Shown: in pieces, positions 1 to 64,000 of the stretch
Position numbering within the stretch: position 1 is the stretch's first letter
How the letters are laid out: each line of letters starts with the position of its first letter
Assembly: GCF_030297155.1 (NCBI RefSeq)
Contig: NZ_AP028068.1
Span: 620,001-684,000 of the forward strand
Reading direction: 5' to 3'
DNA length: 64,000 nucleotides
DNA from: Vibrio sp. FE10
GTDB lineage: Bacteria; Pseudomonadota; Gammaproteobacteria; Enterobacterales; Vibrionaceae
Position numbers and translations under genes: made by a program
The notes under the pieces: model-generated
The model's input: only the letters and a program-made list of their open reading frames with translations
What the model was told of the DNA's origin: nothing
Database searches by the model: none

Positions 1-146
1 AAATTATCCAGAGCTTGAGGAACGTCAGGGGCGTCAATTGCTCCTGGGATCGTGCCACTATGTCCAAGCATCTTAATAAACTGAAGACCGACCTCACCAA
101 ACATCGTGACGCTAGCATGAGCCTTGCAACTAAAAGTAATTAACAT
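1..146 (-). CDS. DUF1840 domain protein (3' part cut by window)
   Basis: The first 48 codons of a reverse-strand gene begin at the ATG at 144-146 and run off the left edge. The start reads MLITFSCKAHASVTMFGEVG and continues with KMLGHSG, which matches my memory of the small DUF1840 family (about 100 residues, function unknown). A GAGG-type ribosome-binding site lies just upstream of the start on the minus strand. It diverges from the diguanylate cyclase gene at 447. Family recognition is by eye; no function is assigned. Confidence 0.75.
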   Translation of the reverse strand, partial: MLITFSCKAHASVTMFGEVGLQFIKMLGHSGTIPGAIDAPDVPQALDN

Positions 147-162
147 AATGAGCCTCTATCGA

Positions 163-198
163 ATTTAGGTATCTACAAACATTTAGCTATCTACAAAC
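163..198. repeat. Tandem 18-bp repeat, two copies
   Basis: Two adjacent 18-bp units (163-180 and 181-198) differ at one base, ATTTAG[G/C]TATCTACAAAC. They lie just upstream of the DUF1840 start, in the divergent promoter region shared with the GGDEF gene (147-446). This could be a paired binding site or simple slippage. Confidence 0.8.
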
Positions 199-298
199 TA
201 TGTTGAGTAAATCATTGGAAAGCAAGTACATAATAATCAAATCGCCTCTACCCACCTGATCTTTGAATACCATGCTCTAGAGACACCCTGCACCGTCG

Positions 299-312
299 GT
301 GATGTACATCAC
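299..312. promoter_or_regulatory. Perfect 14-bp palindrome, candidate operator
   Basis: GTGATGTACATCAC is an exact dyad about 135 bp upstream of the GGDEF gene, followed by A/T-rich sequence. Its position and symmetry suggest an operator for a dimeric regulator of one or both divergent genes. I do not recognise the factor. Apart from this dyad and the 18-bp repeat I see nothing else in 147-446. Confidence 0.45.
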
Positions 313-446
313 TATTTATAATGATTTGATTATTCTTTCATATGAAACATTGATTACAGTCACACTAAATAGTTATCTAAGTCTCTGCGTAGCTTATTAT
401 TTAATCTACTATTAATACCATTATCAAAATCTTTGGCACAAATCAC

Positions 447-1670
447 ATGAAAAGGCTCGTCGGCAGACACCTAGAAGAAATGGCGGACATACGATCCACC
501 CGCAAGCAAAAAATTGTTCACTCCTTTTCACTGACTGCCGCGGCGCTATTCATTTTTTACACTTGGGCTTATTTCCAAGGCCAACATTACACGCTGTCGG
601 TTTTCGAACTGTGTTTTGCACTTATCGCTATCTCTAATGCATTTTATGTAAGGAAAGTCGTTAACCCTGAGTATTCAGAATTAATCCTGAGTGGTGTGCT
701 GTTGGTTCAAGGGGTCATCCTATTTTTGTACAGTCACGCCATTCCCGACCGAATCCTTTGGCTCTACCCTATTCTGGCAGCGGTGATTTTTATCAACGAC
801 TTCAGAATTGGAATCATCTTTAGCACCTCATTTTGTTTGTTTATCAGCACCCTGATTACGGCAATGCCCAATAACTTTTCTTTGCCATTTAACAGTACAC
901 ACCGATTTATTCTTAGTCTGTTTACCATGAGTTTGGTGTGTCACACATCGGCCTATTACTACACAAAAGCCGTTAGCTATATCCAACGCCTCTATAAAGA
1001 AGGCATTGAAGATCTGGCCTATCGAGACCAACTCACCGGCTTGGCCAATCGTTGGAGCTTTGAGCGCTGGGCGGTCGAGAAGTTAGCAACAGTGGATAGC
1101 AAACGATCCCTCACCGCCTTGGTGTTTCTGGATATCGATGATTTTAAAAGTATCAACGACAGCTATGGGCACGATGTGGGCGACAGCGTCTTGCAACATT
1201 TTGCCAATCGCTTGAGCAACAATATTCGAACACGAGATCGAAAGAATCACGAATACGATTATTCCATCGCACGCTTTGCTGGGGATGAGTTCGTTCTGAT
1301 GCTCTATGACATTCCAACTCGAAAAGACCTCGACGGTATTCTCGATAGAATATGTGGTTTGTTTGAGAGCGGCTGCCAGACTAACGAAAGAATCAAAGAA
1401 CTGACACTCAGTGTTGGGGTTTCTTTGTATCCGCAAGATGCGACGGAATTACATGAGTTAACAAGATGCGCCGATAAAGCGATGTATGTGGCGAAACACT
1501 CAGGGAAAAACCGATACGCTTATTATCACGACAACCCAGTATCAACCTTGATAGAAGAATTACCAACGAACCTCACCTGCTCAGAGTCTGATGCATCTGA
1601 ACTTGAAGGCTGTCTTGAAGCGAAGGTGGAAGGAAACAATGTTACGCTGCTAAAAACGCGTCAACGCTAG
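447..1670 (+). CDS. Membrane-anchored diguanylate cyclase (GGDEF domain)
   Basis: A 407-residue protein predicted to make cyclic di-GMP from two GTP at the inner membrane. Residues about 25-180 hold several hydrophobic segments forming an N-terminal membrane sensor module. The GGDEF domain starts near DLAYRDQLTGLANR (about 190) and has FLDIDDFKSINDSYGHDVGD. The signature is AGDEF at 278-282, a variant commonly compatible with activity. No RxxD inhibitory site is present at the expected spacing before it, so product feedback is probably absent. The C-terminal tail of about 45 residues is not part of the domain. The start at 447 has a weak ribosome-binding site; Met12 at 480 is an alternative. 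Confidence 0.9.
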   Translation: MKRLVGRHLEEMADIRSTRKQKIVHSFSLTAAALFIFYTWAYFQGQHYTLSVFELCFALIAISNAFYVRKVVNPEYSELILSGVLLVQGVILFLYSHAIPDRILWLYPILAAVIFINDFRIGIIFSTSFCLFISTLITAMPNNFSLPFNSTHRFILSLFTMSLVCHTSAYYYTKAVSYIQRLYKEGIEDLAYRDQLTGLANRWSFERWAVEKLATVDSKRSLTALVFLDIDDFKSINDSYGHDVGDSVLQHFANRLSNNIRTRDRKNHEYDYSIARFAGDEFVLMLYDIPTRKDLDGILDRICGLFESGCQTNERIKELTLSVGVSLYPQDATELHELTRCADKAMYVAKHSGKNRYAYYHDNPVSTLIEELPTNLTCSESDASELEGCLEAKVEGNNVTLLKTRQR

Positions 1671-1678
1671 CTAGCCAT

Positions 1679-1716
1679 TAATATCGCTTACACCTAATAT
1701 CGCTTACAATTAAGCG
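1679..1716. repeat. 14-bp direct repeat plus small hairpin
   Basis: TAATATCGCTTACA occurs at 1679-1692 and again at 1695-1708. The second copy runs into a 6-bp hairpin, CGCTTA-caat-TAAGCG (1701-1716). It sits between the convergent GGDEF gene and the small minus-strand gene at 1719. There is no clear T-run, so terminator function is uncertain. Confidence 0.6.
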
Positions 1717-1718
1717 TA

Positions 1719-2000
1719 CTAACCAGCCATATACATAAGCCAAAGGCTCACTAACCCGATCACAATGATCCATACGACTTGTCGTGTTCGGTTTGGGTTA
1801 TTGCCTCTAGGTCTCACTACCGTTTTAAAAGCGGCTTGCTTAGCCGACTGGAGAAACGGGGCTTCAATCTCACGTTTTTTCACGCGACGTTTAACAGCGC
1901 TATTCGCAACCTCGGTAAAACGTTGGCTTTGCTCCGTTGTAAAGTCGTTATCAAAGCCCATCCGACCGTGCCTTTCGCCATGTTTTTGCTGAACTGCCAT
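1719..2000 (-). CDS. Small tail-anchored membrane protein, unknown function
   Basis: A 93-residue protein with a very good ribosome-binding site (AAGGAGG, six bases before the ATG), which favours this strand over overlapping open frames on the other. The first 70 residues are polar and strongly basic in the middle (VKRRVKKREIEAP, VVRPRGNNPNRTR). A single hydrophobic C-terminal segment follows (residues about 74-92). That layout implies a tail-anchored inner-membrane protein with its bulk in the cytoplasm. I do not recognise the family. It is monocistronic and convergent with the GGDEF gene. Confidence 0.75.
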   Translation of the reverse strand: MAVQQKHGERHGRMGFDNDFTTEQSQRFTEVANSAVKRRVKKREIEAPFLQSAKQAAFKTVVRPRGNNPNRTRQVVWIIVIGLVSLWLMYMAG

Positions 2001-2158
2001 AGCGGCCTCCTTGGCGGTCTATTCTATATTCAAGTATAGACATAATTTCATTTTCTTACCTGTTCAAGATTTTCGAATAAGTCACTCAACACTATGCCAT
2101 CTTCTTTTGAAATCAAATTACATAAACTACAGCTATTCAAGTTTATGAGGGTTTCAAA

Positions 2159-3025
2159 ATGACGAATGTAAGAGCAGTAGATCATGTGATTGCAGCACAT
2201 GCCACCTCCGATGGTGATGGCGTCAAAATCCAGAGACTCGCTGGTTTCAATAACACGCGTTTCTCTCCATTTTTGATGGTCGACGAACTTAAATCGGATG
2301 AAAGCAAAGACTACGTTGGTGGCTTTCCTCCTCACCCTCACCGTGGGATAGAAACGCTCACTTACATGCTTAAAGGTCACTTCCAACACAAGGACCACAT
2401 GGGTAATGTCGGTGAACTTCGTAGCGGTGGCGCACAGTGGATGGCCGCGGGTCGTGGTGTGATTCACAGTGAAATGCCGATGATGGAAGAAGGCGCATTG
2501 CACGGTTTTCAGATTTGGATAAACCAGCCTGCAACACACAAAATGCAGCCAGAGCAATACCATGACTTCCAAAGTGAAAGCATTGCAGAACATCAAAACG
2601 AACAAATCGGTTTACTGAGAGTGATTTCCGGTGGGCTTGAACTGCATAGCCAAGCTGACGCAGACGCTATACAAGCACAAGGTCCATTACAAACGACAGG
2701 TGTGCCATTAAGTGTTGCGGATTGGCGAGCAAGTTCAGGGCAAAAAGTGACGTTAGGGACTGATGTTAACCATAATGCTATGGCTTATGTTTACCGAGGC
2801 ACGATTCAGATCGGCGACAAAGTCATCAACCAAGGTCAACTGGCCCTACTAACAAAAGCTGAATTATTGTCTTTGGAAAGCCTAGAAGATTCAGGTGTGC
2901 TGATTTTTTCTGGTCAACCGATTAATGAACCGGTTGTGCACTATGGTCCGTTTGTCATGAACTCGATGGAAGAGATTGAACAGACTATACAGGATTACAA
3001 CAACGGTGTTTTTGAGACTTACTGA
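2159..3025 (+). CDS. Pirin family protein
   Basis: A 288-residue bicupin of normal pirin length. The N-terminal cupin carries the family signature FPPHPHRGIETLTYML (about residues 58-73) and GGAQWMAAGRGVIHSE, giving the three His and one Glu that bind the metal in pirins. The C-terminal pirin domain contains DVNHNAMAYVYRG. Pirins include iron-binding regulatory proteins and enzymes with quercetin 2,3-dioxygenase activity (YhhW type). The substrate here cannot be read from sequence. The start has GAGG about nine bases upstream. It appears monocistronic, with a rho-independent terminator at 3197. Confidence 0.93.
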   Translation: MTNVRAVDHVIAAHATSDGDGVKIQRLAGFNNTRFSPFLMVDELKSDESKDYVGGFPPHPHRGIETLTYMLKGHFQHKDHMGNVGELRSGGAQWMAAGRGVIHSEMPMMEEGALHGFQIWINQPATHKMQPEQYHDFQSESIAEHQNEQIGLLRVISGGLELHSQADADAIQAQGPLQTTGVPLSVADWRASSGQKVTLGTDVNHNAMAYVYRGTIQIGDKVINQGQLALLTKAELLSLESLEDSGVLIFSGQPINEPVVHYGPFVMNSMEEIEQTIQDYNNGVFETY

Positions 3026-3041
3026 TTTACGATGTCTCGAT

Positions 3042-3090
3042 TTTGAGCTTTGAGCTTTGAGCTTTGAGCTTTGAGCTTTGAGCTTTGAGC
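3042..3090. repeat. Seven perfect copies of TTTGAGC
   Basis: A heptanucleotide tandem repeat of exactly 49 bp begins 17 bases after the pirin stop codon. All seven copies are identical. It lies in the 3' untranslated region before the terminator at 3197. Such arrays change length by slippage and may vary between strains. Confidence 0.95.
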
Positions 3091-3196
3091 AAGATATTGA
3101 AGAGATTTTGCAACGAACAACGAATTTTGGTCGTCCATTTGATGACTGTAAAACAAGTGACACTATCCACTGCCGGGTTACCTATCACTTATTTAA

Positions 3197-3222
3197 CCAC
3201 GCTCCTAGAGCGTGGTTTTTTC
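3197..3222 (+). terminator. Rho-independent terminator after pirin gene
   Basis: An 8-bp perfect stem CCACGCTC/GAGCGTGG with a 3-base loop is followed by TTTTTTC. It faces the plus strand and is the first strong terminator downstream of pirin. Confidence 0.85.
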
Positions 3223-3250
3223 TTATTAATCGAAACTAAAATCCAGTTTC

Positions 3251-3532
3251 TTATAAGTACTCACACAAGTAAGCCGTTGCTTCTTTTACTTGTAGGTCGA
3301 AAGAAGAATCGCCCGCAACGTCAAAAGACTCACCAGATTGGTATGTTGTCCAATCATCATCGCCAACACGCTTTACAATCAGAGCGCCTTTTACAACGGT
3401 CATCTTTTCCGGAGCTGCGGTACCGAATGTGTATTCGCCAGCAGCCATCACACCAACACTCACATCTGCACCAGACTGGTTAAACGCTAACGACTTAACG
3501 CCACCATCAAAGTATGTATTCTCTTTAATCAT
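3251..3532 (-). CDS. ppnP: Pyrimidine/purine nucleoside phosphorylase PpnP
   Basis: A 93-residue single-domain cupin of the DUF1255/YaiE family, full length. Recognisable stretches are VKSLAF at about 13-18, GVMAAGEYTFGTAAPEKMTVVKGAL at about 27-51 and the end QVKEATAYLCEYL. E. coli PpnP splits diverse ribonucleosides with phosphate into base and ribose 1-phosphate, a salvage role in the cytoplasm. The start is preceded by an AAGGAAG-type site. The gene is alone, convergent with the pirin transcript. Confidence 0.95.
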   Translation of the reverse strand: MIKENTYFDGGVKSLAFNQSGADVSVGVMAAGEYTFGTAAPEKMTVVKGALIVKRVGDDDWTTYQSGESFDVAGDSSFDLQVKEATAYLCEYL

Positions 3533-3841
3533 TGTACTTCCTTGTTATCTTCAAATTGCAATTATTGGGCTTCAATGAATCAGCCTATGCGTAAATTCAC
3601 GTGATAATTGTTTTAACCAATTCACGACATTCCTACAAGAAATAAATACGCATAGCTTAAGTCTTTTCTACAATAGAGATGCATTGACTGAACGAATGCC
3701 ATCAGAAAAACTTAAAATTAGCCAAAGCAACCCATTTATCTAGAACATTCGATCCTGCTTCTAACTCTCGCAACTACCTTTGCAAACTAAGGTTTTAATT
3801 TATAGTATTTAAGGCAGTATGAGTGAGGAAATGACGAGAAC
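3533..3841. other. Intergenic region, divergent promoters
   Basis: 309 bp between the divergent ppnP and DUF2850 genes. It is A/T-rich and must hold both promoters. I see no strong dyad, repeat or small ORF. Confidence 0.5.
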
Positions 3842-4306
3842 ATGGCGAAAAAGAGCACTAAAATAGCAGATCTATTTGCCAACTCGTTACGTTACCTTTT
3901 TCTATTGGTTGCCGCTATCATTGCTCTCACTGCAGGGTATTTAGCCTATCAAACTCACCAACAATCCGTCAGCCCAAGTAATGTCCACGGCACATGGATA
4001 GAGATTGGCGCTCCACCTTACAAAACTGACATCCTGACTCTTTCCGACAATGGCGTGATGATGAACCATCGCTTCATCAGTACTTCGTTTGATTTTGATG
4101 GCAAAGTTGTCACGATCAATACAGGATCTGGGGCAACGGTTTATACGATAAGCGGCACCTACGACTCCCCTCGTTTAAAACGACTCGTTCCAAGCGTCCC
4201 TTCACAACAGTTCATTAAAGAGGGCTATGAAGACACCGCCGCGGGTGATACCCACAGTGTTATGCAGCAACGACGCGCTTCATTAGCGGAACAATTCAAA
4301 CGATAA
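3842..4306 (+). CDS. DUF2850 domain membrane protein
   Basis: A 154-residue protein with one N-terminal transmembrane segment (about residues 17-36, RYLFLLVAAIIALTAGYLAY) followed by a periplasmic domain. That domain contains HGTWIEIGAPPYKTDILTLSDNGVMMNHRFISTSF, which I recognise as the Vibrio-restricted DUF2850 family. The domain layout recalls small beta-rich lipocalin-like modules, but no function is known to me. A GAGGAAATGACGAGAAC stretch provides the ribosome-binding site. The gene stands alone. Confidence 0.85.
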   Translation: MAKKSTKIADLFANSLRYLFLLVAAIIALTAGYLAYQTHQQSVSPSNVHGTWIEIGAPPYKTDILTLSDNGVMMNHRFISTSFDFDGKVVTINTGSGATVYTISGTYDSPRLKRLVPSVPSQQFIKEGYEDTAAGDTHSVMQQRRASLAEQFKR

Positions 4307-4692
4307 ACCCCTTCATTTTTAGAACAAGCACTGTCTTTCACGTAAAACCTATTCCAGTTCGATACATCCAACTCTGTGACTCTCCTTCAAATGACGATAT
4401 TTTCTTATCGTTTGTCGCATCTTTTCATAACTTCATGTCGCGTAATTTCACTTATGAGATTTTCATTCTGAAGACGGTTTTATTTTATAAAACATGGACT
4501 CAGCCTCTCATTCATTAAGCAACAGAATTGTAACAAGATACAATTTTTTAGCTGTCCATCGAAAACGGATTTATTTTCAGTTATGAAATTAAAACTCTCT
4601 CGAATACTGACAGGGAAGCTCCTTCAAAACTGATTGGAGCCGTTTATGGGGCCATTTGGTTCTCGTAACCTTCAAGGAATGAGAGAAATAGT
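4307..4692. other. Intergenic region upstream of the chitinase
   Basis: 386 bp. An A/T-rich hairpin AATTGTA-acaaga-TACAATT (4526-4545) followed by four T may be a weak terminator for the DUF2850 gene. The remainder should hold the chitinase promoter and leader. I could not identify a convincing regulator site. Confidence 0.4.
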
Positions 4693-7227
4693 ATGATTCG
4701 TATTAATACCTGTGCGGCAAGCATTGCTCTAGCGCTATCAGGTACAGCATTAGCTGCACCAACAGCACCTAGCATCGACATGTACGGTTCCAACAACCTG
4801 CAGTTTTCTAAAATTGAACTCGCGATGGAAACCACCTCTGGCTACAACCAGATGGTTAAATATCACGACAAAGCAAAGGTCGACGTTAAATTCAACCAAT
4901 GGAGCGGAACGTCAGGAAACACTTACAACATCTACTTTGATGGCGTTAAAGTGGCCACAGGCCCAATCACTGGCAGCCAAACCACGGCTTCATTCGAATA
5001 CGGTCAAGGCGGCTTGTTCGAAATGAAAATCGAAGCGTGTGATGAAACAGGCTGTAGCATAAGTGCACCCGCTCAGATCACCATCGCCGATACCGATGGC
5101 TCACACTTAGCACCACTTGCGATGAACGTGGATCCAAACAACAAGTCATACAACACAGACCCAAACACGGTAGTAGGTACTTACTTTGTTGAGTGGGGTA
5201 TTTACGGTCGTGATTACACAGTTGATAACCTACCCGCTGACAACTTGACCCATATCCTTTATGGCTTCATCCCAATTTGTGGTCCTAATGAATCAGTAAA
5301 ATCAGTAGGCGGCAACAGCTACAACGCACTCATGACAGCTTGTCAGGGTGTTAACGATTACGAAGTAGTGATTCATGACCCTTGGGCAGCTTTCCAGAAG
5401 AGTTTCCCTCAAGCTGGTCACGAATACAGCTCACCTATCAAGGGTAATTATGCAATGATGATGGCGCTAAAACAGCGCAATCCAGACCTAAAAATCATCC
5501 CATCGATTGGTGGTTGGACACTGTCTGACCCGTTCTTCGATTTCACTACAAAAGCGAACCGCGACACGTTCGTTGCATCGGTTAAGAAATTCCTCAACAC
5601 ATGGAAATTCTACGACGGTGTGGATATCGATTGGGAATTCCCTGGTGGAGGCGGTGCTGCTCCCGATCTTGGTGACCCTGTGAACGATGGCCCTGCTTAC
5701 ATTGCATTGATGGCAGAACTACGCGTGATGCTAGATGAGCTAGAAGCTGAGAACGGCCGTACTTACGAGCTAACATCAGCGATCGGTGTTGGTCACGATA
5801 AGATTGAAGACGTGAACTACGGCGATGCTATCCAATACATGGATTACATCTTCGCAATGACTTACGACTTCTACGGCGGTTGGAACAACGTGTTAGGTCA
5901 CCAAACAGCACTAAACTGCGGTAACTTCATGCGCCCTGGTCAATGTGATGGCACAGGCCTTGATGAAAATGGCGAACAGTACACTGGCCCTGCTTACACC
6001 ACAGACAACGGCATCCAATTGCTGCTTGAGCAAGGTGTTCCAGCGAACAAACTTGTTGTTGGTACAGCGATGTATGGTCGTGGTTGGGAAGGCGTATTAC
6101 CATCATCACTTTCAGATCCAAGCGATCCAATGACAGGCGTGGGTAATGGCAAACTGACCGGTAGCTCTGCACAAGGTGTATGGGAAGATGGCGTTATCGA
6201 TTACAAAGGCATTAAGGCGAACATGCTTGGTGCAAACAACCAAGGTATCAACGGCTTTGAATATGGCTACGACGAAATGGCAGAAGCGCCTTACGTTTGG
6301 AACCGCACTTCAGGCAAGTTGATTACATTTGATGATGACCGCTCAGTAAAAGCAAAAGGCGCATACGTTCGTAGCCTTGGCCTTGCGGGTCTATTCTCTT
6401 GGGAAATTGATGCAGATAACGGCGATATCCTGAATGCAATGCATGAAGGTCTAGCAGGTGGTACGACCGATCCTGTAAACCGTAAACCAACGGCAGCTGC
6501 GGGTGCCGACCAATCGGTTGAAGGCCCAGCTTCTGTTTCTCTAGACGGCAGCGCTTCAAAAGACAGCGACGGCACCATTGCTAGCTACGCTTGGTCACAA
6601 GTAAGCGGAACAGCAGTAACGCTGGCCAACGCGAATGCGGCTGTTGCGAGTTTCGATGTTGTTGAAGTGGCACAGCAAGAGACACTGACCTTTAGCCTAA
6701 CCGTGACTGACAACGAAGGCGCTACATCCGCTGACACCGTTGTGGTAACGGTAAACCCTAAAGACACAGGTCCAGTTAATACCGCTCCAGTAGCAGTAGT
6801 TACCGCGCCTTCTGAAGTGAATGCGGGTGATGTAGTAGTGGTTGACGCTTCGGCTTCTAGTGATGCAGACCAAGACACACTCACCTTCACATGGGATGTA
6901 CCAGCAGGTATTAACGCAACAGTACAAGGCGCTTCAGTAAGCTTTGTCGCGGCGGAATACACGCAAGACACGGTACTGAACTTCTCAGTAACAGTGAGTG
7001 ATGGTACAGATACATCAGTCGCTGCTGCATCAGTGAAAGTTCTTAAGAAAACCACAGGCGGCGGTACATGTACTAACGCTTGGGATTCAAGTACGGTCTA
7101 CACTGGCGGCGACCAAGTGACTCAAGGCGGTAAGGTTTGGGAAGCGAAATGGTGGACAACAGGTGAAGATCCAACAACGACAGGCCAATGGGGTGTGTGG
7201 AAAGAGATCGGTCCTGCAAGCTGCTAA
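4693..7227 (+). CDS. chiA: Secreted GH18 chitinase with PKD-type and CBM5/12 domains
   Basis: An 844-residue secreted endochitinase that hydrolyses chitin through a substrate-assisted mechanism. A signal peptide (1-21, ending SGTALA-AP) is followed by a ChitinaseA N-terminal Ig-like domain (about 22-135). The GH18 barrel (about 160-590) has SIGGWTLS and the catalytic DGVDIDWEFP, with Asp311, Asp313 and Glu315. Two PKD/Ig-like repeats start near 596 and 696. The C-terminal chitin-binding CBM5/12 (about 793-844) has AWDSSTVY and WEAKWWTTGEDP. The architecture matches Vibrio ChiA of about 850 residues. It is monocistronic with a strong terminator at 7284. nagB at 25153 handles a downstream product of chitin use. 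Confidence 0.96.
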   Translation: MIRINTCAASIALALSGTALAAPTAPSIDMYGSNNLQFSKIELAMETTSGYNQMVKYHDKAKVDVKFNQWSGTSGNTYNIYFDGVKVATGPITGSQTTASFEYGQGGLFEMKIEACDETGCSISAPAQITIADTDGSHLAPLAMNVDPNNKSYNTDPNTVVGTYFVEWGIYGRDYTVDNLPADNLTHILYGFIPICGPNESVKSVGGNSYNALMTACQGVNDYEVVIHDPWAAFQKSFPQAGHEYSSPIKGNYAMMMALKQRNPDLKIIPSIGGWTLSDPFFDFTTKANRDTFVASVKKFLNTWKFYDGVDIDWEFPGGGGAAPDLGDPVNDGPAYIALMAELRVMLDELEAENGRTYELTSAIGVGHDKIEDVNYGDAIQYMDYIFAMTYDFYGGWNNVLGHQTALNCGNFMRPGQCDGTGLDENGEQYTGPAYTTDNGIQLLLEQGVPANKLVVGTAMYGRGWEGVLPSSLSDPSDPMTGVGNGKLTGSSAQGVWEDGVIDYKGIKANMLGANNQGINGFEYGYDEMAEAPYVWNRTSGKLITFDDDRSVKAKGAYVRSLGLAGLFSWEIDADNGDILNAMHEGLAGGTTDPVNRKPTAAAGADQSVEGPASVSLDGSASKDSDGTIASYAWSQVSGTAVTLANANAAVASFDVVEVAQQETLTFSLTVTDNEGATSADTVVVTVNPKDTGPVNTAPVAVVTAPSEVNAGDVVVVDASASSDADQDTLTFTWDVPAGINATVQGASVSFVAAEYTQDTVLNFSVTVSDGTDTSVAAASVKVLKKTTGGGTCTNAWDSSTVYTGGDQVTQGGKVWEAKWWTTGEDPTTTGQWGVWKEIGPASC

Positions 7228-7283
7228 CAAAAATAGTGCTTAGTTAAATACTGACTAAGCATCAACTAATTCCCTAAAACAAA

Positions 7284-7315
7284 GGCCAACCAGAGAATGT
7301 CTGGTTGGCCTTTTT
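7284..7315 (+). terminator. Strong rho-independent terminator after chitinase
   Basis: An 11-bp perfect stem GGCCAACCAGA/TCTGGTTGGCC with a 5-base loop (7284-7310) is followed by TTTTT. Adenines precede the stem, so it may also work for the opposing hydrolase gene. Confidence 0.9.
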
Positions 7316-7389
7316 ATTTACGCTTTCTGGTCTGTTAACTTACGACCTTTTTACTGGCGATCTTTTTAAGTCCGCTCGTTGGGTTGGGT

Positions 7390-8238
7390 TTAGCCAATTA
7401 AGTTATCAAAGCTCTCGAATACTTGTGGGCACTTCATCACTCGCCCGTGGCCTTGGCCTTGAGTCGCAATCAAGGTAACTCGACCCATTTCATTAGCTGC
7501 ACGCTGAGACACATCAAACTTAGTAAACTTGTCTTGCTCATCATGAACAATGATCGTTTGAGCCTCACGAAGCGCTAGCTTTCCATAAGGATCGACAGAC
7601 TGAATTGGGTAGTTGAACTGCTCTTCCACTTCACCAACCACAGCCTCAAACAACTTCATGGAGTAACCAGAACGAGCAACGCTACCGAACAAGTTTTCTA
7701 AATAATCCAACACAGGTGCAATCAGCAACAAAGGTTTGTTTTCTAATTTAACGTGCTTACATTCCAACGCAGAAGCGGTACCCATGCTGTGACCCACCAA
7801 GCCTGCCACTTCACCAACTGAATCTAGAATCGCTTCCAAGCCGTTCACAAATGCAGGGATATGACCATGCACGCCATCACTGCCACCATGAGCTGGGTGA
7901 TCATAAGCCATTGCAGTAAAGCCTTTAGCGGCAATATGTTCCATTAAAGGAAAGAACTGACTCGCGGTGCCTGACCAACCGTGGGTAAGCACCCAAACTG
8001 GACCTGTACCCAAAGAATACGTTTTTATAACGCCATCACGACCTTCGATTTCACTCTTGATCAGCCCTTGTGGGTCGGCGTTTTTTTGCTCGGTGCGCAT
8101 AGGAGTGAGCAGCAGTTTACGTGCCGTTTTCTTTGCATGGCTCGGTGCTAGGATGTAATGCAAATTCGTCGTCGCGCCAATTAGGCTGCGCTTGAAGCTA
8201 AACTTGTTCGATGTATTAAAATAGATTTTGTCACTCAT
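7390..8238 (-). CDS. Alpha/beta hydrolase (lipase/esterase-like)
   Basis: A cytoplasmic alpha/beta hydrolase of 282 residues from the chosen start. The start at 8238 (MSDKIYF) is preferred because AAGGAA lies seven bases upstream; a longer frame from 8259 would place that site inside the gene. It has oxyanion-loop HGWSG at 86-90, the nucleophile elbow GHSMG with Ser151, probable acid Asp236 and catalytic His264. The substrate cannot be inferred. It follows the TetR gene on the same strand across a 213-bp gap, so it probably has its own promoter. A link to that regulator is possible but not shown. Confidence 0.88.
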   Translation of the reverse strand: MSDKIYFNTSNKFSFKRSLIGATTNLHYILAPSHAKKTARKLLLTPMRTEQKNADPQGLIKSEIEGRDGVIKTYSLGTGPVWVLTHGWSGTASQFFPLMEHIAAKGFTAMAYDHPAHGGSDGVHGHIPAFVNGLEAILDSVGEVAGLVGHSMGTASALECKHVKLENKPLLLIAPVLDYLENLFGSVARSGYSMKLFEAVVGEVEEQFNYPIQSVDPYGKLALREAQTIIVHDEQDKFTKFDVSQRAANEMGRVTLIATQGQGHGRVMKCPQVFESFDNLIG

Positions 8239-8451
8239 GACCGTTCCTTGTATCGCCATCTTTATTGGCGGATCGAGCTCGGCCCTAAAAATCGAACGAC
8301 CGTGCTATTTGTTGATATAAAAAATGGCGCTACTGCTTATAAAAGTTTATCGCAACCTACCGCCACTTCTCTAAAATTTGTATCAGCCTGCCTAAAGCAA
8401 AGTTCACATACTTTACAAATACAATGCCTTGCGAACTAATTGGTTTACGAG

Positions 8452-9045
8452 TTAAACCACTTTCCAGCTAGCGACCAAGCGCTCAACACCACTCCAAAAA
8501 TGAGTGTGGCTCGCTTGCTGCCCTCGCAATGAGTAAAACAAGTTCGCACTTAAATACAGACCATATAACTCAAAAGTGGCCTGTTTAGGGTCTAAATCGG
8601 CCCTGAACTGTTTGCTCTCAACCGCTTTTGCTACTTGAATCGTCAAGTAATCAATCCATACTGAAATGGTTTTCTGCAGTGCCTTCTGAATCACAGACGT
8701 TTCGCTGCCTGCATCTTTCCAAGCATCAATAAACATGCAGCTGCCTTGGAATGAATGATTCCAGCCCAGCCAATTATCAAGCAGCTGTTTCAATTTCGCT
8801 TCAATATCACCATCACCCAACTCTCTCGCAGGAATGATGACTCTTTCAGTGAATATGGCGTTGGAATACTCGAGTACTGAGAGTTGCAGGTTCTCTTTAG
8901 AGTTGAAGTGCGCGAACAAACCACTCTTAGACATGCCACACTGCTTGGCTAATTCGCCAATCGTTAAACTCTCAAGACCATTCTCACTCGCAAGTGCAAA
9001 TGCATGGCTCAAAATATACTCTTTGGTTATCTTTCCTTTGCTCAT
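8452..9045 (-). CDS. TetR family transcriptional regulator
   Basis: A 197-residue regulator. The helix-turn-helix lies in residues about 10-55 (ESLTIGELAKQCGMSKSGLFAHFNSKENL), typical of TetR/AcrR proteins. The C-terminal ligand domain (TetR_C-like, YLSANLFYSLRG) has no readable ligand. It is divergent from the AEC transporter at 9221 and upstream of the hydrolase at 7390, so either could be a target. A near-palindrome directly upstream (9079-9098) could be its autoregulatory operator. Confidence 0.93.
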   Translation of the reverse strand: MSKGKITKEYILSHAFALASENGLESLTIGELAKQCGMSKSGLFAHFNSKENLQLSVLEYSNAIFTERVIIPARELGDGDIEAKLKQLLDNWLGWNHSFQGSCMFIDAWKDAGSETSVIQKALQKTISVWIDYLTIQVAKAVESKQFRADLDPKQATFELYGLYLSANLFYSLRGQQASHTHFWSGVERLVASWKVV

Positions 9046-9078
9046 TATTCACCAATAATAAATCTGATGCTTTATTTT

Positions 9079-9098
9079 TAGCACGTTCGTACTTTTTT
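9079..9098. promoter_or_regulatory. Candidate TetR operator
   Basis: The imperfect dyad around AGCACGTTCGTACT lies 35-50 bp upstream of the tetR-like start, in the 175-bp divergent region with the transporter gene. TetR-family regulators commonly bind such sites next to their own gene. The assignment is by position and symmetry only. Confidence 0.35.
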
Positions 9099-9220
9099 TC
9101 AAGTTTTTTACTTAACCCTTGGTATTCATTTTGTATTATCAAAGAATTGTGGAAAAATGCGACAGTATTCAAAGGAATTTGAGTTAACCGATTATTGAGT
9201 TTAATAACTAGGGAAAGAGA

Positions 9221-10177
9221 ATGAACACACTTTGGGAACAGTTTGCGTTTTCGGCTTCGGTGACAGGTCCCATCTGTTTAATGCTGTTTCTTGGTGTCAT
9301 GCTCAAGCGAATCGGCTTAATCAATGACAACTTCATTGATGTCGCATCCAAGGTCGTGTTTCAAGTCACCCTGCCTGCAATGCTGTTTTTGAGCATTGTT
9401 CAGTCTAACCACGACTTTGCCGCAAGTGGAAAGCTCGTCATTTTTGGTTTAGTCGCCAACCTTGCCTTCTTCGTATTCACCACAGCAAGCACCAAAATAG
9501 CCTTTAAAAAGCCTCAAGACCAAGGCGTAATCGTACAAGGTGGCTTTCGTGCCAACACTGCTATTATCGGGCTTGCTTATGTTGCCAATATATACGGCAA
9601 CGATGGTGTCGCGCTCGCTGCTCTTTATGTCGCATCGCTGACTGTTCTCTATAACATTCAGGCAGTTATCGCGCTCACCCCAAAAGGTCAAGAGTCGGGT
9701 GAAAAAGCCATTCAAGTGATTGTTAAAACGCTCACCAAAAACCCTCTTATTATCTCGATCGCTATGGGTGTCTTGTTCTACTTACTATCGATTCCAGTAC
9801 CGAAAATGGTGACAGATGCAGGGCAGTATTTTGCCAATATGACGTTACCATTAGCCCTGCTATGTACTGGAGGGTCGCTTGATATACGCTCTCTGAAAAA
9901 AGATAAAGGCCCAACTTGGTTCTCTACGGGATACAAACTGGTTTTGGCTCCGCTACTGATCACTCTGGCTGCCCTGTTCTTCGGTTTTAGAGGCTTAGAT
10001 CTTGGTCTTATTTTCTTGATGAGCGCAGCGCCAACCGCAGCTGCAAGCTATGTTATGGCGCGTGCGATGGGTGGGAACTCCACATTGGCCGCCAATATTA
10101 TCGCGCTAACCACTGTCGTTTCGCTTATCACTTGTACGCTTGGCATATTTGCATTAACTGCAATGGATTTAATATAG
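9221..10177 (+). CDS. AEC family transporter (auxin efflux carrier-like)
   Basis: A 318-residue inner-membrane protein of about ten transmembrane segments, usual AEC length. Family features include the N-terminal LFLGVMLKRIGLI, GGFRANTAIIGLAYVANIYG near 107-126 and a C-terminal APTAAASYVMARAMGGN (about 271-287). AEC members export or exchange small organic acids; the substrate is unknown. The GGGAAAGAG site upstream supports the start. It is divergent from the TetR-like gene, which may control it. A non-T-tailed inverted repeat follows at 10208. Confidence 0.9.
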   Translation: MNTLWEQFAFSASVTGPICLMLFLGVMLKRIGLINDNFIDVASKVVFQVTLPAMLFLSIVQSNHDFAASGKLVIFGLVANLAFFVFTTASTKIAFKKPQDQGVIVQGGFRANTAIIGLAYVANIYGNDGVALAALYVASLTVLYNIQAVIALTPKGQESGEKAIQVIVKTLTKNPLIISIAMGVLFYLLSIPVPKMVTDAGQYFANMTLPLALLCTGGSLDIRSLKKDKGPTWFSTGYKLVLAPLLITLAALFFGFRGLDLGLIFLMSAAPTAAASYVMARAMGGNSTLAANIIALTTVVSLITCTLGIFALTAMDLI

Positions 10178-10207
10178 CTGCGACAGGCTTCAAAAAATCA
10201 ATATAAG

Positions 10208-10240
10208 CCTTAAATCAAAGGCCTCCAGCTTTGATTTAGG
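10208..10240. repeat. Inverted repeat between transporter and acyltransferase
   Basis: CCTTAAATCAAAG (10208-10220) pairs with CTTTGATTTAGG (10229-10240) around an 8-base loop. There is no T-run after it, so it may stabilise the mRNA end or act as a weak terminator. Confidence 0.6.
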
Positions 10241-10299
10241 ACTAACTGATTCCACATAAAGACTGTTAGATTTTACGAAATTTTTCTTAGAGATCTGAT

Positions 10300-11340
10300 A
10301 TGTCTTCCGTTCAACATACGCCTTCACAGCGCATCGCCAGTATCGAGTTAGGTCGAGTGGTTGCTATCTTGGCGATCATTGGCTTACACGGCCAGATGGC
10401 ACTTACTTATTGGCAAATCGATGAAGTGCCATGGATTGGTTATGTGCTTAACCAAGCCGCTCGCTTCGCTGTGCCTCTGTTCTTCCTTATTTCCGGCTAT
10501 CTGATCCAACCTAAGCTCACAGCGTCGCCTTGGACAACCTTCATCAACTACTCCAAACCACTACTCAAAGTTTGGTTGGTATGGAGCGTCATCTGCCTAG
10601 TCATGCCATTTAATCTCGCTAAGGTTGAAGAATTGGGTTACTTAGGCGAACGCCAAGGCTACTGGGGCTTTTTAATGAACACCCCGCTCAACTCTTTCTT
10701 AGAGGGTGGGCTGGTTCACTTATGGTTTATTCCTGCCCTTGTGTGTGCAGTTTTGATCATCGCCTTAATGGTTGAGATGAAACTCGACAAACTGCTATTG
10801 CCAACGGCTATTCTGCTTTACGTGTATGGTGTGTTGGCGGGCAGCTATGCGAGCTTAACCGACCTCAGCGCGCCATTCTTCACCCGTAACGGCCCGTTCT
10901 TTAGTACGTTAATGGTGACCTTGGGCTTCCTGATTCGTCAGCATCAATGGAAAGTATCATCAGCCAAGGCATTGGGATTATTAGCACTAGGCATGTTCAT
11001 TCACTTTGCTGAGGCAGCATGGCTAACCACGTTTGACATCGCATTCAACATGAATGATTTCTTGTTCGGTACTGCTCTATGGGGAATGGGCGTGTTTATG
11101 TGGCTTCTGGCTAATCCAAACATCGGTGATTACGCGTGGGTTCGTTCTATCTCGAATCGCATGCTAGGTATCTACGTTTGCCATCTGCTGATCATTATCG
11201 TGCTGTTCAATGTTTGCGGAGTCTTGGGTATCACGGAGCTCGGTAAAGATATCACCGTCTTCTTCGGCACCTTTATCCTGAGCTTTATGTTGGTCACTGG
11301 TATCGAAAAAACGCCACTACGACACGCGCTGCTTCGTTAG
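10300..11340 (+). CDS. Acyltransferase family 3 membrane protein
   Basis: A 346-residue integral membrane acyltransferase of the family that includes WecH and O-antigen acetylases. It has about ten membrane segments. The N-terminal IELGRVVAILAIIGLHG carries the family's conserved His (about residue 29), and RFAVPLFFLISGYLI follows at about 54-68. Such proteins O-acylate cell-surface sugars; the acceptor is unknown. The gene is monocistronic, ending before a bidirectional terminator at 11391. Confidence 0.88.
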   Translation: MSSVQHTPSQRIASIELGRVVAILAIIGLHGQMALTYWQIDEVPWIGYVLNQAARFAVPLFFLISGYLIQPKLTASPWTTFINYSKPLLKVWLVWSVICLVMPFNLAKVEELGYLGERQGYWGFLMNTPLNSFLEGGLVHLWFIPALVCAVLIIALMVEMKLDKLLLPTAILLYVYGVLAGSYASLTDLSAPFFTRNGPFFSTLMVTLGFLIRQHQWKVSSAKALGLLALGMFIHFAEAAWLTTFDIAFNMNDFLFGTALWGMGVFMWLLANPNIGDYAWVRSISNRMLGIYVCHLLIIIVLFNVCGVLGITELGKDITVFFGTFILSFMLVTGIEKTPLRHALLR

Positions 11341-11390
11341 TGTTTGTGCCTAACATCATCAGCTAAATCAATTTTAACCAGCCACAAAAA

Positions 11391-11426
11391 AGAAAGGCAA
11401 GATAACTTAATATCTTGCCTTTCTTT
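11391..11426. terminator. Bidirectional terminator
   Basis: A 14-bp perfect stem AGAAAGGCAAGATA/TATCTTGCCTTTCT with a 6-base loop has A-rich and T-rich flanks. It lies between the convergent acyltransferase and PTPS-like genes. Confidence 0.88.
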
Positions 11427-11464
11427 CATCATATTGGAACCGAGATTATCTCACTCGTGAGGTG

Positions 11465-12343
11465 CTATAGGAACGCCATCGCGCCTTTACCTACCCCTTC
11501 ATAAGCGACGATCTGTAGTGACTGGTTTTCTGCCAAGCTTGGGGCAACTTGATCCGCAATATAGCCTGCCAGTAATTCAACCGTGGTATCTGTTGGTAAG
11601 ATTTCCGTTTCACTCTTAGCAATCGCTAGCTCAAATTCGCCTTGTGGCGCCGTGTAGCAGAAACCATAGTGACTTTCATCATTAACACTGTTCGCGTGTT
11701 CACTCAGGTTCAATGAAGAGACCGAAACTTGGTCTTCTTTAGAACCTAAATAAATATCTTCCCAACGCTGAGCAAACGCCTGCTCGCGTTGTTCGTCACG
11801 TTGACCATCAACCAAGATTTCGACTGGAGAACGATGGCCATGTGCGATGCGCTGACAGTTACCATCGTGCTTTTTCAAGCCGTGAGTATAGTGGTAGAAC
11901 GCACCATTAATGTTTTCATGGCGAAGGGTAATCTCTAACCCTGTGACGTTACTTGGAAGGTTGTCGCGAAGAATATTATAAACGTGTGCGGTCACACTCT
12001 CGATGGTGATCGCCTCAGCATCAATCAGGCAGTATGCTTCATCAGGGCAATGCAGGTGCAAGCTCTTGTTACCACGCAGCACATCTACCTTAGAGTAACC
12101 GGCTTTGCTTGCTTGATGCACGATTGCAGCGTTTTTCATTGGCAGCAGTAAGCGGTGATCAACATGTTGATCAACCAGCTGTTTGATCTGCTTTTTGACT
12201 CTGCTAAAGTCCAGAACCATGCTCATTTCGTTCAGTTCACCAGACATGGTGACATCTAAAATCCAACTATCTCCTACGACCCCTCTGTGTTCACAGATAT
12301 ATGAAGAATCGATAACGGTAAGGTCTCTTACAAATAGGTTCAA
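11465..12343 (-). CDS. Tandem 6-pyruvoyl/6-carboxytetrahydropterin synthase-like protein
   Basis: A 292-residue protein with two PTPS/QueD-type halves; ordinary QueD is about 120-140 residues. The N-terminal half keeps VLDF (43-46), the catalytic Asp62-His63 pair and Glu115 but lacks the zinc-binding HxH. The C-terminal half has the missing parts: His154, the nucleophile Cys163 and HGH (168-170), plus Glu282, but no Asp-His pair. The parts of one active site thus appear split between two fused half-degenerate domains. The family acts in queuosine or pterin synthesis; the reaction here is unproven. The start is TTG at 12343 with AAGGAG six bases upstream. The leader is structured. Confidence 0.85.
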   Translation of the reverse strand: MNLFVRDLTVIDSSYICEHRGVVGDSWILDVTMSGELNEMSMVLDFSRVKKQIKQLVDQHVDHRLLLPMKNAAIVHQASKAGYSKVDVLRGNKSLHLHCPDEAYCLIDAEAITIESVTAHVYNILRDNLPSNVTGLEITLRHENINGAFYHYTHGLKKHDGNCQRIAHGHRSPVEILVDGQRDEQREQAFAQRWEDIYLGSKEDQVSVSSLNLSEHANSVNDESHYGFCYTAPQGEFELAIAKSETEILPTDTTVELLAGYIADQVAPSLAENQSLQIVAYEGVGKGAMAFL

Positions 12344-12349
12344 GTTAAA

Positions 12350-12412
12350 CTCCTTAGTGCTTTAATGAGATACGGGAGGCTGAATAATGTTCAGCAGGCA
12401 CTTCGTCTCATT
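12350..12412 (-). promoter_or_regulatory. Foldable leader of the PTPS-like gene, candidate cis-regulatory RNA
   Basis: On the minus strand, AATGAGA-CG pairs with CG-TA-TCTCATT (ends 12412 and 12364) to enclose a second stem GCTGAA-catta-TTCAGC. In addition AGTGC in the internal loop (12402-12398) is complementary to GCACT (12360-12356), which directly abuts the AAGGAG ribosome-binding site (12355-12350). A pseudoknot next to the site is the layout of a translational riboswitch. The base pairing is visible; ligand and function are not. It matches no class I can name. Confidence 0.4.
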
Positions 12413-12573
12413 GATGTCTGATAAAATAGGACGGGCAGAATGTTACAACGAGCTTATAAAGTCCACCTTTTTACACCGTCATTCGAGAAATGAACAAACT
12501 ACGCTCAATTTCCGCTAAAACATAGACTCGCCGCATGCTAATAGCCACATTTCAACTAGGGTTGCCAAGCGAT

Positions 12574-13398
12574 TCACGACAGGTTTTGCTTTAGCCACAA
12601 ACGCGGCGACATTCCCGCAACGTGCTGAAAAGCTCGAGCGAAGCCAGAATAGCTGTTGTACCCCACTTCGTCCGCCACCCAATTGATGGGCTTGTTCTGT
12701 AACAGCAACGACTGAGCCACAGACACCCGCCACTTTTGTACATAGTCACCTGGGGTTTCACCGACTTCACGCTTGAACGCTTCTATAAACTGAGTTCGCG
12801 ACATCGCTGCCAATGAAGCCATTTGCTCGATCGAAAAGTGGCGAGCAGGCATTAGATGAATCGCAGTAACGACCGGAGCAAGCCGCGGATGAGCAAGCGC
12901 AGAAAATACACCTTGATCGATCTGCTGTTGTTCAATGAGATGGCGGAAAATCAAAGCCATTAACGCATCACTCAACTTATCCATTAAGTATTGCTGCCCT
13001 GATGACTCTTGGCTCGATTCTCGAAATAACACCTCTATCACAGGCATTAAGTTAGGTGCGTCCTCAAACGGAATCACGATCACATCAGGAAGCGCAGACA
13101 ACAATGGATTCATCTGCCCTGCTCGATATTCCACACTCGCACACACGATTTCCGCGCCACCTCCGAAACCTTCAATTGCGTGTGGTGTGCTATTGGGTAA
13201 ATAGACGATACAAGGTTGGGAGAGCTTCCTGTGTTCCGTATTAGCACTCGACAGAGTCAACTCACCGGCACTCAATACGTGAAGATGCCCCTCTTTGCCT
13301 TGTTGCGCGTTAAACGACGACACTCCACACAGGTTCCCAGAATAGAAAACGCCAGTGCGTATCGAGAAGTGTTCCATTAGTTGTGACAGCAGATCCAT
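12574..13398 (-). CDS. AraC family transcriptional regulator (cupin_6 type)
   Basis: A 274-residue AraC/XylS regulator. The N-terminal cupin (about 1-125, LHVLSAGELTL, CIVYLPNSTPHAIEG) is typical of the cupin_6 subgroup that senses small molecules. The C-terminal double helix-turn-helix (about 170-272) includes FSIEQMASLAAMSRTQFIEAFKREVGETP and a second helix around WVADEVGYNSYSGFARAF. It is divergent from the YHS-domain gene at 13509 with a 110-bp gap, making that gene its most likely target. Confidence 0.92.
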   Translation of the reverse strand: MDLLSQLMEHFSIRTGVFYSGNLCGVSSFNAQQGKEGHLHVLSAGELTLSSANTEHRKLSQPCIVYLPNSTPHAIEGFGGGAEIVCASVEYRAGQMNPLLSALPDVIVIPFEDAPNLMPVIEVLFRESSQESSGQQYLMDKLSDALMALIFRHLIEQQQIDQGVFSALAHPRLAPVVTAIHLMPARHFSIEQMASLAAMSRTQFIEAFKREVGETPGDYVQKWRVSVAQSLLLQNKPINWVADEVGYNSYSGFARAFQHVAGMSPRLWLKQNLS

Positions 13399-13508
13399 GC
13401 ATCCTCCGAACGATTCGCTTACTTTTTAGTTCTTTTGTCCCTTTATAGACCGGACGAGTGGGCTAAATTACTTCAAACAAGATAACTAACACTGACAAGG
13501 AACTTGAT

Positions 13509-13985
13509 ATGTCACACATGAAATCGACCAGTCAAAAAATCACGCTATTGGCCGCGCTACTTGGAACCAGCTTTTCTTTAATGGCCGCAGATCTTGATAT
13601 GAGCGTCGACAACAATGACCTCGCCATTAAAGGTTATGACCCTGTCGCTTACTTTGCCAATGAAGGGCCAGTTAAAGGCACATCTGAGTTCACAGCGACT
13701 TATAAGAATGCGATTTATAACTTTGTGAGCAGTGAAAACCGAGATGAATTCCGAGCTAACCCACAAGCTTATGCACCTCAATATGGCGGCTATTGTGCCT
13801 TTGGTGTGGCAATGGGTAAGAAATTTGAAACAGACCCACTAGCTTGGAAAGTAGAAGATGGGAAGCTGTACTTGAACTTAGATAAGTCAGTTCAAAAACG
13901 TTGGTTGGAGAACACACAAGAATTCATCCAAGACGCCAACAGCAATTGGACCACTATAAAAACCGTCGAAGCCTATAAGCTTTAA
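13509..13985 (+). CDS. Exported YHS domain protein
   Basis: A 158-residue protein with a signal peptide (about 1-26, ending LMAA-D). A YHS domain follows, carrying IKGYDPVAYF, YNFVSSENRDEF, PQYGGYCAFGVAMG and LNLDKSVQKRWLE. These secreted YHS proteins are associated with metal or redox chemistry in the periplasm, and the single Cys in GGYCAFG is conserved in the group as I know it. The start has AAGGAAC eight bases upstream. A terminator follows at 14023. It is divergent from the AraC regulator. Confidence 0.9.
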   Translation: MSHMKSTSQKITLLAALLGTSFSLMAADLDMSVDNNDLAIKGYDPVAYFANEGPVKGTSEFTATYKNAIYNFVSSENRDEFRANPQAYAPQYGGYCAFGVAMGKKFETDPLAWKVEDGKLYLNLDKSVQKRWLENTQEFIQDANSNWTTIKTVEAYKL

Positions 13986-14022
13986 GTTCTAGCATTCAAC
14001 GTTTATCCATTGCCCAGTAACA

Positions 14023-14057
14023 AAAACGGAAGCGACCGAACGCTTCCGTTTTCATTT
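14023..14057 (+). terminator. Terminator after YHS gene
   Basis: A 12-bp stem AAAACGGAAGCG/CGCTTCCGTTTT with a 6-base loop (14023-14052) continues into a T-rich tail. Confidence 0.88.
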
Positions 14058-14220
14058 TGACCGTCCAAAAATATAGGAAAACCGCCAACCATTGTTAACA
14101 CCACAATAAACAACGATATGTCGCTCAAGCTTATGAAAAATCAATAAACCCTCAGTACGAATCAAATCCATTTTTATTCTATACTCCTAAAAGATAAGCT
14201 TTTCTTTTCATGGAAGAATA

Positions 14221-14856
14221 ATGATATTACCTAGGATTTTGGTACTCGGGCTCTGTGCCTTCTCAACACTCACCTGCGCCACCCCATGGCAGTTCGTAAA
14301 AAGTGAAGATGGCATCATCATTGATAAGAGACCTCATAGCGAAGGCTTGGTAGAAATACGAGCACAAATGCAAACGCCCACCACCTATTCTGGTTTTTTA
14401 CTGTTATTAGAAGACAGCGAAAACGTACCAAACTGGATAGATAATGTGTCGAAAAGTCGTGTCTTGATGCAGATATCTAAGTCTGAAAACATCGTCTATA
14501 CCCAATTCAAAGCGCCATGGCCTGCCAGAGATAGAGATATGGTGACCTACTCAAAATACAGCATTGAAGATGGGCAGTTTGTCTTGTCGATTAAGGATGC
14601 GTCTAACTATTTAGCGAAAGAGTCAGGGTACATTCGAATTTATGATGTGGATGCGCTTTGGACATTGCAACCGCTCACCAATGGCAACAGTTACATCACC
14701 TATACCGCTTATGCGAACGCAGGTGGCATACTGCCAAATTGGCTAATGAACAAGTTATCGATTGGCAGTGCGCTGAGCACGTTTAAAGGATTGAAAGAAC
14801 AGCTACCAAAGTACCAAGGCCAACAGCACCCTAATCTGCCAAGCGAGTCTCGCTAG
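14221..14856 (+). CDS. START domain protein, exported
   Basis: A 211-residue protein with a signal peptide (about 1-20, ending TCATPW) and a START-like lipid-binding domain. Landmarks are WQFVKSEDGIIIDKR, ENVPNWIDNVSKSRVL, QFKAPWPARDRDMVTYSKY (the conserved PWP-x-RD loop) and a C-terminal GGILPNWLMNKLSI. Bacterial proteins of this type are presumed to bind hydrophobic ligands in the periplasm; the ligand is unknown. The start follows GGAAGA. It is convergent with the 14917 gene. Confidence 0.9.
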   Translation: MILPRILVLGLCAFSTLTCATPWQFVKSEDGIIIDKRPHSEGLVEIRAQMQTPTTYSGFLLLLEDSENVPNWIDNVSKSRVLMQISKSENIVYTQFKAPWPARDRDMVTYSKYSIEDGQFVLSIKDASNYLAKESGYIRIYDVDALWTLQPLTNGNSYITYTAYANAGGILPNWLMNKLSIGSALSTFKGLKEQLPKYQGQQHPNLPSESR

Positions 14857-14889
14857 CGATACATGTACAAGTTGTGGGAAGCTCACCTC

Positions 14890-14931
14890 TAAGGTTTTCT
14901 TGTTAGGGTCTTCTCGTTAAGGTCTTCTTGC
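14890..14931. repeat. Three imperfect 14-bp tandem units
   Basis: Units TAAGGTTTTCTTGT, TAGGGTCTTCTCGT and TAAGGTCTTCTTGC lie at 14890-14931 with a partial fourth copy. The array overlaps the stop codon of the minus-strand gene at 14917, so unit number would affect its last residues. Confidence 0.75.
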
Positions 14932-15447
14932 TAGGTCTCGAGCTAAAATAAGTGCCAAACCAAATACCTGAAGAAACAAGGCGATGTTCTTATAGAAAGC
15001 CATTTTCTCGTCGAGTCTTTGGATTAATTCAACCAAAGTCAGGTTATCCAAATAGTAGTTATCGATTCGAGTTCGCTGCGATTCTTGGGCACTGTTTATC
15101 AGCATCATAAGCTTAGATAAATTAGCCAACGAGATGGTGGGAACTTCATCATCAACCCAGCGCCTTAACTGACCTCGCAACGCTTCGTCTAAAGCGGTAG
15201 CGGGTTGAGCCCTTTCTGCTGATGATTTATCTAGGTGAATCAGAATCGCTTCACGCTTGCGCTCTAAGGTTTCGATCGTGTTCCAGGCCAGTTGTATTGA
15301 GTACACATTGCCGTATTTACGATCGTTGTATTCTGCTTTCTCCGCTTCAATTTTGTCTAACACTAAACTCGACATGACAATCGCCATGACGTTAAGTATA
15401 AGACCTGCGAGGACAATCGCCCAAGCAGGAGGAAGGCGCAATGCCAT
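14917..15447 (-). CDS. Membrane protein of unknown function (helical hairpin)
   Basis: A 176-residue protein with an N-terminal transmembrane segment (about 10-30, AIVLAGLILNVMAIVMSS), a long mainly helical polar domain and a second segment near the C-terminus (about 153-170). That topology resembles sensor input domains, but no signalling domain is attached. I do not recognise the family. It starts nine bases after the MAPEG gene stops, so the two are probably one transcript. The last codons lie in a 14-bp tandem repeat. Confidence 0.75.
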   Translation of the reverse strand: MALRLPPAWAIVLAGLILNVMAIVMSSLVLDKIEAEKAEYNDRKYGNVYSIQLAWNTIETLERKREAILIHLDKSSAERAQPATALDEALRGQLRRWVDDEVPTISLANLSKLMMLINSAQESQRTRIDNYYLDNLTLVELIQRLDEKMAFYKNIALFLQVFGLALILARDLARRP

Positions 15448-15455
15448 AGTCGTCC

Positions 15456-15845
15456 CTAGAACATTTTATCAAAAGGTAGATAAACTAAGTTTAGGACAAT
15501 CAAAGAGATCATGCAGATAAGCGTTAACACCATACCCACTTTTCGACCTTTGAAGTTCTTCGCTAAAATGCCTTTTGCATGAATAACTCGTCCCAGAATA
15601 AACGCTACGCCAAGTACGTGAATAAGCCAAACATCAGCACCATTCATCTCTAACAATCCCATCAAGATAACCGTGATTGGGATGTAATCCATTGCGTTAC
15701 TTTGTGCCGATCGAGCTATCTGCAACGACTCAACACCGCCATCGGCATGAGCAACAAGATTGATTCGCCTCTGCTTAATAACTTCAATCGCTAACCAAAT
15801 CATTACGACCGTCAGCAAGGCTGCGTAAAGTGCTGTTACCATCAT
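15456..15845 (-). CDS. MAPEG family membrane protein
   Basis: A 129-residue inner-membrane protein with four hydrophobic segments, the normal MAPEG topology and length. Diagnostic stretches are RINLVAHADGGVESLQIARSAQSNAMDYIPI (about 27-57), which holds the family's R-x-Q-x-N-x-x-E-like motif, and VLGVAFILGRVIHAKGI. Eukaryotic MAPEG proteins act on glutathione and eicosanoids; the role of bacterial YecN-like members is not established. Two adjacent Met codons begin the gene, and AGGGAAA spacing favours the second. It is first in a two-gene operon with the 14917 protein. Confidence 0.9.
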   Translation of the reverse strand: MMVTALYAALLTVVMIWLAIEVIKQRRINLVAHADGGVESLQIARSAQSNAMDYIPITVILMGLLEMNGADVWLIHVLGVAFILGRVIHAKGILAKNFKGRKVGMVLTLICMISLIVLNLVYLPFDKMF

Positions 15846-15935
15846 ATTTCCCTATTACTTGGAGTTTGTTGGGGGTGTTTCACCTGCCTATTAACGGATG
15901 AGGTCAACATAGAAGGATATTCGCGCCCGAACATT

Positions 15936-15953
15936 TGTAAGAGATCTCTCACA
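15936..15953. promoter_or_regulatory. VarA (GacA/UvrY) box upstream of csrB
   Basis: TGTAAGAGATCTCTCACA is an 18-bp near-perfect palindrome very close to the UvrY/GacA recognition sequence. It is centred about 170 bp upstream of the predicted csrB start; the E. coli csrB gene also has a distal UvrY site. It predicts control by the VarS/VarA two-component system. Confidence 0.8.
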
Positions 15954-16113
15954 TCGAACGTAAGAGATCACAATCAAGCTTCGCAGAAAATTCCTAAAAT
16001 ACAAACCCAACCCCTTGTTTTGTATGAATCCACGCATATTTATTTTAATGAGCGAGGATATTTATTTCCCAAGGTCAATTGCGAGCAAAGCCTCCACAGT
16101 GTTTAATACACAT

Positions 16114-16430
16114 GTCGACAGGGAGTTGGCAGGAACAGGAAAAAGCCTAATGGATTAGGTATCTTCAGGATGAAGATTTGATGGCTTAGGATGAGTTATC
16201 AGCAAGGAAGTTATGCTCTAGGATAGAGTCACTTGTCAGGATGATGAGTTAGCAAGGACACCGCTAGGAAGGCGATGAATTGGATAGGTTAAAGGATTTA
16301 GCCAGATCAAGGAACGATGCAGGAAGCATACGTTACCTTATTTAAAAGAATAAGTAACAACGTCGGTAGCAGGATGGCTACAAAAAGAATAGACCCCGTT
16401 TGGTGAAAGCCAAACGGGGTTTCCTTTTTT
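16114..16430 (+). ncRNA. csrB: CsrB-family regulatory RNA
   Basis: A roughly 317-nt non-coding transcript that titrates the RNA-binding regulator CsrA. The 5' end GTCGACAGGGAGT equals the start of E. coli csrB. I count 13 AGGA motifs plus GGGA and two TGGA, many in loops of short hairpins such as CTTC-AGGA-TGAAG and CTCT-AGGA-TAGAG. It ends in a classic terminator at 16393. A -10-like TAATAC lies at 16104-16109, and a VarA box lies upstream at 15936. No open reading frame is present. Vibrios often carry several Csr RNAs, so which paralogue this is remains open. Confidence 0.92.
16393..16430 (+). terminator. csrB terminator
   Basis: An 11-bp stem ACCCCGTTTGG/CCAAACGGGGT with a 6-base loop (16393-16420) is followed by TTCCTTTTTT. 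It sits 29 bp from the stop of the convergent yjiG. Confidence 0.93.
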
Positions 16431-16458
16431 GTGACGTTTGAAATCAAGCTGATTAACG

Positions 16459-16926
16459 TTACAAAATAATGTTCATCAGGAACATCGCACCAAAGGCATT
16501 CAATACCGAAATCGCGATCATCACTGGAATGTAGCGACCTTCTGTACCGATTGGCCCCATGATACGACCCATGTATTGCACCTGAGAGCCCATCAAGTAG
16601 ATAGCTGGCGCCAAGATAGCAATATGAGTTCCGTTCAAGATACCTTGGTCAAACAGCGTAATAACCACACCAACCGCACCACCCATCGACATCCACGCGC
16701 CAATCAATACTGCTGCCGCTTCGCCCGGTAAACCAAATACCGCCATGATAGGTGCAAACACACTGCCCATCAGGTCAAGCGCACCTGTGATTTGTAATGC
16801 TTTGATGATGACGAATGCCATTAGAACATTAGGTACTGTAGAGGTTGTCGCAATGACCCAGCCTTTCTTAGCACCTTCAACGAAAATATCAGTAACCATT
16901 GGTTTCTTTGCTTTAACTTCGCTCAT
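16459..16926 (-). CDS. yjiG: YjiG family membrane protein (SpmB-like)
   Basis: A 155-residue inner-membrane protein of the nucleoside-recognition (Gate) superfamily, matching E. coli YjiG in length. It has about four membrane segments; DIFVEGAKKGWVIATTSTVPNVL (about 13-35) and SMGGAVGVVITLFDQG are family-like. Its start overlaps the YjiH stop in TAATG, so the two are translationally coupled and probably form one transporter-like complex. The substrate is unknown. It is convergent with csrB. Confidence 0.9.
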   Translation of the reverse strand: MSEVKAKKPMVTDIFVEGAKKGWVIATTSTVPNVLMAFVIIKALQITGALDLMGSVFAPIMAVFGLPGEAAAVLIGAWMSMGGAVGVVITLFDQGILNGTHIAILAPAIYLMGSQVQYMGRIMGPIGTEGRYIPVMIAISVLNAFGAMFLMNIIL

Positions 16927-17663
16927 TATGCTACTTCCTCTTCCAGTTTTTGTTCTTTATCTGCTTTTGGTTTGTCTTCTTTGCCTTCAGTAATATTGAG
17001 GTAGATACGGAATAGGTTCGCACCAACAAATTTGAAAACAAACATCACAGCAACCGCTAAACCAATAGACGAAGTCACAGCAAGCGAACCATCCATCGCC
17101 GTCAGCGTGAACAACACCGCACCAGAAGAGAAGAAGTTAACGATAGCTGCACCCGCGGTGAACTGGAACATAGTGAAGACATCGGTTTCACGCTTAGTCA
17201 GGTGCCCTTCATCTTTGAGCTGCCTTGTCATCGCCGCGCCCGCATCGGTACTTTGCAGAGAAGCGATCAGTGCCAAGCCTGAGTTACCCGGAATGCCCAT
17301 CAAAGGACGAAGTAAAGGGGTAAGCAGTTTACGAGCTGCATCTAGCGCGCCGTAATGCTCAAGAACGTTGATCATGCCTAGTGCAAACATCACGGTCGGA
17401 ATAAGTGTCAAAGCAAAAATGAAACCGTCACGAGCACCACTACCACCTTTACCACGTAAAGAAGTAGTTGCTGCTTGAACACCATCGGCTGTCTCACTGA
17501 CATCGTAAGCGACTTGGCCAAACGAACCGTTGAGCGTCGTAAAATCTAATACGCCATACCATTCGTTGGACTGCATTAAGCCTGAAAAAAACACAATCGC
17601 GAAAGCGAGTGCGATGTAACTGCCGATCGTGACTTTACGATCGGTTTTGGTTGGATTAGTCAT
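16926..17663 (-). CDS. yjiH: YjiH family membrane protein (SpmA-like)
   Basis: A 245-residue inner-membrane protein, the partner of YjiG. The Gate-domain signature is at about 130-180: PLMGIPGNSGLALIASLQSTDAGAAMTRQLKDEG. About five or six membrane segments are visible, and the C-terminal tail is strongly charged (EGKEDKPKADKEQKLEEEV). E. coli yjiH-yjiG has the same order. The role is not established; the fold suggests transport of a small solute. AAGGACC precedes the start. Confidence 0.9.
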   Translation of the reverse strand: MTNPTKTDRKVTIGSYIALAFAIVFFSGLMQSNEWYGVLDFTTLNGSFGQVAYDVSETADGVQAATTSLRGKGGSGARDGFIFALTLIPTVMFALGMINVLEHYGALDAARKLLTPLLRPLMGIPGNSGLALIASLQSTDAGAAMTRQLKDEGHLTKRETDVFTMFQFTAGAAIVNFFSSGAVLFTLTAMDGSLAVTSSIGLAVAVMFVFKFVGANLFRIYLNITEGKEDKPKADKEQKLEEEVA

Positions 17664-17961
17664 AAGGACCTCTATACATCTCGTTTATGTGGAACAGAAC
17701 ACGTATAGATAGTGCAAACTAATGAGCAAAAGGTTACTGACCAAAATCAAATAGCGTATCGGTTTGAATAAAAGAACAACAGCAACATATAAAACTGTGA
17801 TTTGGATTGAAAACTAGAAGCTATTGCTAGAAAGTTTAGAATATTTCACATACAAAACTAATCCAAATTCGCCTCAACAACGCAACCGAAAACATACAGA
17901 ATCGCCACACAAATCAAGCATCAAGAAAGAATCACTCACGCAAGCCGATCTCTGATAATCA

Positions 17962-17979
17962 CGTGAGAGATATCTCACA
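17962..17979. promoter_or_regulatory. Second VarA-like box
   Basis: CGTGAGAGATATCTCACA is an 18-bp near-palindrome matching the csrB box at 15936 at most positions. The GTGA and TCAC halves are eight bases apart, not six, so it is not a CRP site. It lies about 50 bp before a TATAAT element reading toward the small gene at 18197 and could also act on yjiH. Confidence 0.55.
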
Positions 17980-17983
17980 AGGG

Positions 17984-18014
17984 TTTATGCGCTCCATTTT
18001 AATTCGATTATAAT
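17984..18014 (+). promoter_or_regulatory. Candidate promoter for the 18197 small gene
   Basis: A perfect -10 TATAAT at 18009-18014 is preceded by a poor -35 (TTTATG, spacing 18-19). A weak -35 is usual for activator-dependent promoters, and the VarA-like box is directly upstream. The predicted leader to the ATG is about 175 nt. Confidence 0.45.
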
Positions 18015-18196
18015 ACAAATACTTAAAAGGTGATTTCGCTTCCAAAGTGCAACCGTTTGCTTCTCGTTGATTAAGTTTTAAGCCGAGCGGAAACGATGAG
18101 CCATTTTATAAAGGATTTGAGCTTAATTCGAAATTCCAGCAAATGGAGGTGCTATAGACTTCGCGCTGCCAATATTGAAGGAGAGCAGTGGTTAAT

Positions 18197-18367
18197 ATGG
18201 AAATGAAAACACTTAAGTATCAAGTAATGGGTAAAGGTATGTGGATCACAGCAACGGTTTCTCGCGCAGTTGCGGACCAACTTGCGATGGAATACCAATC
18301 CTACGGCTGGCCTGTTGAGGTATGTGCTGTAGAGCAAACAATGACGTTCGCTCAAAATGCAGCATAG
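18197..18367 (+). CDS. Small protein of 56 residues, unknown function
   Basis: The reading frame encodes MEMKTLKYQVMGKGMWITAT and ends FAQNAA. It has a plausible compact fold (GWPVEVCAVEQTM), no membrane segment and a single Cys. AAGGAG at 18178-18183 is 13 bases before this ATG and four before an in-frame GTG at 18188, so the true start could be GTG (59 residues). A rho-independent terminator follows at 18386, and a TATAAT promoter with a VarA-like box lies upstream. Together these suggest a real transcription unit. I do not recognise the family. A regulatory RNA that also encodes the peptide is possible. Confidence 0.65.
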   Translation: MEMKTLKYQVMGKGMWITATVSRAVADQLAMEYQSYGWPVEVCAVEQTMTFAQNAA

Positions 18368-18385
18368 TGTTGGCGATTTAGAGGG

Positions 18386-18419
18386 AGCTCTATCGACATA
18401 GTGTTCGATAGGGCTTTTT
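18386..18419 (+). terminator. Terminator after small gene
   Basis: AGCTCTATCGA pairs with TCGATAGGGCT (one G-T pair) around an 8-base loop, followed by TTTTT. Confidence 0.85.
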
Positions 18420-18635
18420 CACTTCATCTCTATTTTCCAATGATTTACGCTTGTCACCATAATCTACGCGTTTCACTTTAGTTTACGGCTTTCGCCCTTA
18501 TCTAAGCTTTCCATCATAGTTTCTGGTATTCAACATAATCTATTGAATTATTAAGATATCTATCACGCTCCACATGGTTATTTAGGTCTACGCTTTTACC
18601 CGTGTTAATGACTTATTAACTTCGGAGCGTAATCC

Positions 18636-20075
18636 ATGCTAGGTATCCAGCTTTCAGTTGTTCTCTCTTTCTTGTTTTTTTCTACTGTGGCGGGCGCTGC
18701 TACTGCTCAGTTGGGAGAACCTCTCAAGCTCACCAATTCATTTGTTGGATATCTATCCCTCACCATTTTCGTTGTCGCCTACATCGTCGTGATGATGGAA
18801 GAATACCTAAAGCTCCGAAAATCCAAGCCGGTTTTACTTGCTGCTGGTCTCATTTGGATCATCATCGGCTTCACCTACCAAGAATACAACCTCACTGAGG
18901 TAGCGAAACAAGCACTCGAACACAACCTACTCGAATACGCTGAATTACTGCTTTTCCTATTGGTCGCGATGACGTACATCAGCGCTATGGAAGAAAGAAG
19001 ACTATTTGATGCGCTTCAAGCTTGGATGGTAGGTAAAGGCTTTAACTTCCGATCTCTTTTTTGGTTAACCGGTATTCTGGCCTTCTTTATCTCGCCGATC
19101 GCCGACAACCTCACCACCGCTTTATTAATGTGTGCCGTGGTTCTCAAGGTAGCAGGCTCCAATCCAAAATTCGTAAACCTTGCCTGTGTGAATATAGTGA
19201 TTGCGGCCAATGCTGGCGGCGCATTCAGTCCATTCGGGGACATCACAACGCTGATGGTATGGCAGGCAGGCTACGTCAGTTTTAGCGAGTTTCTTCCCCT
19301 ATTTATCCCCTCAGTCATGAACTACGTTGTTCCAGCCTTGATCATGTCTTACTTTGTTCCGACATCTCAACCCGATACGGTTCACCAACATATCGAGCTA
19401 AAACGTGGGGCGAGAAGGATCGTATTTTTGTTCATCATGACGATTGCCACAGCGGTTGCTTTCCACGCCGTGATTCACTTCCCTCCGGTGATGGGCATGA
19501 TGATGGGGCTCGCCTATCTGCAGTTCTTTGGATACTACTTACGTAAGACCTTGCCCAATTCACTCGCTAAGAAAAAAGCGGTGGCGATTGCTAATAACGA
19601 CGAGGGGGCACTTAAGCGATTAGGCTCGGTGGTGCCATTTGATGTATTTCGAAGAGTGTCGCATGCCGAATGGGACACGTTATTGTTCTTCTACGGGGTT
19701 GTAATGTGTGTGGGTGGTTTAAGTCTGCTTGGGTATTTGGAACTCGCTTCTGGGGTGATGTACAGCCAATGGGATCCAATTTGGGCCAACATCATGGTGG
19801 GGATCTTGTCTGCGATTGTCGATAACATTCCTGTTATGTTTGCGGTGTTATCAATGGAGCCTCAAATGTCGATAGGTAACTGGTTGTTAATTACCTTAAC
19901 GGCAGGTGTGGGCGGTAGCTTATTGTCGATTGGTAGCGCAGCGGGCGTGGCATTAATGGGGGCGGCACACGGCAAATACACCTTCTTTGGTCACCTAAAA
20001 TGGATGCCAGTGATCATGATTGGTTACGTTGTGAGTATTGCGGCACACCTTTGGTTGAACGGTGATCTTTTTTAA
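18636..20075 (+). CDS. nhaD: Na+/H+ antiporter NhaD
   Basis: A 479-residue inner-membrane sodium:proton antiporter of the NhaD/ArsB-like ion transporter superfamily, first described in Vibrio. The N-terminus looks like a cleavable signal (ending VAGAATAQ). Conserved blocks include ISPIADNLTTALLMCAVVLKVAG (about 152-174), NAGGAFSPFGDITTLMVWQAG (about 191-211) and SAIVDNIPVMFAVLSMEP. It exports Na+ at alkaline pH in exchange for H+. The start sits after CGGAGCG. It is monocistronic, behind a 215-bp upstream region with no clear operator. Confidence 0.95.
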   Translation: MLGIQLSVVLSFLFFSTVAGAATAQLGEPLKLTNSFVGYLSLTIFVVAYIVVMMEEYLKLRKSKPVLLAAGLIWIIIGFTYQEYNLTEVAKQALEHNLLEYAELLLFLLVAMTYISAMEERRLFDALQAWMVGKGFNFRSLFWLTGILAFFISPIADNLTTALLMCAVVLKVAGSNPKFVNLACVNIVIAANAGGAFSPFGDITTLMVWQAGYVSFSEFLPLFIPSVMNYVVPALIMSYFVPTSQPDTVHQHIELKRGARRIVFLFIMTIATAVAFHAVIHFPPVMGMMMGLAYLQFFGYYLRKTLPNSLAKKKAVAIANNDEGALKRLGSVVPFDVFRRVSHAEWDTLLFFYGVVMCVGGLSLLGYLELASGVMYSQWDPIWANIMVGILSAIVDNIPVMFAVLSMEPQMSIGNWLLITLTAGVGGSLLSIGSAAGVALMGAAHGKYTFFGHLKWMPVIMIGYVVSIAAHLWLNGDLF

Positions 20076-20131
20076 GAAAAGTCTGTTTAAGGAGAGTTTG
20101 TTTAAAGAAAGTAACTAGTTAAGGTAAGTAT

Positions 20132-20518
20132 CTAGAAGGCCGTATCATCCCGCGGCTTCTCAACTCGTGTCCAGATATTGCTTAACTGCATGGCTGGAAA
20201 CTGATTGCACGTGAGCATCGCACCTTCTTGATGGATTCGCATGACTAACCCTGGCCCCTTACGACTATTGCCTGAATTAAGCTCAATGCTGATCAAGTCA
20301 TCTTCGACATGATAACTGCGGGTAACACTGTTGTTTACCGATTGATAAATGACTTGTCCCGACTCAAATTCGAGATAACTGTCATTGTCCGCGTTCTCGT
20401 ACATGCCACTGAATAAAACAAGCCGTGGGACTTCGAAGGGACGTGTGGTATCGGTTAAGCAACCCGTCAACAATAGTGCGCTGCTGCAACCGATTATCAG
20501 AGAATGATGGCGATTCAT
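20132..20518 (-). CDS. Small outer-membrane or periplasmic lipoprotein, unknown
   Basis: A 128-residue lipoprotein: the signal peptide MNRHHSLIIGCSSALLLTGC ends in lipobox LLTGC with Cys20 as the lipidated residue. The residue after it is Leu, not Asp, so outer-membrane sorting is expected. The mature part looks like a small beta-sheet domain (SGMYENADNDSYLEFESGQVIYQS). I know no function. It is convergent with nhaD and separate from the ogt operon upstream. Confidence 0.8.
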   Translation of the reverse strand: MNRHHSLIIGCSSALLLTGCLTDTTRPFEVPRLVLFSGMYENADNDSYLEFESGQVIYQSVNNSVTRSYHVEDDLISIELNSGNSRKGPGLVMRIHQEGAMLTCNQFPAMQLSNIWTRVEKPRDDTAF

Positions 20519-20677
20519 TTGGGCATCCTTGCCTAGAGAGCATGGTTAAAGGATATGCAACCAAATAAGTATTTTCCAGAAAGCGGCCGTTTTATTGCAA
20601 AGTCACACTTTAAGAACCGTTAACGTTGACCAGCCATTAATACGTAATCATCAACAAACATTCCGACAAAAGACTCT

Positions 20678-21160
20678 TTAATCTTCTTCTCTTCCCTCAA
20701 TAACCAACAAGCGTTGTTTGCGTTCTACGCCGCCCGCATATCCAGTCAATTTGCCATTTTTACCAATAACTCGATGGCACGGCACAATCACTGATACCGG
20801 ATTTTTACCATTGGCTAAACCAACGGCACGAACGGCCTTTGGATTACCAATCGCGTCCGCCAATTGCGCATAGCTCCATGTTTCTCCATAAGGAATCGTC
20901 ATGAGCGCTTGCCAAACCGAGTGCTGAAATGGCGTGCCCTTTGCGGCGATCGGCACAGAAAATTGGATAGCCTCACCAGAAAAATAGCGATTGAGCTGGT
21001 CGGCAACCAATTCAAAGATCGGAAAGCTATCATCTCGAACACCTAATTCATCAGGCTTGGTGGTATATATTTCAAACCAAAGACCTAGCAACCCTTCATC
21101 GTTCGCCTGTAAAGTCACCGTGCCCAATGGGCTCTCATAATAAGTAAAACGGTTAGCCAT
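20678..21160 (-). CDS. ogt: Methylated-DNA--protein-cysteine methyltransferase
   Basis: A 160-residue suicide repair protein that takes the methyl group from O6-methylguanine onto its own Cys. The active site is IVPCHRVIGKNG and the helix-turn-helix region is FQHSVWQALMTIPYGETWSYAQLADAIGNP. The start at 21160 (MANRFTYYES) has AGGAG six bases upstream; a longer frame upstream overlaps the preceding gene and lacks a good site. It is 25 bp downstream of the Ada-AlkA gene, forming an alkylation-repair operon. Confidence 0.95.
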   Translation of the reverse strand: MANRFTYYESPLGTVTLQANDEGLLGLWFEIYTTKPDELGVRDDSFPIFELVADQLNRYFSGEAIQFSVPIAAKGTPFQHSVWQALMTIPYGETWSYAQLADAIGNPKAVRAVGLANGKNPVSVIVPCHRVIGKNGKLTGYAGGVERKQRLLVIEGREED

Positions 21161-21185
21161 GATATCTCCTAGCTTAGTATTCCGA

Positions 21186-22562
21186 TTAAGATTGATTCCA
21201 ACAATGGAACGTTGCGTAGCTTCCCCAAGGTGAAACGCTCTCCGCATTAATGGCAGGGCGATGCTCAATGAACTTCTTCACCACCAAATCACCAACCAAT
21301 AAGTGGTTAGGCTCGCTTAACCCTCGAAGCAGCGCATATTGAATCGTCCAAGGTCCAATGCCCTTTAGGTCAATCCACTTAGAAGGATGCTCTGATTCGT
21401 TATCGACCATGTACTCAGCAAAACGCTTCAAGGTTTCCTTTCGGCTTCCCGGCATTCTTAAAAAACTCACATCAGCATCGGCTATTTGCTTGGGTGTCGG
21501 AAAGTAAGTTTTCTCATCTGAACCAGAAAGCTCTCTTACCAACAAGTTAAGCTGGCCAATCGCCGCCGTTACAGAGACTTGCTGCCCGAGAATCGCTCTG
21601 ACTCCAGCCTCCCAAGCACTCCACACACCCGGAATGCGAATGCCGCTTTTAGCGACCAAGTTAGGGTCAATGGTGGTAAAGAAAGCTTCAACCTTGCTGA
21701 TGTCGACATCAAGGTCGAACATCCGTCGAATATTAGCGATCAAGCTTCTTAATTGGCTCATATCATCTAACTCAAACTCAATATCTAGGCAGTTTTCTTT
21801 GACTAAAGTGGCCTTGAACCAGCCTTTTGAACCGTTCACGTTCACTGTGCGCTGGTAATAGTCTTCACCCACCTCTTCTAAGCCTTCAATCATTCGTCGT
21901 CGATAAAAACCCAACAAATGACTCCAATCCAACGGGCCATGAAAACTTAACTGGATATGATTACTTAGGTTGTTATTTGGCTTAGCTCTTCGGATTTGGC
22001 TTGGCGAAAGCTGCAATTCTTTTTGGAAAGCATCATTGAAGCGGCGCGTGCTGTTAAACCCACTCGCAAAACCCACATCGGTAATACTCATGCTGCTGGT
22101 ATGCAGTAACTGCTTGGCAAACATCAATTGGCTATAAAGACTATATTGCTTCGGTGACACCCCGATGTAATTGTCGAATAGGGTTCGTAGATAACGATCT
22201 GAAATGCCTAATCGAGTAGCAAGGTCGACAATCGATCCTGAATTCAGTGCGCCATTATCGATTAACTGCAAAGCTCGCAGAAAGGTAGTCTCAACCCCTT
22301 TCCATGCTGGAGAGAAAGGTGCGCTGTCTGGGCGACAACGTAAGCAAGGACGATAACCCGCTTTCAAAGCCTGAGCTTGATGAGAAAAATATTCGACATT
22401 TTCTTCTTTGGGTGGGCTTGCTGGGCAAATAGGTCGACAAAAAATGCCCGTGGTTTTCACCGCAGTAAAAAACATCCCATCAAAACGAGCGTCTCGTGCA
22501 TAACGAGCTAGATGGCACTGTTCACTCGTTAATGTACTGTTGTGATGAATGTTTTTCGACAT
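21186..22562 (-). CDS. Ada-AlkA fusion: methyl-sensing regulator and 3-methyladenine glycosylase
   Basis: A 458-residue fusion joining sensing and repair of alkylated DNA. Residues about 10-80 form the Ada N-terminal domain with zinc Cys42, Cys46, Cys73 and Cys76; Cys42 in TTGIFCRP aligns with the phosphotriester acceptor Cys38 of E. coli Ada. Residues about 90-195 are an AraC-type helix-turn-helix. Residues about 205-290 match AlkA_N. The HhH-GPD glycosylase follows with LKGIGPWTIQYALLRGL and the catalytic Asp in LLVGDLVVKK. It lacks Ada's C-terminal methyltransferase; the adjacent ogt supplies that activity. It is probably autoregulated when methylated. Confidence 0.93.
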   Translation of the reverse strand: MSKNIHHNSTLTSEQCHLARYARDARFDGMFFTAVKTTGIFCRPICPASPPKEENVEYFSHQAQALKAGYRPCLRCRPDSAPFSPAWKGVETTFLRALQLIDNGALNSGSIVDLATRLGISDRYLRTLFDNYIGVSPKQYSLYSQLMFAKQLLHTSSMSITDVGFASGFNSTRRFNDAFQKELQLSPSQIRRAKPNNNLSNHIQLSFHGPLDWSHLLGFYRRRMIEGLEEVGEDYYQRTVNVNGSKGWFKATLVKENCLDIEFELDDMSQLRSLIANIRRMFDLDVDISKVEAFFTTIDPNLVAKSGIRIPGVWSAWEAGVRAILGQQVSVTAAIGQLNLLVRELSGSDEKTYFPTPKQIADADVSFLRMPGSRKETLKRFAEYMVDNESEHPSKWIDLKGIGPWTIQYALLRGLSEPNHLLVGDLVVKKFIEHRPAINAESVSPWGSYATFHCWNQS

Positions 22563-22796
22563 GTTGTGCTCTTCCCTTTGCTCATAACCTTCACTCTGAT
22601 AACTAAAAGTTTACCGTGAACTTCCATTGTCGCTAGCCATTTTCGGAAGCGAAGGTCAGATAAATCACAAAAAAGGTTTTAATTTTATTCAATTCGACTA
22701 AATTTAACCTAGAGAAGGTACTCTTCTCACAACGTCAACGATAGGTACTTAGCACGCCAAGATGCAGAGACCTATTGAATAATAAGGAAAAAGGCT

Positions 22797-23000
22797 ATGG
22801 TTTTACACACGTGTCGTATTGTTTTATCAAATCAACAAGTTCTCACCAGTCAATCGGTCGAACAATCTCTCAGCTTTCTTGAAGATAAAGCGAGCAACGG
22901 GATTTCTAAGATTGAAATAGACGCAACCGATGGACATCAGATCCATTCCTATCTATATCACTCTCTTGAAGAGTCCATTGAGAACTTAATGAACCTATAG
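22797..23000 (+). CDS. Small hypothetical protein, 67 residues
   Basis: A soluble acidic protein with AAGGAAAAAGG ahead of the ATG and a very strong terminator downstream (23066), so I take it as a real gene. The sequence alternates beta and helix (TCRIVLSNQQVL, KIEIDATDGHQIHSYLYHSLEES). It contains no known motif. It is divergent from the Ada-AlkA gene. Confidence 0.7.
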   Translation: MVLHTCRIVLSNQQVLTSQSVEQSLSFLEDKASNGISKIEIDATDGHQIHSYLYHSLEESIENLMNL

Positions 23001-23065
23001 CTTGTTGAAAGCATAACGCTTTAAAATAGCTTACGGATAACAGGCTTAAACTGGTTTAAAAACAA

Positions 23066-23106
23066 AAATGGCTCCCGACTATATAGATAGTTGGGAGCCA
23101 TTTTTT
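23066..23106 (+). terminator. Strong terminator, possibly bidirectional
   Basis: A 17-bp stem with one G-T pair (23066-23082 with 23087-23103) is followed by a T-run. It separates the small gene from the convergent hdfR. Confidence 0.9.
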
Positions 23107-23152
23107 ATCGAATCAACTTTTTATTTCATCAACATACTGACAACGAATACCG

Positions 23153-24043
23153 CTACTCAGGTGCCTGTTCAGCGGCTTGTTGTAACGTGTAAGCGGTAGA
23201 TGGGTCAATCTCATTAACCAACTTCTCAACCTGCATGATAGCGTCAACTGAGGTGCTGCTTTTACGGTAGCTTAAGTAGATAGGACGATACCAATCCTCG
23301 ACCCCTTTCACCTTGTGCAGCTGACCAGAGTCGATAAAAGGCTCAACCATCGAAACAGGTAAATAAGCACTGCCCCCTTTCTCTAAGATAAAGTCTAAAG
23401 CGATACGAGCTGTTGAGGTACGTAGATACGGCGCAGGCACTTTCGGGTGGCGCTCGGCGTGTTCAGAACCAAAACGTGTTCCCCAGTCGACATAAACGTA
23501 TTTATGTTGGAATACAGATTCCAAGTCATCTTGCTGGGTTGATACCAACACCAAAACCAAGTCAGCGACTTTTTTACAGTTCAGTTCTTCCGCTTTGATC
23601 TGATCGAAAGCAAAAGCCATGTCTAAGGTTCGTTCTAGCAAATTACGGTTGAGTTGCTCGCGCCCCATCACCTCTGCCATGAAGCCGTAGCCGCCGAAAG
23701 AATCGGTCACCACACTCAAACAGTTTTGCAGATACGCATCCCAAATATTGGGAGTGCCGCCCAGTGTTAACTGCAAGGCTTTGCCACTCTCTAACGACAG
23801 CTCAAATTTGGCCTGTTGTAGGGTAGACACCATCACTTCCGCATAACCGATCAAACGTTCACCGGAAGAGGTGAGCTTGATGTTATTGCGGTCACGAATG
23901 AAGAGCTGAGTATCAAAATAGCCTTCAAGCTGTTTGATTCGCGCACTCACCGCCGCTTGCGTTAAATACAAGTTTTCAGCTGCACGCCCAAAATGGCGCA
24001 CCCTTGCAACCTCAAGAAAGGTTCTAAATACTTTCACATCCAT
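23153..24043 (-). CDS. hdfR: LysR family regulator HdfR
   Basis: A 296-residue LysR-type regulator. The helix-turn-helix (MDVKVFRTFLEVARVRHFGRAAENLYLTQAAVSARIKQLE, split here only for description) closely follows E. coli HdfR, and RDRNNIKLTSSGERLIGYAE matches as well. E. coli HdfR affects flhDC and glutamate synthase genes. The divergent neighbour is maoP, the same pairing as in E. coli, which strengthens the call. The start at 24043 (third Met codon region, MDVKVF) has GAG nine bases upstream; a Met at 24052 is the alternative. Confidence 0.88.
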   Translation of the reverse strand: MDVKVFRTFLEVARVRHFGRAAENLYLTQAAVSARIKQLEGYFDTQLFIRDRNNIKLTSSGERLIGYAEVMVSTLQQAKFELSLESGKALQLTLGGTPNIWDAYLQNCLSVVTDSFGGYGFMAEVMGREQLNRNLLERTLDMAFAFDQIKAEELNCKKVADLVLVLVSTQQDDLESVFQHKYVYVDWGTRFGSEHAERHPKVPAPYLRTSTARIALDFILEKGGSAYLPVSMVEPFIDSGQLHKVKGVEDWYRPIYLSYRKSSTSVDAIMQVEKLVNEIDPSTAYTLQQAAEQAPE

Positions 24044-24197
24044 CAAATACATCTCTGTAATAAATCTGCTAACTAGCCGATCTAGGATTGTTTATCGTAA
24101 AGGCAAAAACGTTTTGTTTCCTATTTTAGCCTTTTAACAATATTTTCGCGTGAGCAACAAACACTAATTTCTATCTAACCACATTATTGAGGCTGAT

Positions 24198-24551
24198 ATG
24201 TCTGAGACCGAATTCCGACACGGAAAAAAACGTTTTTATGACACCATTAAATTCCCACGAGGGTTCGCTAAATCAGGTAATTTTACTCTGTCAGAAGAGG
24301 AAATCCTAACCTTGTTTGGTGACACTATGCTTGCACTTGAGACTGGTGAACTAACGCCAATCAATGCAGAAGAAAAACACTTCATCAAAGTGTTGTCTCA
24401 CCCTCATAAGGCAAAGTCCAAGTTAGACCTTGTTTGGTTGAAGTACATTCAACTAGCTCGTGGACGCCGTCGCTTTCATACCCTAAACGGCTGCAAACGC
24501 GGTGAAGTGCCAAGGGAAGAATACGAAAGCGAGTTAGTGTTAGAAGATTAG
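24198..24551 (+). CDS. maoP: MaoP (DUF413), Ori macrodomain protein
   Basis: A 117-residue protein matching E. coli MaoP/YifE: RHGKKRFYDTIKFPRGFAKSG (about 7-27), LTPINAEEKHFI and RGRRRFHTLNG. In E. coli MaoP, with the maoS site, organises the Ori macrodomain of the chromosome. The hdfR-maoP divergent pair is conserved here. The intergenic region (24053-24197) is where a maoS-like site might be sought; I could not identify one by eye. A terminator lies seven bases past the stop. Confidence 0.92.
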   Translation: MSETEFRHGKKRFYDTIKFPRGFAKSGNFTLSEEEILTLFGDTMLALETGELTPINAEEKHFIKVLSHPHKAKSKLDLVWLKYIQLARGRRRFHTLNGCKRGEVPREEYESELVLED

Positions 24552-24557
24552 TAAAAT

Positions 24558-24595
24558 AGCTCAAAGTGATACATCATCGCTTTGGGCTTTTTTTT
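24558..24595 (+). terminator. maoP terminator
   Basis: AGCTCAAAGTGAT pairs with ATCGCTTTGGGCT around a 5-base loop, followed by a run of T. Confidence 0.9.
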
Positions 24596-25088
24596 GCTGC
24601 AAACACACTTTACTTCGCCAGTTATAAGTCTAGCTAAAGTACACCTTTTTACCAATATGTATATAAAATTCATAACGATAGAATGTACGGCAATGACTAA
24701 AATGTGATTGCCTTGCTCTGCATCGACTCGCTGACACCGCTTCACGTAATATTAATAGCTTAAGCCATCTCATCCTCTTTCCCTTCAGCTACACTTATTT
24801 AGCTCTAAATGCACAGCCGAACCAGAACCACCTAAACATAACGCCCTTTCGATAAACATCTCGTGATAACTCCAGTTCTCGACGCGTATAAGAGAACGCA
24901 AACCAGCAGGTTAGATTGTTGTTTTCAGCGGCTGTATTGGATTGACCTTAGGGTATATGACAAACGTATTAATCTTGTTTAACGACACCAAATATCCATA
25001 CAAAAAATGTGCAATTTTGAGAGTTATAGTCACAGATATCATTAAAAAAGTAAAAACTTGACCTAAAACAATAGCGGAAGTGGATAAC
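24596..25088. other. Long region upstream of nagB
   Basis: About 490 bp without a supported gene. It is A/T-rich near nagB and contains TTGACC at 25058-25063. I found no repeat, tRNA or small ORF with a ribosome-binding site. Its length suggests distal regulatory sites for nagB. Confidence 0.5.
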
Positions 25089-25109
25089 TTATTTTATAAT
25101 GCGAATTAA
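25089..25109. promoter_or_regulatory. NagC-like operator at nagB promoter
   Basis: TTATTTTATAATGCGAATTAA has the A/T-rich half-sites and GCGAATTAA arm of NagC operators. It includes a -10-like TATAAT (25095-25100) and ends 43 bp before the nagB ATG. Repression relieved by N-acetylglucosamine 6-phosphate is expected. Confidence 0.6.
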
Positions 25110-25152
25110 TGTTTCAGAACACTATAAAATTTAATTTCTAGGGGCAAAATCA

Positions 25153-25953
25153 ATGAGACTTATTCCTTTAAGCAACAAAGCAAAAGTAGGTAAATGGGCT
25201 GCTCGTCACATCGCAGATTCTATCAAAAAATTCGCTCCAACGGCTGAGCGTCCATTTGTTCTAGGCCTTCCTACTGGTAGCACACCTCTAACTACTTATG
25301 CTGAGCTGATTGAACTTTACAAAGCGGGCGAAGTAAGCTTCAAGCACGTTGTAACATTCAACATGGATGAGTACGTTGGTATCGACCCTAACCACCCAGA
25401 GTCTTACCGCACATTCATGCACGAGAACTTCTTCAACCACGTTGATATTCAAGCAGAAAACATCAACCTGCTAGACGGCAAAGCTGAAGACATCGATGCT
25501 CATTGTGCAGCATACGAAGAGAAAATCCGTTCATACGGCAAAATCAACCTGTTCATGGGCGGCGTAGGCATCGACGGTCACATCGCATTCAATGAGCCAG
25601 GTTCTTCTCTATCTTCACGCACTCGTATCAAAACGTTGACTGAAGACACTCGTATCGCGAACTCTCGTTTCTTCGATGGCGACATCAACCAAGTTCCTAA
25701 ATACGCACTAACTATCGGTGTTGCTACTCTTCTAGATTCTGAAGAAGTAATGATCCTTTCTCTAGGCCACAACAAAGCACAAGCGCTTCAAATGGCTATC
25801 GAAGGTTCTGTAAACCACATGTGGACTGTTACTGCTCTACAGATGCACCGTAAAGCTATCATCGTTGCTGATGAGCCAGCTCAACAAGAGCTTAAAGTTA
25901 AGACTCTACGCTACTTCCAAGAGCTAGAAGCTGAAAACATCCAAGACCTATAA
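25153..25953 (+). CDS. nagB: Glucosamine-6-phosphate deaminase
   Basis: A 266-residue enzyme, the same length as E. coli NagB. It converts glucosamine 6-phosphate to fructose 6-phosphate and ammonia in amino-sugar catabolism. The catalytic residues are visible: Asp72 in FNMDEYVG and Asp141, His143 and Glu148 in [11 protein letters not shown]. The phosphate loop is GLPTGSTP near 36-43. It stands alone without nagA or nagC in the window. Gene-wide use of favoured codons suggests strong expression. It is preceded by a NagC-like operator and followed by a terminator. Confidence 0.97.
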
Positions 25954-25976
25954 TCTCAGGTTTTGCTGAAACAAAG

Positions 25977-25999
25977 AGCCACTTTATGTGGCTTTTTTT
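25977..25999 (+). terminator. nagB terminator
   Basis: A 6-bp stem AGCCAC/GTGGCT with a 5-base loop is followed by seven T. Confidence 0.88.
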
Positions 26000-26314
26000 G
26001 TGCCTGAAATTCACGATTTAAATACAAAATGAACAAATAGTTAAAGCGAGAAGAACAGGCAGCAATCAGCAGAGAGGTAATGAAGTGTTTGACACTTAGA
26101 TAAGAAGACATTGGGACTGAAGCGAATACAAAAAAGCGATTCCTCTAATAAGAGAAACCGCAATAACTGTAAATTCTAGGATGGGTAAAACAGATTAAAA
26201 CGAGATAGTTCGGGAGAAGTATTTAAGTAAATGCGCTTCACGTAAACTTTAAGCTCAACAGCGGTCGCTTTCACAAAAACTGAGAAGTAAGAACTCAGGC
26301 CTAAGAACTAAAAA
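26000..26314. other. Intergenic region between nagB and mtlR
   Basis: About 315 bp between convergent genes. The only structure I see is three AAGAACT words within 26285-26325, next to the mtlR stop. There is no gene and no obvious mtlR terminator. Confidence 0.5.
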
Positions 26315-26905
26315 CTAAGAACTGAGTGCGTTATCTCGGCACAAGGTGTTGATGATGTCTGTGATAGCCAAAACGATCGTCGACTTCACTTTCTGATTGT
26401 GTCGCCCCAAGAACATTTGAAGCATTGGGCCCGACATGGTTTCCACCATCTCCGCATCATATTCGATAGGCATAATACGCTGAACCGCGTGCACCTTGTT
26501 AAGCTCAAATATAACGTCGACTTCAGTGAAGCTGGTGTCTTCACCCTGTATTTTCGCCCACTCTTTCAAGGTCACGAAAACCTCTAAATCGTCATAGAGC
26601 TCTTTGCTGATCACACCAAGCCCCAATAGAAGCTTACCGCGAACCATAATCTCGCCTAAAGGCCCGCCACTGTTGAGAAGTGGCTCTACAACGAATTTAA
26701 TCGCCGTATCATCTTTCTTGAAAATGTTTTTTAAAACCGCATCCACCGTGTCATCCAAAGCATCATAAGCAGCCATTAAGCAGGCGCTAGCACTCTCAGC
26801 TTCTGATAAGGCTTCGAGTAGTTCAGTTTCGTGACTAGGATGTATTGGCATAACGGCTCGGTAATAAGAAAGTGCCACAGGTGTGGCACTTTGATGGTTT
26901 ATCAT
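26315..26905 (-). CDS. mtlR: Mannitol operon repressor MtlR
   Basis: A 196-residue protein of the MtlR family, which in E. coli and Vibrio represses mtl expression although it has no classic DNA-binding motif. Recognisable parts are [46 protein letters not shown] (about 80-98) and the C-terminal [20 protein letters not shown]. It is the last gene of mtlA-mtlD-mtlR, overlapping the mtlD stop by four bases (ATGA). Confidence 0.94.
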
Positions 26906-28050
26906 TTCAATGCTAGATAAGCTTGTTCCGCTAGTTTAACAACTTCTGAGTTACTATTCAGCTCAGAATAATGCGCTAATGTCTCAGCAAAACCTTTTTC
27001 TGCGAACATTGCCTGAAGTTCAACCGCTTGAGGGTCATCTTCATTCTTGTAATGGAACGCAGCTGCGATCGCTTTTACTAGGTGAGCATTTGGAAGACCG
27101 TATTCTAGCGTACCGTTCAATGGCTTGACTAGGCGATCTTGTGGGCTCAGCTTACGAATAGGCTGACGACCAACACGGTCTACTTCATCACGTAGGAACG
27201 GGTTAGCAAAACGACCAAGAATTTTTTGGATGTAAGCCGCGTGAGCTTCTGGATCAAAGCCGTAACGCTTAATCAAAACCGCACCACTCTCTTCCATCGT
27301 TGCGGTTACTTCAGCGCGGATTACGTCATCCTCGATAGAGTCTTTGATTGTCTCGTGACCCGCAAGTACACCAAGGTATGCCGTTACCAAGTGACCCGTG
27401 TTTAGCGTGAACAGTTTACGCTCAACGAAAGCCATTAGGTTGTCAGTACATTCCATACCTGGGATGTTTGGAATCTCACCCTTAAATTGTGTTTGGTCTA
27501 CGATCCACTCGCTGAACGTTTCAACCGTTACCGCTAGAGGGTCTGTTTCGCCCGCTTCTGCCGGTGGAACAATACGGTCAACCGCTGAATCAACAAAACC
27601 AATGTGCTCTTCAGTGAACGCTTTCATTTCATCAGAAAGGTGCTCTAAAACCGCTGCTTTCAATTGGCTAGTACCGCGAACCATGTTCTCTGCCGCGATA
27701 ATGTTCATTGGCGCTGTGTTGTTTGCTGCAGCGCGCTTTTCAATACCTTGAGCAATCGACTTAGAGATGATTTTAAGAACAGTCGGGCCTACCGCTGTGG
27801 TCACAATATCAGACTCAGCAATGCAATCTACCACAGCGCTTGTTGCTGAGTTTACCGCTGTCACGTTCTTAACAACTTCAACAACACACTCTTCGCCAAC
27901 AATCTTAACTGGGTACTCTTGGCGTTCAATTAACGCATTTACAACCGTTTCATTTACGTCAGCAAACGTAACCTTCATACCAGCATCAGAAAGAAGCTTA
28001 CCAATGAAACCACGACCGATATTACCTGCACCAAAATGTAACGCTTTCAT
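26902..28050 (-). CDS. mtlD: Mannitol-1-phosphate 5-dehydrogenase
   Basis: A 382-residue enzyme, the same length as E. coli MtlD, oxidising mannitol 1-phosphate to fructose 6-phosphate with NAD+. The N-terminal nucleotide-binding motif is [17 protein letters not shown]. The C-terminal domain includes [16 protein letters not shown] (catalytic Lys region). The start at 28050 fits an AAGGTC site; an upstream in-frame Met would add 14 atypical residues. It is the second gene of the mtl operon, after a hairpin in the mtlA-mtlD gap. Confidence 0.96.
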
Positions 28051-28179
28051 AATTTTGACCTTATAAATATTTAAATCTAGATAGCTAACCACTCAACAAC
28101 ATGCCTTGACGATATGCCCTAGGCATTAAGCAGTAAGCTATTCAGACTGAATCTTCTTAAAGAGATTAAGACCGAAAAT

Positions 28180-28205
28180 GAGGCCAGTAGGGGGATACCG
28201 GCCTC
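28180..28205 (-). other. Intercistronic hairpin between mtlA and mtlD
   Basis: GAGGCC pairs with GGCCTC and an inner GTA with TAC across a G-rich loop. It lies just past the mtlA stop, with a weak T-run on the minus strand. It may partly terminate transcription or protect the mtlA mRNA end, setting a higher transporter-to-enzyme ratio. Confidence 0.5.
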
Positions 28206-28233
28206 CTTCACTCAGGAGCTTGACTAGAGCTTT

Positions 28234-30132
28234 TTAGTTTCCGTTGAGAATACGTAGAACATCAGCAGGGTTTGTTGTGTTCTGTAGGCATTCCACAGCT
28301 TCTTCATCATCGAGTGAATTGGTAATTGCCATCAGCACCATGTTGTGCTCATCGCCTTGTGCGGCAATACCGATAACCATCTTAGCGATGTCATCTTCAT
28401 CTTCGCCCCACTGAATACCTTCAGGGTACTGACAGAAAACGATGCCGGTTTTTTGTACGTATTGTTTCGCTTCGATTGTGCCGTGTGGTACTGCGATAGA
28501 CTCACCTAGGTAGGTAGACACAAGCTCTTCACGAGCAAACATGCCAGCTACGTATTCAGGCGATACGTTGCCAAGTTTTACCAATTGGTCGCCAGCGAAC
28601 TTGATTGCGTCTTCTTTTTGAGTCGCTTTTAGGCCAAGGAAGATGCTGTCGTCAGTCAGTGCAAGCTTGTTGCCTTCTTGTACTGGAGCTGGCGTTGCTG
28701 CAGGAGCCGGAGCTTCTACTTTCGCTTCACCACTTTGAGCTTCTGTAAGCTCTGCAACTAGCTGGTCATATACGCCGCCGTCTAGGAAGTTGCTTAAAGA
28801 CATGTGCATTGCACCTGGTACGGTGTTACGAGCACGGTCTGTTAAGTCTTTATGCGTGATAACAATTTGCGAATCAGCTGGTAGGTTGTTGATTGCGTAG
28901 TTGGTTACCTCGATGTCTAGGCCTGCTGCTGCTACCTTTTTGCGAAGTAAACCAGCACCCATTGCACTCGAACCCATACCTGCATCACAAGCTACATAGA
29001 CAGCTTTAACATCCGCTAGGTTTACGCCAGCTTCTGATGCTGCACCTTTAGAAGACGCTTTCATGTCTTTCATCTGTGCAGACGCTTTTTCTAGTGAGTC
29101 TTCGTCATCACCTTGAGCTGAAGTCTTAAGTAGGATTGAAGCGACGATGAAAGACACAGCCGTTGCAGCGATTACAGAAAGTACAACACCGATGTAAGAG
29201 CCTTTAGGTGTCATCAACAAGATAGCGAAGATAGAACCTGGTGATGCTGGAGAGATAAGGCCAGAATCGAACACTACGTTAGTGAATACACCCGCCATAC
29301 CACCTGCAATTACAGCAAGGATTAGACGTGGGTTCATTAGAACGTAAGGGAAGTAAATTTCGTGGATACCACCTAGGAAATGGATGATAGATGCACCAGC
29401 AGCAGACTGCTTCGCGCTACCTTTACCAAACACCATGTAAGCAAGCAGAAGACCAAGACCCGGACCTGGGTTTGCTTCGATTAAGAAGAAGATTGAACGA
29501 CCAATCTCTTCAGATTGCTGGATACCTAGTGGAGAGAAGATACCGTGGTTGATTGCGTTATTTAGGAATAGAATTTTCGCAGGTTCAACAAAAATAGATG
29601 CTAGAGGTAATGCACCTGCTTCTACCATTGCGTTTACGCCAGCAGCAAGTCCGCCAGATAGAATCTTAACCGCAGGACCAATCACGATGAACGCGATGAT
29701 CGCACAGATCATGCCGATGATACCCGCAGAGAAGTTGTTCACTAGCATTTCGAAACCACTCTTCACTTTACCGTGAACAGCTTCATCGAATTTCTTAATT
29801 GCGATACCACCTAGTGGACCCACAATCATTGCACCCATGAACATTGGGATATCAGTACCAACGATAACACCCATTGTCGTGATGGCACCCACTACCGCAC
29901 CGCGGTCACCACCAACCATTTTACCACCGGTGTAACCAATCAATAGTGGCAATAGGTATGTAATCATAGGGCCAACCATTGATGCTAACGTTTCGTTAGG
30001 CCACCAACCGGTTGGGATGAATAGTGCAGTAATGAAACCCCACGCAATAAATGCGCCGATGTTTGGCATTACCATATTGGATAAGAAACGACCAAAGTTT
30101 TGAACCTTAATCTTTGCTTCTGGTGATAACAT
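28234..30132 (-). CDS. mtlA: PTS mannitol transporter subunit IICBA
   Basis: A 632-residue mannitol permease that imports and phosphorylates mannitol. The membrane IIC domain (about 10-345) begins NFGRFLSNMVMPNIGAFIAWG. The IIB domain has Cys382 in YVACDAGMGSSAMGAGL. An Ala/Pro linker (about 475-495) leads to the IIA domain with His550 in IAVPHGTIEAK. This is the usual E. coli domain order and size. The start at 30132 (MLSPEAKIKV) is chosen by family alignment; a longer frame would add 45 non-homologous residues. It heads the mtl operon and has several CRP-like sites upstream. Confidence 0.97.
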   Translation of the reverse strand: MLSPEAKIKVQNFGRFLSNMVMPNIGAFIAWGFITALFIPTGWWPNETLASMVGPMITYLLPLLIGYTGGKMVGGDRGAVVGAITTMGVIVGTDIPMFMGAMIVGPLGGIAIKKFDEAVHGKVKSGFEMLVNNFSAGIIGMICAIIAFIVIGPAVKILSGGLAAGVNAMVEAGALPLASIFVEPAKILFLNNAINHGIFSPLGIQQSEEIGRSIFFLIEANPGPGLGLLLAYMVFGKGSAKQSAAGASIIHFLGGIHEIYFPYVLMNPRLILAVIAGGMAGVFTNVVFDSGLISPASPGSIFAILLMTPKGSYIGVVLSVIAATAVSFIVASILLKTSAQGDDEDSLEKASAQMKDMKASSKGAASEAGVNLADVKAVYVACDAGMGSSAMGAGLLRKKVAAAGLDIEVTNYAINNLPADSQIVITHKDLTDRARNTVPGAMHMSLSNFLDGGVYDQLVAELTEAQSGEAKVEAPAPAATPAPVQEGNKLALTDDSIFLGLKATQKEDAIKFAGDQLVKLGNVSPEYVAGMFAREELVSTYLGESIAVPHGTIEAKQYVQKTGIVFCQYPEGIQWGEDEDDIAKMVIGIAAQGDEHNMVLMAITNSLDDEEAVECLQNTTNPADVLRILNGN

Positions 30133-30239
30133 AGGTAGAACCCCGTAATGTATTGGTTGGTCAAATGACCGAAAGTGTGTACTCAAAAGTCGATTAAAAT
30201 GTATCACAACATTTCCAAAATGCACCTTAGCCCAACTTT

Positions 30240-30256
30240 CGTGACAACCATCACAC
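30240..30256. promoter_or_regulatory. CRP-like site 1 upstream of mtlA
   Basis: CGTGACAACCATCACAC contains GTGA-N6-TCAC, the CRP core, about 110 bp upstream of the mtlA start codon. Confidence 0.6.
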
Positions 30257-30355
30257 ACAAAAAACACTTTAGGGTTAACAAGAGCACCTTAGATCACAAA
30301 AACACCATGAATTTAAATTACAAAGCCAAATTGATGAGAACAAATACCATTAACA

Positions 30356-30373
30356 CAAGACACAGATCACACT
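30356..30373. promoter_or_regulatory. Partial CRP-like site 2
   Basis: Read on the minus strand this is GTGTGATCTGTGTCTTGT: one perfect TGTGA arm and a degraded second arm (TCTTG for TCACA). It may add to CRP control between sites 1 and 3. Confidence 0.35.
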
Positions 30374-30399
30374 TTATTTTGTAATACTTAAAAATAAAT

Positions 30400-30415
30400 A
30401 GTGACCAAAATCACA
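30400..30415. promoter_or_regulatory. CRP-like site 3
   Basis: AGTGACCAAAATCACA is a 15/16 match to the symmetric CRP core, with A/T-rich flanks. It lies about 270 bp upstream of mtlA and 290 bp from the divergent gene at 30702. The rest of 30133-30701 is A/T-rich and shows no gene. Confidence 0.65.
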
Positions 30416-30701
30416 CTTAATAAAATATAGCATCTAAGATCTATATAAGCCGTATAAAAGAACATCGTGTCACGTATAGAAAATATGCACCAAGATGAGC
30501 AAAACCACTAATTGTGTAATTTAATTACAAAAATAACCACATTTCCCACAAAATCAAAATCAGACATGGCTTTCTACTAAAAACATAGACCAGTGAACTG
30601 CAGTTGGCATTGGTAGATGTGATATGGTGTTCACCAGTGCTACCACATCATGTATCTCTCCAACCCCATCAGCGGATCACTCTGCTATTTGAGAAAAGAC
30701 T

Positions 30702-31568
30702 ATGTCAGACAAAATTTCCACCTCAGCCCTCGCGAAACAAAAAGGTATAGAAGCCAAAGCGCTATTTAGCGATCTAAAGACCGCTGGCTATATTGTGCGT
30801 TCACAAGAGCGCTGGGTGCTGACAGAGCGAGGAGAAAGCTTTGGTGGAGAGTATGTAGAACACAAAAAGTTTGGTGTCTTTATAGTATGGCCAGAGAAAC
30901 TGCTCATCGACTTAGACTCATTTTCAGGAAAAACGCTAACCGCGACTCAGCTGGGTAGCGCCTTTGAGCTCAGTGCAAAGAAAATCAATTTATTGCTCAA
31001 TGAGCTTGGCTGGATAAAAAAAGAAGAAGACGGCTGGCACGTCACCTCAACAGGCTTAAAAGCAGGAGGTGAGCAAAGAGAAGATAAAGCGACTCAGAAC
31101 TTATTCGTGGTATGGCACGATTCGTTAGTCCGCAATAAACGATTAAAGCAATCTGTTGTCGAGTTTTTAGGCCACGACGCAGAAAGCCACTCGACAGATG
31201 TGTCGTTTTCTAGCTTCCGTCAGAAATTTGAGGCCAAACACCGAACCTTAGATGGGCACTATGTTCGCTCAAAGGGAGAGCTGATCATCGATAACTGGCT
31301 TTATATGGCGGGAGTCGTTCATGCCTACGAACGTCCACTGCCAATATCCAAACAAGTGATCAGTGATTTTTATCTGCCAAGTGGCAAGGTGTACATCCAG
31401 TTTTGGGGAACCGATTTAGCCCCCGTCGCTGAAGATAAACGCATTGAAACGAGAGAAGCATACGACGAGCATGGCTTTAGCTTAATCGAACTGACTCCGG
31501 AAGATATCCCGAACCTAGACAGCGTACTTCCACCATTATTGCGACAATATGGCATCAAGGCGTACTAA
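30702..31568 (+). CDS. Winged-helix plus PD-(D/E)xK-like protein, unknown function
   Basis: A 288-residue soluble protein. The first 130 residues hold two winged-helix-like repeats (ISTSALAKQKGIEAKALFSDLKTAGYI; LTATQLGSAFELSAKKINLLLNELGWI), each followed by a beta-wing (RWVLTERGESFGG; GWHVTSTGLKAGG). The C-terminal part resembles PD-(D/E)xK nuclease folds: YVRSKGELIIDNWL, a buried YERPL and SDFYLPSGKVYIQFWG. Related proteins as I remember them have Glu where Gln stands in YIQFWG, which would weaken metal binding. I assign no function. It is divergent from mtlA and ends at a large hairpin terminator. Confidence 0.75.
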   Translation: MSDKISTSALAKQKGIEAKALFSDLKTAGYIVRSQERWVLTERGESFGGEYVEHKKFGVFIVWPEKLLIDLDSFSGKTLTATQLGSAFELSAKKINLLLNELGWIKKEEDGWHVTSTGLKAGGEQREDKATQNLFVVWHDSLVRNKRLKQSVVEFLGHDAESHSTDVSFSSFRQKFEAKHRTLDGHYVRSKGELIIDNWLYMAGVVHAYERPLPISKQVISDFYLPSGKVYIQFWGTDLAPVAEDKRIETREAYDEHGFSLIELTPEDIPNLDSVLPPLLRQYGIKAY

Positions 31569-31580
31569 GCTGCTGATCTT

Positions 31581-31664
31581 AGCGCGCCATAACACATCAA
31601 GATCACATTTAATTAATCATTATGGACATTAAATACCATAGTGATTTGATGTGTTCGCTATTTT
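31581..31664 (+). terminator. Long branched hairpin with T-run
   Basis: AACACATCAAGATCAC (31591-31606) pairs with GTGATTTGATGTGTT (31641-31655) with one bulge. AGCG and CGCT add an outer clamp, TATGG/CCATA an apical stem, and ATTTTT follows. It probably terminates the 30702 transcript. The rest of 31569-31887 has no gene; A/T-rich sequence before 31888 likely holds the nitroreductase promoter. Confidence 0.65.
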
Positions 31665-31887
31665 TCCCAAGCTAATCTTCTATTATCTTACACCCATCGA
31701 CTTGAGCTACCGCAGATACTCGATTTATTGGGGCATGTTCGATAACCATTTAAGCGTTCAGTCTTTTAGAGACTTACTGGTCTTCTATAGATATAGATAT
31801 ACAGCCTAAATGCGTTATCCGTTTATTGTTGACGTTACCGAACATAAAACCCTACAACATTTATATTGATAGATATTAGGATTCAAC

Positions 31888-32544
31888 ATGACTCATCCAA
31901 TCATTTCAGATCTAAACACTCGTTACACAGCTAAAAAATACGATGCAGAAAAACGCATCTCTGCGGAAGACATGGAAGTAATCAAAGAAGCACTTCGTTT
32001 GTCTGCTTCTTCAATTAACTCTCAGCCTTGGAAATTCATCATCATTGAGAGCGACGCAGCTAAACAGCGCTTCCACAACACTTTCGAGAACATGTTCCAG
32101 TTTAACCAACCACATGCGAAAGAAGCGTCACACACGATCCTATTTGCTCATGATCCTAAGTACACTAAAGAGAAATTCGCTAAGCGTGCTGATACAGAAG
32201 TAAGCTCTGGTCACCTACCCGCTGAAATGTACGAGCAATTCTTAGGTGCTTACGCATTCGCAGACATGAACACAGACGAAACAGGTTTCAACGGTAACTG
32301 GACTAAGTCTCAAGTTTACATTGCACTAGGTAACACACTGCACACACTAGCTCGTCTAGGCATCGCTTCAACTCCTATGGAAGGTGTAGACGCAGCTATG
32401 ATCGGCGAAGAATTTGCTGACGAACTAGAAGGTCACGTTGTTGATGTAGCACTGGCTATCGGCTACCACAAAGACGGCGAAGACTACAACCACGGTAAAC
32501 CAAAAGCGCGTCTAGCTCTTGATGAAGTGGTTACTACGTTATAA
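31888..32544 (+). CDS. nfsB: NfsB family oxygen-insensitive nitroreductase
   Basis: A 218-residue FMN flavoenzyme of the NfsB group, reducing nitroaromatics and quinones with NAD(P)H. FMN-binding features are LNTRYTAKKYD near the N-terminus (R and K contacts), RLSASSINSQPWKFI (about 37-51) and a C-terminal AIGYHKDGEDYN. Length fits the family (217 in E. coli). Strongly favoured codons suggest high expression. A good terminator follows at 32612. It is next to norVW but with its own promoter and terminator, so co-regulation is not evident. Confidence 0.92.
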   Translation: MTHPIISDLNTRYTAKKYDAEKRISAEDMEVIKEALRLSASSINSQPWKFIIIESDAAKQRFHNTFENMFQFNQPHAKEASHTILFAHDPKYTKEKFAKRADTEVSSGHLPAEMYEQFLGAYAFADMNTDETGFNGNWTKSQVYIALGNTLHTLARLGIASTPMEGVDAAMIGEEFADELEGHVVDVALAIGYHKDGEDYNHGKPKARLALDEVVTTL

Positions 32545-32611
32545 CTGCTACTAAGCTATAACAGTCACTACGCTGTAATAGCTAAAACGAACAAATCGCA
32601 CTGCTTTATTT

Positions 32612-32637
32612 GGCCAGACTCTCGTCTGGCCTTTTTT
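32612..32637 (+). terminator. nfsB terminator
   Basis: An 8-bp perfect stem GGCCAGAC/GTCTGGCC with a 4-base loop is followed by six T. Confidence 0.92.
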
Positions 32638-32661
32638 ATTCCTGCTATTTAACAGCCTTAA

Positions 32662-32738
32662 GTCGCCTTAACACCAACAAAAGTCAAAAAGACTCTTAAA
32701 AATCATTTTGATTACACAATCAAGATAGTCATAAAGAC
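32662..32738. promoter_or_regulatory. Candidate NorR enhancer sites
   Basis: Two close matches to the NorR pattern GT-N7-AC occur: GTCAAAAAGAC (32683-32693) and GTCATAAAGAC (32728-32738). A weaker GTCGCCTTAAC lies at 32662-32672. The palindrome TTGATTACACAATCAA lies between the two good sites. Three enhancer sites upstream of a sigma-54 promoter is the E. coli norVW arrangement. Confidence 0.5.
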
Positions 32739-32793
32739 ATAATAAAGAGATTAAAAACCAAACAAAGCCATGTAATACAATCAGTTAAAAACA

Positions 32794-32809
32794 TGGCACA
32801 ACTAGTGCA
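32794..32809 (+). promoter_or_regulatory. Sigma-54 promoter of norVW
   Basis: TGGCACAACTAGTGCA has GG (32795-32796) and GC (32807-32808) exactly ten bases apart, the invariant -24/-12 pattern. It ends 37 bp before the norV ATG. It implies RpoN-dependent transcription needing an enhancer-binding activator such as NorR. Confidence 0.75.
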
Positions 32810-32846
32810 ATGATGACCTTAGATATTTAAATAAGGTATTATCATT

Positions 32847-34352
32847 ATGACTATTCACGTTAAATCAAATGTTCATTGGGTTGGTGTCCACGACTGGGAA
32901 ACCGAGCACTTCCATGGTAAGGAATACCACATGAACAAAGGTACCAGCTATAACTCGTACCTGATCCGTGAAGAGAAAACGGTGCTTGTCGATACCGTTG
33001 ATCATCGCTTTACTGAGCAATTCCTTGCAAACCTTGAGATGGAAATCGACATCAACGAGATCGACTACATCATTTGTCAGCATGCTGAGGAAGACCACTC
33101 TGGTGCCCTTTCTGCGCTATTAGCCAAAATTCCAAACACACCTGTTTACTGCACAGAAGCTGGTGTTAACTCGATTGTTGGCCATCACCATCAACCAGAT
33201 TGGAACTTCAGAACCGTTAAAACTGGCGATACGCTCGATGTGGGTAACGGCAAGCAACTTATCTTTGTTGAGATGAAGATGCTGCACTGGCCAGACTCAA
33301 TGGCGACCTACCTAACTGGCGACGAAATCCTGTTCAGTAATGATGCATTCGGCCAACACTACTGTGACGAGAACCTGTTCAACGACCAACTAGACCAAGT
33401 TGAACTGCACGATCAATGTCTGCGTTATTTCTCTAATATCCTGACGCCTTTCGCGCCTTTGGTGAAAGCGAAGATAGAAGAAGTCCTGAGCTTAGGTGTG
33501 CCGATCGATGTGATTGCAACTTCTCACGGTTGTATTTGGCGCGACAACGCGACTCAGATCGTTGAGCAGTACTACGAGTGGTCGAAAGCCTACAAAGAAG
33601 ATCGCATCACCATTGTCTACGACACCATGTCCAACAACACTCGCATGATGGCCGATGCTATCGCTAAAGGAATCCGTAAAGGCAGCCCAGAAACTGCAAT
33701 CAAGGTCTTCAATATCTCTAAGCACGACAAGAATGACATCCTTGCCAATATCTTCCGATCAAAGGGTGTGCTCGTTGGTTCATCGACCATGAACAATGTG
33801 ATGATGCCGCAGATCGCAGCTTTGCTTGAAGAAATACATGGCCTACGTTTCGCAGAAAAAAGAGCCGCAGCCTTCGGGTCTTCAGGTTGGACCGGTGGCG
33901 CAGTTAAACGCATCGATGCTCGCCTACGTGAAGCCAATTTCGAAGTCAGCGCACCACAACACATCCACTGGAAACCAGACACAGACGCCCTTCGCCAATG
34001 TATCGATTACGGTATGACACTGGCTGAGGTGTGGCGTGCAGAAGCCGATGAAGTGAGCACACCAAAACAAGTATCACGCAATGTAACACCGCTTGAAGCC
34101 ACACCAGCACCGGAGAACACCACTACCGAGCTCAAAGAGACGACAGAGCACAAGGCAGAAGAAGCGCAAGACAAGTCAGTACACAGCGCAGACTGCACGT
34201 GCTGGCGTTGCACAGTATGCGAATGGGTGTACGACCCACAATTGGGCGAACCTTACCAAGGTGTTGAACCAGGAACACCTTGGGCGCAAGTACCTGATGA
34301 TTTCCTTTGCCCTGAATGTCATTTAGGCAAAGAAGTGTTTGTGGAGAAGTAG
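32847..34352 (+). CDS. norV: Anaerobic nitric oxide reductase flavorubredoxin
   Basis: A 501-residue cytoplasmic enzyme that detoxifies NO to N2O under anoxia. The beta-lactamase-like diiron domain (about 1-250) has HAEEDHSG (iron ligands around 79-84) and ATSHGCIWR. The flavodoxin domain (about 255-395) has [18 protein letters not shown] linker rich in Glu and Thr leads to a C-terminal rubredoxin with CTVC and CPEC (about 454-500). It is followed after one base by norW, its NADH-linked reductase. The upstream sigma-54 promoter and NorR-like sites fit NO induction. norR itself is not adjacent. Confidence 0.96.
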
Positions 34353-34353
34353 C

Positions 34354-35523
34354 ATGTCGAACATTGTTATTGTGGGTGGCGGTTTCGCTGCCCTACAAAC
34401 CATCAAGATGGTACGTAAGCTTGACCAAGATATCGCAATTACCATGATCACCGCCGATGCCGGGGTTGAGTACAGTAAGCCGAATCTTTCGCACGCGTTC
34501 AGTCAGGCGCAAACACCAGAAGCATTGTCGATACATAATGCTCAACAGTTGGCTGAGCAATACAACGTGGTCATCAGAACCAAAGCTATTGTGAGCGAGA
34601 TAGATACTGAGCAGCAATGTATTCATGTTGATGGCCAAATCATCCACTATTCAAAGTTGGTATTAGCGACGGGCGCAACGCCCTTCATACCACCAGCGGA
34701 AGGGTTAAAACGCAGCGCGACCATTACTCTCAATAGCTTGGAAGAGTTCGAGAAACACAAGGCTCAGGTTGATGACGCACAACGAATCACCGTGGTTGGC
34801 GGAGGCTTGATCGGCGTTGAGCTCGCCTTCGACCTTCAAACCGCAGGCAAAGATGTCACCATCATTGAGCCTGCGAGTTACTTGCTAAATAGCCTAGTGC
34901 CACCTTTCGTGTCCCTAGAGTTAGAAAGAGAGTTAAGAAAAGCAGGCGTCACCGTTGAAACTGATTCTGCAGTGTGTCGTGCAACTTATCTGCCTGATGG
35001 CGTGAGGTTGCAAACTACTTCTTCTCGATTAATACGAACAGATATAGTGATCGCCGCAGCAGGGCTAAGACCAAACACGCAGTTAGCCACACAAGCGGGA
35101 ATAGAAGTAAACAAAGGGATTGTGGTCGATAACACCATGAGAACCAGTGCCGAGAATGTGTATGCGATTGGTGACTGCGCCGAAATCGAAGGTCGTGTGA
35201 TGGCCTATCTGCAGCCCGCTATTTTGTCTGCCAACGTGTTGGCTAAGCAGCTGGCTATGGGTAAAGGAGAGCTAAAAGTGGGCGAAGGAAAGCTCAGCTT
35301 GCCCCACATCATCACTAAGGTGAAAACACTGAACTACCCAATTCAACTCGCAGGGCGTGATATTCAAACCGCTCAGAGTTGGGAAACGCGATTCGACCCG
35401 AAAGGCATTATCGCGAAAGGCTTCAATGAAGATGATCAGTTGGTTGGATTCATTGTCACGGGAGAACACACGAAAGCCGCGTTCCCTCTGCTTAAAGAGC
35501 TACAAGCAAGCTCACCCACATAA
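34354..35523 (+). CDS. norW: NADH:flavorubredoxin reductase
   Basis: A 389-residue FAD flavoprotein passing electrons from NADH to the NorV rubredoxin domain. It shows the FAD motif IVIVGGGFAALQT (4-16), the NAD motif VVGGGLIGVELAFDL (about 149-163) and the late FAD motif VYAIGDCAEI (about 268-277). The start at 34354 (MSNIVIV) uses the GGAGAAG inside the norV end; a longer frame overlapping norV is unnecessary. It forms the second gene of norVW and ends at a bidirectional terminator. Confidence 0.94.
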   Translation: MSNIVIVGGGFAALQTIKMVRKLDQDIAITMITADAGVEYSKPNLSHAFSQAQTPEALSIHNAQQLAEQYNVVIRTKAIVSEIDTEQQCIHVDGQIIHYSKLVLATGATPFIPPAEGLKRSATITLNSLEEFEKHKAQVDDAQRITVVGGGLIGVELAFDLQTAGKDVTIIEPASYLLNSLVPPFVSLELERELRKAGVTVETDSAVCRATYLPDGVRLQTTSSRLIRTDIVIAAAGLRPNTQLATQAGIEVNKGIVVDNTMRTSAENVYAIGDCAEIEGRVMAYLQPAILSANVLAKQLAMGKGELKVGEGKLSLPHIITKVKTLNYPIQLAGRDIQTAQSWETRFDPKGIIAKGFNEDDQLVGFIVTGEHTKAAFPLLKELQASSPT

Positions 35524-35543
35524 GTTCTAGATACGTTAAAACA

Positions 35544-35573
35544 AAGAAAGCCAGTCAATTGACTGGCTTTCTT
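35544..35573. terminator. Bidirectional terminator between norW and gltS
   Basis: A perfect 30-bp palindrome with half-site AAGAAAGCCAGTCAA is flanked by A and T tracts. It serves both convergent genes. Confidence 0.88.
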
Positions 35574-35622
35574 GTATTCATCTTAGTGCGATTAGCTTAT
35601 CGCATTTAAGCATAGACGAACA

Positions 35623-36849
35623 TTAACCGATAAACGAGATGTACCCTTGCAGGATAATCAGGTTAACAATATCGATAAAGAACGCACCCACGATTGGCAC
35701 AACCATGAAGGCTTGTGGTGACGGACCGAATCGGTTCACCAAAGAACCCATGTTCATTACCGCTGTTGGTGTTGCACCTAGGCCGAAACCACAGTGACCA
35801 CCCGCCATAACCGCTGCGTCGTAGTTAGAACCCATTACTTTGAACGTCACAAAGTAAGAGAAGATACCTAACACCACCGCTTGAACGCCAAGGATGACCA
35901 AGAATGGAATCGCAAGGTCAAAGATATTCCACAGTTTTAGGCTCATTAGCGCCATCGCTAGGAACAGTGACAATGACACCGTACCAAGAATATCGACCGT
36001 TTCGCTGTCGGTTTTATGCAGCTTAGTCACTTCAAAAACGTTGGTGATAAACACACCAATAAACAACGCGTAAACGAAGTCAGGAATCATCAACCAAGAA
36101 ATTTCAAAGGTCGCAACCCACTGCTCTAGGTATCTCGCTCCCGTGATACAAAGAAGAAGAATGAACAACACTTCAATCACTTTCTTTGCCGTCACCTTGT
36201 CTTCTTCGTACTCGTTATAAGTAACGAGTTCAGGAAAACGTTCATGCGTTTGCGTGCCAGTACCGTATTCAGATTCGAGCTTGTTCTTATCAATCAGCTT
36301 TTGCGCCACAGGGCTACCGATGATACCGCCAATAATCAAACCAAACGTGGCAGAAGCCATCGCGATTTCTAGGGTATTAGCAATGCCGAACGTGTCTGCG
36401 AAGGTTTGCGACCAAGCTGCACCCGTACCGTGACCGCCAGATAGCGTGATAGAACCAGCAATTAGACCCATCAAAGGCTCAAGGCCAAGGGCGGTAGCCA
36501 GTGTCACACCCACACCATTTTGAATAATGATGTAAACCGAAGCGACGCCTAAGAACAGAAATACCTTTGCGCCACCCTTGATAAGCTGAGTGTAATTGGC
36601 AGCAAGGCCAACCGTCGCAAAGAACATCAACATGAATGTGTTCTGTAAGGGCAACGAGAACTCAAGATCAACGCCGTTAAAGTGTAGGGCTGTAATAGCA
36701 AAAGCGACGATCAAGCCGCCGACGATGGGCTCTGGGATGTTGTACTTTTTGAGAACCGGTAGCTTTGCATTTACAAAATGCCCTAGAAACAAAACACTAA
36801 TCGCGATTAGGAAGGATTCTAGTGGCCCTATTGAAATTAATTGATTCAT
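35623..36849 (-). CDS. gltS: Sodium/glutamate symporter
   Basis: A 408-residue inner-membrane Na+-coupled glutamate permease of the GltS (ESS) family, normal length (401 in E. coli). Two inverted halves are visible: GLIAGSITLSGGHGTGAAWSQTFADTFG (about 128-155) and AGGHCGFGLGATPTAVMNMGSL (about 351-372), each with the family's GGHG-type reentrant loop. About ten membrane segments are present. The gene is monocistronic on the minus strand. Confidence 0.95.
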   Translation of the reverse strand: MNQLISIGPLESFLIAISVLFLGHFVNAKLPVLKKYNIPEPIVGGLIVAFAITALHFNGVDLEFSLPLQNTFMLMFFATVGLAANYTQLIKGGAKVFLFLGVASVYIIIQNGVGVTLATALGLEPLMGLIAGSITLSGGHGTGAAWSQTFADTFGIANTLEIAMASATFGLIIGGIIGSPVAQKLIDKNKLESEYGTGTQTHERFPELVTYNEYEEDKVTAKKVIEVLFILLLCITGARYLEQWVATFEISWLMIPDFVYALFIGVFITNVFEVTKLHKTDSETVDILGTVSLSLFLAMALMSLKLWNIFDLAIPFLVILGVQAVVLGIFSYFVTFKVMGSNYDAAVMAGGHCGFGLGATPTAVMNMGSLVNRFGPSPQAFMVVPIVGAFFIDIVNLIILQGYISFIG

Positions 36850-36884
36850 ATAACCTCTATTTTTTTACGTTCTCATCTTCCTTA

Positions 36885-37013
36885 ATGAGTCTAGTTTTAT
36901 CTGTAATTGTGTGTGCTGCTCTACCTGTGTTTATACAAATTGGTAAGAAATTGTGGATTAGAAAGCCGAACACATTACTGCGTCAACCTAGCGCCATGTT
37001 AGTGGCACGTTAA
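36885..37013 (+). CDS. Possible 42-residue membrane peptide (weak)
   Basis: The frame MSLVLSVIVCAALPVFIQIG followed by a basic tail (KKLWIRKPNTLLRQ) would be a one-span membrane peptide. No ribosome-binding site precedes the ATG, so it may be chance. Otherwise 36850-37166 holds only the gltS upstream region and the yibL terminator. Confidence 0.2.
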   Translation: MSLVLSVIVCAALPVFIQIGKKLWIRKPNTLLRQPSAMLVAR

Positions 37014-37120
37014 CTTTTATAGGAGATAGAAGGTTTTGTGACAACAATCACCAACAAAAAAAGTTAAAGCTGACGTAAATATTATGGCCTTTCGCTCTCT
37101 TTTTGAATGCCTAAAAAAGC

Positions 37121-37143
37121 AAAAAGGAGCTATTGCTAGCTCC
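37121..37143 (-). terminator. yibL terminator
   Basis: GGAGCTA pairs with TAGCTCC around a 4-base loop (37126-37143). On the minus strand it is followed by TTTTT, 24 bp past the yibL stop. Confidence 0.88.
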
Positions 37144-37166
37144 TCTTTTATCACCATCGCTGGCAA

Positions 37167-37523
37167 TTAGAATTTTTTCGGGGCATACCCTGTCATAACC
37201 TCAATGCGAAGCTCTTTACCAATCTTCGTCATTGGGTGAACAATCACTAATCCTTTTACAGACTTTTTCAGTTTACCCATATCCGCTTGCTCAGCTTTTG
37301 TGATTTCACGGCTAAATGGCATATCAATCAGCGATTTACGCTCTTGATTCACATCAAAGCTTTCTTTGTGTTTAAGCTGGGCAATTTTCTTAGTAAGCTT
37401 CTTAATCTCGTCTTCAAATTGACGAACAACAGGACGATCATTACGAGTTTTAGCAGCCGCTAACTTGTTGCGACACTTGTCTAGACGGTTGTTAATTTGT
37501 TGAAGTTCGTTTTTAACACTCAT
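37167..37523 (-). CDS. yibL: YibL family ribosome-associated protein
   Basis: A 118-residue basic protein matching E. coli YibL. The diagnostic stretch is PFSREITKAEQADMGKLKKSVKGLVIVHPMT (about 69-99). The N-terminal half is a predicted coiled coil (LQQINNRLDKCRNKLAAAKTR, DEIKKLTKKIAQLKHK). YibL has been found with ribosomes; its role is unclear. It is monocistronic with a good terminator. Confidence 0.93.
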   Translation of the reverse strand: MSVKNELQQINNRLDKCRNKLAAAKTRNDRPVVRQFEDEIKKLTKKIAQLKHKESFDVNQERKSLIDMPFSREITKAEQADMGKLKKSVKGLVIVHPMTKIGKELRIEVMTGYAPKKF

Positions 37524-37730
37524 AATAATTTCCTAAGATTTAACAAGCCAATTCGGATTGGGGCGCGGAGTATAGCATAAGGCTTTACCTGAACCGAAAT
37601 TTATCTGACAAATAGCCCATCGAATGAAATATGGCCTAAACTGACTATCAATCACTCACCGCTCGAGTGTTATTCATTCTAAGCGACATGGTTGACCATG
37701 AGATAGCTATTCACTCAATCATAAGGACAT

Positions 37731-38549
37731 ATGATGACATTATTGAAACAAGCACTGACTTACAGCCTAGTGATCGGCTCGGTGTTTGCCGCACCTTATG
37801 TATCCGCCGATGGAAACATTAATGAAATTGAGAACAATCTCATTATCGAGTTCTCCATACCTCAAACTGAACAAGAAAAACAGCTAAAGCAAGAGATTGA
37901 ACTCAGCGGTATCAATGACACAGTCGTCGACCTATCCAATCAGCTATTTCTGTTCAGGCAACCATTGGTCATTCAATACGGCGGTGATGAAGGCCCACTC
38001 TACGATCCACAAACGCATCACGTACTCATCCCATACAGTTTTTACGCTGAATCACTCAATTACTTTGAGAAGAACCAATACGAAAAAGAGTACGGGAAAT
38101 CGGCACAAACTGGGGCTATCGATACCTTGCTGCATACGTTGTTACACGAGGCAGGACACGCCTATATCGAAGACCAAAAGATCGCAATATTGGGCAAAGA
38201 AGAAGATGCCGTTGATAACCTAGCAACAATATTGCTGCTCAATTACGTAGAACATGGCGGAGATGCCGCAATCAGTGCTGCCGACATGTTTGCCTTCGAG
38301 TCAGAAGACCGCCCTGAATATTACGATTTGGGCGAATACATTGATGAACATAGCTTCGATCTCCAACGCTACTTCTCAACGCTATGTCTCGTGTATGGCA
38401 GCGATCCTGAAGCCTATAAAAACTTACTTGATGAAGTGGAAAACGACTATTTAAAAGATAGGAAAGAGTTCTGTATTGAGCATTTTGATGCCATCAATAG
38501 CAATTGGCACCTATACCTCAAAGACAACGAAGAGAATCAAGAAAGCTAA
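37731..38549 (+). CDS. Exported DUF4344 metallopeptidase
   Basis: A 272-residue protein with a signal peptide (about 1-26, ending YVSADG). A zinc-binding motif LLHEAGHAYIED (HEAGH, about residues 139-143) identifies the DUF4344 putative metallopeptidase family. A downstream EEDAVDNLATILLL supplies an acidic third-ligand candidate. The C-terminal half is very acidic. Two Cys (in STLCLVYG and KEFCIEH) may form a periplasmic disulfide. The substrate is unknown. AAGGACAT precedes paired Met codons. A hexanucleotide repeat follows the stop. Confidence 0.88.
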   Translation: MMTLLKQALTYSLVIGSVFAAPYVSADGNINEIENNLIIEFSIPQTEQEKQLKQEIELSGINDTVVDLSNQLFLFRQPLVIQYGGDEGPLYDPQTHHVLIPYSFYAESLNYFEKNQYEKEYGKSAQTGAIDTLLHTLLHEAGHAYIEDQKIAILGKEEDAVDNLATILLLNYVEHGGDAAISAADMFAFESEDRPEYYDLGEYIDEHSFDLQRYFSTLCLVYGSDPEAYKNLLDEVENDYLKDRKEFCIEHFDAINSNWHLYLKDNEENQES

Positions 38550-38576
38550 CCGTCGTTATCGACTCGAATCAGAAAT

Positions 38577-38600
38577 AGAGGCAGAGGCAGAGGCAGAGGC
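38577..38600. repeat. Four copies of AGAGGC
   Basis: A perfect 6-bp tandem repeat of 24 bp lies 28 bases after the DUF4344 stop codon. It is untranslated and likely prone to slippage. Confidence 0.9.
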
Positions 38601-38727
38601 AGGAGTAGAAACAACGATCTGCACGATGGTACATAAGTTTCGAGTTTAGGGCTAAAAGCAGCGGCTCAGATAACATTCACTGCAGCCGCCATTAGGTAAA
38701 GCAAATCTTCAGTCCTGAAGCTAAAAT

Positions 38728-39114
38728 CTAGACCTTAACTTTGTACTTGAGGTCTTGGGCTTCATCACCGGTCATGCCTCGAAAGCCCCAGCAGTGCGAT
38801 GGCTGTTCCTTGATGGTGATCTCGATATCAATGGGAGAGATAGCCAGCTGCTTCTCTATTTCAGAAAATATCTTCTTAATCAGGCGCTTTTTGGTGTTCA
38901 CCGCTCGCCCTTCCATCATATTGATTTCTATGACGGTATAAGCTTCTGTTCGCCCTTCGGGATAAAAGAAATCATCTCTTTCTAATGGCACAAACCGATG
39001 TGCTCGTTTGTCATCGGGTAACCCCATCTCACTGTTCAAACATTGCTGTAAGACATTAGAAAGCTGTAACTTAATCGGATTTAAGCACTCTTTGATACCA
39101 TAAATAACGATCAT
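38728..39114 (-). CDS. Tautomerase/MIF-like protein
   Basis: A 128-residue protein of the tautomerase superfamily. Features are IVIYGIKECLNPIK at the N-terminus, YTVIEINMMEGRAVNTKKRLIKKIFSEIEKQLAI (the 4-OT-like beta-alpha unit) and IEITIKEQPSHCWGFRGM at the end. The N-terminal Pro of 4-OT enzymes is not present at position 2, so catalysis of the classic type is doubtful. The start at 39114 has AAGGA six bases upstream; the Met at 39120 would leave only one base. It is monocistronic. Confidence 0.8.
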   Translation of the reverse strand: MIVIYGIKECLNPIKLQLSNVLQQCLNSEMGLPDDKRAHRFVPLERDDFFYPEGRTEAYTVIEINMMEGRAVNTKKRLIKKIFSEIEKQLAISPIDIEITIKEQPSHCWGFRGMTGDEAQDLKYKVKV

Positions 39115-39120
39115 GACCAT

Positions 39121-39425
39121 TCCTTTGATGTGATGTCAGATAAAGCAGAACTAAGAGATAAGCAACGTAAGATAAGCATGTCGCTCGTTATCTATCCATT
39201 GAATAATTCTTAACCCATATTACCTAATGACGTAAGTTAAAAAAGGTTAAACCGATTAAATTGCGAATAAACGCCACAAAAAACCATGCCTCTCCCTCTC
39301 TAACTTCCTGTTCAATAACATCACCCCAAATTGATCGAACTTCAACAAGCCCGCGTATACATCTCTGAATTACGTACGAACCAAATCCGTACAGACTCAA
39401 CCACGTATGAACTAAGGAGCGCTAT
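39121..39425. other. Intergenic region, divergent promoters
   Basis: 305 bp between the tautomerase-like gene and the LON-domain gene. I see no repeat, dyad or ORF with a ribosome-binding site. Confidence 0.5.
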
Positions 39426-40046
39426 GTGCCGAATTCAGCTGAGAAGATCACACGGATAGAAACCGAATCAGAAACACCCGTAGAGACTTCTCACGAGCTT
39501 GCGGTGTTTCCTCTACCGTTATTCATTTTGCCAAGGGGCAGACAAAGACTGCGTATTTTTGAGCCCAAGTATTTGAAAATGGTTGCTCACGCGGCGCAGG
39601 GAGAAGGCTTCATCATTGCGACTCAAGACGACACCAACTCCGAACGACTGAGTTCTTGGGGGACCAAGGTGTCTATTGTCGATTTCAATATGTCAGATGA
39701 TCAAATTCTGGAAATTGATGTTGAAGGCGAACAATTGGTGCAACTTCACTCGTCCTTCCGCGACACTGATGACCTGATCAAAAGTGATTTCCGCCCACTG
39801 CCGCACTGGCCACAACACCGCTATAAGGTGCCGAACGTGGTTACCGCGTTTCTCGTCGAGTTGTTTCGAGAACACGATTCGATCAGAACACTCTACCCAT
39901 CTCCTGACTTTGAAAGCCCTCAATGGATATGTGCTCGACTACTCGAAATGATGCCTATCCCATTGGAAAAGAAAACCAAATTCACAGAACCCGCTAGTTT
40001 TCCTTCGTTAGTTCCCTTTTTGAATCAAATCATTACAGGGCAATAA
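39426..40046 (+). CDS. LON peptidase N-terminal (substrate-binding) domain protein
   Basis: A 206-residue stand-alone Lon N-terminal-like domain without ATPase or protease. Typical parts are ELAVFPLPLFILPRGRQRLRIFEPKYLKMV (about 25-54), FIIATQD and a C-terminal PSPDFESPQWICARLLEMMPI. Such proteins are thought to bind unfolded substrates; function is unproven. The start is GTG at 39426 with AAGGAG seven bases upstream. A nearby ATG is in another frame. It lies upstream of the ECF sigma promoter and may be part of the same stress region, though it has no such promoter itself. Confidence 0.88.
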   Translation: MPNSAEKITRIETESETPVETSHELAVFPLPLFILPRGRQRLRIFEPKYLKMVAHAAQGEGFIIATQDDTNSERLSSWGTKVSIVDFNMSDDQILEIDVEGEQLVQLHSSFRDTDDLIKSDFRPLPHWPQHRYKVPNVVTAFLVELFREHDSIRTLYPSPDFESPQWICARLLEMMPIPLEKKTKFTEPASFPSLVPFLNQIITGQ

Positions 40047-40097
40047 GCACTTTTATTCACTATAATTTTGTATAGTAGAAATTAATTTAAAATAAAG

Positions 40098-40125
40098 TGA
40101 TCCCCACCTTCACTCTCCACGTAAT
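40098..40125 (+). promoter_or_regulatory. ChrR-regulon ECF sigma promoter
   Basis: TGATCC (40098-40103) and CGTAAT (40120-40125) are separated by 16 bp. This equals the -35/-10 consensus described for the RpoE/ChrR singlet-oxygen regulon of Rhodobacter. It is 31 bp before the sigma factor ATG, so the sigma factor probably transcribes its own gene. Confidence 0.82.
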
Positions 40126-40156
40126 GTCTATCAAATTCGCATAATGGTTAATTACT

Positions 40157-40804
40157 ATGCAAGTGGAAAGCAGAAGAACAGGGAACGGCAAGGAGCATGT
40201 CATTATCCCAGACAACAAACTACCTACTGAAAGTAAGGTACCTACAGAGCTCTCAAGCTGGCTGATTTTGGTTGGTTCAGATAGAGATAAGCAAGCATTT
40301 ACTTGTTTGTTTAAGTTCTTTGCTCCCAAAATTAAGCGTTTTGGCATCAGCAAGTTGGGCGGTGAAGCCGCTGCCAACGAGTTAGTCCAAGACACAATGA
40401 CTAATGTTTGGAAGAAAGCGCATCTCTACAATGAAGAGAAAGGCGCTGCGACCACTTGGGTATATACCGTGATGCGAAATGCTGCTTTCGACATGCTAAG
40501 AAAGGTGAAAGCTAAAGCAGAGCAAACCATCGCTGACGATATTTGGCCGATTGACGCCATGGTAGCCGAATCACAAAGCGAGCAGCTTCCATTTGGCGAT
40601 CATCTAATGAGCCGTCACGTCATGACTCAAATAGAGAAGTTACCTCTCGCTCAGAAAACCATTGTGAAAGGTGTCTATTTCCAAGAGTTATCGCAAGAAC
40701 AGCTCGCCCAACAACTCGATGTCCCGCTTGGAACTGTTAAATCACGTCTAAGACTCGCACTCGCCAAACTAAAAGTTCACATGGGGGAACAAGACCATGA
40801 TTAA
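40157..40804 (+). CDS. rpoE: ECF sigma factor, ChrR-controlled (RpoE-like)
   Basis: A 215-residue ECF sigma factor. Region 2 spans about 45-115 (AFTCLFKFFAPKIKRFGI, NELVQDTMTNVWKKAHLY, TWVYTVMRNAAFDMLRK) and region 4 about 150-205 (LPLAQKTIVKGVYFQELSQEQLAQQLDVPLGTVKSRLRLALAKL). Its partner chrR overlaps it by eight bases. In Rhodobacter the homologous pair releases the sigma factor upon singlet oxygen. An autoregulatory promoter lies upstream. The N-terminal 35 residues are extra and polar. This is not the envelope-stress RpoE, which pairs with RseA. Confidence 0.92.
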   Translation: MQVESRRTGNGKEHVIIPDNKLPTESKVPTELSSWLILVGSDRDKQAFTCLFKFFAPKIKRFGISKLGGEAAANELVQDTMTNVWKKAHLYNEEKGAATTWVYTVMRNAAFDMLRKVKAKAEQTIADDIWPIDAMVAESQSEQLPFGDHLMSRHVMTQIEKLPLAQKTIVKGVYFQELSQEQLAQQLDVPLGTVKSRLRLALAKLKVHMGEQDHD

Positions 40805-41486
40805 ACATCACCCAAATGCGGCAATCTTGAAAGATTTTGTTGATGGCAATCTAGCGGATTCGGTTTCTCTGATTGTTTCTAGCCACGTAGAGCTATGTGA
40901 ACACTGCCAAAAACAAGTAAGTATGCTGACGGCACAAGCTGCTGACTCAGCCTTTGAAAGCGATGCATCAGGGCTAAAACTGTCTGACAGCGAAATGGAC
41001 GCATTCCTAGCTGACGACGTAGAGTTTGATTTTGACGCGATTAATCAGATCACGGCGGATTTATCACAGGCTGTCGAAGTCGTTGTTGAAGCGCAACAAG
41101 AAACCGTATCTAACACCACTTTCACGATTCCTCGCGCGCTCAACTCAGTGGTAAGAAAAGACTGGATGAACTTGGGCAAGATTTCTCGCGCAAGACTCGA
41201 TTTCGATGACGAATCACACCACACCAGCTTGTTACACATAGACAAAGACGGACAAGTGCCTTGCCACACTCATAAAGGCTTCGAGATCACGCTTCTTTTA
41301 GAAGGCAGCTTCGAAGATGAAATGGGTGTCTATAACAAAGGTGACTTCATCTGGTTAGATGGAGAACACACCCACCAACCTGCGACTAAAGAAGGCTGTG
41401 TGTGTTTAACCGTTTCAAGTGATGCGCTTTACTTCACAAAAGGGGTGAGCCAGTTATTTAATCCACTAGGTAGATATATCTATTAA
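40797..41486 (+). CDS. chrR: ChrR family zinc anti-sigma factor
   Basis: A 229-residue anti-sigma factor. The N-terminal zinc anti-sigma domain has HPNAAILKDFVDGNL and the HVELCEHC cluster (H-x3-C-x2-C, about 31-38). The C-terminal cupin (about 125-229) has HTHKGFEITLLLEG and GDFIWLDGEHTHQP, the His/Glu residues that bind the second metal and sense singlet oxygen in ChrR. Intact metal ligands suggest a working sensor. It overlaps the sigma gene, favouring balanced synthesis. Downstream lies a photolyase and lipid-gene operon that is the expected target. Confidence 0.93.
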   Translation: MIKHHPNAAILKDFVDGNLADSVSLIVSSHVELCEHCQKQVSMLTAQAADSAFESDASGLKLSDSEMDAFLADDVEFDFDAINQITADLSQAVEVVVEAQQETVSNTTFTIPRALNSVVRKDWMNLGKISRARLDFDDESHHTSLLHIDKDGQVPCHTHKGFEITLLLEGSFEDEMGVYNKGDFIWLDGEHTHQPATKEGCVCLTVSSDALYFTKGVSQLFNPLGRYIY

Positions 41487-41504
41487 CTTAGTTGCACGCT
41501 ATAA

Positions 41505-41537
41505 ATATACAGGATGGCATGAAGCTATCCTGTATAT
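41505..41537. repeat. Perfect 11-bp inverted repeat after chrR
   Basis: ATATACAGGAT (41505-41515) and ATCCTGTATAT (41527-41537) flank an 11-base loop. No T-run follows, so read-through into the next operon is plausible. It could be a processing hairpin or operator. I found no second TGATCC-type promoter in 41487-41661. Confidence 0.7.
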
Positions 41538-41661
41538 CGTCAATACATCTGGCTTAAAACATCAATGGTGTTGAGATTTCAAACGCACCCGGCTCTGTAA
41601 GTACGATTAGCAATGTTGAAATAAAATAAATAGCTCAAAGCAAGAGCAAAGGAGTTGGCCA

Positions 41662-42609
41662 ATGGAAAAGAAAATTAAAATCGGCATTAGTGCATGTGTC
41701 GCCGGTCATAAAGTTCGGTTCGATACTGGCCATAAGCGTTCTCGTTTTTGCACAGAGGATCTTGCAGACTACGTAGAACTTGAGCCAGTTTGCCCAGAGA
41801 TGGGCGTTGGACTTCCAACGCCTCGTCCTACGATCCGTCAAACAAGAATGTTAGACGACATTATTCATGTTTCCCGACCTGATGGTTCTGGTGATGTTAC
41901 CAACGAACTGATCGAGTTTGGGCAAAACTATTCAAAGAATAACCAACACATCGCTGGGTTCATTGTGTGTCAGAAGAGCCCAACCTGTGGCATGGAGCGA
42001 GTAAAGGTTTATCACCACCATGGGCGCGGTTCTGAATCGACAGGCGTTGGCTTGTTCACTCAGCAGGTTATGCAAGGCAACCCCCTACTTCCTGTAGAAG
42101 AGAATGGTCGACTCAACGATCCGATTCTGCGTGAAAACTTTATGACTCGTGTTTTCACTTATCAAAAGTGGCTCGACCTTGTCGATGAAGGCGCCACCAA
42201 ACACAAATTGATTCAATTCCACAGTGCTCACAAGTATCTAGTGATGTGTCACCATGTTGAAGGCTACAAGAGCCTAGGCAAACTTCTAGCGAGTAACGAT
42301 TTAGAGATCGATGAGCTGGCTGAAAAGTACATCGAAGGTCTGATGACGGCGCTAATGCATCATGCCAATCGCGGCAGTCATGCTAATACTCTGCATCACT
42401 TGCAAGGCTACTTTAAGAAACAACTGAGCAGCGCTCACAAACAAGAGCTCACCAATCAGATTTCATCATTCAGAGAAGGGCTAGTTCCTTTGTTAGTTCC
42501 ACTAACACTGATCAACCACTACCTGATGGAATACCCAAACGAGTACCTAGAATCACAAGTTTACCTAAACCCGCACCCCCAAGAACTTAAGCTGAGATAC
42601 GGATATTGA
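41662..42609 (+). CDS. DUF523 and DUF1722 (YbgA-like) protein
   Basis: A 315-residue protein. The DUF523 half (about 5-150) has KIGISACVAGHKVRFDTGHKRS, LEPVCPEMGVGLPTPRPTIRQ and CQKSPTCGMERVKVY, with several conserved Cys. The DUF1722/YbgA half (about 175-305) has WLDLVDEGATKHKLIQFHSAHKYLVMCH. E. coli ybgA likewise sits directly before phrB, so a role tied to photorepair is likely, but the chemistry is unknown. AAAGGAG precedes the ATG. It overlaps the photolyase start by four bases. Confidence 0.92.
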   Translation: MEKKIKIGISACVAGHKVRFDTGHKRSRFCTEDLADYVELEPVCPEMGVGLPTPRPTIRQTRMLDDIIHVSRPDGSGDVTNELIEFGQNYSKNNQHIAGFIVCQKSPTCGMERVKVYHHHGRGSESTGVGLFTQQVMQGNPLLPVEENGRLNDPILRENFMTRVFTYQKWLDLVDEGATKHKLIQFHSAHKYLVMCHHVEGYKSLGKLLASNDLEIDELAEKYIEGLMTALMHHANRGSHANTLHHLQGYFKKQLSSAHKQELTNQISSFREGLVPLLVPLTLINHYLMEYPNEYLESQVYLNPHPQELKLRYGY

Positions 42610-44066
42610 GCGACATTCTATGGATAAGACGAGATCTGCGGGTTCACGATAACCCAGCGCTCGTCTCTGCGGTTGAAAACGGCGTCTCTCTCGCCGTTTT
42701 TATTTCAACCCCGCAGCAATGGCAACAACATCACCTTGCACCGATAAAAGCGGACTTCATCTATCGCCACCTAAAACAGTTCGAATCACAACTCGCTGAA
42801 TTCGGTATCACTCTTCTGCATCTCAAAGCCACGGATTTTAACGATCAAGCCACCCAGCTCATCGACTTATGCAAACAGAGCGATGCGACATGTGTGTACG
42901 CCAATTCAGAGCCGGAAGTGGATGAGCAGTTAAGAGACAAACGCTTAATCGCAAGCGGCATCAAACTGAAGATAACCGACTGCGATACGATTCTGCCATT
43001 AGGTAGCGTGCTGAATAAACAAGGCGAGATGTTCAAGGTTTTCACGCCTTTCAAAAACGCATGGTTAAAAGAAGTTCAAGCGAAAGGCATTATTTGCAGC
43101 CACGCTCCGGAGCATTCAACAGGATCAGCGCAAGCAGGTTCATCTGAAACAGATTCGCCTCAGAACCTATCACCTCAGAATCCATCACCACTGAATCAAT
43201 CGTTAAGTGGTTTTTCTGGCGAGTACGATTTCGACTTTCCGCGTACCGATTCAGAGCGTTGGCCACTAAGCCAAGACGTCCTTGAGAGCGTGATCCCCAA
43301 TTTCTTAGCCAATAAAGTTAACGACTATTCTCGCCTTAGAGATATTCCATCGGTGAAGGGGACTTCTGGTCTTTCGCCGTACTTGGCTATTGGTGCAGTC
43401 AGCCCTCGTTGGTTAGCGATTCAATTGATTCAGCAACAGCCTGACTTGTTATTTGATACTCAGTTGCCAGCCTTTTCTTGGCTTAATGAATTGATTTGGC
43501 GAGATTTTTATAAGCATTTGATGTTCCATCATCCTAAACTGGTTAAAGGTGCTAACTTTCAACAAAAGTACAATGGCTTAGATTGGTATCACGACAACCC
43601 TAGCTTCAAGGCGTGGTGCGAAGGCAAAACAGGTTACCCTTTGGTTGATGCAGCCATGCGTCAATTGGTTGAGACAGGCTGGATGCACAACAGGCTCAGA
43701 ATGGTGGTGGCAAGCTTCCTGACCAAACACCTGTTGATTGAATGGCGCTGGGGCGAACGCTTCTTTATGTCGCACCTTATCGATGGTGATTTCAGCGCGA
43801 ATAATGGCGGTTGGCAGTGGGCTTCGAGTACGGGTTGTGACGCTCAACCTTACTTCCGAATTTTCAATCCAATCACCCAGAGTGAAAAGTTTGATCCGAA
43901 AGGAATTTTTATTCGTAAGTACATTCCAGAGCTGCAAAATATTCCTGACAAGCATGTGCATTTTCCACATGATTACATTGCAAAAAATGGAATTAACAGC
44001 GAATACTGGCAACCCATCGTTGAACACAAAGAAGCACGATTGAGAGCCTTAGCCTTTTTCAAATAA
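42606..44066 (+). CDS. phrB: Class I deoxyribodipyrimidine photolyase
   Basis: A 486-residue flavoenzyme that repairs cyclobutane pyrimidine dimers with blue light. The N-terminal antenna domain starts SDILWIRRDLRVHDNPAL. The FAD-binding helical domain has WRDFYKHLMFHHPKLVKG, TGYPLVDAAMRQLVETGWMHNRLRM and DGDFSANNGGWQWASSTGCDAQPYFRIFNP. The start is TTG within the upstream stop (TTGA overlap). An inserted Ser/Pro/Gln linker (about 177-200, repeated SPQN-like units) separates the domains and is longer than in E. coli PhrB. Placement behind ChrR fits photo-oxidative induction. Confidence 0.95.
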   Translation: MSDILWIRRDLRVHDNPALVSAVENGVSLAVFISTPQQWQQHHLAPIKADFIYRHLKQFESQLAEFGITLLHLKATDFNDQATQLIDLCKQSDATCVYANSEPEVDEQLRDKRLIASGIKLKITDCDTILPLGSVLNKQGEMFKVFTPFKNAWLKEVQAKGIICSHAPEHSTGSAQAGSSETDSPQNLSPQNPSPLNQSLSGFSGEYDFDFPRTDSERWPLSQDVLESVIPNFLANKVNDYSRLRDIPSVKGTSGLSPYLAIGAVSPRWLAIQLIQQQPDLLFDTQLPAFSWLNELIWRDFYKHLMFHHPKLVKGANFQQKYNGLDWYHDNPSFKAWCEGKTGYPLVDAAMRQLVETGWMHNRLRMVVASFLTKHLLIEWRWGERFFMSHLIDGDFSANNGGWQWASSTGCDAQPYFRIFNPITQSEKFDPKGIFIRKYIPELQNIPDKHVHFPHDYIAKNGINSEYWQPIVEHKEARLRALAFFK

Positions 44067-44080
44067 TTAGAGTGAATATT

Positions 44081-44512
44081 ATGGATAACTCTCTATGGCT
44101 TGATAACTTTCTCAACATGTATCGAGAGCTCGGAACCGACAATTTCGACGTGCTAAAGACGGTTTATCACCCTGATATCGAATTCCAAGACCCACTGCAT
44201 CATGTCAGTGGGATTGTCGCGTTAACGCATTACTTCGAGAACATCTACACACAAGTCACTAGCTGTTACTTCCACATCGAACACACCTTTGAAGTGAAAG
44301 ATGAAGCATCCGTTTATTGGACAATGCAATTCGCTCACAAGCAACTCAACGGACAAAAGCCGATTGAAGTTCAAGGGCACAGTCATATTAAAATGTTGGA
44401 CAACCAAGTGGTTTATCATCGCGATTATCTGGATGTGGGTTCGATGTTGTACGAGCACATTCCAGTATTAGGTTGCGCGATCAAATCCATTAAAAAAAGA
44501 GCGAGCCGATAA
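44081..44512 (+). CDS. NTF2/SnoaL-like protein
   Basis: A 143-residue NTF2-fold protein (SnoaL-like cavity). Typical parts are WLDNFLNMYRELGTDNFDVLKTVYHPDIEFQDPLHHVSG and the sheet YWTMQFAHKQLNG with a late YHRDYLDVGSMLYE. The fold binds or isomerises small hydrophobic molecules; no catalytic set is clear. The ATG at 44081 is chosen over an in-frame GTG at 44072 because GAG lies eight bases upstream. Its stop overlaps the SDR start (TAATG). It belongs to the ChrR-linked operon. Confidence 0.88.
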   Translation: MDNSLWLDNFLNMYRELGTDNFDVLKTVYHPDIEFQDPLHHVSGIVALTHYFENIYTQVTSCYFHIEHTFEVKDEASVYWTMQFAHKQLNGQKPIEVQGHSHIKMLDNQVVYHRDYLDVGSMLYEHIPVLGCAIKSIKKRASR

Positions 44513-45243
44513 TGCGTATTATGATCACAGGCGCGACCTCAGGTATCGGCCAATCACTCACTATAGATTATGCTCAACAAGGACATCAAGTGATTGCTTG
44601 CGGCCGTAACCAAGACAAGCTACAAGCCTTAGTTGATTCTCACGAGACAGACTTATCGCACTCGTCAATTGACCCACTCTGTTTTGATTTGACCGATTAC
44701 CACAATTTCCCCGAGCTTGACGAAGATAAGCCGCTCGACCTCCTGATCTTGAACGCAGGTGATTGTGAATACATTGATGATCCTGTCAATTTCGATGCAG
44801 AGTTGTTCGAGCGCGTCATCAACATCAATCTCATTTCAATTGGCTACGCCCTTAAAGCTTGGTTAAAAAACATCAAGCCCGGCGGACGCTTGGTTTTGGT
44901 AAGTTCAAGCGCGAGCTTTTTACCACTGCCAAGAGCTGAAGCTTACGGCGCTTCAAAAGCCGCTCTCACCTACTTGGGTAGAACACTGTCAGTGGATCTC
45001 GCCGAGCACAACATTCATGTCTCAATTGTGCACCCGGGCTTTGTTGAAACACCATTAACCGAGCGAAACTCCTTCGCTATGCCTATGATTATTAGTAGCG
45101 AGGCAGCCACTCAACGAATCGTAAATGGTATTGCTCAAGGAAAGAGCGAGATCGATTTCCCAAGACGATTCATATTAATAATGAAATTACTAAGAATGCT
45201 ACCGACTCCAGTTTGGCAAAAACTCGCTTCAAGGATGGTATAA
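44512..45243 (+). CDS. Short-chain dehydrogenase in the ChrR-linked operon
   Basis: A 243-residue SDR. The cofactor motif is TGATSGIGQSL (about 5-15), NAG lies at about 82-84 (LLILNAGD), and the catalytic Ser, Tyr and Lys appear in LVSSSASF and YGASKAAL. The C-terminal end is hydrophobic (FILIMKLLRMLPTPVWQKL), suggesting membrane contact and a lipid substrate. The reaction is not known. It is translationally coupled to the NTF2-like gene and two bases before the FAD oxidoreductase. Confidence 0.92.
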   Translation: MRIMITGATSGIGQSLTIDYAQQGHQVIACGRNQDKLQALVDSHETDLSHSSIDPLCFDLTDYHNFPELDEDKPLDLLILNAGDCEYIDDPVNFDAELFERVININLISIGYALKAWLKNIKPGGRLVLVSSSASFLPLPRAEAYGASKAALTYLGRTLSVDLAEHNIHVSIVHPGFVETPLTERNSFAMPMIISSEAATQRIVNGIAQGKSEIDFPRRFILIMKLLRMLPTPVWQKLASRMV

Positions 45244-45245
45244 CA

Positions 45246-46517
45246 ATGAAAAAAATCGCCATTATAGGTTCAGGCATCTCTGGACTGACTTGCGCACATG
45301 TATTAGATAAGCACCACGACGTTACGGTATTCGAGAAAAATGACTACGTCGGCGGGCACACTGCTACGGTTGATATAGAACACCGAGGCACGGCGTTTTC
45401 AATTGATACTGGCTTCATCGTTTTCAACGACAGAACCTACCCAAACTTCAACAAACTGCTTGAGCAACTCGGTGTAGAAAGGCAACCCACCGAAATGAGC
45501 TTCAGCGTACACAACACCACGACTAAATTCGAATACAACGGCCACAGCATTAATTCTCTGTTTGCTCAACGAAGCAATATCTTCAAACCCCAGTTCTGGT
45601 CTTTGGTTTCTGACATTCTTAAGTTCAACAAATTGTGTAAAGCACAATTCGAAAGCAATGTGTTTACACCTGACGTTACCCTTGGCAGTTTCTTGCGTGA
45701 TAACCAGTTTTCTGACTTCTTTAGCCAGCACTACATTCTGCCGATGGGTGCCGCTATTTGGTCGACAAGCTTAGAAGAGATGGAAGAGTTCGAACTTAAA
45801 TTCTTTATTCAGTTTTTCTACAATCACGGCCTGTTAGACATTGCCAATCGTCCCCAGTGGTATGTGATTCCTAAGGGTTCGCGCTCGTACGTTGAGATCA
45901 TCCTTTCATGCTTAAATAAACCAGTCGCGTTAAACACCTCGATTAAACAAGTCATTCGTCAAGAGTCAGGCATTACCATTGAATTCGAAGACGGCGCTAC
46001 ACAAAGCTTCGACGAAGTGATTTTTGCGTGTCACTCAGACCAAGCCCTGCGTTTGCTGGGCGACGCGACAGAGCAAGAACAACAAGTGTTAGGGGAGATC
46101 CCTTACAGCCGAAATGAGGTGGTTCTGCACACGGATACCAACCTGTTACCCGACCGTAAACTGGCGTGGGCAAGCTGGAACTACATGTTAGATGGCAATA
46201 GCCAAAGACCAGCCTGTGTCACTTACAACATGAACATTCTGCAGGGCATTGAAAGCCAAGACACCTTCTGCGTAACCCTAAACCAAAGTGACGCGATAGC
46301 GCCTGAGAAAATCATTCGCAGCTTCGTTTATCATCACCCGGTACTTAACTCGAACACGGTAGAAGCCCAGCATAAGCGCGAGCAAATCTGCGGCAAAAAC
46401 AACACCCACTTTGCAGGTGCTTATTGGTACAACGGATTTCATGAAGACGGTGTTCACAGTGCACTCGATGTCACGAAGCGCTTTGGCTTAGATTTGAGCA
46501 CGAGTTCAGTACGATGA
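45246..46517 (+). CDS. FAD-dependent oxidoreductase (amine oxidase/desaturase-like)
   Basis: A 423-residue flavoprotein. The Rossmann motif MKKIAIIGSGISGLTCAHVL and the adjacent EKNDYVGGHTATVDIE place it in the NAD(P)-binding, amine-oxidase-like family that includes carotenoid and fatty-acyl desaturases. FAIDTGF-like IDTGFIVFN and a late HFAGAYWYNGFHEDGVHSA close the FAD site. The start at 45246 has AAGGA upstream; an earlier frame overlaps the SDR. With DUF1365 and a CFA-like enzyme it forms a conserved trio also known in the ChrR regulon of Rhodobacter, where related proteins act in furan fatty acid synthesis. Confidence 0.9.
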   Translation: MKKIAIIGSGISGLTCAHVLDKHHDVTVFEKNDYVGGHTATVDIEHRGTAFSIDTGFIVFNDRTYPNFNKLLEQLGVERQPTEMSFSVHNTTTKFEYNGHSINSLFAQRSNIFKPQFWSLVSDILKFNKLCKAQFESNVFTPDVTLGSFLRDNQFSDFFSQHYILPMGAAIWSTSLEEMEEFELKFFIQFFYNHGLLDIANRPQWYVIPKGSRSYVEIILSCLNKPVALNTSIKQVIRQESGITIEFEDGATQSFDEVIFACHSDQALRLLGDATEQEQQVLGEIPYSRNEVVLHTDTNLLPDRKLAWASWNYMLDGNSQRPACVTYNMNILQGIESQDTFCVTLNQSDAIAPEKIIRSFVYHHPVLNSNTVEAQHKREQICGKNNTHFAGAYWYNGFHEDGVHSALDVTKRFGLDLSTSSVR

Positions 46518-47329
46518 ACACTCACACCATGACATCCGACATGGAGATCGCATCAGAAAAGAGTGAAGAACTCAGCGGCATTTACTGGGGCAACGTACGC
46601 CACCGCCGCTTTGGCGATATTACTCATGAATTCAGCTACCAGTTATACATGATGGGGTTGGATCTCGATGAAATCCCTCAAACAACAACTCGCAGCCGTT
46701 TGTTCGGTACTCAATGGTATAACCCGATTCGCTTTGTCGAATCGGATTATCTCGCTGAAAAAAAAGAAAATGTCACAACTGATGAACCTAAAACACTAAA
46801 GCAACGTATAGCTTCCAAAGTACAACAACTTGGTGGCGATTGGGCGGTAGAAAACCGCGTCACAATGTTGGCTCAGTGTCGTTGTTTAGGGATTTATTTC
46901 AGCCCAATCAACTGTTTTTTCTGTTACGACGAGACTGGTGATTGTCGCTACATGTTGGCCGAAGTGAGTAACACGCCATGGCGAGAAAGACACTATTATC
47001 TCATCGACATGCAAAAAGAATTGAAAGTAAAAAAAGAGTTTCACGTTTCGCCGTTCATGGATTTAGACATGAACTACTTGTGGAAAATAAAACCACCAAC
47101 GAAACGGACGTTAGTACACATCGAGAGTCATCGTAGCGACAAGATTTTTGATGCCACACTAGCACTCTCAAAGCAGTCGGTAACAAAAGCAAACATTAGG
47201 AAAACGGTACTGCGGATCCCAGCAATGACAATCAAGGTTGTAATGGGTATCTACTTTCAGGCTCTCAAATTATTTCTGAAAAAAGTACCGTTTGTGGCGC
47301 ATCCAGATTCAGCGTCTAAAACGCCTTAA
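46514..47329 (+). CDS. DUF1365 family protein
   Basis: A 271-residue protein of the DUF1365 family, recognised by SGIYWGNVRHRRFGDITHEFSYQLYMMGLDLDE near the N-terminus, INCFFCYDETGDCRYMLAEVSNTPWRERHYYL (about 135-166) and FHVSPFMDLDMNYLWKI. It starts in ATGA overlap with the FAD gene, so the two proteins are probably made in step. The family is nearly always next to this flavoprotein and a CFA-like methyltransferase, implying a shared lipid substrate. No catalytic role is established. The region 46760-46800 is Lys/Glu-rich and looks like an insertion. Confidence 0.9.
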   Translation: MNTHTMTSDMEIASEKSEELSGIYWGNVRHRRFGDITHEFSYQLYMMGLDLDEIPQTTTRSRLFGTQWYNPIRFVESDYLAEKKENVTTDEPKTLKQRIASKVQQLGGDWAVENRVTMLAQCRCLGIYFSPINCFFCYDETGDCRYMLAEVSNTPWRERHYYLIDMQKELKVKKEFHVSPFMDLDMNYLWKIKPPTKRTLVHIESHRSDKIFDATLALSKQSVTKANIRKTVLRIPAMTIKVVMGIYFQALKLFLKKVPFVAHPDSASKTP

Positions 47330-47429
47330 AGATGTCTAAATTGAAGGCTTGGGTAAGCTTAACGAGATAAGCAGTTCTAGCCCTAAGTCAGTAAAACTAA
47401 ATTTAAAACAATTTCTCAGCGAGGTTTCC

Positions 47430-48710
47430 ATGGAACAGCTTGCCAAACAAAACAACAACGTAGAACAACAAGCTAAAGCCGTTGCTGTTTCAAGCAACTG
47501 CAAATATCGAGCTCTGATTTTCAAGGTTCTAGAACGTCTGCAATTCGCAAAACTCGAAGTGATAGAACGAGACCAACATTCGGTGTTTGGAGACAGAGAA
47601 GCGACCTTAAGCGCTCAAATCGTTATCCATGACGCGAGCTTTTACCGAGATGTGGTGATGAGCGGCAGTATTGGGGCATCTGAAGCCTACATTGATGGTA
47701 AATGGACCAGCCCCGACCTCACTCGCGTCATTCAAATCATGGCGCGAAACCAAGCTCAACTGGATGAATTGGACGACAAAACACAGTGGATTTCTAAATT
47801 CAAAAACCTACTTCTTCGTCGTAAAAATTCCAACACCGAACAAGGCTCTAAAAGAAACATTCTTGCCCATTACGACATCGGTAACGAGTTGTATGAACGC
47901 TTTCTTGATTGCTCAATGCTGTACTCATCGGCTATCTACAGTGAAGACGCATTGACTCTGTCGAAAGCACAGCAGAACAAGATGAAAACCATCTGTGAAC
48001 GCTTAGAGCTTTCAGAATCGGACAGCGTAGTTGAAATCGGTACTGGTTGGGGCGGTTTAGCGATATTCATGGCACAGCACTACGGGTGCCACGTTACTAC
48101 CACGACCATTTCAGATGCCCAGCACGAACTGGCAGAACAGCGAGTCAAAGCGCTTGGTTTAACCGACAAGATCACTCTGCTTAAAGAAGATTACCGAAAC
48201 CTGTCAGGCCAATACGACAAGTTGGTGTCTATCGAGATGATAGAAGCGGTTGGGCATGAATATCTGCAAACTTTCTTCGAGAAGTGCTCTTCTCTGTTGA
48301 AGCCTTCAGGAAAAATGCTGATTCAAGCGATTACCATTGCCGACAGCCGTTATGATAAATACCGTAAAGGCGTCGACTTTATTCAGAAGTACATCTTCCC
48401 CGGTGGTTGTTTACCTTCGGTAGCCGTGATGACTCAACACCTCGCCACCAGCACAGACCTTGTGGTTCAAGAAATCGATGACATTGGGCTGCACTATGCT
48501 CGCACACTTAACGACTGGAACGTTGCCTTTGAAAACAGTTGGGAAGAGCTCGAAGCATTGGGCTATTCAGAAGAGTTTAAACGCCTTTGGGTCTTCTACT
48601 TCTGTTACTGCGAAGGGGCATTCCTAGAGCGCGTGATCAGCACTCATCACCTTGTCGCAAGAAAACCTCGTTACTTTGGAGCAAAAGATGAAACGGTTTT
48701 GGATTATTAA
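47430..48710 (+). CDS. cfa: Cyclopropane-fatty-acid-synthase-like SAM methyltransferase
   Basis: A 426-residue methyltransferase acting on unsaturated membrane acyl chains. The SAM motif is VVEIGTGWGGLAIF (GTGWGG at 204-209). Catalytic Glu272 and Tyr356 match E. coli Cfa Glu239 and Tyr317. Ser167 replaces Cys139 (YSSAI versus YSCAY) and Gln299 replaces His266 (LIQAI versus LLHTI). The QAITI-type block is typical of CFA-like paralogues that may transfer a methyl without ring closure, as in Rhodobacter UfaM. The ATG at 47430 has GAGG five bases before; a TTG frame 81 bases upstream is less likely. A 100-bp gap precedes it. Confidence 0.9.
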   Translation: MEQLAKQNNNVEQQAKAVAVSSNCKYRALIFKVLERLQFAKLEVIERDQHSVFGDREATLSAQIVIHDASFYRDVVMSGSIGASEAYIDGKWTSPDLTRVIQIMARNQAQLDELDDKTQWISKFKNLLLRRKNSNTEQGSKRNILAHYDIGNELYERFLDCSMLYSSAIYSEDALTLSKAQQNKMKTICERLELSESDSVVEIGTGWGGLAIFMAQHYGCHVTTTTISDAQHELAEQRVKALGLTDKITLLKEDYRNLSGQYDKLVSIEMIEAVGHEYLQTFFEKCSSLLKPSGKMLIQAITIADSRYDKYRKGVDFIQKYIFPGGCLPSVAVMTQHLATSTDLVVQEIDDIGLHYARTLNDWNVAFENSWEELEALGYSEEFKRLWVFYFCYCEGAFLERVISTHHLVARKPRYFGAKDETVLDY

Positions 48711-49209
48711 TCTCGTTCTGTTTCAAGCGACCTGGGTTTGCAGCGCGTTCTTTACCGCGCAAGCCCCGTTCGTTACTCCACTGTTCGTGATTATCCATTT
48801 CCTTCTTTCTCCGACTCGCAATAGCGATCTCAAAATCCTCTGTTTGTTACCTTTGGGTCTACTGCTCGATAGCTTGATGCTGCATTTTGGCGTGTTCGCT
48901 GTTGATCCTGATATCGCCAATCAAACCATATTCCCAGTGTGGCTTGTCTGCCTGTGGATCATGTTTTTAATCAGCTTCAATCACAGCCTAAATTGGCTTT
49001 TAAAATGCTCGAAAGTGATCTTGTTTGTCATAGGGTTCGTAGCAGGTACTAGTAGTTATTGGGGAGGCATCAAAGCAGGCGCCCTTCTTACTACTTGGCC
49101 AGATGCATCGGTGTTAGCTGCCCTTGCAATAAGTTGGGGGATTTTGTTGCCCTTACTGGTGGCCGCCTACTCCAACTTAGTACAACCTAAAATGGCAACA
49201 ACGAGGTGA
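48688..49209 (+). CDS. DUF2878 family membrane protein
   Basis: A 173-residue inner-membrane protein with about five hydrophobic segments. FWIINLVLFQATWVCSAFF at the N-terminus and LLPLGLLLDSLMLHFGVF (about 55-72) match DUF2878. The family is unknown but repeatedly neighbours CFA-like genes. The start at 48688 has GGAG six bases upstream and lies 23 bases inside the preceding gene, indicating coupling. Confidence 0.87.
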   Translation: MKRFWIINLVLFQATWVCSAFFTAQAPFVTPLFVIIHFLLSPTRNSDLKILCLLPLGLLLDSLMLHFGVFAVDPDIANQTIFPVWLVCLWIMFLISFNHSLNWLLKCSKVILFVIGFVAGTSSYWGGIKAGALLTTWPDASVLAALAISWGILLPLLVAAYSNLVQPKMATTR

Positions 49210-49212
49210 CTT

Positions 49213-49836
49213 ATGGCTTTTCCACGCAACCCGGCGCAAGCGTTCAAACCTGAGAGCGACAGCAGTCGCGCACGCACGCATTCAAACGATCGTACGCAAA
49301 CAAGCTTTCATATCCAAGCTAGCAAGCAAAGAACGAACAAACTTTTCAGCTTTATCACCCTATCCCTAATTTTTGCTGCACTCCTGTTCACCGGCAATGC
49401 GAAAGCTTCTGCCGTCGATGATCTCAACAAGCGCGGTCAAGGCGAAATGAGTTACCTATTTTGGACTCTCTACTCTGCGGAGTTCTACACCACGCCAACC
49501 AACTCTGAGCGCGCACTCAAGCTTGAGTATTACCGTTCTATCGATAGCAAAGACTTGGTGGATGCGACCAAAGATCAATGGAACAAGCTTGGTTATTCTA
49601 AAAACAACATCCAACGTTGGTTGAAACCTTTGTATGCGATGTGGCCTAACGTTGAAGAGGGAAGCACTCTCACTATTCGTGTTGCTGAAGACAACGTGAG
49701 CCGTTTTTATTTCGACGAACAACCCATCGGCATCATTCAAGACAAACAGTTTGGTGAAGCCTTTTTAGCCATTTGGTTATCGGAAAACACATCCGAGCCC
49801 GGCCTACGCAAACAACTACTAGGTTTAAATAAATGA
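49213..49836 (+). CDS. Chalcone isomerase-like exported protein
   Basis: A 207-residue protein with a late hydrophobic signal (about 43-65, SFITLSLIFAALLFTGNAKAS) after an unusually long polar N-region of about 42 residues. The mature part matches chalcone-isomerase-like proteins of bacteria (GEMSYLFWTLYSAEFYTT, YYRSIDSKDLVDATKDQWNKLGY, FGEAFLAIWLSE). These are thought to bind fatty acids, not flavonoids. GAGGTGA precedes the ATG. Its stop overlaps the DUF3833 start by four bases. Confidence 0.85.
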   Translation: MAFPRNPAQAFKPESDSSRARTHSNDRTQTSFHIQASKQRTNKLFSFITLSLIFAALLFTGNAKASAVDDLNKRGQGEMSYLFWTLYSAEFYTTPTNSERALKLEYYRSIDSKDLVDATKDQWNKLGYSKNNIQRWLKPLYAMWPNVEEGSTLTIRVAEDNVSRFYFDEQPIGIIQDKQFGEAFLAIWLSENTSEPGLRKQLLGLNK

Positions 49837-50375
49837 GTTCAAAAACAACAATAATAAAAGTCGCTCTAGCACTGCTTTCTCTCACTTGGCTGGCGGGTTG
49901 TGGCTCTGCCAATTTAGAGAACCACGTAGACACCACCCCAGAGCTGAAATTGGAAAGCTTTTTTGATGGTGAACTGATGGCCTACGGCATGGTGCTTGAC
50001 CGCTCTGGTAACCTATTGCGCCGCTTTGACGCCAAGCTTATTGCCACTTGGGACGGTAACAAGGGAGAAATCAAAGAGTGGTTTACGTTTGCAGATGGTG
50101 AGCGGTCCACTCGGGTTTGGAACCTGATAAAAACCGGTGACAACACCTACACAGGAACGGCCAACGATGTGATTGGTACCGCTTATGGTGAAACTCAAGG
50201 CTCGGCTCTGTATTGGAAATACGACCTAGAAATCGAAGTGGATGGCAGCACTTATGAAGTGGTGTTGGATGACTGGATGTTCTTGATGGACGACAAACGC
50301 TTGTTCAACAAAACCGAGATGTCGAAGTTCGGCTTTAAAGTCGGTGAAGTGATCTTATACATCGAGAAAATCTGA
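49833..50375 (+). CDS. DUF3833 lipoprotein
   Basis: A 180-residue lipoprotein: signal with lipobox LAGC (Cys23 region, SLTWLAGCGSANLE). The mature DUF3833 domain has LESFFDGELMAYGMVLDRSGNLLRRFDAKLIATWDG and YEVVLDDWMFLMDDKRLFNKTEMSKFGFKVGEV. It resembles lipocalin-like barrels and may carry lipids between membranes. It is the last gene of the ChrR-linked operon, before the only strong terminator of the block (50469). Confidence 0.9.
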   Translation: MSSKTTIIKVALALLSLTWLAGCGSANLENHVDTTPELKLESFFDGELMAYGMVLDRSGNLLRRFDAKLIATWDGNKGEIKEWFTFADGERSTRVWNLIKTGDNTYTGTANDVIGTAYGETQGSALYWKYDLEIEVDGSTYEVVLDDWMFLMDDKRLFNKTEMSKFGFKVGEVILYIEKI

Positions 50376-50468
50376 TTGAGAGAGTCTTAGTTTGACCTTG
50401 TCTTGTTGGCGCTTCTTTTCATCCCACACCAGCTCTAGGTTCACAAGACAACCGCAGTTCGCAACAAT

Positions 50469-50504
50469 ACAGCCCACAACGTGAAATTGTGGGCTGTTTT
50501 GTTT
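50469..50504 (+). terminator. Terminator of the ChrR-linked operon
   Basis: An 11-bp stem ACAGCCCACAA/TTGTGGGCTGT with a 7-base loop is followed by TTTGTTT. The rest of the 310-bp gap to 50686 holds no supported gene. Confidence 0.88.
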
Positions 50505-50685
50505 AATCCCTCGAATAGCGTATCTGCAAGCTCACCCCTCTGTGCTAAGATGCGCCACCAGCATACAAATGGGCTAAACTCAGTTGAGCGAACGAGATAC
50601 ACAGTTCCACCAATTAAGAGCACTTCCCCATTGGTTTCGCTAAGCGTAGATTCCCTACCATGATTAATTGAAAAGGCTTTAAAGC

Positions 50686-50949
50686 ATGAGCAAGTTGACC
50701 TCAGCGGAGCGTAAAGCTCGCGACAATGAACGTTTCTCACAACGTGTAAACGACCGCAGAGAAAAAGGCGAAGACGTAGTTGCTTACGCACTGACCAACA
50801 AGAAAGCTGTAAAATTCCTGACTAAGTCGGAAAAGAAACGCTTCAATGAAGCAAAAGTCATTCGCCAAGAAGAACAGCGAGTGAAAGATCAAGAAGAGCT
50901 CAACAGAATCGAAGACTCATTCACGACCAAACAGTTCGACGACGAGTAA
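50686..50949 (+). CDS. Small highly charged protein, unknown function
   Basis: An 87-residue protein almost entirely helical and charged (TSAERKARDNERFSQRVNDRREKGED, KSEKKRFNEAKVIRQEEQRVKDQEELNRIED). A short hydrophobic patch (VVAYALTNKKAVKFL) interrupts two coiled-coil-like stretches. AAAAGG lies nine bases before the ATG and a terminator follows, so it appears to be a real monocistronic gene. I recognise no family; such profiles occur in ribosome- or RNA-binding proteins. Confidence 0.75.
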   Translation: MSKLTSAERKARDNERFSQRVNDRREKGEDVVAYALTNKKAVKFLTKSEKKRFNEAKVIRQEEQRVKDQEELNRIEDSFTTKQFDDE

Positions 50950-50963
50950 TCTGATTTCAAAAT

Positions 50964-50987
50964 CGCTGGCCCTGTGCCGGCGTTTTT
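50964..50987 (+). terminator. Terminator after the charged protein gene
   Basis: CGCTGGC pairs with GCCGGCG (one T-G pair) around a 5-base loop, followed by TTTTT. Confidence 0.85.
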
Positions 50988-51149
50988 ACTTTTTAGCTCT
51001 CCTTCTTTTTCCCTCCCTACTTACGTCACGTTCTCAATCCTCTGTTCTATCGTTCTAACTCATGGATCTTTGCATCTTGGTCTTAGATCTCAGCAAACAG
51101 GCATTCAAAGCCTTACTATCTCGATTCAATTCAACAATTCCGAGTCCCC

Positions 51150-51824
51150 ATGATTTTAATTACCGGATCAAGCAGCGGTTTAGGCGCAGCTTTGGCTAAG
51201 CAATATGCGAACACATCGAACAACAGCCAGCGCTTGATGATCACTGGTCGTAACTCACAACGTTTAGCTGAATTAGCGAAAGACCTGCCAGCGAATACCG
51301 TTAGCCAAGCCTGTGACTTGTGTGACCCACAATCAGTGAGCGAGTTATTAAATACGTTGCCAGAAACACCTAAGCTGGTGATTCACAGCGCGGGCAGTGG
51401 ATACTTTGGTAAGATAGAACAGCAAGACCCTGCAGCGATCAGCGACATGCTGAAAAACAACATAGAATCATCCATCTTTTTGATTCGTGAACTTGTTCAA
51501 CGCTACAAAGACCAACCCGTCACCATTGCAGTAGTAATGTCGACTGCAGCCCAAGGCGCTAAAGCGGAAGAGTCCACCTACTGCGCAGCAAAATGGGCAG
51601 TAAAAGGCTTTATCGAATCGGTCAGATTGGAGTTAAAAGGTCACCCGATGAAAATCGTTGCCGTTTATCCTGGCGGAATGGCGACCGAGTTTTGGGGAAC
51701 CAGCGGCAAAGACATGGATACCTCAAGATTTATGACAGCGACAGAGGCAGCTCAGATGTTGAAACAGGCGTTAACCAGTACAGAGCATGGCTTCGTATCA
51801 GACATCACGATAAACCGCGGCTAG
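51150..51824 (+). CDS. Short-chain dehydrogenase/reductase
   Basis: A 224-residue SDR. The cofactor motif is ITGSSSGLGAALAKQYA (4-20), followed by GRN, HSAGSGYFG (about 78-86) and the active-site MSTAAQGAKAEESTYCAAKWAVKGF with Ser, Tyr and Lys. Arg at the end of the second strand (GRNSQR) suggests NADP. The substrate is unknown. It is separate from the ChrR-linked SDR at 44512 and only generally similar to it. Confidence 0.92.
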   Translation: MILITGSSSGLGAALAKQYANTSNNSQRLMITGRNSQRLAELAKDLPANTVSQACDLCDPQSVSELLNTLPETPKLVIHSAGSGYFGKIEQQDPAAISDMLKNNIESSIFLIRELVQRYKDQPVTIAVVMSTAAQGAKAEESTYCAAKWAVKGFIESVRLELKGHPMKIVAVYPGGMATEFWGTSGKDMDTSRFMTATEAAQMLKQALTSTEHGFVSDITINRG

Positions 51825-51931
51825 CGCTTAGACAGAGCCACAAGGAAATAGAGTCGTGAGACAATTATTTGTGAGGGTGAGCATGAAAGTGTGCGACAAT
51901 GCTCGGCGTAAATTCATATTCAAGGTTTATT

Positions 51932-52171
51932 ATGAAACTTCTAGTTCGTAACCTATCGCGCTCTACTGCTGAGCAAGACATCCGTGTTCTATTTTCTGAG
52001 TTCGGCTCAGTAAAAGAGTGCAGCCTAGTCTTAGACCAAAACACTGGCGAATCTAAAGGCTTTGCTTTTGTTGAAATGCCAGAGCACGAAGAAGCTAAAG
52101 CGGCACTAAACAAGCTGAACATGTCAAAGCTTGGCAGCAACACGATTCGTGTAAAAGTAGCTAACTCTTAA
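51932..52171 (+). CDS. RRM-domain RNA-binding protein
   Basis: A 79-residue single RNA-recognition-motif protein. RNP2 is KLLVRNL (2-8) and RNP1 is SKGFAFVEM (about 45-53), with the usual aromatic residues for RNA stacking. Bacterial RRM proteins (Rbp-like) are small, often cold-responsive and bind single-stranded RNA. The start at 51932 has AAGG seven bases upstream; a longer frame lacks support. Its 3' region holds three 18-nt repeats and then an 18-bp-stem terminator. Confidence 0.93.
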   Translation: MKLLVRNLSRSTAEQDIRVLFSEFGSVKECSLVLDQNTGESKGFAFVEMPEHEEAKAALNKLNMSKLGSNTIRVKVANS

Positions 52172-52216
52172 TTAGAGCAAGCACTTCGCAAAGGCTGGTT
52201 GTTAGCTTATAGCTTA

Positions 52217-52270
52217 AGATTGGTTGTTAACATCAGATTGGTCGTTGGTAGCAGATTGATAGTTAATAGC
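52217..52270. repeat. Three imperfect 18-nt tandem units
   Basis: Units begin AGATTGGTTGTTAACATC, AGATTGGTCGTTGGTAGC and AGATTGATAGTTAATAGC. They lie in the 3' untranslated region of the RRM gene. A more diverged copy may precede them. Confidence 0.75.
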
Positions 52271-52322
52271 AATCGTCAAATGACTGGCCTCTTTATCTAG
52301 CTTCACCGTAAGCTCAGATAAT

Positions 52323-52375
52323 AAAGCCCGTAACGATATTCCGCTGAAAAAGCATAATATCGTTACGGGCTTTTT
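52323..52375 (+). terminator. Long-stem terminator
   Basis: An 18-bp perfect stem AAAGCCCGTAACGATATT/AATATCGTTACGGGCTTT encloses a 15-base loop, followed by TT. It separates the RRM gene from the convergent 52437 gene and could work both ways. Confidence 0.88.
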
Positions 52376-52436
52376 GCTGCTCGCGATTCCTTTTTACAAT
52401 ATTTCATAACACAACCTATTCCCTTATAGTTTGCGC

Positions 52437-52781
52437 TTACAACCCTTCATGCTCATCAATAGCGCGCCTTGCTTCTGCCATTGAACACCCTGATTCCATC
52501 ACTAACTGCGCGACCGTCATCGAGGGCGTAGCGGCTAACAACGATGCCAAACACACCACAGGCTTAGGCAGTACTTTGTCTATTGCGGTTGCTATCCAAT
52601 CGTCTTTTTCATGAGTTAACATGGTTTTAAATTCAATGAGTTGATGATCTTGAGCCACCAACAACCAGTTGCGTGAACGACGCACTCGCTTCAACTGGCA
52701 TCCACACTCAGTCGCATTCGCCTTCACTTGGCTTTTATCACTCACACGATGTACAAAACTATTCAGTGGGACGCTAAACAT
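52437..52781 (-). CDS. Small protein resembling the RRF_GI (ribosome recycling factor-like) family
   Basis: A 114-residue protein. PLNSFVHRVSD at the start, CQLKRVRRSRNWLLVAQDHQL in the middle and a C-terminal helix-turn-helix-like PSMTVAQLVMESGCSMAEARRAIDEHE recall small Vibrio proteins labelled ribosome recycling factor family. It is not the essential Frr, which is 185 residues and unrelated in sequence. The function is unknown. GAGAG precedes the ATG. Recognition is from memory and moderate. Confidence 0.6.
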   Translation of the reverse strand: MFSVPLNSFVHRVSDKSQVKANATECGCQLKRVRRSRNWLLVAQDHQLIEFKTMLTHEKDDWIATAIDKVLPKPVVCLASLLAATPSMTVAQLVMESGCSMAEARRAIDEHEGL

Positions 52782-52872
52782 AACTCTCTACCAATCATTC
52801 AAGTGTTCTCGAACTACCACTCAACACTTCAACCACACCTCAATAAAATCATGCTTAGGATTACACAGACAC

Positions 52873-52914
52873 AAAAAAACCGCCAGTCATGCGCTAAGCA
52901 GCCTCGCGGTTTTT
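52873..52914 (-). terminator. Terminator of the MalY-like gene
   Basis: AAAAACCGC pairs with GCGGTTTTT across a long loop that itself can fold. On the minus strand it ends in a T-run, about 60 bp past the stop of the 52977 gene. Confidence 0.65.
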
Positions 52915-52976
52915 CGCTCTTTTAGAGTCTACTGCTCAGTATCGCCTACTAAGCATTTTCAGATAAGTCGGGATAA

Positions 52977-54209
52977 TCAGCAACAGCTTTTTGAAGTGCC
53001 GTTATCGCAGCAGTTTGAACTCACCTCAGCTCCTCGCTCAAAACCATCAATCGCGTCGGCTAAAGCAGTAAACGACTTCTCGATATTGTCACGTGATGTG
53101 GCGATGTTCATTCGCATAAAATTAGGACTTTCAGCACCAAACCAGCCGCCTGGCGTTAACCCCATTTTAGCCTGTTCAAACACCACGTTCTTTAGCTCTT
53201 CTTCCGAGAAACCTAATTCAGAAAAATCAAACCACACTTGGTAAGTCCCTTGTGGCTGGAAGACTTTCAATTGAGGAATGCGCTGCGCAGCAAACTCAGT
53301 GATCCACTTAACCGTGTCTTGCAGATAAACCAACATTCCGTCTAGCCATTCTTCACCTTTTTCAAAGGCGGCAACCGTCGCAAAGGTCGTCAAGGCATTG
53401 CCATGATCAAGATACATCGCCGCGACATTGGTTTTGAACGCTTCAAATAGTTCATCATTGTTCGTGTACACATAGCCGTTTGAAATGCTGTGCATACCGA
53501 AGGTTTTCGCCGGAGAGCCAATAAGAGTGATGACCTTGTCATAATCAAAGCTGGTTAAGCTCGTGAAAGCGTGACCTTCAAAGATAATGTCTGAATGGAT
53601 TTCATCACTGATGATCAACACATCATGGCGCTTGGCAATCTCGATAACCTGTGTCACTTCTTGCTGTGTCCACACGCGACCTGTTGGGTTGTGTGGATTA
53701 CAGAAAATCATCGTCTTCACTTTTTGTTCGATGATCTGCTTTTCCATACCGTCGAAATCAATGCGGTAACCTTGCTCATCATTGATAAGTGGGCTCTTCA
53801 CAACCTGACGATTTGCTTTATTCACCAAGTTAGAAAACTGGTGATACGCCGGCGTATGGATAAGCACACCATCACCTTCGTTAGTGAATTGGCGCAGTAA
53901 CAATGCGATGCCAGAAAGTACACCCGGTACCTGCACAAACTTATCAGCCGAAAGGTTTAAACCATGACGCTTTGAGTACCACTGTGAAAGGGCTTCAAAC
54001 ACCGCTTGCTCATGAAACTCATAAGAGTACACACCGCGCTCAACCAAACGATTCAGCTCTTGAGTGATCGGTTCTGCTACCTGAAAATCCATATCGGCAA
54101 CCCAATATGGGAATACATCTGTGGTGTTATAAATGTTCTGTAGCATCTGCGGTTTGCTTTTGATAAACGCATTCTCACCGTAGTTAGATGTACTCTTAAA
54201 CGCTGTCAT
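52977..54209 (-). CDS. MalY/PatB family PLP-dependent lyase
   Basis: A 410-residue fold-type I PLP enzyme, likely a cystathionine beta-lyase (C-S lyase). MalY-like markers are PYWVADMDFQVAEPI, FCNPHNPTGRVWT (about 170-182), ISDEIHSDIIF and the PLP lysine in GSPAKTFGMHS. The C-terminus extends beyond the domain with a cysteine-rich tail, SSNCCDNGTSKSCC, unusual for this family. It releases thiol, pyruvate and ammonia from cystathionine or similar. An OsmC gene lies upstream on the same strand after 120 bp. Confidence 0.9.
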   Translation of the reverse strand: MTAFKSTSNYGENAFIKSKPQMLQNIYNTTDVFPYWVADMDFQVAEPITQELNRLVERGVYSYEFHEQAVFEALSQWYSKRHGLNLSADKFVQVPGVLSGIALLLRQFTNEGDGVLIHTPAYHQFSNLVNKANRQVVKSPLINDEQGYRIDFDGMEKQIIEQKVKTMIFCNPHNPTGRVWTQQEVTQVIEIAKRHDVLIISDEIHSDIIFEGHAFTSLTSFDYDKVITLIGSPAKTFGMHSISNGYVYTNNDELFEAFKTNVAAMYLDHGNALTTFATVAAFEKGEEWLDGMLVYLQDTVKWITEFAAQRIPQLKVFQPQGTYQVWFDFSELGFSEEELKNVVFEQAKMGLTPGGWFGAESPNFMRMNIATSRDNIEKSFTALADAIDGFERGAEVSSNCCDNGTSKSCC

Positions 54210-54329
54210 GGAGGAGCCCTCAAATAGGTTGTTCGGTCTTTTTGCAATCCACTTGATTGCATAAATACCCTTAAGACGATGGCATAATCAAAAAGACGAA
54301 GCTTTTAGAAAATAATCTGAAAGTACAAA

Positions 54330-54797
54330 CTAATTTCGTGTTTCTACCTTTATCTCAGTCTTGACCGAATTAGCGATGAAGCAGTTTTTATGCGCTAAAT
54401 GATGAAGCTTGTCGAGTTGTTTGGCGGTGGGTTGTTTAGTACCTGAAAAAACAATCTCAGGTCGAAGAGTCACCGTGGTAACCGATGAGCGGCCTGATTC
54501 ATCTTCCTCAAGCACACCAATTGCGTCATCCACATAAGAGTCGATCACGTACTTCTGCTTCGCGGCAATGCCCAAGAAAGTCAGCATATGGCAGCTAGAA
54601 AGTGCCGCGATAAAGGCTTCTTCAGGGTCAACATTCGCTTCTACAGAAAACGGCAGTGGCACCACATGAGGAGAAGACGAAGCAGGTACAGTGACACCAC
54701 CATCGAACTCCCACGTATGACCGCGACTGTATTGATTATCGCTAAAGGTTTCATTTTCCGCTTTTTTCCAACGAATGACCGCACCATATTCAGACAT
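54330..54797 (-). CDS. OsmC family protein
   Basis: A 155-residue OsmC/Ohr-fold protein. Conserved parts are GHTWEFDGGVTVPASSSP, NVDPEEAFIAALSSCHMLTFLGIA with the first reactive Cys (about 84) and AHKNCFIANSVKTEI with the second (about 138). The pair reduces organic or fatty-acid hydroperoxides using thiols. The YhfA-like or Ohr-like subgroup is not clear. It is followed by the MalY-like gene and preceded by the GFA-domain gene, possibly a thiol/peroxide cluster. Confidence 0.92.
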   Translation of the reverse strand: MSEYGAVIRWKKAENETFSDNQYSRGHTWEFDGGVTVPASSSPHVVPLPFSVEANVDPEEAFIAALSSCHMLTFLGIAAKQKYVIDSYVDDAIGVLEEDESGRSSVTTVTLRPEIVFSGTKQPTAKQLDKLHHLAHKNCFIANSVKTEIKVETRN

Positions 54798-54826
54798 AAT
54801 TCCTTCCCTTTTTAATGCTCAATAAA

Positions 54827-55219
54827 TTATCGATCAGCTGGGTGATTGACACCATCGTTGGTCACTACATCTCCAATATCAAAAGGGTTTACCCCTTCCA
54901 AACAACCGATATTAAAACCGTATTCATTTGGGCTTGATCGTCGTTGATGATGCGTATAGATACCGCAGTTTGAGCAGAAGTAATGCTTAGCGGTATTGGT
55001 ATTGAATTGATAAAGCTTGAGATACTCAGCACCTTTGATGATCTTGATGCCATCAAGCGCCACAGAGCCAACAATCGCACCTCTACGACGACAGATAGAA
55101 CAATCACATCGGCGCGGCTTTTCTATTCCGCTAGGTAAGCTGAGCTCTAGTTCGACTGCACCGCAGTGGCAGGTGGCTTTGTGAAAAGGTTGGATAATAG
55201 TACTTCCTACTTGTTTCAT
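54827..55219 (-). CDS. GFA (CENP-V/GFA) domain zinc protein
   Basis: A 130-residue protein with the glutathione-dependent formaldehyde-activating (GFA) fold. Zinc ligands appear as CHCGAVELEL (CxC near 17-19), RRCDCSICRRRGAIVG (CxxC region, about 38-53) and HYFCSNCGIYTHHQRR (about 83-98). It binds S-hydroxymethylglutathione-like adducts or other thiols; activity is unproven. ATG at 55219 is preceded by GGAGAGA; an in-frame TTG 12 bases upstream is less likely. It is 29 bp upstream of the OsmC gene and may be co-transcribed. Confidence 0.9.
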   Translation of the reverse strand: MKQVGSTIIQPFHKATCHCGAVELELSLPSGIEKPRRCDCSICRRRGAIVGSVALDGIKIIKGAEYLKLYQFNTNTAKHYFCSNCGIYTHHQRRSSPNEYGFNIGCLEGVNPFDIGDVVTNDGVNHPADR

Positions 55220-55327
55220 TTCTCTCTCCAATCACGTCCTTATGTTGCAGGTATCATAACCAGATCGATGATCTCTGTCCGTAAGCTGTCGCTGAGTTCT
55301 AGAGATCCGTCATACGTAGGTGAGCGT

Positions 55328-56263
55328 CTATTCTTTGTCTGACCTCTCGACTAAGCCACTGAAGCTCTCGAGAAGATAATCCAAAAACAGTCGAATACGC
55401 TTCGGCTGGTACTTCTTGCTGATGTACACCACATTCAAGTCAGCACTTGATACGGAAGTCGAGGTATTGAAGTTCTTCATGTAACCATTAAGCAGAGTCA
55501 CAAGGCGTTGGTTATTGATGTCGTCTTGTACATCCAGTACCGATTTAAGAGCAATGCCCTCTCCTTTTAATGCCCAGTATCGAATGACTTCACCATCGTC
55601 TGAGAATCGCTTTGGCACAACGGTAATCGACTTCTTCATGTCGTGATCTTGGAAGTGCCATGTCTTAAGTTCTTCATTACTGCGCAGCATCGCCAAACAA
55701 TCGTGCTCGACCAAATCTTGTGGCGTCAACGGCGTTCCATGCTTGGCAAGATATTCAGGCGAGGCACACAGCACACGTCGGCTCGGCGATAAGCGTCGAG
55801 AAATTAAACTGCTGTCGACCAATTCCCCATAGCGGATCACGATATCCATACCTGACTCGGCAATATTCGACAGGTTGTCGTTCAAATACAGATAAGGAAT
55901 CACATCAGGGTACTGCTGACAAAACTCCGACAAGATTGGCAGGATGTACTGCTTGCCGATATCTTTTGGTGCGGCGACCTTTAATGGGCCTTTGACCTCT
56001 TTAACGCCATTTTGAATCAGGTTTTCAGCCTCGCTGACATTATCCAATATCTCCAGACACGCCTTGTGATACAGCTCGCCTGAGTCAGTCAAAGACACAT
56101 GTCTTGTGCTTCGATTCAACAACTTCACACCATAACGCTCTTCCAACGCCTGAAGCCTTGCTGTCATGGTCGCAGGAGAAAGCCCTAACTCTCGTCCCGC
56201 CGCCGCCAACCCTTGATGCTTCACAATACTGACGAACATCGCCATGTCTGAAAACTTATCCAT
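55328..56263 (-). CDS. LysR family regulator of the SDR-MFS-OYE cluster
   Basis: A 311-residue LysR-type regulator. The N-terminal helix-turn-helix is FVSIVKHQGLAAAGRELGLSPATMTARLQALEERYGV and the effector domain follows (about 90-300). It is of the CrgA/YafC-like subgroup (RSTRHVSLTDSGELY). It is divergent from an SDR-MFS-OYE gene set with a 125-bp shared region holding a perfect inverted repeat. That geometry strongly suggests it controls those genes, perhaps in response to an electrophile. Confidence 0.93.
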   Translation of the reverse strand: MDKFSDMAMFVSIVKHQGLAAAGRELGLSPATMTARLQALEERYGVKLLNRSTRHVSLTDSGELYHKACLEILDNVSEAENLIQNGVKEVKGPLKVAAPKDIGKQYILPILSEFCQQYPDVIPYLYLNDNLSNIAESGMDIVIRYGELVDSSLISRRLSPSRRVLCASPEYLAKHGTPLTPQDLVEHDCLAMLRSNEELKTWHFQDHDMKKSITVVPKRFSDDGEVIRYWALKGEGIALKSVLDVQDDINNQRLVTLLNGYMKNFNTSTSVSSADLNVVYISKKYQPKRIRLFLDYLLESFSGLVERSDKE

Positions 56264-56287
56264 GCTATTCGTGCTCTCGCCCTATTG

Positions 56288-56309
56288 TTCATTTAAACCG
56301 AATAATGAA
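56288..56309. promoter_or_regulatory. Candidate LysR operator
   Basis: TTCATT and AATGAA form a perfect inverted repeat with a 10-base spacer, 25 bp upstream of the LysR start and 80 bp upstream of the SDR. It includes a T-N11-A spacing typical of LysR sites. Confidence 0.5.
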
Positions 56310-56388
56310 TTTATATATTAGCCAATTATCAAATTTAGTCGAACAAATATAATGACAACCATCAGCAGAACACGCAGGAATTCAGACC

Positions 56389-57072
56389 ATGAGCAACACA
56401 CTAACTAACCAAGAAAAGAGCAGTTTCGTCATCATTGGTGGCACATCAGGTATCGGCAAAGCATTAGCTATGCAATTGAGAAACGACAACAACATAGTCC
56501 ACATTGCTAGCCGCCACACAGGTGTTGATATCAGCGATGAAAAGTCGATTTGCGAATACTTTGAATCCATTGGTCCATTCGATCATTTGGTGGTGACGGC
56601 AGGCTCATCCGCTCCAGCGGGAAAAGTGACAGACGTTGCTATTGAAGACGCGAAAACGGCATTTGATACCAAATTTTGGGGAAGCCTAAACGTTGCTAAG
56701 CATGCTGCACGTTACATGAAGCCCAACGGTTCTATCACGCTCACGACGGGCATGTTGTCACGCAAAGTAGTCGCAGGCACTTACGTAAAAACAGCCATCA
56801 ACGCCGCACTTGAAAGCGTAACTAAAGTGCTTGCGAAAGAGCTCGCACCAGTTCGAGTGAACGCCGTAAGTCCGGGTTTAACCATGACAACAGCCTACAA
56901 AAACATGGACGACACAGCTCGTTCAGCCATGTACGACAACGCCAAAAACAACTTACCCGCAGGCAAGGTTGGCGAAGCTTCAGAGATCGCAATGGGTTAC
57001 CTGTTCGCGATTAATAACCCATACGTCACTGGCTCAATCATCGACATCGATGGCGGTGCGCTGCTCAGCTAA
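56389..57072 (+). CDS. Short-chain dehydrogenase, first gene of the LysR-linked cluster
   Basis: A 227-residue SDR. The cofactor motif is VIIGGTSGIGKALAMQL (about 14-30), then VVTAGSSAPAG, LTTGMLSRKVVAGTYVKTAINAALESVTKVLA and a C-terminal PYVTGSIIDIDGG. The usual Tyr of the YxxxK site appears as TYVKTAIN, with Tyr and a Lys two residues later, so the spacing is unusual and activity should be tested. It is 85 bp before an MFS transporter. Probably part of a LysR-inducible set. Confidence 0.9.
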   Translation: MSNTLTNQEKSSFVIIGGTSGIGKALAMQLRNDNNIVHIASRHTGVDISDEKSICEYFESIGPFDHLVVTAGSSAPAGKVTDVAIEDAKTAFDTKFWGSLNVAKHAARYMKPNGSITLTTGMLSRKVVAGTYVKTAINAALESVTKVLAKELAPVRVNAVSPGLTMTTAYKNMDDTARSAMYDNAKNNLPAGKVGEASEIAMGYLFAINNPYVTGSIIDIDGGALLS

Positions 57073-57157
57073 AACACCTCGCAAAGACACAAAGAACAAT
57101 CGTTAGGGCGTGTATCTAAACGTCCTAACAAACAAAAATTTACATAGGTAACTCATC

Positions 57158-58366
57158 ATGAAACAAGAAGCCATCCATAAAGAAAAGATTCCATTCCAAG
57201 TTTGGATACTCACACTCGCGGCTTTTGCGATTGGCACCGCTGAGTTTGTTATCGCAGGCATTCTTCCACAAATTGCTACATCACTTTCGATCACAGAAGG
57301 CCAAGCGGGCTACCTAATAAGTGCGTATGCGCTAGCTATCGTTATCGGTGGGCCAATCTTAACCATCTACCTTGCACGCTTTAACAAGAAGATTGTGCTG
57401 ATTGGGCTAATGGCGTTGTTCATCATCGGCAATGTCTTGTCTGCACTCGCACCAAGCTATCCTCTACTCCTCGCGAGCCGTGTTATCGCAGGCTTAGTGC
57501 AAGGTCCTTTCTATGGTATCGGAGCGGTAGTAGCGACTAATTTAGTGTCTGAGAAAATGGCAGGTCGCGCGGTTGGCCAAATGTTCGCAGGCTTAACGCT
57601 CGCCAACGTTCTTGGAGTTCCAGCCGGTACTTGGGTGAGCTTGCAATTCGGTTGGCACACCACCTTCTTTACCGTGGCTGCACTTGGCACAGTTGCGATG
57701 ATCTCTATCCTAACCTCAATCAAATCAAGCGGTCACAGCGAAGCGAAAGACATCAAAACTCAGCTTATGGCGTTCAAAAATCCAATACTGCTTATCAGCT
57801 TGGGGATCACCGCTTTTGCTTGGTCTGGCTTTATGACGCTTTACGGCTACCTTGCGCCAATCGCCATGCACATCACGGGTTACGGCCAAGAGTCTGTTAC
57901 TTGGATCTTCGTGATTGTGGGTGTTGGTTTAATCATAGGTAACACCTTGGGTGGACGCTCTTCAGATAAAAACCTCGGTAAAGCTTCAATGTTTTGGGCA
58001 GTCGCAATGATCGTTTCATTGGTTGTGGTTGGCCTTGTGGTAGACAACAAAATCCTCTTCGTTGTCGCTGCATTTGTCTTTGGTATTGCATCATTTGCGA
58101 ACGTTCCAGCCATGCAACTTCGAGTGATGAACCACGGTGGCGAAGGCCAAGAGCTAGCAGCAACAGCCAATATCTCAGCGTTTAACTTGGCCAATGCCTT
58201 TGGTGGATTCCTTGGTGGCATGGTCCTCGACAGCCAACTAGGCGCAGGCATGATTCCATTCGCAGCCGTTGTTGTCCCTGTAATTGGCTTACTGCTTATC
58301 GCCAAAGCCAACCGAGCTGACAAGCCTCAAAGCAACTCTATTTTCAGCCCAGCAGAAAGCAAATAA
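57158..58366 (+). CDS. MFS transporter (DHA1, AraJ/YdhP-like)
   Basis: A 402-residue inner-membrane transporter with 12 hydrophobic segments. The N-terminal FAIGTAEFVIAGILPQIATSL (about 22-42) and SAYALAIVIGGPIL are typical of the drug:H+ antiporter-1 group including YdhP and AraJ. Motif A-like DKNLGKASMF lies in the second half. It probably exports a small molecule processed by the neighbouring SDR and OYE reductase. The substrate is unknown. Confidence 0.92.
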   Translation: MKQEAIHKEKIPFQVWILTLAAFAIGTAEFVIAGILPQIATSLSITEGQAGYLISAYALAIVIGGPILTIYLARFNKKIVLIGLMALFIIGNVLSALAPSYPLLLASRVIAGLVQGPFYGIGAVVATNLVSEKMAGRAVGQMFAGLTLANVLGVPAGTWVSLQFGWHTTFFTVAALGTVAMISILTSIKSSGHSEAKDIKTQLMAFKNPILLISLGITAFAWSGFMTLYGYLAPIAMHITGYGQESVTWIFVIVGVGLIIGNTLGGRSSDKNLGKASMFWAVAMIVSLVVVGLVVDNKILFVVAAFVFGIASFANVPAMQLRVMNHGGEGQELAATANISAFNLANAFGGFLGGMVLDSQLGAGMIPFAAVVVPVIGLLLIAKANRADKPQSNSIFSPAESK

Positions 58367-58424
58367 CGCGACTTATAACCCGAACACAAAACTAAAAACA
58401 CTGAATTAAAACAAGGTAGATACC

Positions 58425-59513
58425 ATGAACAAATTATTCGAGACATCAGAACTCAAAGGCCTAGAACTGCAAAACCGTGTTGTTATGGCACCCATGACTC
58501 GCGCTCGCACTAGCCAACCTGGAAACGTGCCAAACGACATGATGGCGACTTATTACCAACAACGAGCAAGTGCTGGGCTGATCATCACTGAAGCAACACA
58601 GATTTCAGATGATTCCCAAGGTTACTCATTCACACCCGGCGTTTATACCGATGCACAAATCGAAGGTTGGAAATCAGTAACCACAGCCGCAAAAGAACAA
58701 GGCGCCGCGATATTCTGCCAGCTATGGCATGTCGGCCGCGTGTCGCACCCTACCTTTCAAAGGGGCGAACTGCCGATTGCACCATCAGCTTTGGCTCCAA
58801 TAGAAACTCAGGTTTGGATTTCTGATGAGAATGGTAATGGCAACATGGTCGATTGCATCCAGCCAAGAGAAATGACCCAAGCAGACATCGATCGTGTCGT
58901 TCAAGATTTTGCTAACTCAGCGAAAAAAGCGGTCGAAGCAGGGTTCAACGGAGTAGAAATCCACGGTGGCAATGGCTACCTAATTGACCAGTTCCTAAGA
59001 ACCAATTCAAATAAGCGCACCGACAACTATGGTGGAAGCCGTGAGAACCGACTTCGCTTTTTGATTGAAGTAGTAGATGCAGTCATTGATGCGATTGGTG
59101 CGGATAAAGTGGGTGTGCGTTTAGCCCCATTCATCACCTTCAAAGACATGAACTGCCCAGACATCGTGCCAACGATTTTAGAAGCTTCGAAGGCATTGCA
59201 AGCGCGTGATATCGCTTACCTACATCTATCAGAAGCAGACTGGGATGACGCACCAGTTATCCCTGAAAGCTTCCGTGTCGAGTTAAGAGCCTTGTTCTCC
59301 AACACCATCATCGTCGCTGGCAGTTACACACCAGAGCGCGCCGAAGAAGTACTAAGCAAAGGCTATGCGGATCTCGTCGCATTTGGTCGCCCATTCGTCT
59401 CTAACCCAGATCTAGTATCACGCCTACAAAACGGCAATGAACTATCAGCTCTCGACGACGCCACCCTATTCGGCGGCAACGAAAAAGGCTACATCGATTA
59501 TCCAGCGTTGTAG
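58425..59513 (+). CDS. Old yellow enzyme family alkene reductase (NemA-like)
   Basis: A 362-residue FMN enzyme, usual length for the family. Landmarks are RVVMAPMTRARTSQPGNVP near the N-terminus (FMN-binding Thr), CQLWHVGRVSHP (about 95-106), GVEIHGGNGYLIDQFLRTNSNKRTDNYGGS with the His/Asn or His/His pair of the active site region, and LVAFGRPFVSNPDL at the end. It reduces activated alkenes and nitro compounds with NAD(P)H. It is third in the LysR-linked SDR-MFS-OYE set, fitting detoxification of electrophiles. Confidence 0.95.
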   Translation: MNKLFETSELKGLELQNRVVMAPMTRARTSQPGNVPNDMMATYYQQRASAGLIITEATQISDDSQGYSFTPGVYTDAQIEGWKSVTTAAKEQGAAIFCQLWHVGRVSHPTFQRGELPIAPSALAPIETQVWISDENGNGNMVDCIQPREMTQADIDRVVQDFANSAKKAVEAGFNGVEIHGGNGYLIDQFLRTNSNKRTDNYGGSRENRLRFLIEVVDAVIDAIGADKVGVRLAPFITFKDMNCPDIVPTILEASKALQARDIAYLHLSEADWDDAPVIPESFRVELRALFSNTIIVAGSYTPERAEEVLSKGYADLVAFGRPFVSNPDLVSRLQNGNELSALDDATLFGGNEKGYIDYPAL

Positions 59514-59536
59514 CGAGTAAGCACCAAAACAAACAC

Positions 59537-59563
59537 CAAGCCTGCATGAGTCCTGCAGGCTTG
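59537..59563. repeat. Inverted repeat after OYE gene
   Basis: A 10-bp stem CAAGCCTGCA/TGCAGGCTTG with a 7-base loop lies 24 bp past the stop. There is no T-run, so it is at best a weak terminator. Confidence 0.6.
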
Positions 59564-59722
59564 CCTCCTTAGAAACGTGACCGAACCGATACCTTTTTAC
59601 ACCCAAGAATCCACTTGCATATTTTAACTTAAACCACTGTTATATTTGAACTTTACATAAAATATAAACTACAAAAATATCAATAATAATTCCGATTTAA
59701 ACGGATAAATGAGGACTCTCCA

Positions 59723-60544
59723 TTGTTCAATGTAGGACAGGTTTACAATCGACGTTCAGATATACACGGTCATTACAAAGGTCAACAATATGGTGGTATC
59801 GCTACGCCGGCTGCTCACCCGTATGTCTTTATCTTCACTAGCGATGCAGGCGAAGAGTTTGGCTACTCTGATGGTTTTAGTGCAGACGGCACTTTCCGAT
59901 ATACAGGAGAAGGGCAAGAAGGTGATATGAAAATGGTTAAAGGAAACTTGGCCATCTTTGAACACCAAAACAACCTCAAAGAGATTCTCTTATTTGAATC
60001 TGTCTCAACTGGTTTTGTTAGATTCGTCGGTGTTTGCAACTACATCTGTCATCACATCGAGCAACGCCCCGACAAGAACGACCAACTCCGTGATGCGATA
60101 GTTTTCCATTTAGATATCGTCCCGCAAAGTATTGGAGATACAATTCAAACTCCAAAAATGTCATACCTTACTAAGCCAACTAAAAGTAAATCATTAAAGC
60201 AATTACGAGACATCGCTTTAGCTTCAACGCCACTTCAAACTGACACGAAAGAACAACTCACACATGTAAAATATCGTAGTGAAGCCATTAAGCTTTACGC
60301 GAAAAAGAGGGCAAATGGGCTTTGTGAAGGCTGTGGAGATCCCTCGCCTTTTGAGACCAAGTCAGGTCCTTACCTAGAAGTACATCACCTGACACGGTTA
60401 GCTGATGGTGGCGCTGATTGCCCTGAAAATGTAATTGCACTCTGTCCGACTTGCCATCGTAAAGCGCACTACTCAGTGGAAGCTGCAGATTTCAATGCGA
60501 AACTCATCGAGAAAGCACTAAAGATTGAAGAGCAACTGTTGTAA
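59723..60544 (+). CDS. SRA-HNH endonuclease (McrA-like, modification-dependent)
   Basis: A 273-residue protein predicted to cut DNA carrying modified bases (type IV restriction). The N-terminal 1-135 matches ScoMcrA-like SRA domains: RRSDIHGHYKGQQYGGIATP, GYSDGF, YTGEGQEGDMKMVKGN. The HNH domain (about 195-250) has Cys201/Cys204 and Cys241/Cys244 for zinc, with His221, His222, Asn236, His245 and His249. The start is TTG at 59723 with GAGGA nine bases upstream; no ATG fits the family N-terminus. It has no methyltransferase partner. An A/T-rich upstream region and solitary position suggest a transferred defence gene. Confidence 0.88.
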   Translation: MFNVGQVYNRRSDIHGHYKGQQYGGIATPAAHPYVFIFTSDAGEEFGYSDGFSADGTFRYTGEGQEGDMKMVKGNLAIFEHQNNLKEILLFESVSTGFVRFVGVCNYICHHIEQRPDKNDQLRDAIVFHLDIVPQSIGDTIQTPKMSYLTKPTKSKSLKQLRDIALASTPLQTDTKEQLTHVKYRSEAIKLYAKKRANGLCEGCGDPSPFETKSGPYLEVHHLTRLADGGADCPENVIALCPTCHRKAHYSVEAADFNAKLIEKALKIEEQLL

Positions 60545-60565
60545 ACATTTCCTTCAGGCAAAAGA

Positions 60566-60592
60566 AAGGCTCGCATGACTAGTGCGAGCCTT
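60566..60592 (-). terminator. Terminator between the HNH gene and rlmJ
   Basis: A 10-bp perfect stem AAGGCTCGCA/TGCGAGCCTT with a 7-base loop. The T-run (TTTCTTTT) is on the minus strand, so it fits rlmJ better, though it also follows the HNH gene by 22 bp. Confidence 0.7.
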
Positions 60593-60814
60593 ATGCAGTT
60601 TAGGGGGTAAACCACAATCTGATATTAATTTGGGACTAATTATTTAACTTATGAGCCAGTATGCACTTGTGCGCATTGATATTCTATTTTTAAATGATTC
60701 ACTGCAATTAATCAATCGATAAAAGTTAGCGTTTGGTCAATTTAAACCACATAAATAACAGTGATTTAGTGAGCGCTGTCTAGAAAACCATCATAATCCC
60801 CATATAAATCAGAT

Positions 60815-61681
60815 TTATAGGCTTCTCATTTGCCAATAACCTTCACCATTGGTTGCGAGCTGACTATGTAAGTAATCAAGCGTGTCAGCAACCTGTCCGG
60901 CAATGCCTTGTGGCGGATTAAACAGCAACAAACCGCTGCCGATGAGGCGATCATCACCCTTAGGATCGCGCAGTCGTAATTCCGATTTAATCGGGCTTGG
61001 TAACAAGCCTTCTTTCACTGCAGTCACACAGTGATTCAAAATCAGTGAGCTTTTGTCATCGGTGTAGAGCGGATACCAGATCAGAGCAGACACTTTCTCA
61101 GATTGCTGATAAGCCTTAACTAAGGCATCAATCACTGCGAGATATTCAGAATCGGTTTCGTAAGGTGGATCGATAACAATCAGATGGTGGTTATCGTGCT
61201 TGGCCACATCATCAGGTAACGCTTTAAGCCCGTCGCCTGCGGTAATGATGAGCTTGCTTGAGACATCTAGATCGCGTTGTAGCTTCTCAATATTGGTTTG
61301 CAGTAAGTCGGCTTCGTCTTGCTGAATATCTGAAAAATAGAAGCTGTCTTGGCTGCGACCTTGTTGATATGCGATGGCAGCAGAGCCGGGATACAAAGAG
61401 ATAAGCCGATCCGGATTATAGTATTCCAGTACCGACATAAAAGAAGCGAATGACTCTGGAAGGTAAGCCTTATTTTGCCAAAGATACCCGACCCCTTCAG
61501 CAAACTCGCCCGCATGATTACTTGGCGCGGTGGTTAGGTCGTAGCACCCTGTTCCTGAGTGCGTGTCGATAACATTGAGGCGTGAGTGTTGCTGCATTAA
61601 TGATTTAACCAGTGCACTCAATACCGGATGCTTGAGAGCATCCCCATGATCGCCTACATGACATTGATGTCGATATTCCAT
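60815..61681 (-). CDS. rlmJ: 23S rRNA (adenine(2030)-N(6))-methyltransferase
   Basis: A 288-residue SAM-dependent methyltransferase that modifies A2030 of 23S rRNA. It is recognised by MEYRHQCHVGDHGDALKHPVLSALV at the N-terminus, IDTHSGTGCYDL (about 39-50), LYPGSAAIA and the catalytic IDPPYETDSEY (about 174-184). Length equals the E. coli enzyme (280) within variation. It is monocistronic. A 200-bp gap separates it from the secDF terminator. Confidence 0.95.
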   Translation of the reverse strand: MEYRHQCHVGDHGDALKHPVLSALVKSLMQQHSRLNVIDTHSGTGCYDLTTAPSNHAGEFAEGVGYLWQNKAYLPESFASFMSVLEYYNPDRLISLYPGSAAIAYQQGRSQDSFYFSDIQQDEADLLQTNIEKLQRDLDVSSKLIITAGDGLKALPDDVAKHDNHHLIVIDPPYETDSEYLAVIDALVKAYQQSEKVSALIWYPLYTDDKSSLILNHCVTAVKEGLLPSPIKSELRLRDPKGDDRLIGSGLLLFNPPQGIAGQVADTLDYLHSQLATNGEGYWQMRSL

Positions 61682-61802
61682 TCCCTTGCCTCATTTCTAC
61701 TGACGTCATCTAAACATACTTCATATCACACGCAGTTGCCTATTCAATCCATCGTTTTTTGAAATAGCTTCTCTTTTCGCTAACTGTCTGACTCTTATAA
61801 AA

Positions 61803-61842
61803 AATAAAGCCCTTCGTTTTATTACAAACGAAGGGCTTTATT
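61803..61842 (-). terminator. secDF terminator
   Basis: A 17-bp perfect stem AATAAAGCCCTTCGTTT/AAACGAAGGGCTTTATT with a 6-base loop. The minus strand continues into TTTTTTAT, 40 bp after the secF stop. Confidence 0.93.
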
Positions 61843-61882
61843 GAAGTTACTTGCTAACTTGTGCTGCTAACGAATAGACAAC

Positions 61883-62836
61883 CTAAGGGTACTCGCCCTC
61901 AACTTCTACTGGAGCTTTTACTTTGTAGTGACAAGGCTGTAGGCCAAGTAACTTAGGCAGGGTGATGCCGACTGAAACGGAAGACCACGTACCGCTGACA
62001 ATGCCGACAACCAATGCAATCGCAAAACCTTGCAGCGCAGCGCCACCCAGTAGCCAAAGCGCCGATACGGTGATCAACGTAGTGCCTGACGTCACCATGG
62101 TGCGCGAGAAAGTCGCTTTCACCGATTCGTTAAGCAAGTTATCAGTATCACCGTTTGGATTGCCACGCAGCATTTCACGGACACGGTCGGCGATGATGAT
62201 CGAGTCATTAAGTGAGTAACCGAGAATCGCTAGCACGGCCGCCAATACGGTCAGGTTGAACTCGAATTGAGTGAAGGCGAACAAGCCCAAGATAAGCGTG
62301 ACGTCATAGATGATCGCGGCAAGTGCACCAAGAGCCAAACGCCATTCAAATCGTACACTCAGGTACAACATGATCATTAGGAAACACACCAATACCGCCA
62401 AGCCGCCTTGGTCAACCATGTCTTGACCCACTTGAGGGCCAACCACACTGCTGTTAAGCACTTGAACTTGATCGCTCACCGATGACAAAGCATCCACTAA
62501 GTTTGGTTGTGGAGCATCAGTCAGCTGGCTGTAACGAATCGTCCAGCGATCTTGTTCTGCCATCCCAACCACTTGAACATCTTGTTGGAAAGCCGTATCA
62601 AGCTTGGTTTTTAACGCGTCTTTTGTTACTTGGTCAGAGAGCTGAACCTCGGCAACCACACCGCCAGTAAAGTCCAAGCCCCAGTTAAAACCTTTCACTG
62701 CCACCAGCATCACAGAGCTCATGAACAGCACAATAGAAATCACAGACATCACCTTACGAAGGCGAGTCATGTTGCTGTCTGTAATATAGCGGTCTGAAAC
62801 ATAGCTGTTTGAATTAGTCATATTTGAAGTACTCAT
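61883..62836 (-). CDS. secF: Protein translocase subunit SecF
   Basis: A 317-residue inner-membrane RND-like protein that with SecD uses the ion gradient to pull exported proteins through SecYEG. Visible are a first transmembrane helix (about 30-50), the GLDFTGGVVAEV motif of the periplasmic domain (about 53-64) and YSLNDSIIIADRVREMLRGN (about 205-224, with the conserved Asp and Arg of helix 4). Five further membrane segments follow. It is two bases after the secD stop. Confidence 0.95.
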   Translation of the reverse strand: MSTSNMTNSNSYVSDRYITDSNMTRLRKVMSVISIVLFMSSVMLVAVKGFNWGLDFTGGVVAEVQLSDQVTKDALKTKLDTAFQQDVQVVGMAEQDRWTIRYSQLTDAPQPNLVDALSSVSDQVQVLNSSVVGPQVGQDMVDQGGLAVLVCFLMIMLYLSVRFEWRLALGALAAIIYDVTLILGLFAFTQFEFNLTVLAAVLAILGYSLNDSIIIADRVREMLRGNPNGDTDNLLNESVKATFSRTMVTSGTTLITVSALWLLGGAALQGFAIALVVGIVSGTWSSVSVGITLPKLLGLQPCHYKVKAPVEVEGEYP

Positions 62837-62838
62837 GC

Positions 62839-64000
62839 TTAAATCCTTACGTCGTGGCGTTGGTCACGCCCCCAAACCAAATTGATGATCGCTCGTGAAG
62901 CAAAAATGCCCGTAAACATACTGGTTAGAAGACCTAAGCCCAGAGTCAAAGCGAAGCCCTGAATCGGGCCATTACCAATGGTGTATAGAGCCACAGCAAC
63001 AATCATGGTGGTGACGTTGGCATCGAAAATAGAAGAGAACGCGCTATCAAAGCCACGGTCGATGGAGCTCGCAAAGCTGCGCCCCTCTTTCATCTTGTCT
63101 CGAATACGTTCGAAGATAAGCACGTTGGTATCTACCGCCATACCAACGGTTAGTACCAAGCCCGCAATACCTGGCAGAGTTAAGACTGCACCCGGTAGCA
63201 AGGCAATCAGACCAAACAATGTGGTCATGTTGACGACCAATGCAGCGTTCGCAACCCAACCAAGACGGCGATACCATAGCGCCATAAACGTTAGAGTAAG
63301 ACCCAGGCCAAGCGCCAAAGCAGCAAAGCCGTTAGTGACGTTTTCCGCACCCAAAGATGGGCCAATAGTGCGTTCTTCAATAATGGTCACTGGCGCAGTC
63401 AATGAACCCGCACGCAGTAATAACGCAAGCTCTTGCGCTTCAGCCAAGCTGCCAGCGCCAGTGATTCTGAAACGGCTACCCAGTTGAGACTGAATGTTTG
63501 CCACACTGATCACTTCACTGTCTTGCTTGCTGTTGCCCGCTCTATCACGACTGTATTCGCTGTACACGGTTGCCATTGGCTTACCGATGTTATGACGTGA
63601 GAACTCAGACATTTTCTTACCACCAGAAGAATCTAGGGTAATGTTTACTTCTGCGCTGCCCATCTCACCAATGCCACTACGAGCATCGATAATGTGTTCT
63701 CCGCTCAGTACCGCTTTACGGTCTACAACCACACGGTTGCCATCGGAATCTTTCAGCGTTTGAGTGCTGCGCGTTGGGTTGTCGTAAACAGAGTAGAACG
63801 CCAAAGATGCGGTTGCACCAATCACGTCTTTCGCAGCTGCAGGGTCTTGTACACCCGGCAATTCAATACGAATACGGCTTTCACCTTGACGTTGAATCGA
63901 TGCTTCCGTGATGCCTAATTCTTCAATACGGCTGCGCATGATTTGCAGGTTTTGTTGAACGGTGAGGTTACGCAGCGTTCTTTGTTCTTCTTCAGACTGA
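62839..64000 (-). CDS. secD: Protein translocase subunit SecD (N-terminal part beyond the window)
   Basis: The last 386 residues of SecD; the frame stays open to the right edge. The periplasmic P1 domain region begins EELGITEASIQRQGESRIRIELPGVQDP. The membrane domain has NAALVVNMTTLFGLIALLPGAVLTLPGIAGLVLTVGMAVDTNVLIFERIRDK, which holds the conserved Asp of the proton or sodium path. Full length in relatives is about 615. Vibrios may carry two SecDF sets using different ions; if this is the small chromosome, this is the second. Confidence 0.95.
   Translation of the reverse strand, partial: QSEEEQRTLRNLTVQQNLQIMRSRIEELGITEASIQRQGESRIRIELPGVQDPAAAKDVIGATASLAFYSVYDNPTRSTQTLKDSDGNRVVVDRKAVLSGEHIIDARSGIGEMGSAEVNITLDSSGGKKMSEFSRHNIGKPMATVYSEYSRDRAGNSKQDSEVISVANIQSQLGSRFRITGAGSLAEAQELALLLRAGSLTAPVTIIEERTIGPSLGAENVTNGFAALALGLGLTLTFMALWYRRLGWVANAALVVNMTTLFGLIALLPGAVLTLPGIAGLVLTVGMAVDTNVLIFERIRDKMKEGRSFASSIDRGFDSAFSSIFDANVTTMIVAVALYTIGNGPIQGFALTLGLGLLTSMFTGIFASRAIINLVWGRDQRHDVRI

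Follow-up and report, generated by a model that had tools for sequence, protein, structure and literature searches.

The RpoE-ChrR (ECF11) core regulon of Rhodobacter and its relatives was reportedly described by Dufour in 2008. As outlined in summaries of this regulon (PMC6852236, PMC5507510), its members include the sigma factor, ChrR, a photolyase, an SDR (RSP1087), a DUF1365 protein (RSP1090), an amine oxidase (RSP1091) and a CFA-like methyltransferase (RSP2144); all of these, with the same promoter type, recur in the locus we report here from a 64,000-nucleotide stretch of the Vibrio sp. FE10 genome (the window). In contrast to the Rhodobacter regulon, the genes here form one locus, with additional RudS, NTF2-like, DUF2878 and chalcone-isomerase-like genes and a promoter-like site inside phrB. 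The RpoE2 regulon of Shewanella oneidensis shares a LON gene (SO_1987, reported as RpoE2-induced), an rpoE2-chrR pair with the same ATGATTAA overlap and the ybgA-phrB-cfa operon SO_3386-SO_3374 with the same promoter elements; there, however, the genes occupy two separate loci, and the published table has an entry for a site upstream of SO_3386 but no site within phrB (PMC4336711). V. cholerae shares the blue-light induction via ChrR and the sigma factor, including up-regulation of the CFA-like VC1122, but its locus tags place the photolyase (VCA0057), rpoE-chrR (VC2302-2301) and the lipid gene, read there as a cyclopropane synthase, apart from each other (PMC5241685, PMC11976125). In P. syringae an RpoE-type sigma factor binds upstream of phrB within the neighboring gene PSPTO_1122: that site would drive phrB itself, whereas the one here is located within phrB and would act on the lipid genes; the ChIP-seq of this related sigma factor yielded many coding-region peaks, over which its authors urge caution (PMC5507510). 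Since the core of the operon corresponds to the published RpoE-ChrR singlet-oxygen regulon, it was already known; what is new here is the candidate second RpoE-type promoter within phrB.

Architecture of the locus and its first promoter

A preliminary description of the locus had noted an ECF sigma-ChrR pair downstream of TGATCC-N16-CGTAAT, ten close-packed genes on the same strand and a terminator at 50469, all of which are present (Table 1). It had also read the locus as a light-stress unit, in agreement with the ChrR- and sigma-dependent blue-light induction published for V. cholerae (PMC5241685) and the RpoE2-induced ybgA-phrB-cfa operon of Shewanella (PMC4336711). The sigma factor, with regions 2 and 4, lies directly upstream of chrR, as in ECF11, and overlaps it by 8 bp; its own TGATCC-N16-CGTA promoter (P1, by sequence) ends 31 bp from the ATG. 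ChrR scores above the curated family cut-off and has two motifs comparable to the ligands of R. sphaeroides ChrR (PMC6852236): the zinc anti-sigma HxxxCxxC (residues 30-37) and the cupin-like HxHxxxE (157-163). Across related loci a site precedes the sigma gene in 49 of 54 with CGTA and in 42 of 54 with CGTAW, and in all 14 fused Vibrio loci. The pattern TGATC-N15-18-CGTAW matches three times in the window, always on the plus strand (39332, 40098 and 43892), against a mean of 0.80 in shuffled windows, where three or more matches arose in 2 of 100 shuffles; genome-wide there are 86 promoter-like sites, 20 of them inspected, versus 48 in a reversed control.

Table 1. Features of the RpoE-ChrR locus, in window coordinates
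Feature	Position	Strand	Evidence
RpoE-type promoter-like site 5' of the LON-domain gene	39332..39358	+	TGATC-N17-CGTAT
LON substrate-binding-domain protein	39426..40046	+	PF02190
P1, RpoE-type promoter of rpoE-chrR	40098..40125	+	TGATCC (40098-40103), 16 bases, CGTAAT (40120-40125)
ECF sigma factor (RpoE, RpoE-ChrR type)	40157..40804	+	Sigma70_r2 and r4; NF009178 above cut-off
ChrR anti-sigma factor	40797..41486	+	TIGR02451, 182.5 bits (cut-off 124.5)
Hairpin in chrR-rudS gap	41505..41537	+	14 pairs (one G-U), no T-run
RudS-type protein (predicted), TudS desulfidase fused to DUF1722	41662..42609	+	PF04463, PF08349
phrB, CPD-type DNA photolyase	42606..44066	+	NF007955, 533 bits (cut-off 506)
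P2, proposed RpoE promoter within phrB	43892..43919	+	TGATCC-N16-CGTAAG; synonymous-site freeze
NTF2/SnoaL-like protein	44081..44512	+	PF12680
SDR oxidoreductase	44512..45243	+	PF00106
UfaD-like FAD amine-oxidase-family desaturase	45246..46517	+	PF01593
UfaO-like DUF1365 protein, predicted furan-forming oxygenase	46514..47329	+	PF07103, 263 bits
UfaM-like SAM methyltransferase, annotated CFA-like	47430..48710	+	PF02353, 271 bits
DUF2878 hydrophobic protein	48688..49209	+	PF11086
Chalcone-isomerase-like protein	49213..49836	+	PF16036, 46.8 bits; N-terminal hydrophobic segment by sequence
DUF3833 lipoprotein	49833..50375	+	PF12915
Intrinsic terminator	50469..50504	+	11 pairs, then TTTGTTT; z -5.2

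The first of the three matches precedes a LON-domain gene, which is likely a member of the RpoE regulon; RpoE-like sites stand upstream of LON genes in 26 of 49 related loci. This gene with its own site, the identity of RudS and the site in phrB had gone unnoticed in the earlier description. Among the best 80 of at least 525 related loci, selected by UfaO, the LON gene lies inside the locus in 49, and the other genes recur as follows: NTF2-like in 76, SDR in 78, UfaD in 80 and DUF2878 in 68.

The ten genes are separated by overlaps of 1, 4, 4, 4 and 23 bp and gaps of 2, 3, 14 and 100 bp. The largest gap in the locus, 175 bp, which the preliminary description does not mention, lies between chrR and rudS and contains the hairpin; a 117-base stretch of it has a folding z of -3.05, and a genome search with the gap sequence returns itself only. 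The hairpin is absent from the Vibrio lentus locus, and in one Pseudoalteromonas record the gap shrinks to 8 bp. The terminator has the longest stem among 17 scanned sites; shuffles alone yield 12.8 sites, so that little weight can be placed on the weaker ones.

The first of the ten genes is predicted to encode a RudS-type eraser of tRNA 4-thiouridine (s4U). It has the TudS-DUF1722 fusion and the three cluster cysteines (Cys12, Cys44, Cys109); by offset from these, the catalytic Glu51, Arg60 and Ser111 of the P. putida protein correspond to Glu46, Arg55 and Ser106, and its Ser113 to Thr108. The fusion, the cysteines and the light-responsive neighborhood are shared with P. putida-type RudS, but the control differs: it is predicted to be RpoE-ChrR here, like SO_3386 in Shewanella, and is of MerR type in Pseudomonas and Salmonella (PMC11417400).

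The site within phrB

P2 spans codons 429-438 of phrB, which code for FDPKGIFIRK, and is oriented towards the lipid genes. We consider it probable, from the pattern of synonymous sites, that phrB is a dual-code gene, in which such sites are selected to keep an RpoE (ECF11) promoter for the furan-lipid genes; this would hold, with much the same likelihood, across Vibrio, Shewanella, Aeromonas, Pseudoalteromonas, Colwellia and Idiomarinaceae. For Vibrio, the comparison drew on 40 loci, mostly from genomes in few contigs, out of 93 genomes with DUF1365. A phr match was present in 94 Vibrio genomes, and 40 of the phr genes away from the module served as controls; matches of partial length were set aside, as were some of full length. 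One locus with a broken phr frame was excluded from the trees, and another shows the site when codons are aligned but is absent from the placement count, its search window being cut by an overlapping frame.

One alternative is a single transcript from P1 as the sole RpoE promoter, the motif in phrB being a by-product of FDPxGxFIRK and codon bias. The close gene packing, the good terminator at the end and the 8-bp gap in Pseudoalteromonas are in its favor, and the amino acids alone do raise the chance of the motif: with codons re-drawn from each gene's own usage, TGATC-N15-18-CGTA is expected at codons 429-438 in 8.2 of 78 module-side phr genes. It is observed, however, in 64 of these 78, elsewhere in phr in none of the 78, and in none of 43 phr genes away from the lipid module. 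When the Salinivibrio gene L316, scored at first as lacking the module and reassigned to it by annotation, is counted among the latter, the motif proline is present in 26 of 44 and the arginine in 37 of 44, yet the site in 0 of 44. The codon of Arg437, which contains the -10 element, is CGT in 66 of 69 genes, where usage would give 25%; among 110 conserved degenerate columns no other stands out as strongly. In the tree built from 77 module-side genes, 71 of them with Arg at this position, the codon changed a single time, as compared to 27-36 changes at each of 11 other conserved arginine columns; likewise, the codon of Asp430 changed 4 times, versus 7-22 times at nine other aspartate columns. 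Residue 438 is variable (K, R, T, M, N, I and others), but the first base of its codon is A in 66 of 77 module-side genes, as opposed to just 6 of 43 away from the module. We therefore regard the single-promoter alternative as unlikely. The 16-base spacer of P2 is fixed by the protein motif and hence lends no independent support; moreover, the contrast between genes with and without the module comes down largely to a single split in the phr tree, and as it gives only one or two independent pairs a sign test cannot reach significance.

In some lineages an intergenic site takes the place of the internal one. Where phr lies within 250 bp of the NTF2 gene, the internal site is present in 62 of 70 cases; where it lies farther off in the same locus, the internal site is found in 0 of 6 and an intergenic one just upstream of NTF2 in 5 of 6. 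In Vibrio loci without an adjacent phr, a site precedes NTF2 in 15 of 26 (about 0.6 by chance), and for all loci of this kind a like site precedes the lipid genes in about half (20 of 38). As the promoter is intergenic in several lineages with separated genes, the unit under selection appears to be the lipid block's own sigma promoter and not the operon. Of the 78 module-side phr genes, 14 lack the site (15 if alignment columns are applied strictly), including those of Salinivibrio, Ferrimonas and some Idiomarinaceae, in which phr adjoins NTF2. A strict site is also missing from many self-starting lipid blocks, a point on the side of a single promoter: in Vibrio this concerns 11 of 26 loci, and elsewhere 7 of 12 loci led by NTF2 or SDR (L078, L098, L099, L101, L105, L106, L110); in L098, L101, L106 and L110 the strict site is missing upstream of rpoE as well.

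Alternatively, the frozen bases might serve another DNA or RNA function, such as binding of the MerR-type PhrR, an antisense start or an RNA element. An Aeromonas record does have a MerR gene between rudS and phr, and RegPrecise is said to place the V. cholerae DUF2878 gene VC1123 in a PhrR regulon (PMC12971978). Against this, the frozen bases are exactly TGATCC and CGTA, as upstream of most rpoE genes (above), the host genome lacks a close PhrR (31.8 bits at best), and the five loci with an intergenic copy carry it in the same direction; we accordingly hold such a function to be highly improbable. Given P2, the locus is probably not driven by a single promoter. An unrelated promoter for the rest of the operon had been named in the preliminary description as evidence against the unit: a second promoter does seem to be present, but of the same sigma factor.

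The predicted furan-lipid genes

The three adjacent genes downstream of the SDR match the families of UfaD (amine oxidase), UfaO (DUF1365) and UfaM (CMAS), and hence the predicted product is a furan fatty acid. The preliminary description had inferred CFA-like lipid rewriting, which this prediction replaces, and had left DUF1365 without a step, although it is the family of UfaO (Lemke 2020, PMC7380195); its layout and light-stress reading stand. Our assignment is by family matches to the UfaM-UfaD-UfaO pathway (PMC7380195); in Halomonas the three genes are likewise consecutive (PMC12089945). The DUF1365 gene is the sole copy found in the genome, and an alphaproteobacterial ChrR-linked UfaD-UfaO pair matches with 467 and 177 bits. 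Compared to the Rhodobacter and Halomonas pathways, this gammaproteobacterial version would include additional envelope genes.

The V. cholerae and Shewanella papers' reading would instead have the CFA-like gene make cyclopropane fatty acids, with UfaD and UfaO acting elsewhere. The best family names are indeed cyclopropane synthases, and no other gene in the genome matches the CMAS family strongly (next-best match 36.2 bits). Of the bicarbonate ligands of E. coli Cfa (C139, E239, H266 and Y317), the alignment shows S at C139 and Q at H266, with E and Y kept; both substitutions are also found in plant (cotton) cyclopropane synthases (PMC3132707), and these changes are not diagnostic. The protein, however, falls below the curated family cut-offs (279.6 versus 400 bits), and its gene accompanies UfaD and UfaO in all of the best 80 of at least 525 loci chosen by UfaO. 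Further, with Halomonas UfaM, E. coli formed 11-methyl-octadec-12-enoate, an intermediate on the way to the furan acid, but the same strain also contained cyclic acids (PMC12089945). A cyclopropane product is thus quite unlikely, and the locus appears to specify a furan fatty acid.

Among the distal genes, we predict that DUF3833 forms a lipoprotein barrel of the fatty-acid-binding-like kind: its model and fold matches point to a ten-stranded calycin-like barrel, and Cys23 is invariant in 53 aligned sequences. DUF1365 also occurs in 26 of 27 sampled genomes with DUF2878 (7.0 expected) and in 34 of 36 with DUF3833 (9.4 expected).

Proposed mechanism and implications

Taken as a whole, the locus is in our judgment most likely an RpoE-ChrR singlet-oxygen and blue-light operon with P1, P2 and a furan-lipid block. 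ChrR would hold the sigma factor until its inactivation, known in relatives, frees the latter for both promoters. From P1, transcription would cover the sigma factor, ChrR, RudS and PhrB and then read on: RudS would strip 4-thiouridine, the UVA chromophore, from tRNA, and PhrB would mend DNA. P2 would provide a separate start for the NTF2-SDR-UfaD-UfaO-UfaM-DUF2878-CHI-DUF3833 block, so that the lipid genes could be induced directly even if few P1 transcripts cross the hairpin gap and two long genes. UfaM would methylate monounsaturated acyl chains, UfaD desaturate them and UfaO close the furan ring with O2, giving fatty acids that may scavenge singlet oxygen.

Regulon scans restricted to upstream regions would miss promoter sites like P2, and the deep conservation makes a promoter within a gene testable in several model bacteria. 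The co-occurrence with DUF1365 gives DUF2878 and DUF3833 a context, and the removal of tRNA 4-thiouridine would be tied into the light-stress response. In Vibrio and Shewanella, the lipid step predicted for this response would yield furan in place of cyclopropane fatty acids; in Rhodobacter the furan acids scavenge singlet oxygen and, by feedback, also take part in the signal to ChrR turnover.

Locus layout and conservation of the unit

The host genome measures 6.0 Mb, and the window falls on its second-largest contig; to judge by the UfaO of the window (DUF1365 family), which is 99% identical to that of Vibrio lentus, the host is a Vibrio close to that species. Re-examination of the sequence bore out the preliminary description of the genes, their overlaps and gaps and the terminator; that description omitted the 175 bp that separate chrR from the gene at 41662 (rudS, a predicted tRNA 4-thiouridine eraser). 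Profile searches recover an ECF sigma factor, ChrR (above its cut-off, with HxxxCxxC at 30-37 and HxHxxxE at 157-163), TudS fused to DUF1722 (RudS, with three cysteines retained) and a photolyase, followed by the lipid block: SnoaL/NTF2-like, SDR, FAD amine oxidase (UfaD), DUF1365, CMAS methyltransferase (UfaM), DUF2878, Chalcone_3 (CHI) and DUF3833. The LON-domain gene upstream of rpoE has an RpoE-type site of its own, as does the Shewanella LON gene SO_1987. A hairpin in the chrR-rudS gap, absent from the V. lentus locus L032 and with no second copy found across the host genome, is a possible local attenuator.

RpoE-type sites and hairpin in the window
Feature	Sequence	Position	Direction	Setting
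LON-gene site		39332		RpoE-type; LON-domain gene upstream of rpoE
P1		40098-40125		RpoE-type promoter before rpoE-chrR
Hairpin		41505-41537		14 pairs, no T-run; chrR-rudS gap
P2 (third site)	TGATCC-N16-CGTAAG	43892-43919	toward lipid genes	inside phrB, codons of FDPKGIFIRK

We surveyed the best 80 of at least 525 genome loci around a UfaO homologue (selected by UfaO, spanning about 20 kb). UfaD and UfaM occur in all 80, SDR in 78, NTF2 in 76, DUF2878 in 68, CHI and photolyase in 64 each, RudS and DUF3833 in 63 each, ChrR in 55, sigma in 54 and LON in 49. The full 13-gene order recurs in 20 of these 80. DUF2878-CHI-DUF3833 forms a separate block ahead of LON-rpoE in three loci (L064, L067, L073); one Pseudoalteromonas record has the entire set contiguous, with a chrR-rudS gap of only 8 bp. 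DUF1365 is present in 93 of 99 sampled Vibrio genomes. Given this survey and the 40 Vibrio loci, 14 fused with rpoE-chrR-rudS-phr versus 26 with the lipid block alone, the single-locus form is one of two frequent layouts and recurs in Shewanella and Pseudoalteromonas. A different genomic setting is seen in L143 (labelled Klebsiella pneumoniae): here the lipid block ends with rudS and lies close to a Cus-type metal efflux operon, and the stretch has neither rpoE-chrR nor phr.

A frozen RpoE-type motif inside phrB

The pattern TGATC-N15-18-CGTAW has 86 matches in the host genome versus 48 for the reversed control; hence, single matches prove little. We initially read P2 as a chance occurrence, a reading dropped once its codons proved frozen. 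Among 59 phr genes beside the lipid block that have the matching peptide (18 others lack it and are outside this count), Phe is TTT in 57, and Asp is GAT and Arg CGT in all 59. The Arg437 codon is CGT in 66/69 (76 genes), CGT being 25% of arginine codons, and is the strongest outlier among 110 conserved degenerate phr columns. The motif occurs in 64 of 78 module-side phr (63 by strict alignment columns) against 8.2 expected from synonymous re-drawing by each gene's usage, and nowhere else in phr in any of the 78. For the second strongest codon outlier, Ser370 (AGC 53, AGT 18 of 72 genes), the split of serine codons into two blocks is the only explanation offered.

As controls we used 43 phr away from the module, from 40 Vibrio genomes with the lipid block on another contig and from E. 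coli, Enterobacter and Proteus records. None has the site (0.8 expected), and Arg437 is CGT in 10/37 (a count still including locus L316). Taken alone this contrast is weak, because it runs along a single major split in the phr tree: the module label changes twice and the site seven times, giving 1-2 independent pairs. Relatedness is allowed for by counting codon changes within the module side, on a tree of 77 genes: the Arg437 codon changes once (71 rows with Arg) versus 27-36 times at 11 other conserved arginine columns, and Asp430 four times versus 7-22 at nine other Asp columns. At codon 438 the first base is A in 66/77, while the residue varies (K, R, T, M, N, I, others). The internal site is also present in Photobacterium L317, whose phr nevertheless falls in the other clade (support 88).

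Of 70 loci whose phr stops no more than 250 bp short of NTF2, 62 have the internal site (63 counting L065); none of the six with phr farther off does. Five of these six (L039, L074, L075, L108, L111) instead have an RpoE-type site 86-244 bases ahead of the NTF2 frame, four being one Shewanella clade and L039 a separate lineage; L078 has none there. This internal-for-intergenic exchange is not general, since just 15/26 self-starting lipid blocks in Vibrio (about 0.6 expected) and 5/12 elsewhere (L071, L074, L075, L108, L111; within the best 80 of at least 525 UfaO loci) have the strict site. Four of the seven non-Vibrio misses (L098, L101, L106, L110) have no site before rpoE either, so their motif may have drifted.

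The predicted lipid product

In Rhodobacter, UfaM (a CFA-like methylase), UfaD (RSP1091) and UfaO (RSP1090, DUF1365) are reported to build furan fatty acids jointly on phospholipid chains (PMC7380195). The three ufa genes are consecutive in Halomonas, whose UfaM yields the expected intermediate in E. coli, with cyclic acids detected as well (PMC12089945); the same families stand in a row in the window. From this adjacency, and because the single further CMAS match above the family cut-off in the host genome scores 36.2 bits, a furan fatty acid is predicted rather than a cyclopropane, in place of the CFA-like lipid rewriting first proposed and contrary to how papers on V. cholerae (PMC5241685) and on Shewanella (PMC4336711) read the homologues. 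Replacement of two E. coli Cfa bicarbonate ligands in the UfaM-like protein (C139 to S, H266 to Q) was rejected as support, since cotton cyclopropane synthases carry both changes (PMC3132707). Deletion of RSP1087, RSP1088 or RSP1089 is reported to leave Rhodobacter fatty acids unchanged (PMC7380195); therefore the SDR, and perhaps further accessory genes, probably work downstream of or alongside furan synthesis.

In Aeromonas salmonicida the NTF2-to-DUF2878 genes, termed an operon of unknown function, respond together to riboflavin supply (PMC10012899). Genes induced by singlet oxygen in the alga Chlamydomonas include two that are CFA-like and one of the DUF1365 family (PMC4067076), a hint of the furan pathway outside bacteria.

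Candidate wider regulon and proposed role of P2

Among 20 matches inspected in the host genome, eight lie within longer genes, seven have no clear target and five are at or just before gene starts. The latter (L185, L186, L187, L188, L201) concern DCC1-like oxidoreductase, DUF2805, FolB-family, cryptochrome/photolyase-family and fasciclin-domain genes, candidate further regulon members; the cryptochrome/photolyase-family site fits the reported ChrR/RpoE control of V. cholerae cry1 (PMC11976125). In Aeromonas, Shewanella and Motilimonas, an RpoE-like motif absent from the window lies close to the 3' end of DUF2878, within the final 53-92 bases of its frame and ahead of the CHI gene (L049, L050, L052, L056, L059, L060, L061, L065, L068, L108, L111); it may be a further internal promoter there.

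Published work on relatives has ChrR freeing its sigma factor upon singlet oxygen or blue light and the three families synthesizing furans; furan acids are reportedly required for ChrR turnover (PMC6852236). As regulon and pathway are known, the locus as first described is a well-conserved example rather than new. No RpoE promoter within phr turned up in the open-licence literature searched; the nearest case is ChIP-seq binding of an RpoE-type sigma factor in P. syringae PSPTO_1122, upstream of phrB, in a data set with 54/87 motif peaks within coding regions (PMC5507510). While genes, P1, P2 motif, terminator and conservation are read directly from the sequences, we infer that P2 fires, which would give the lipid block its own start. 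The likeliest reason for it would be to make the lipid block independent of long read-through and, in operons that hold a MerR gene, of MerR control as well.
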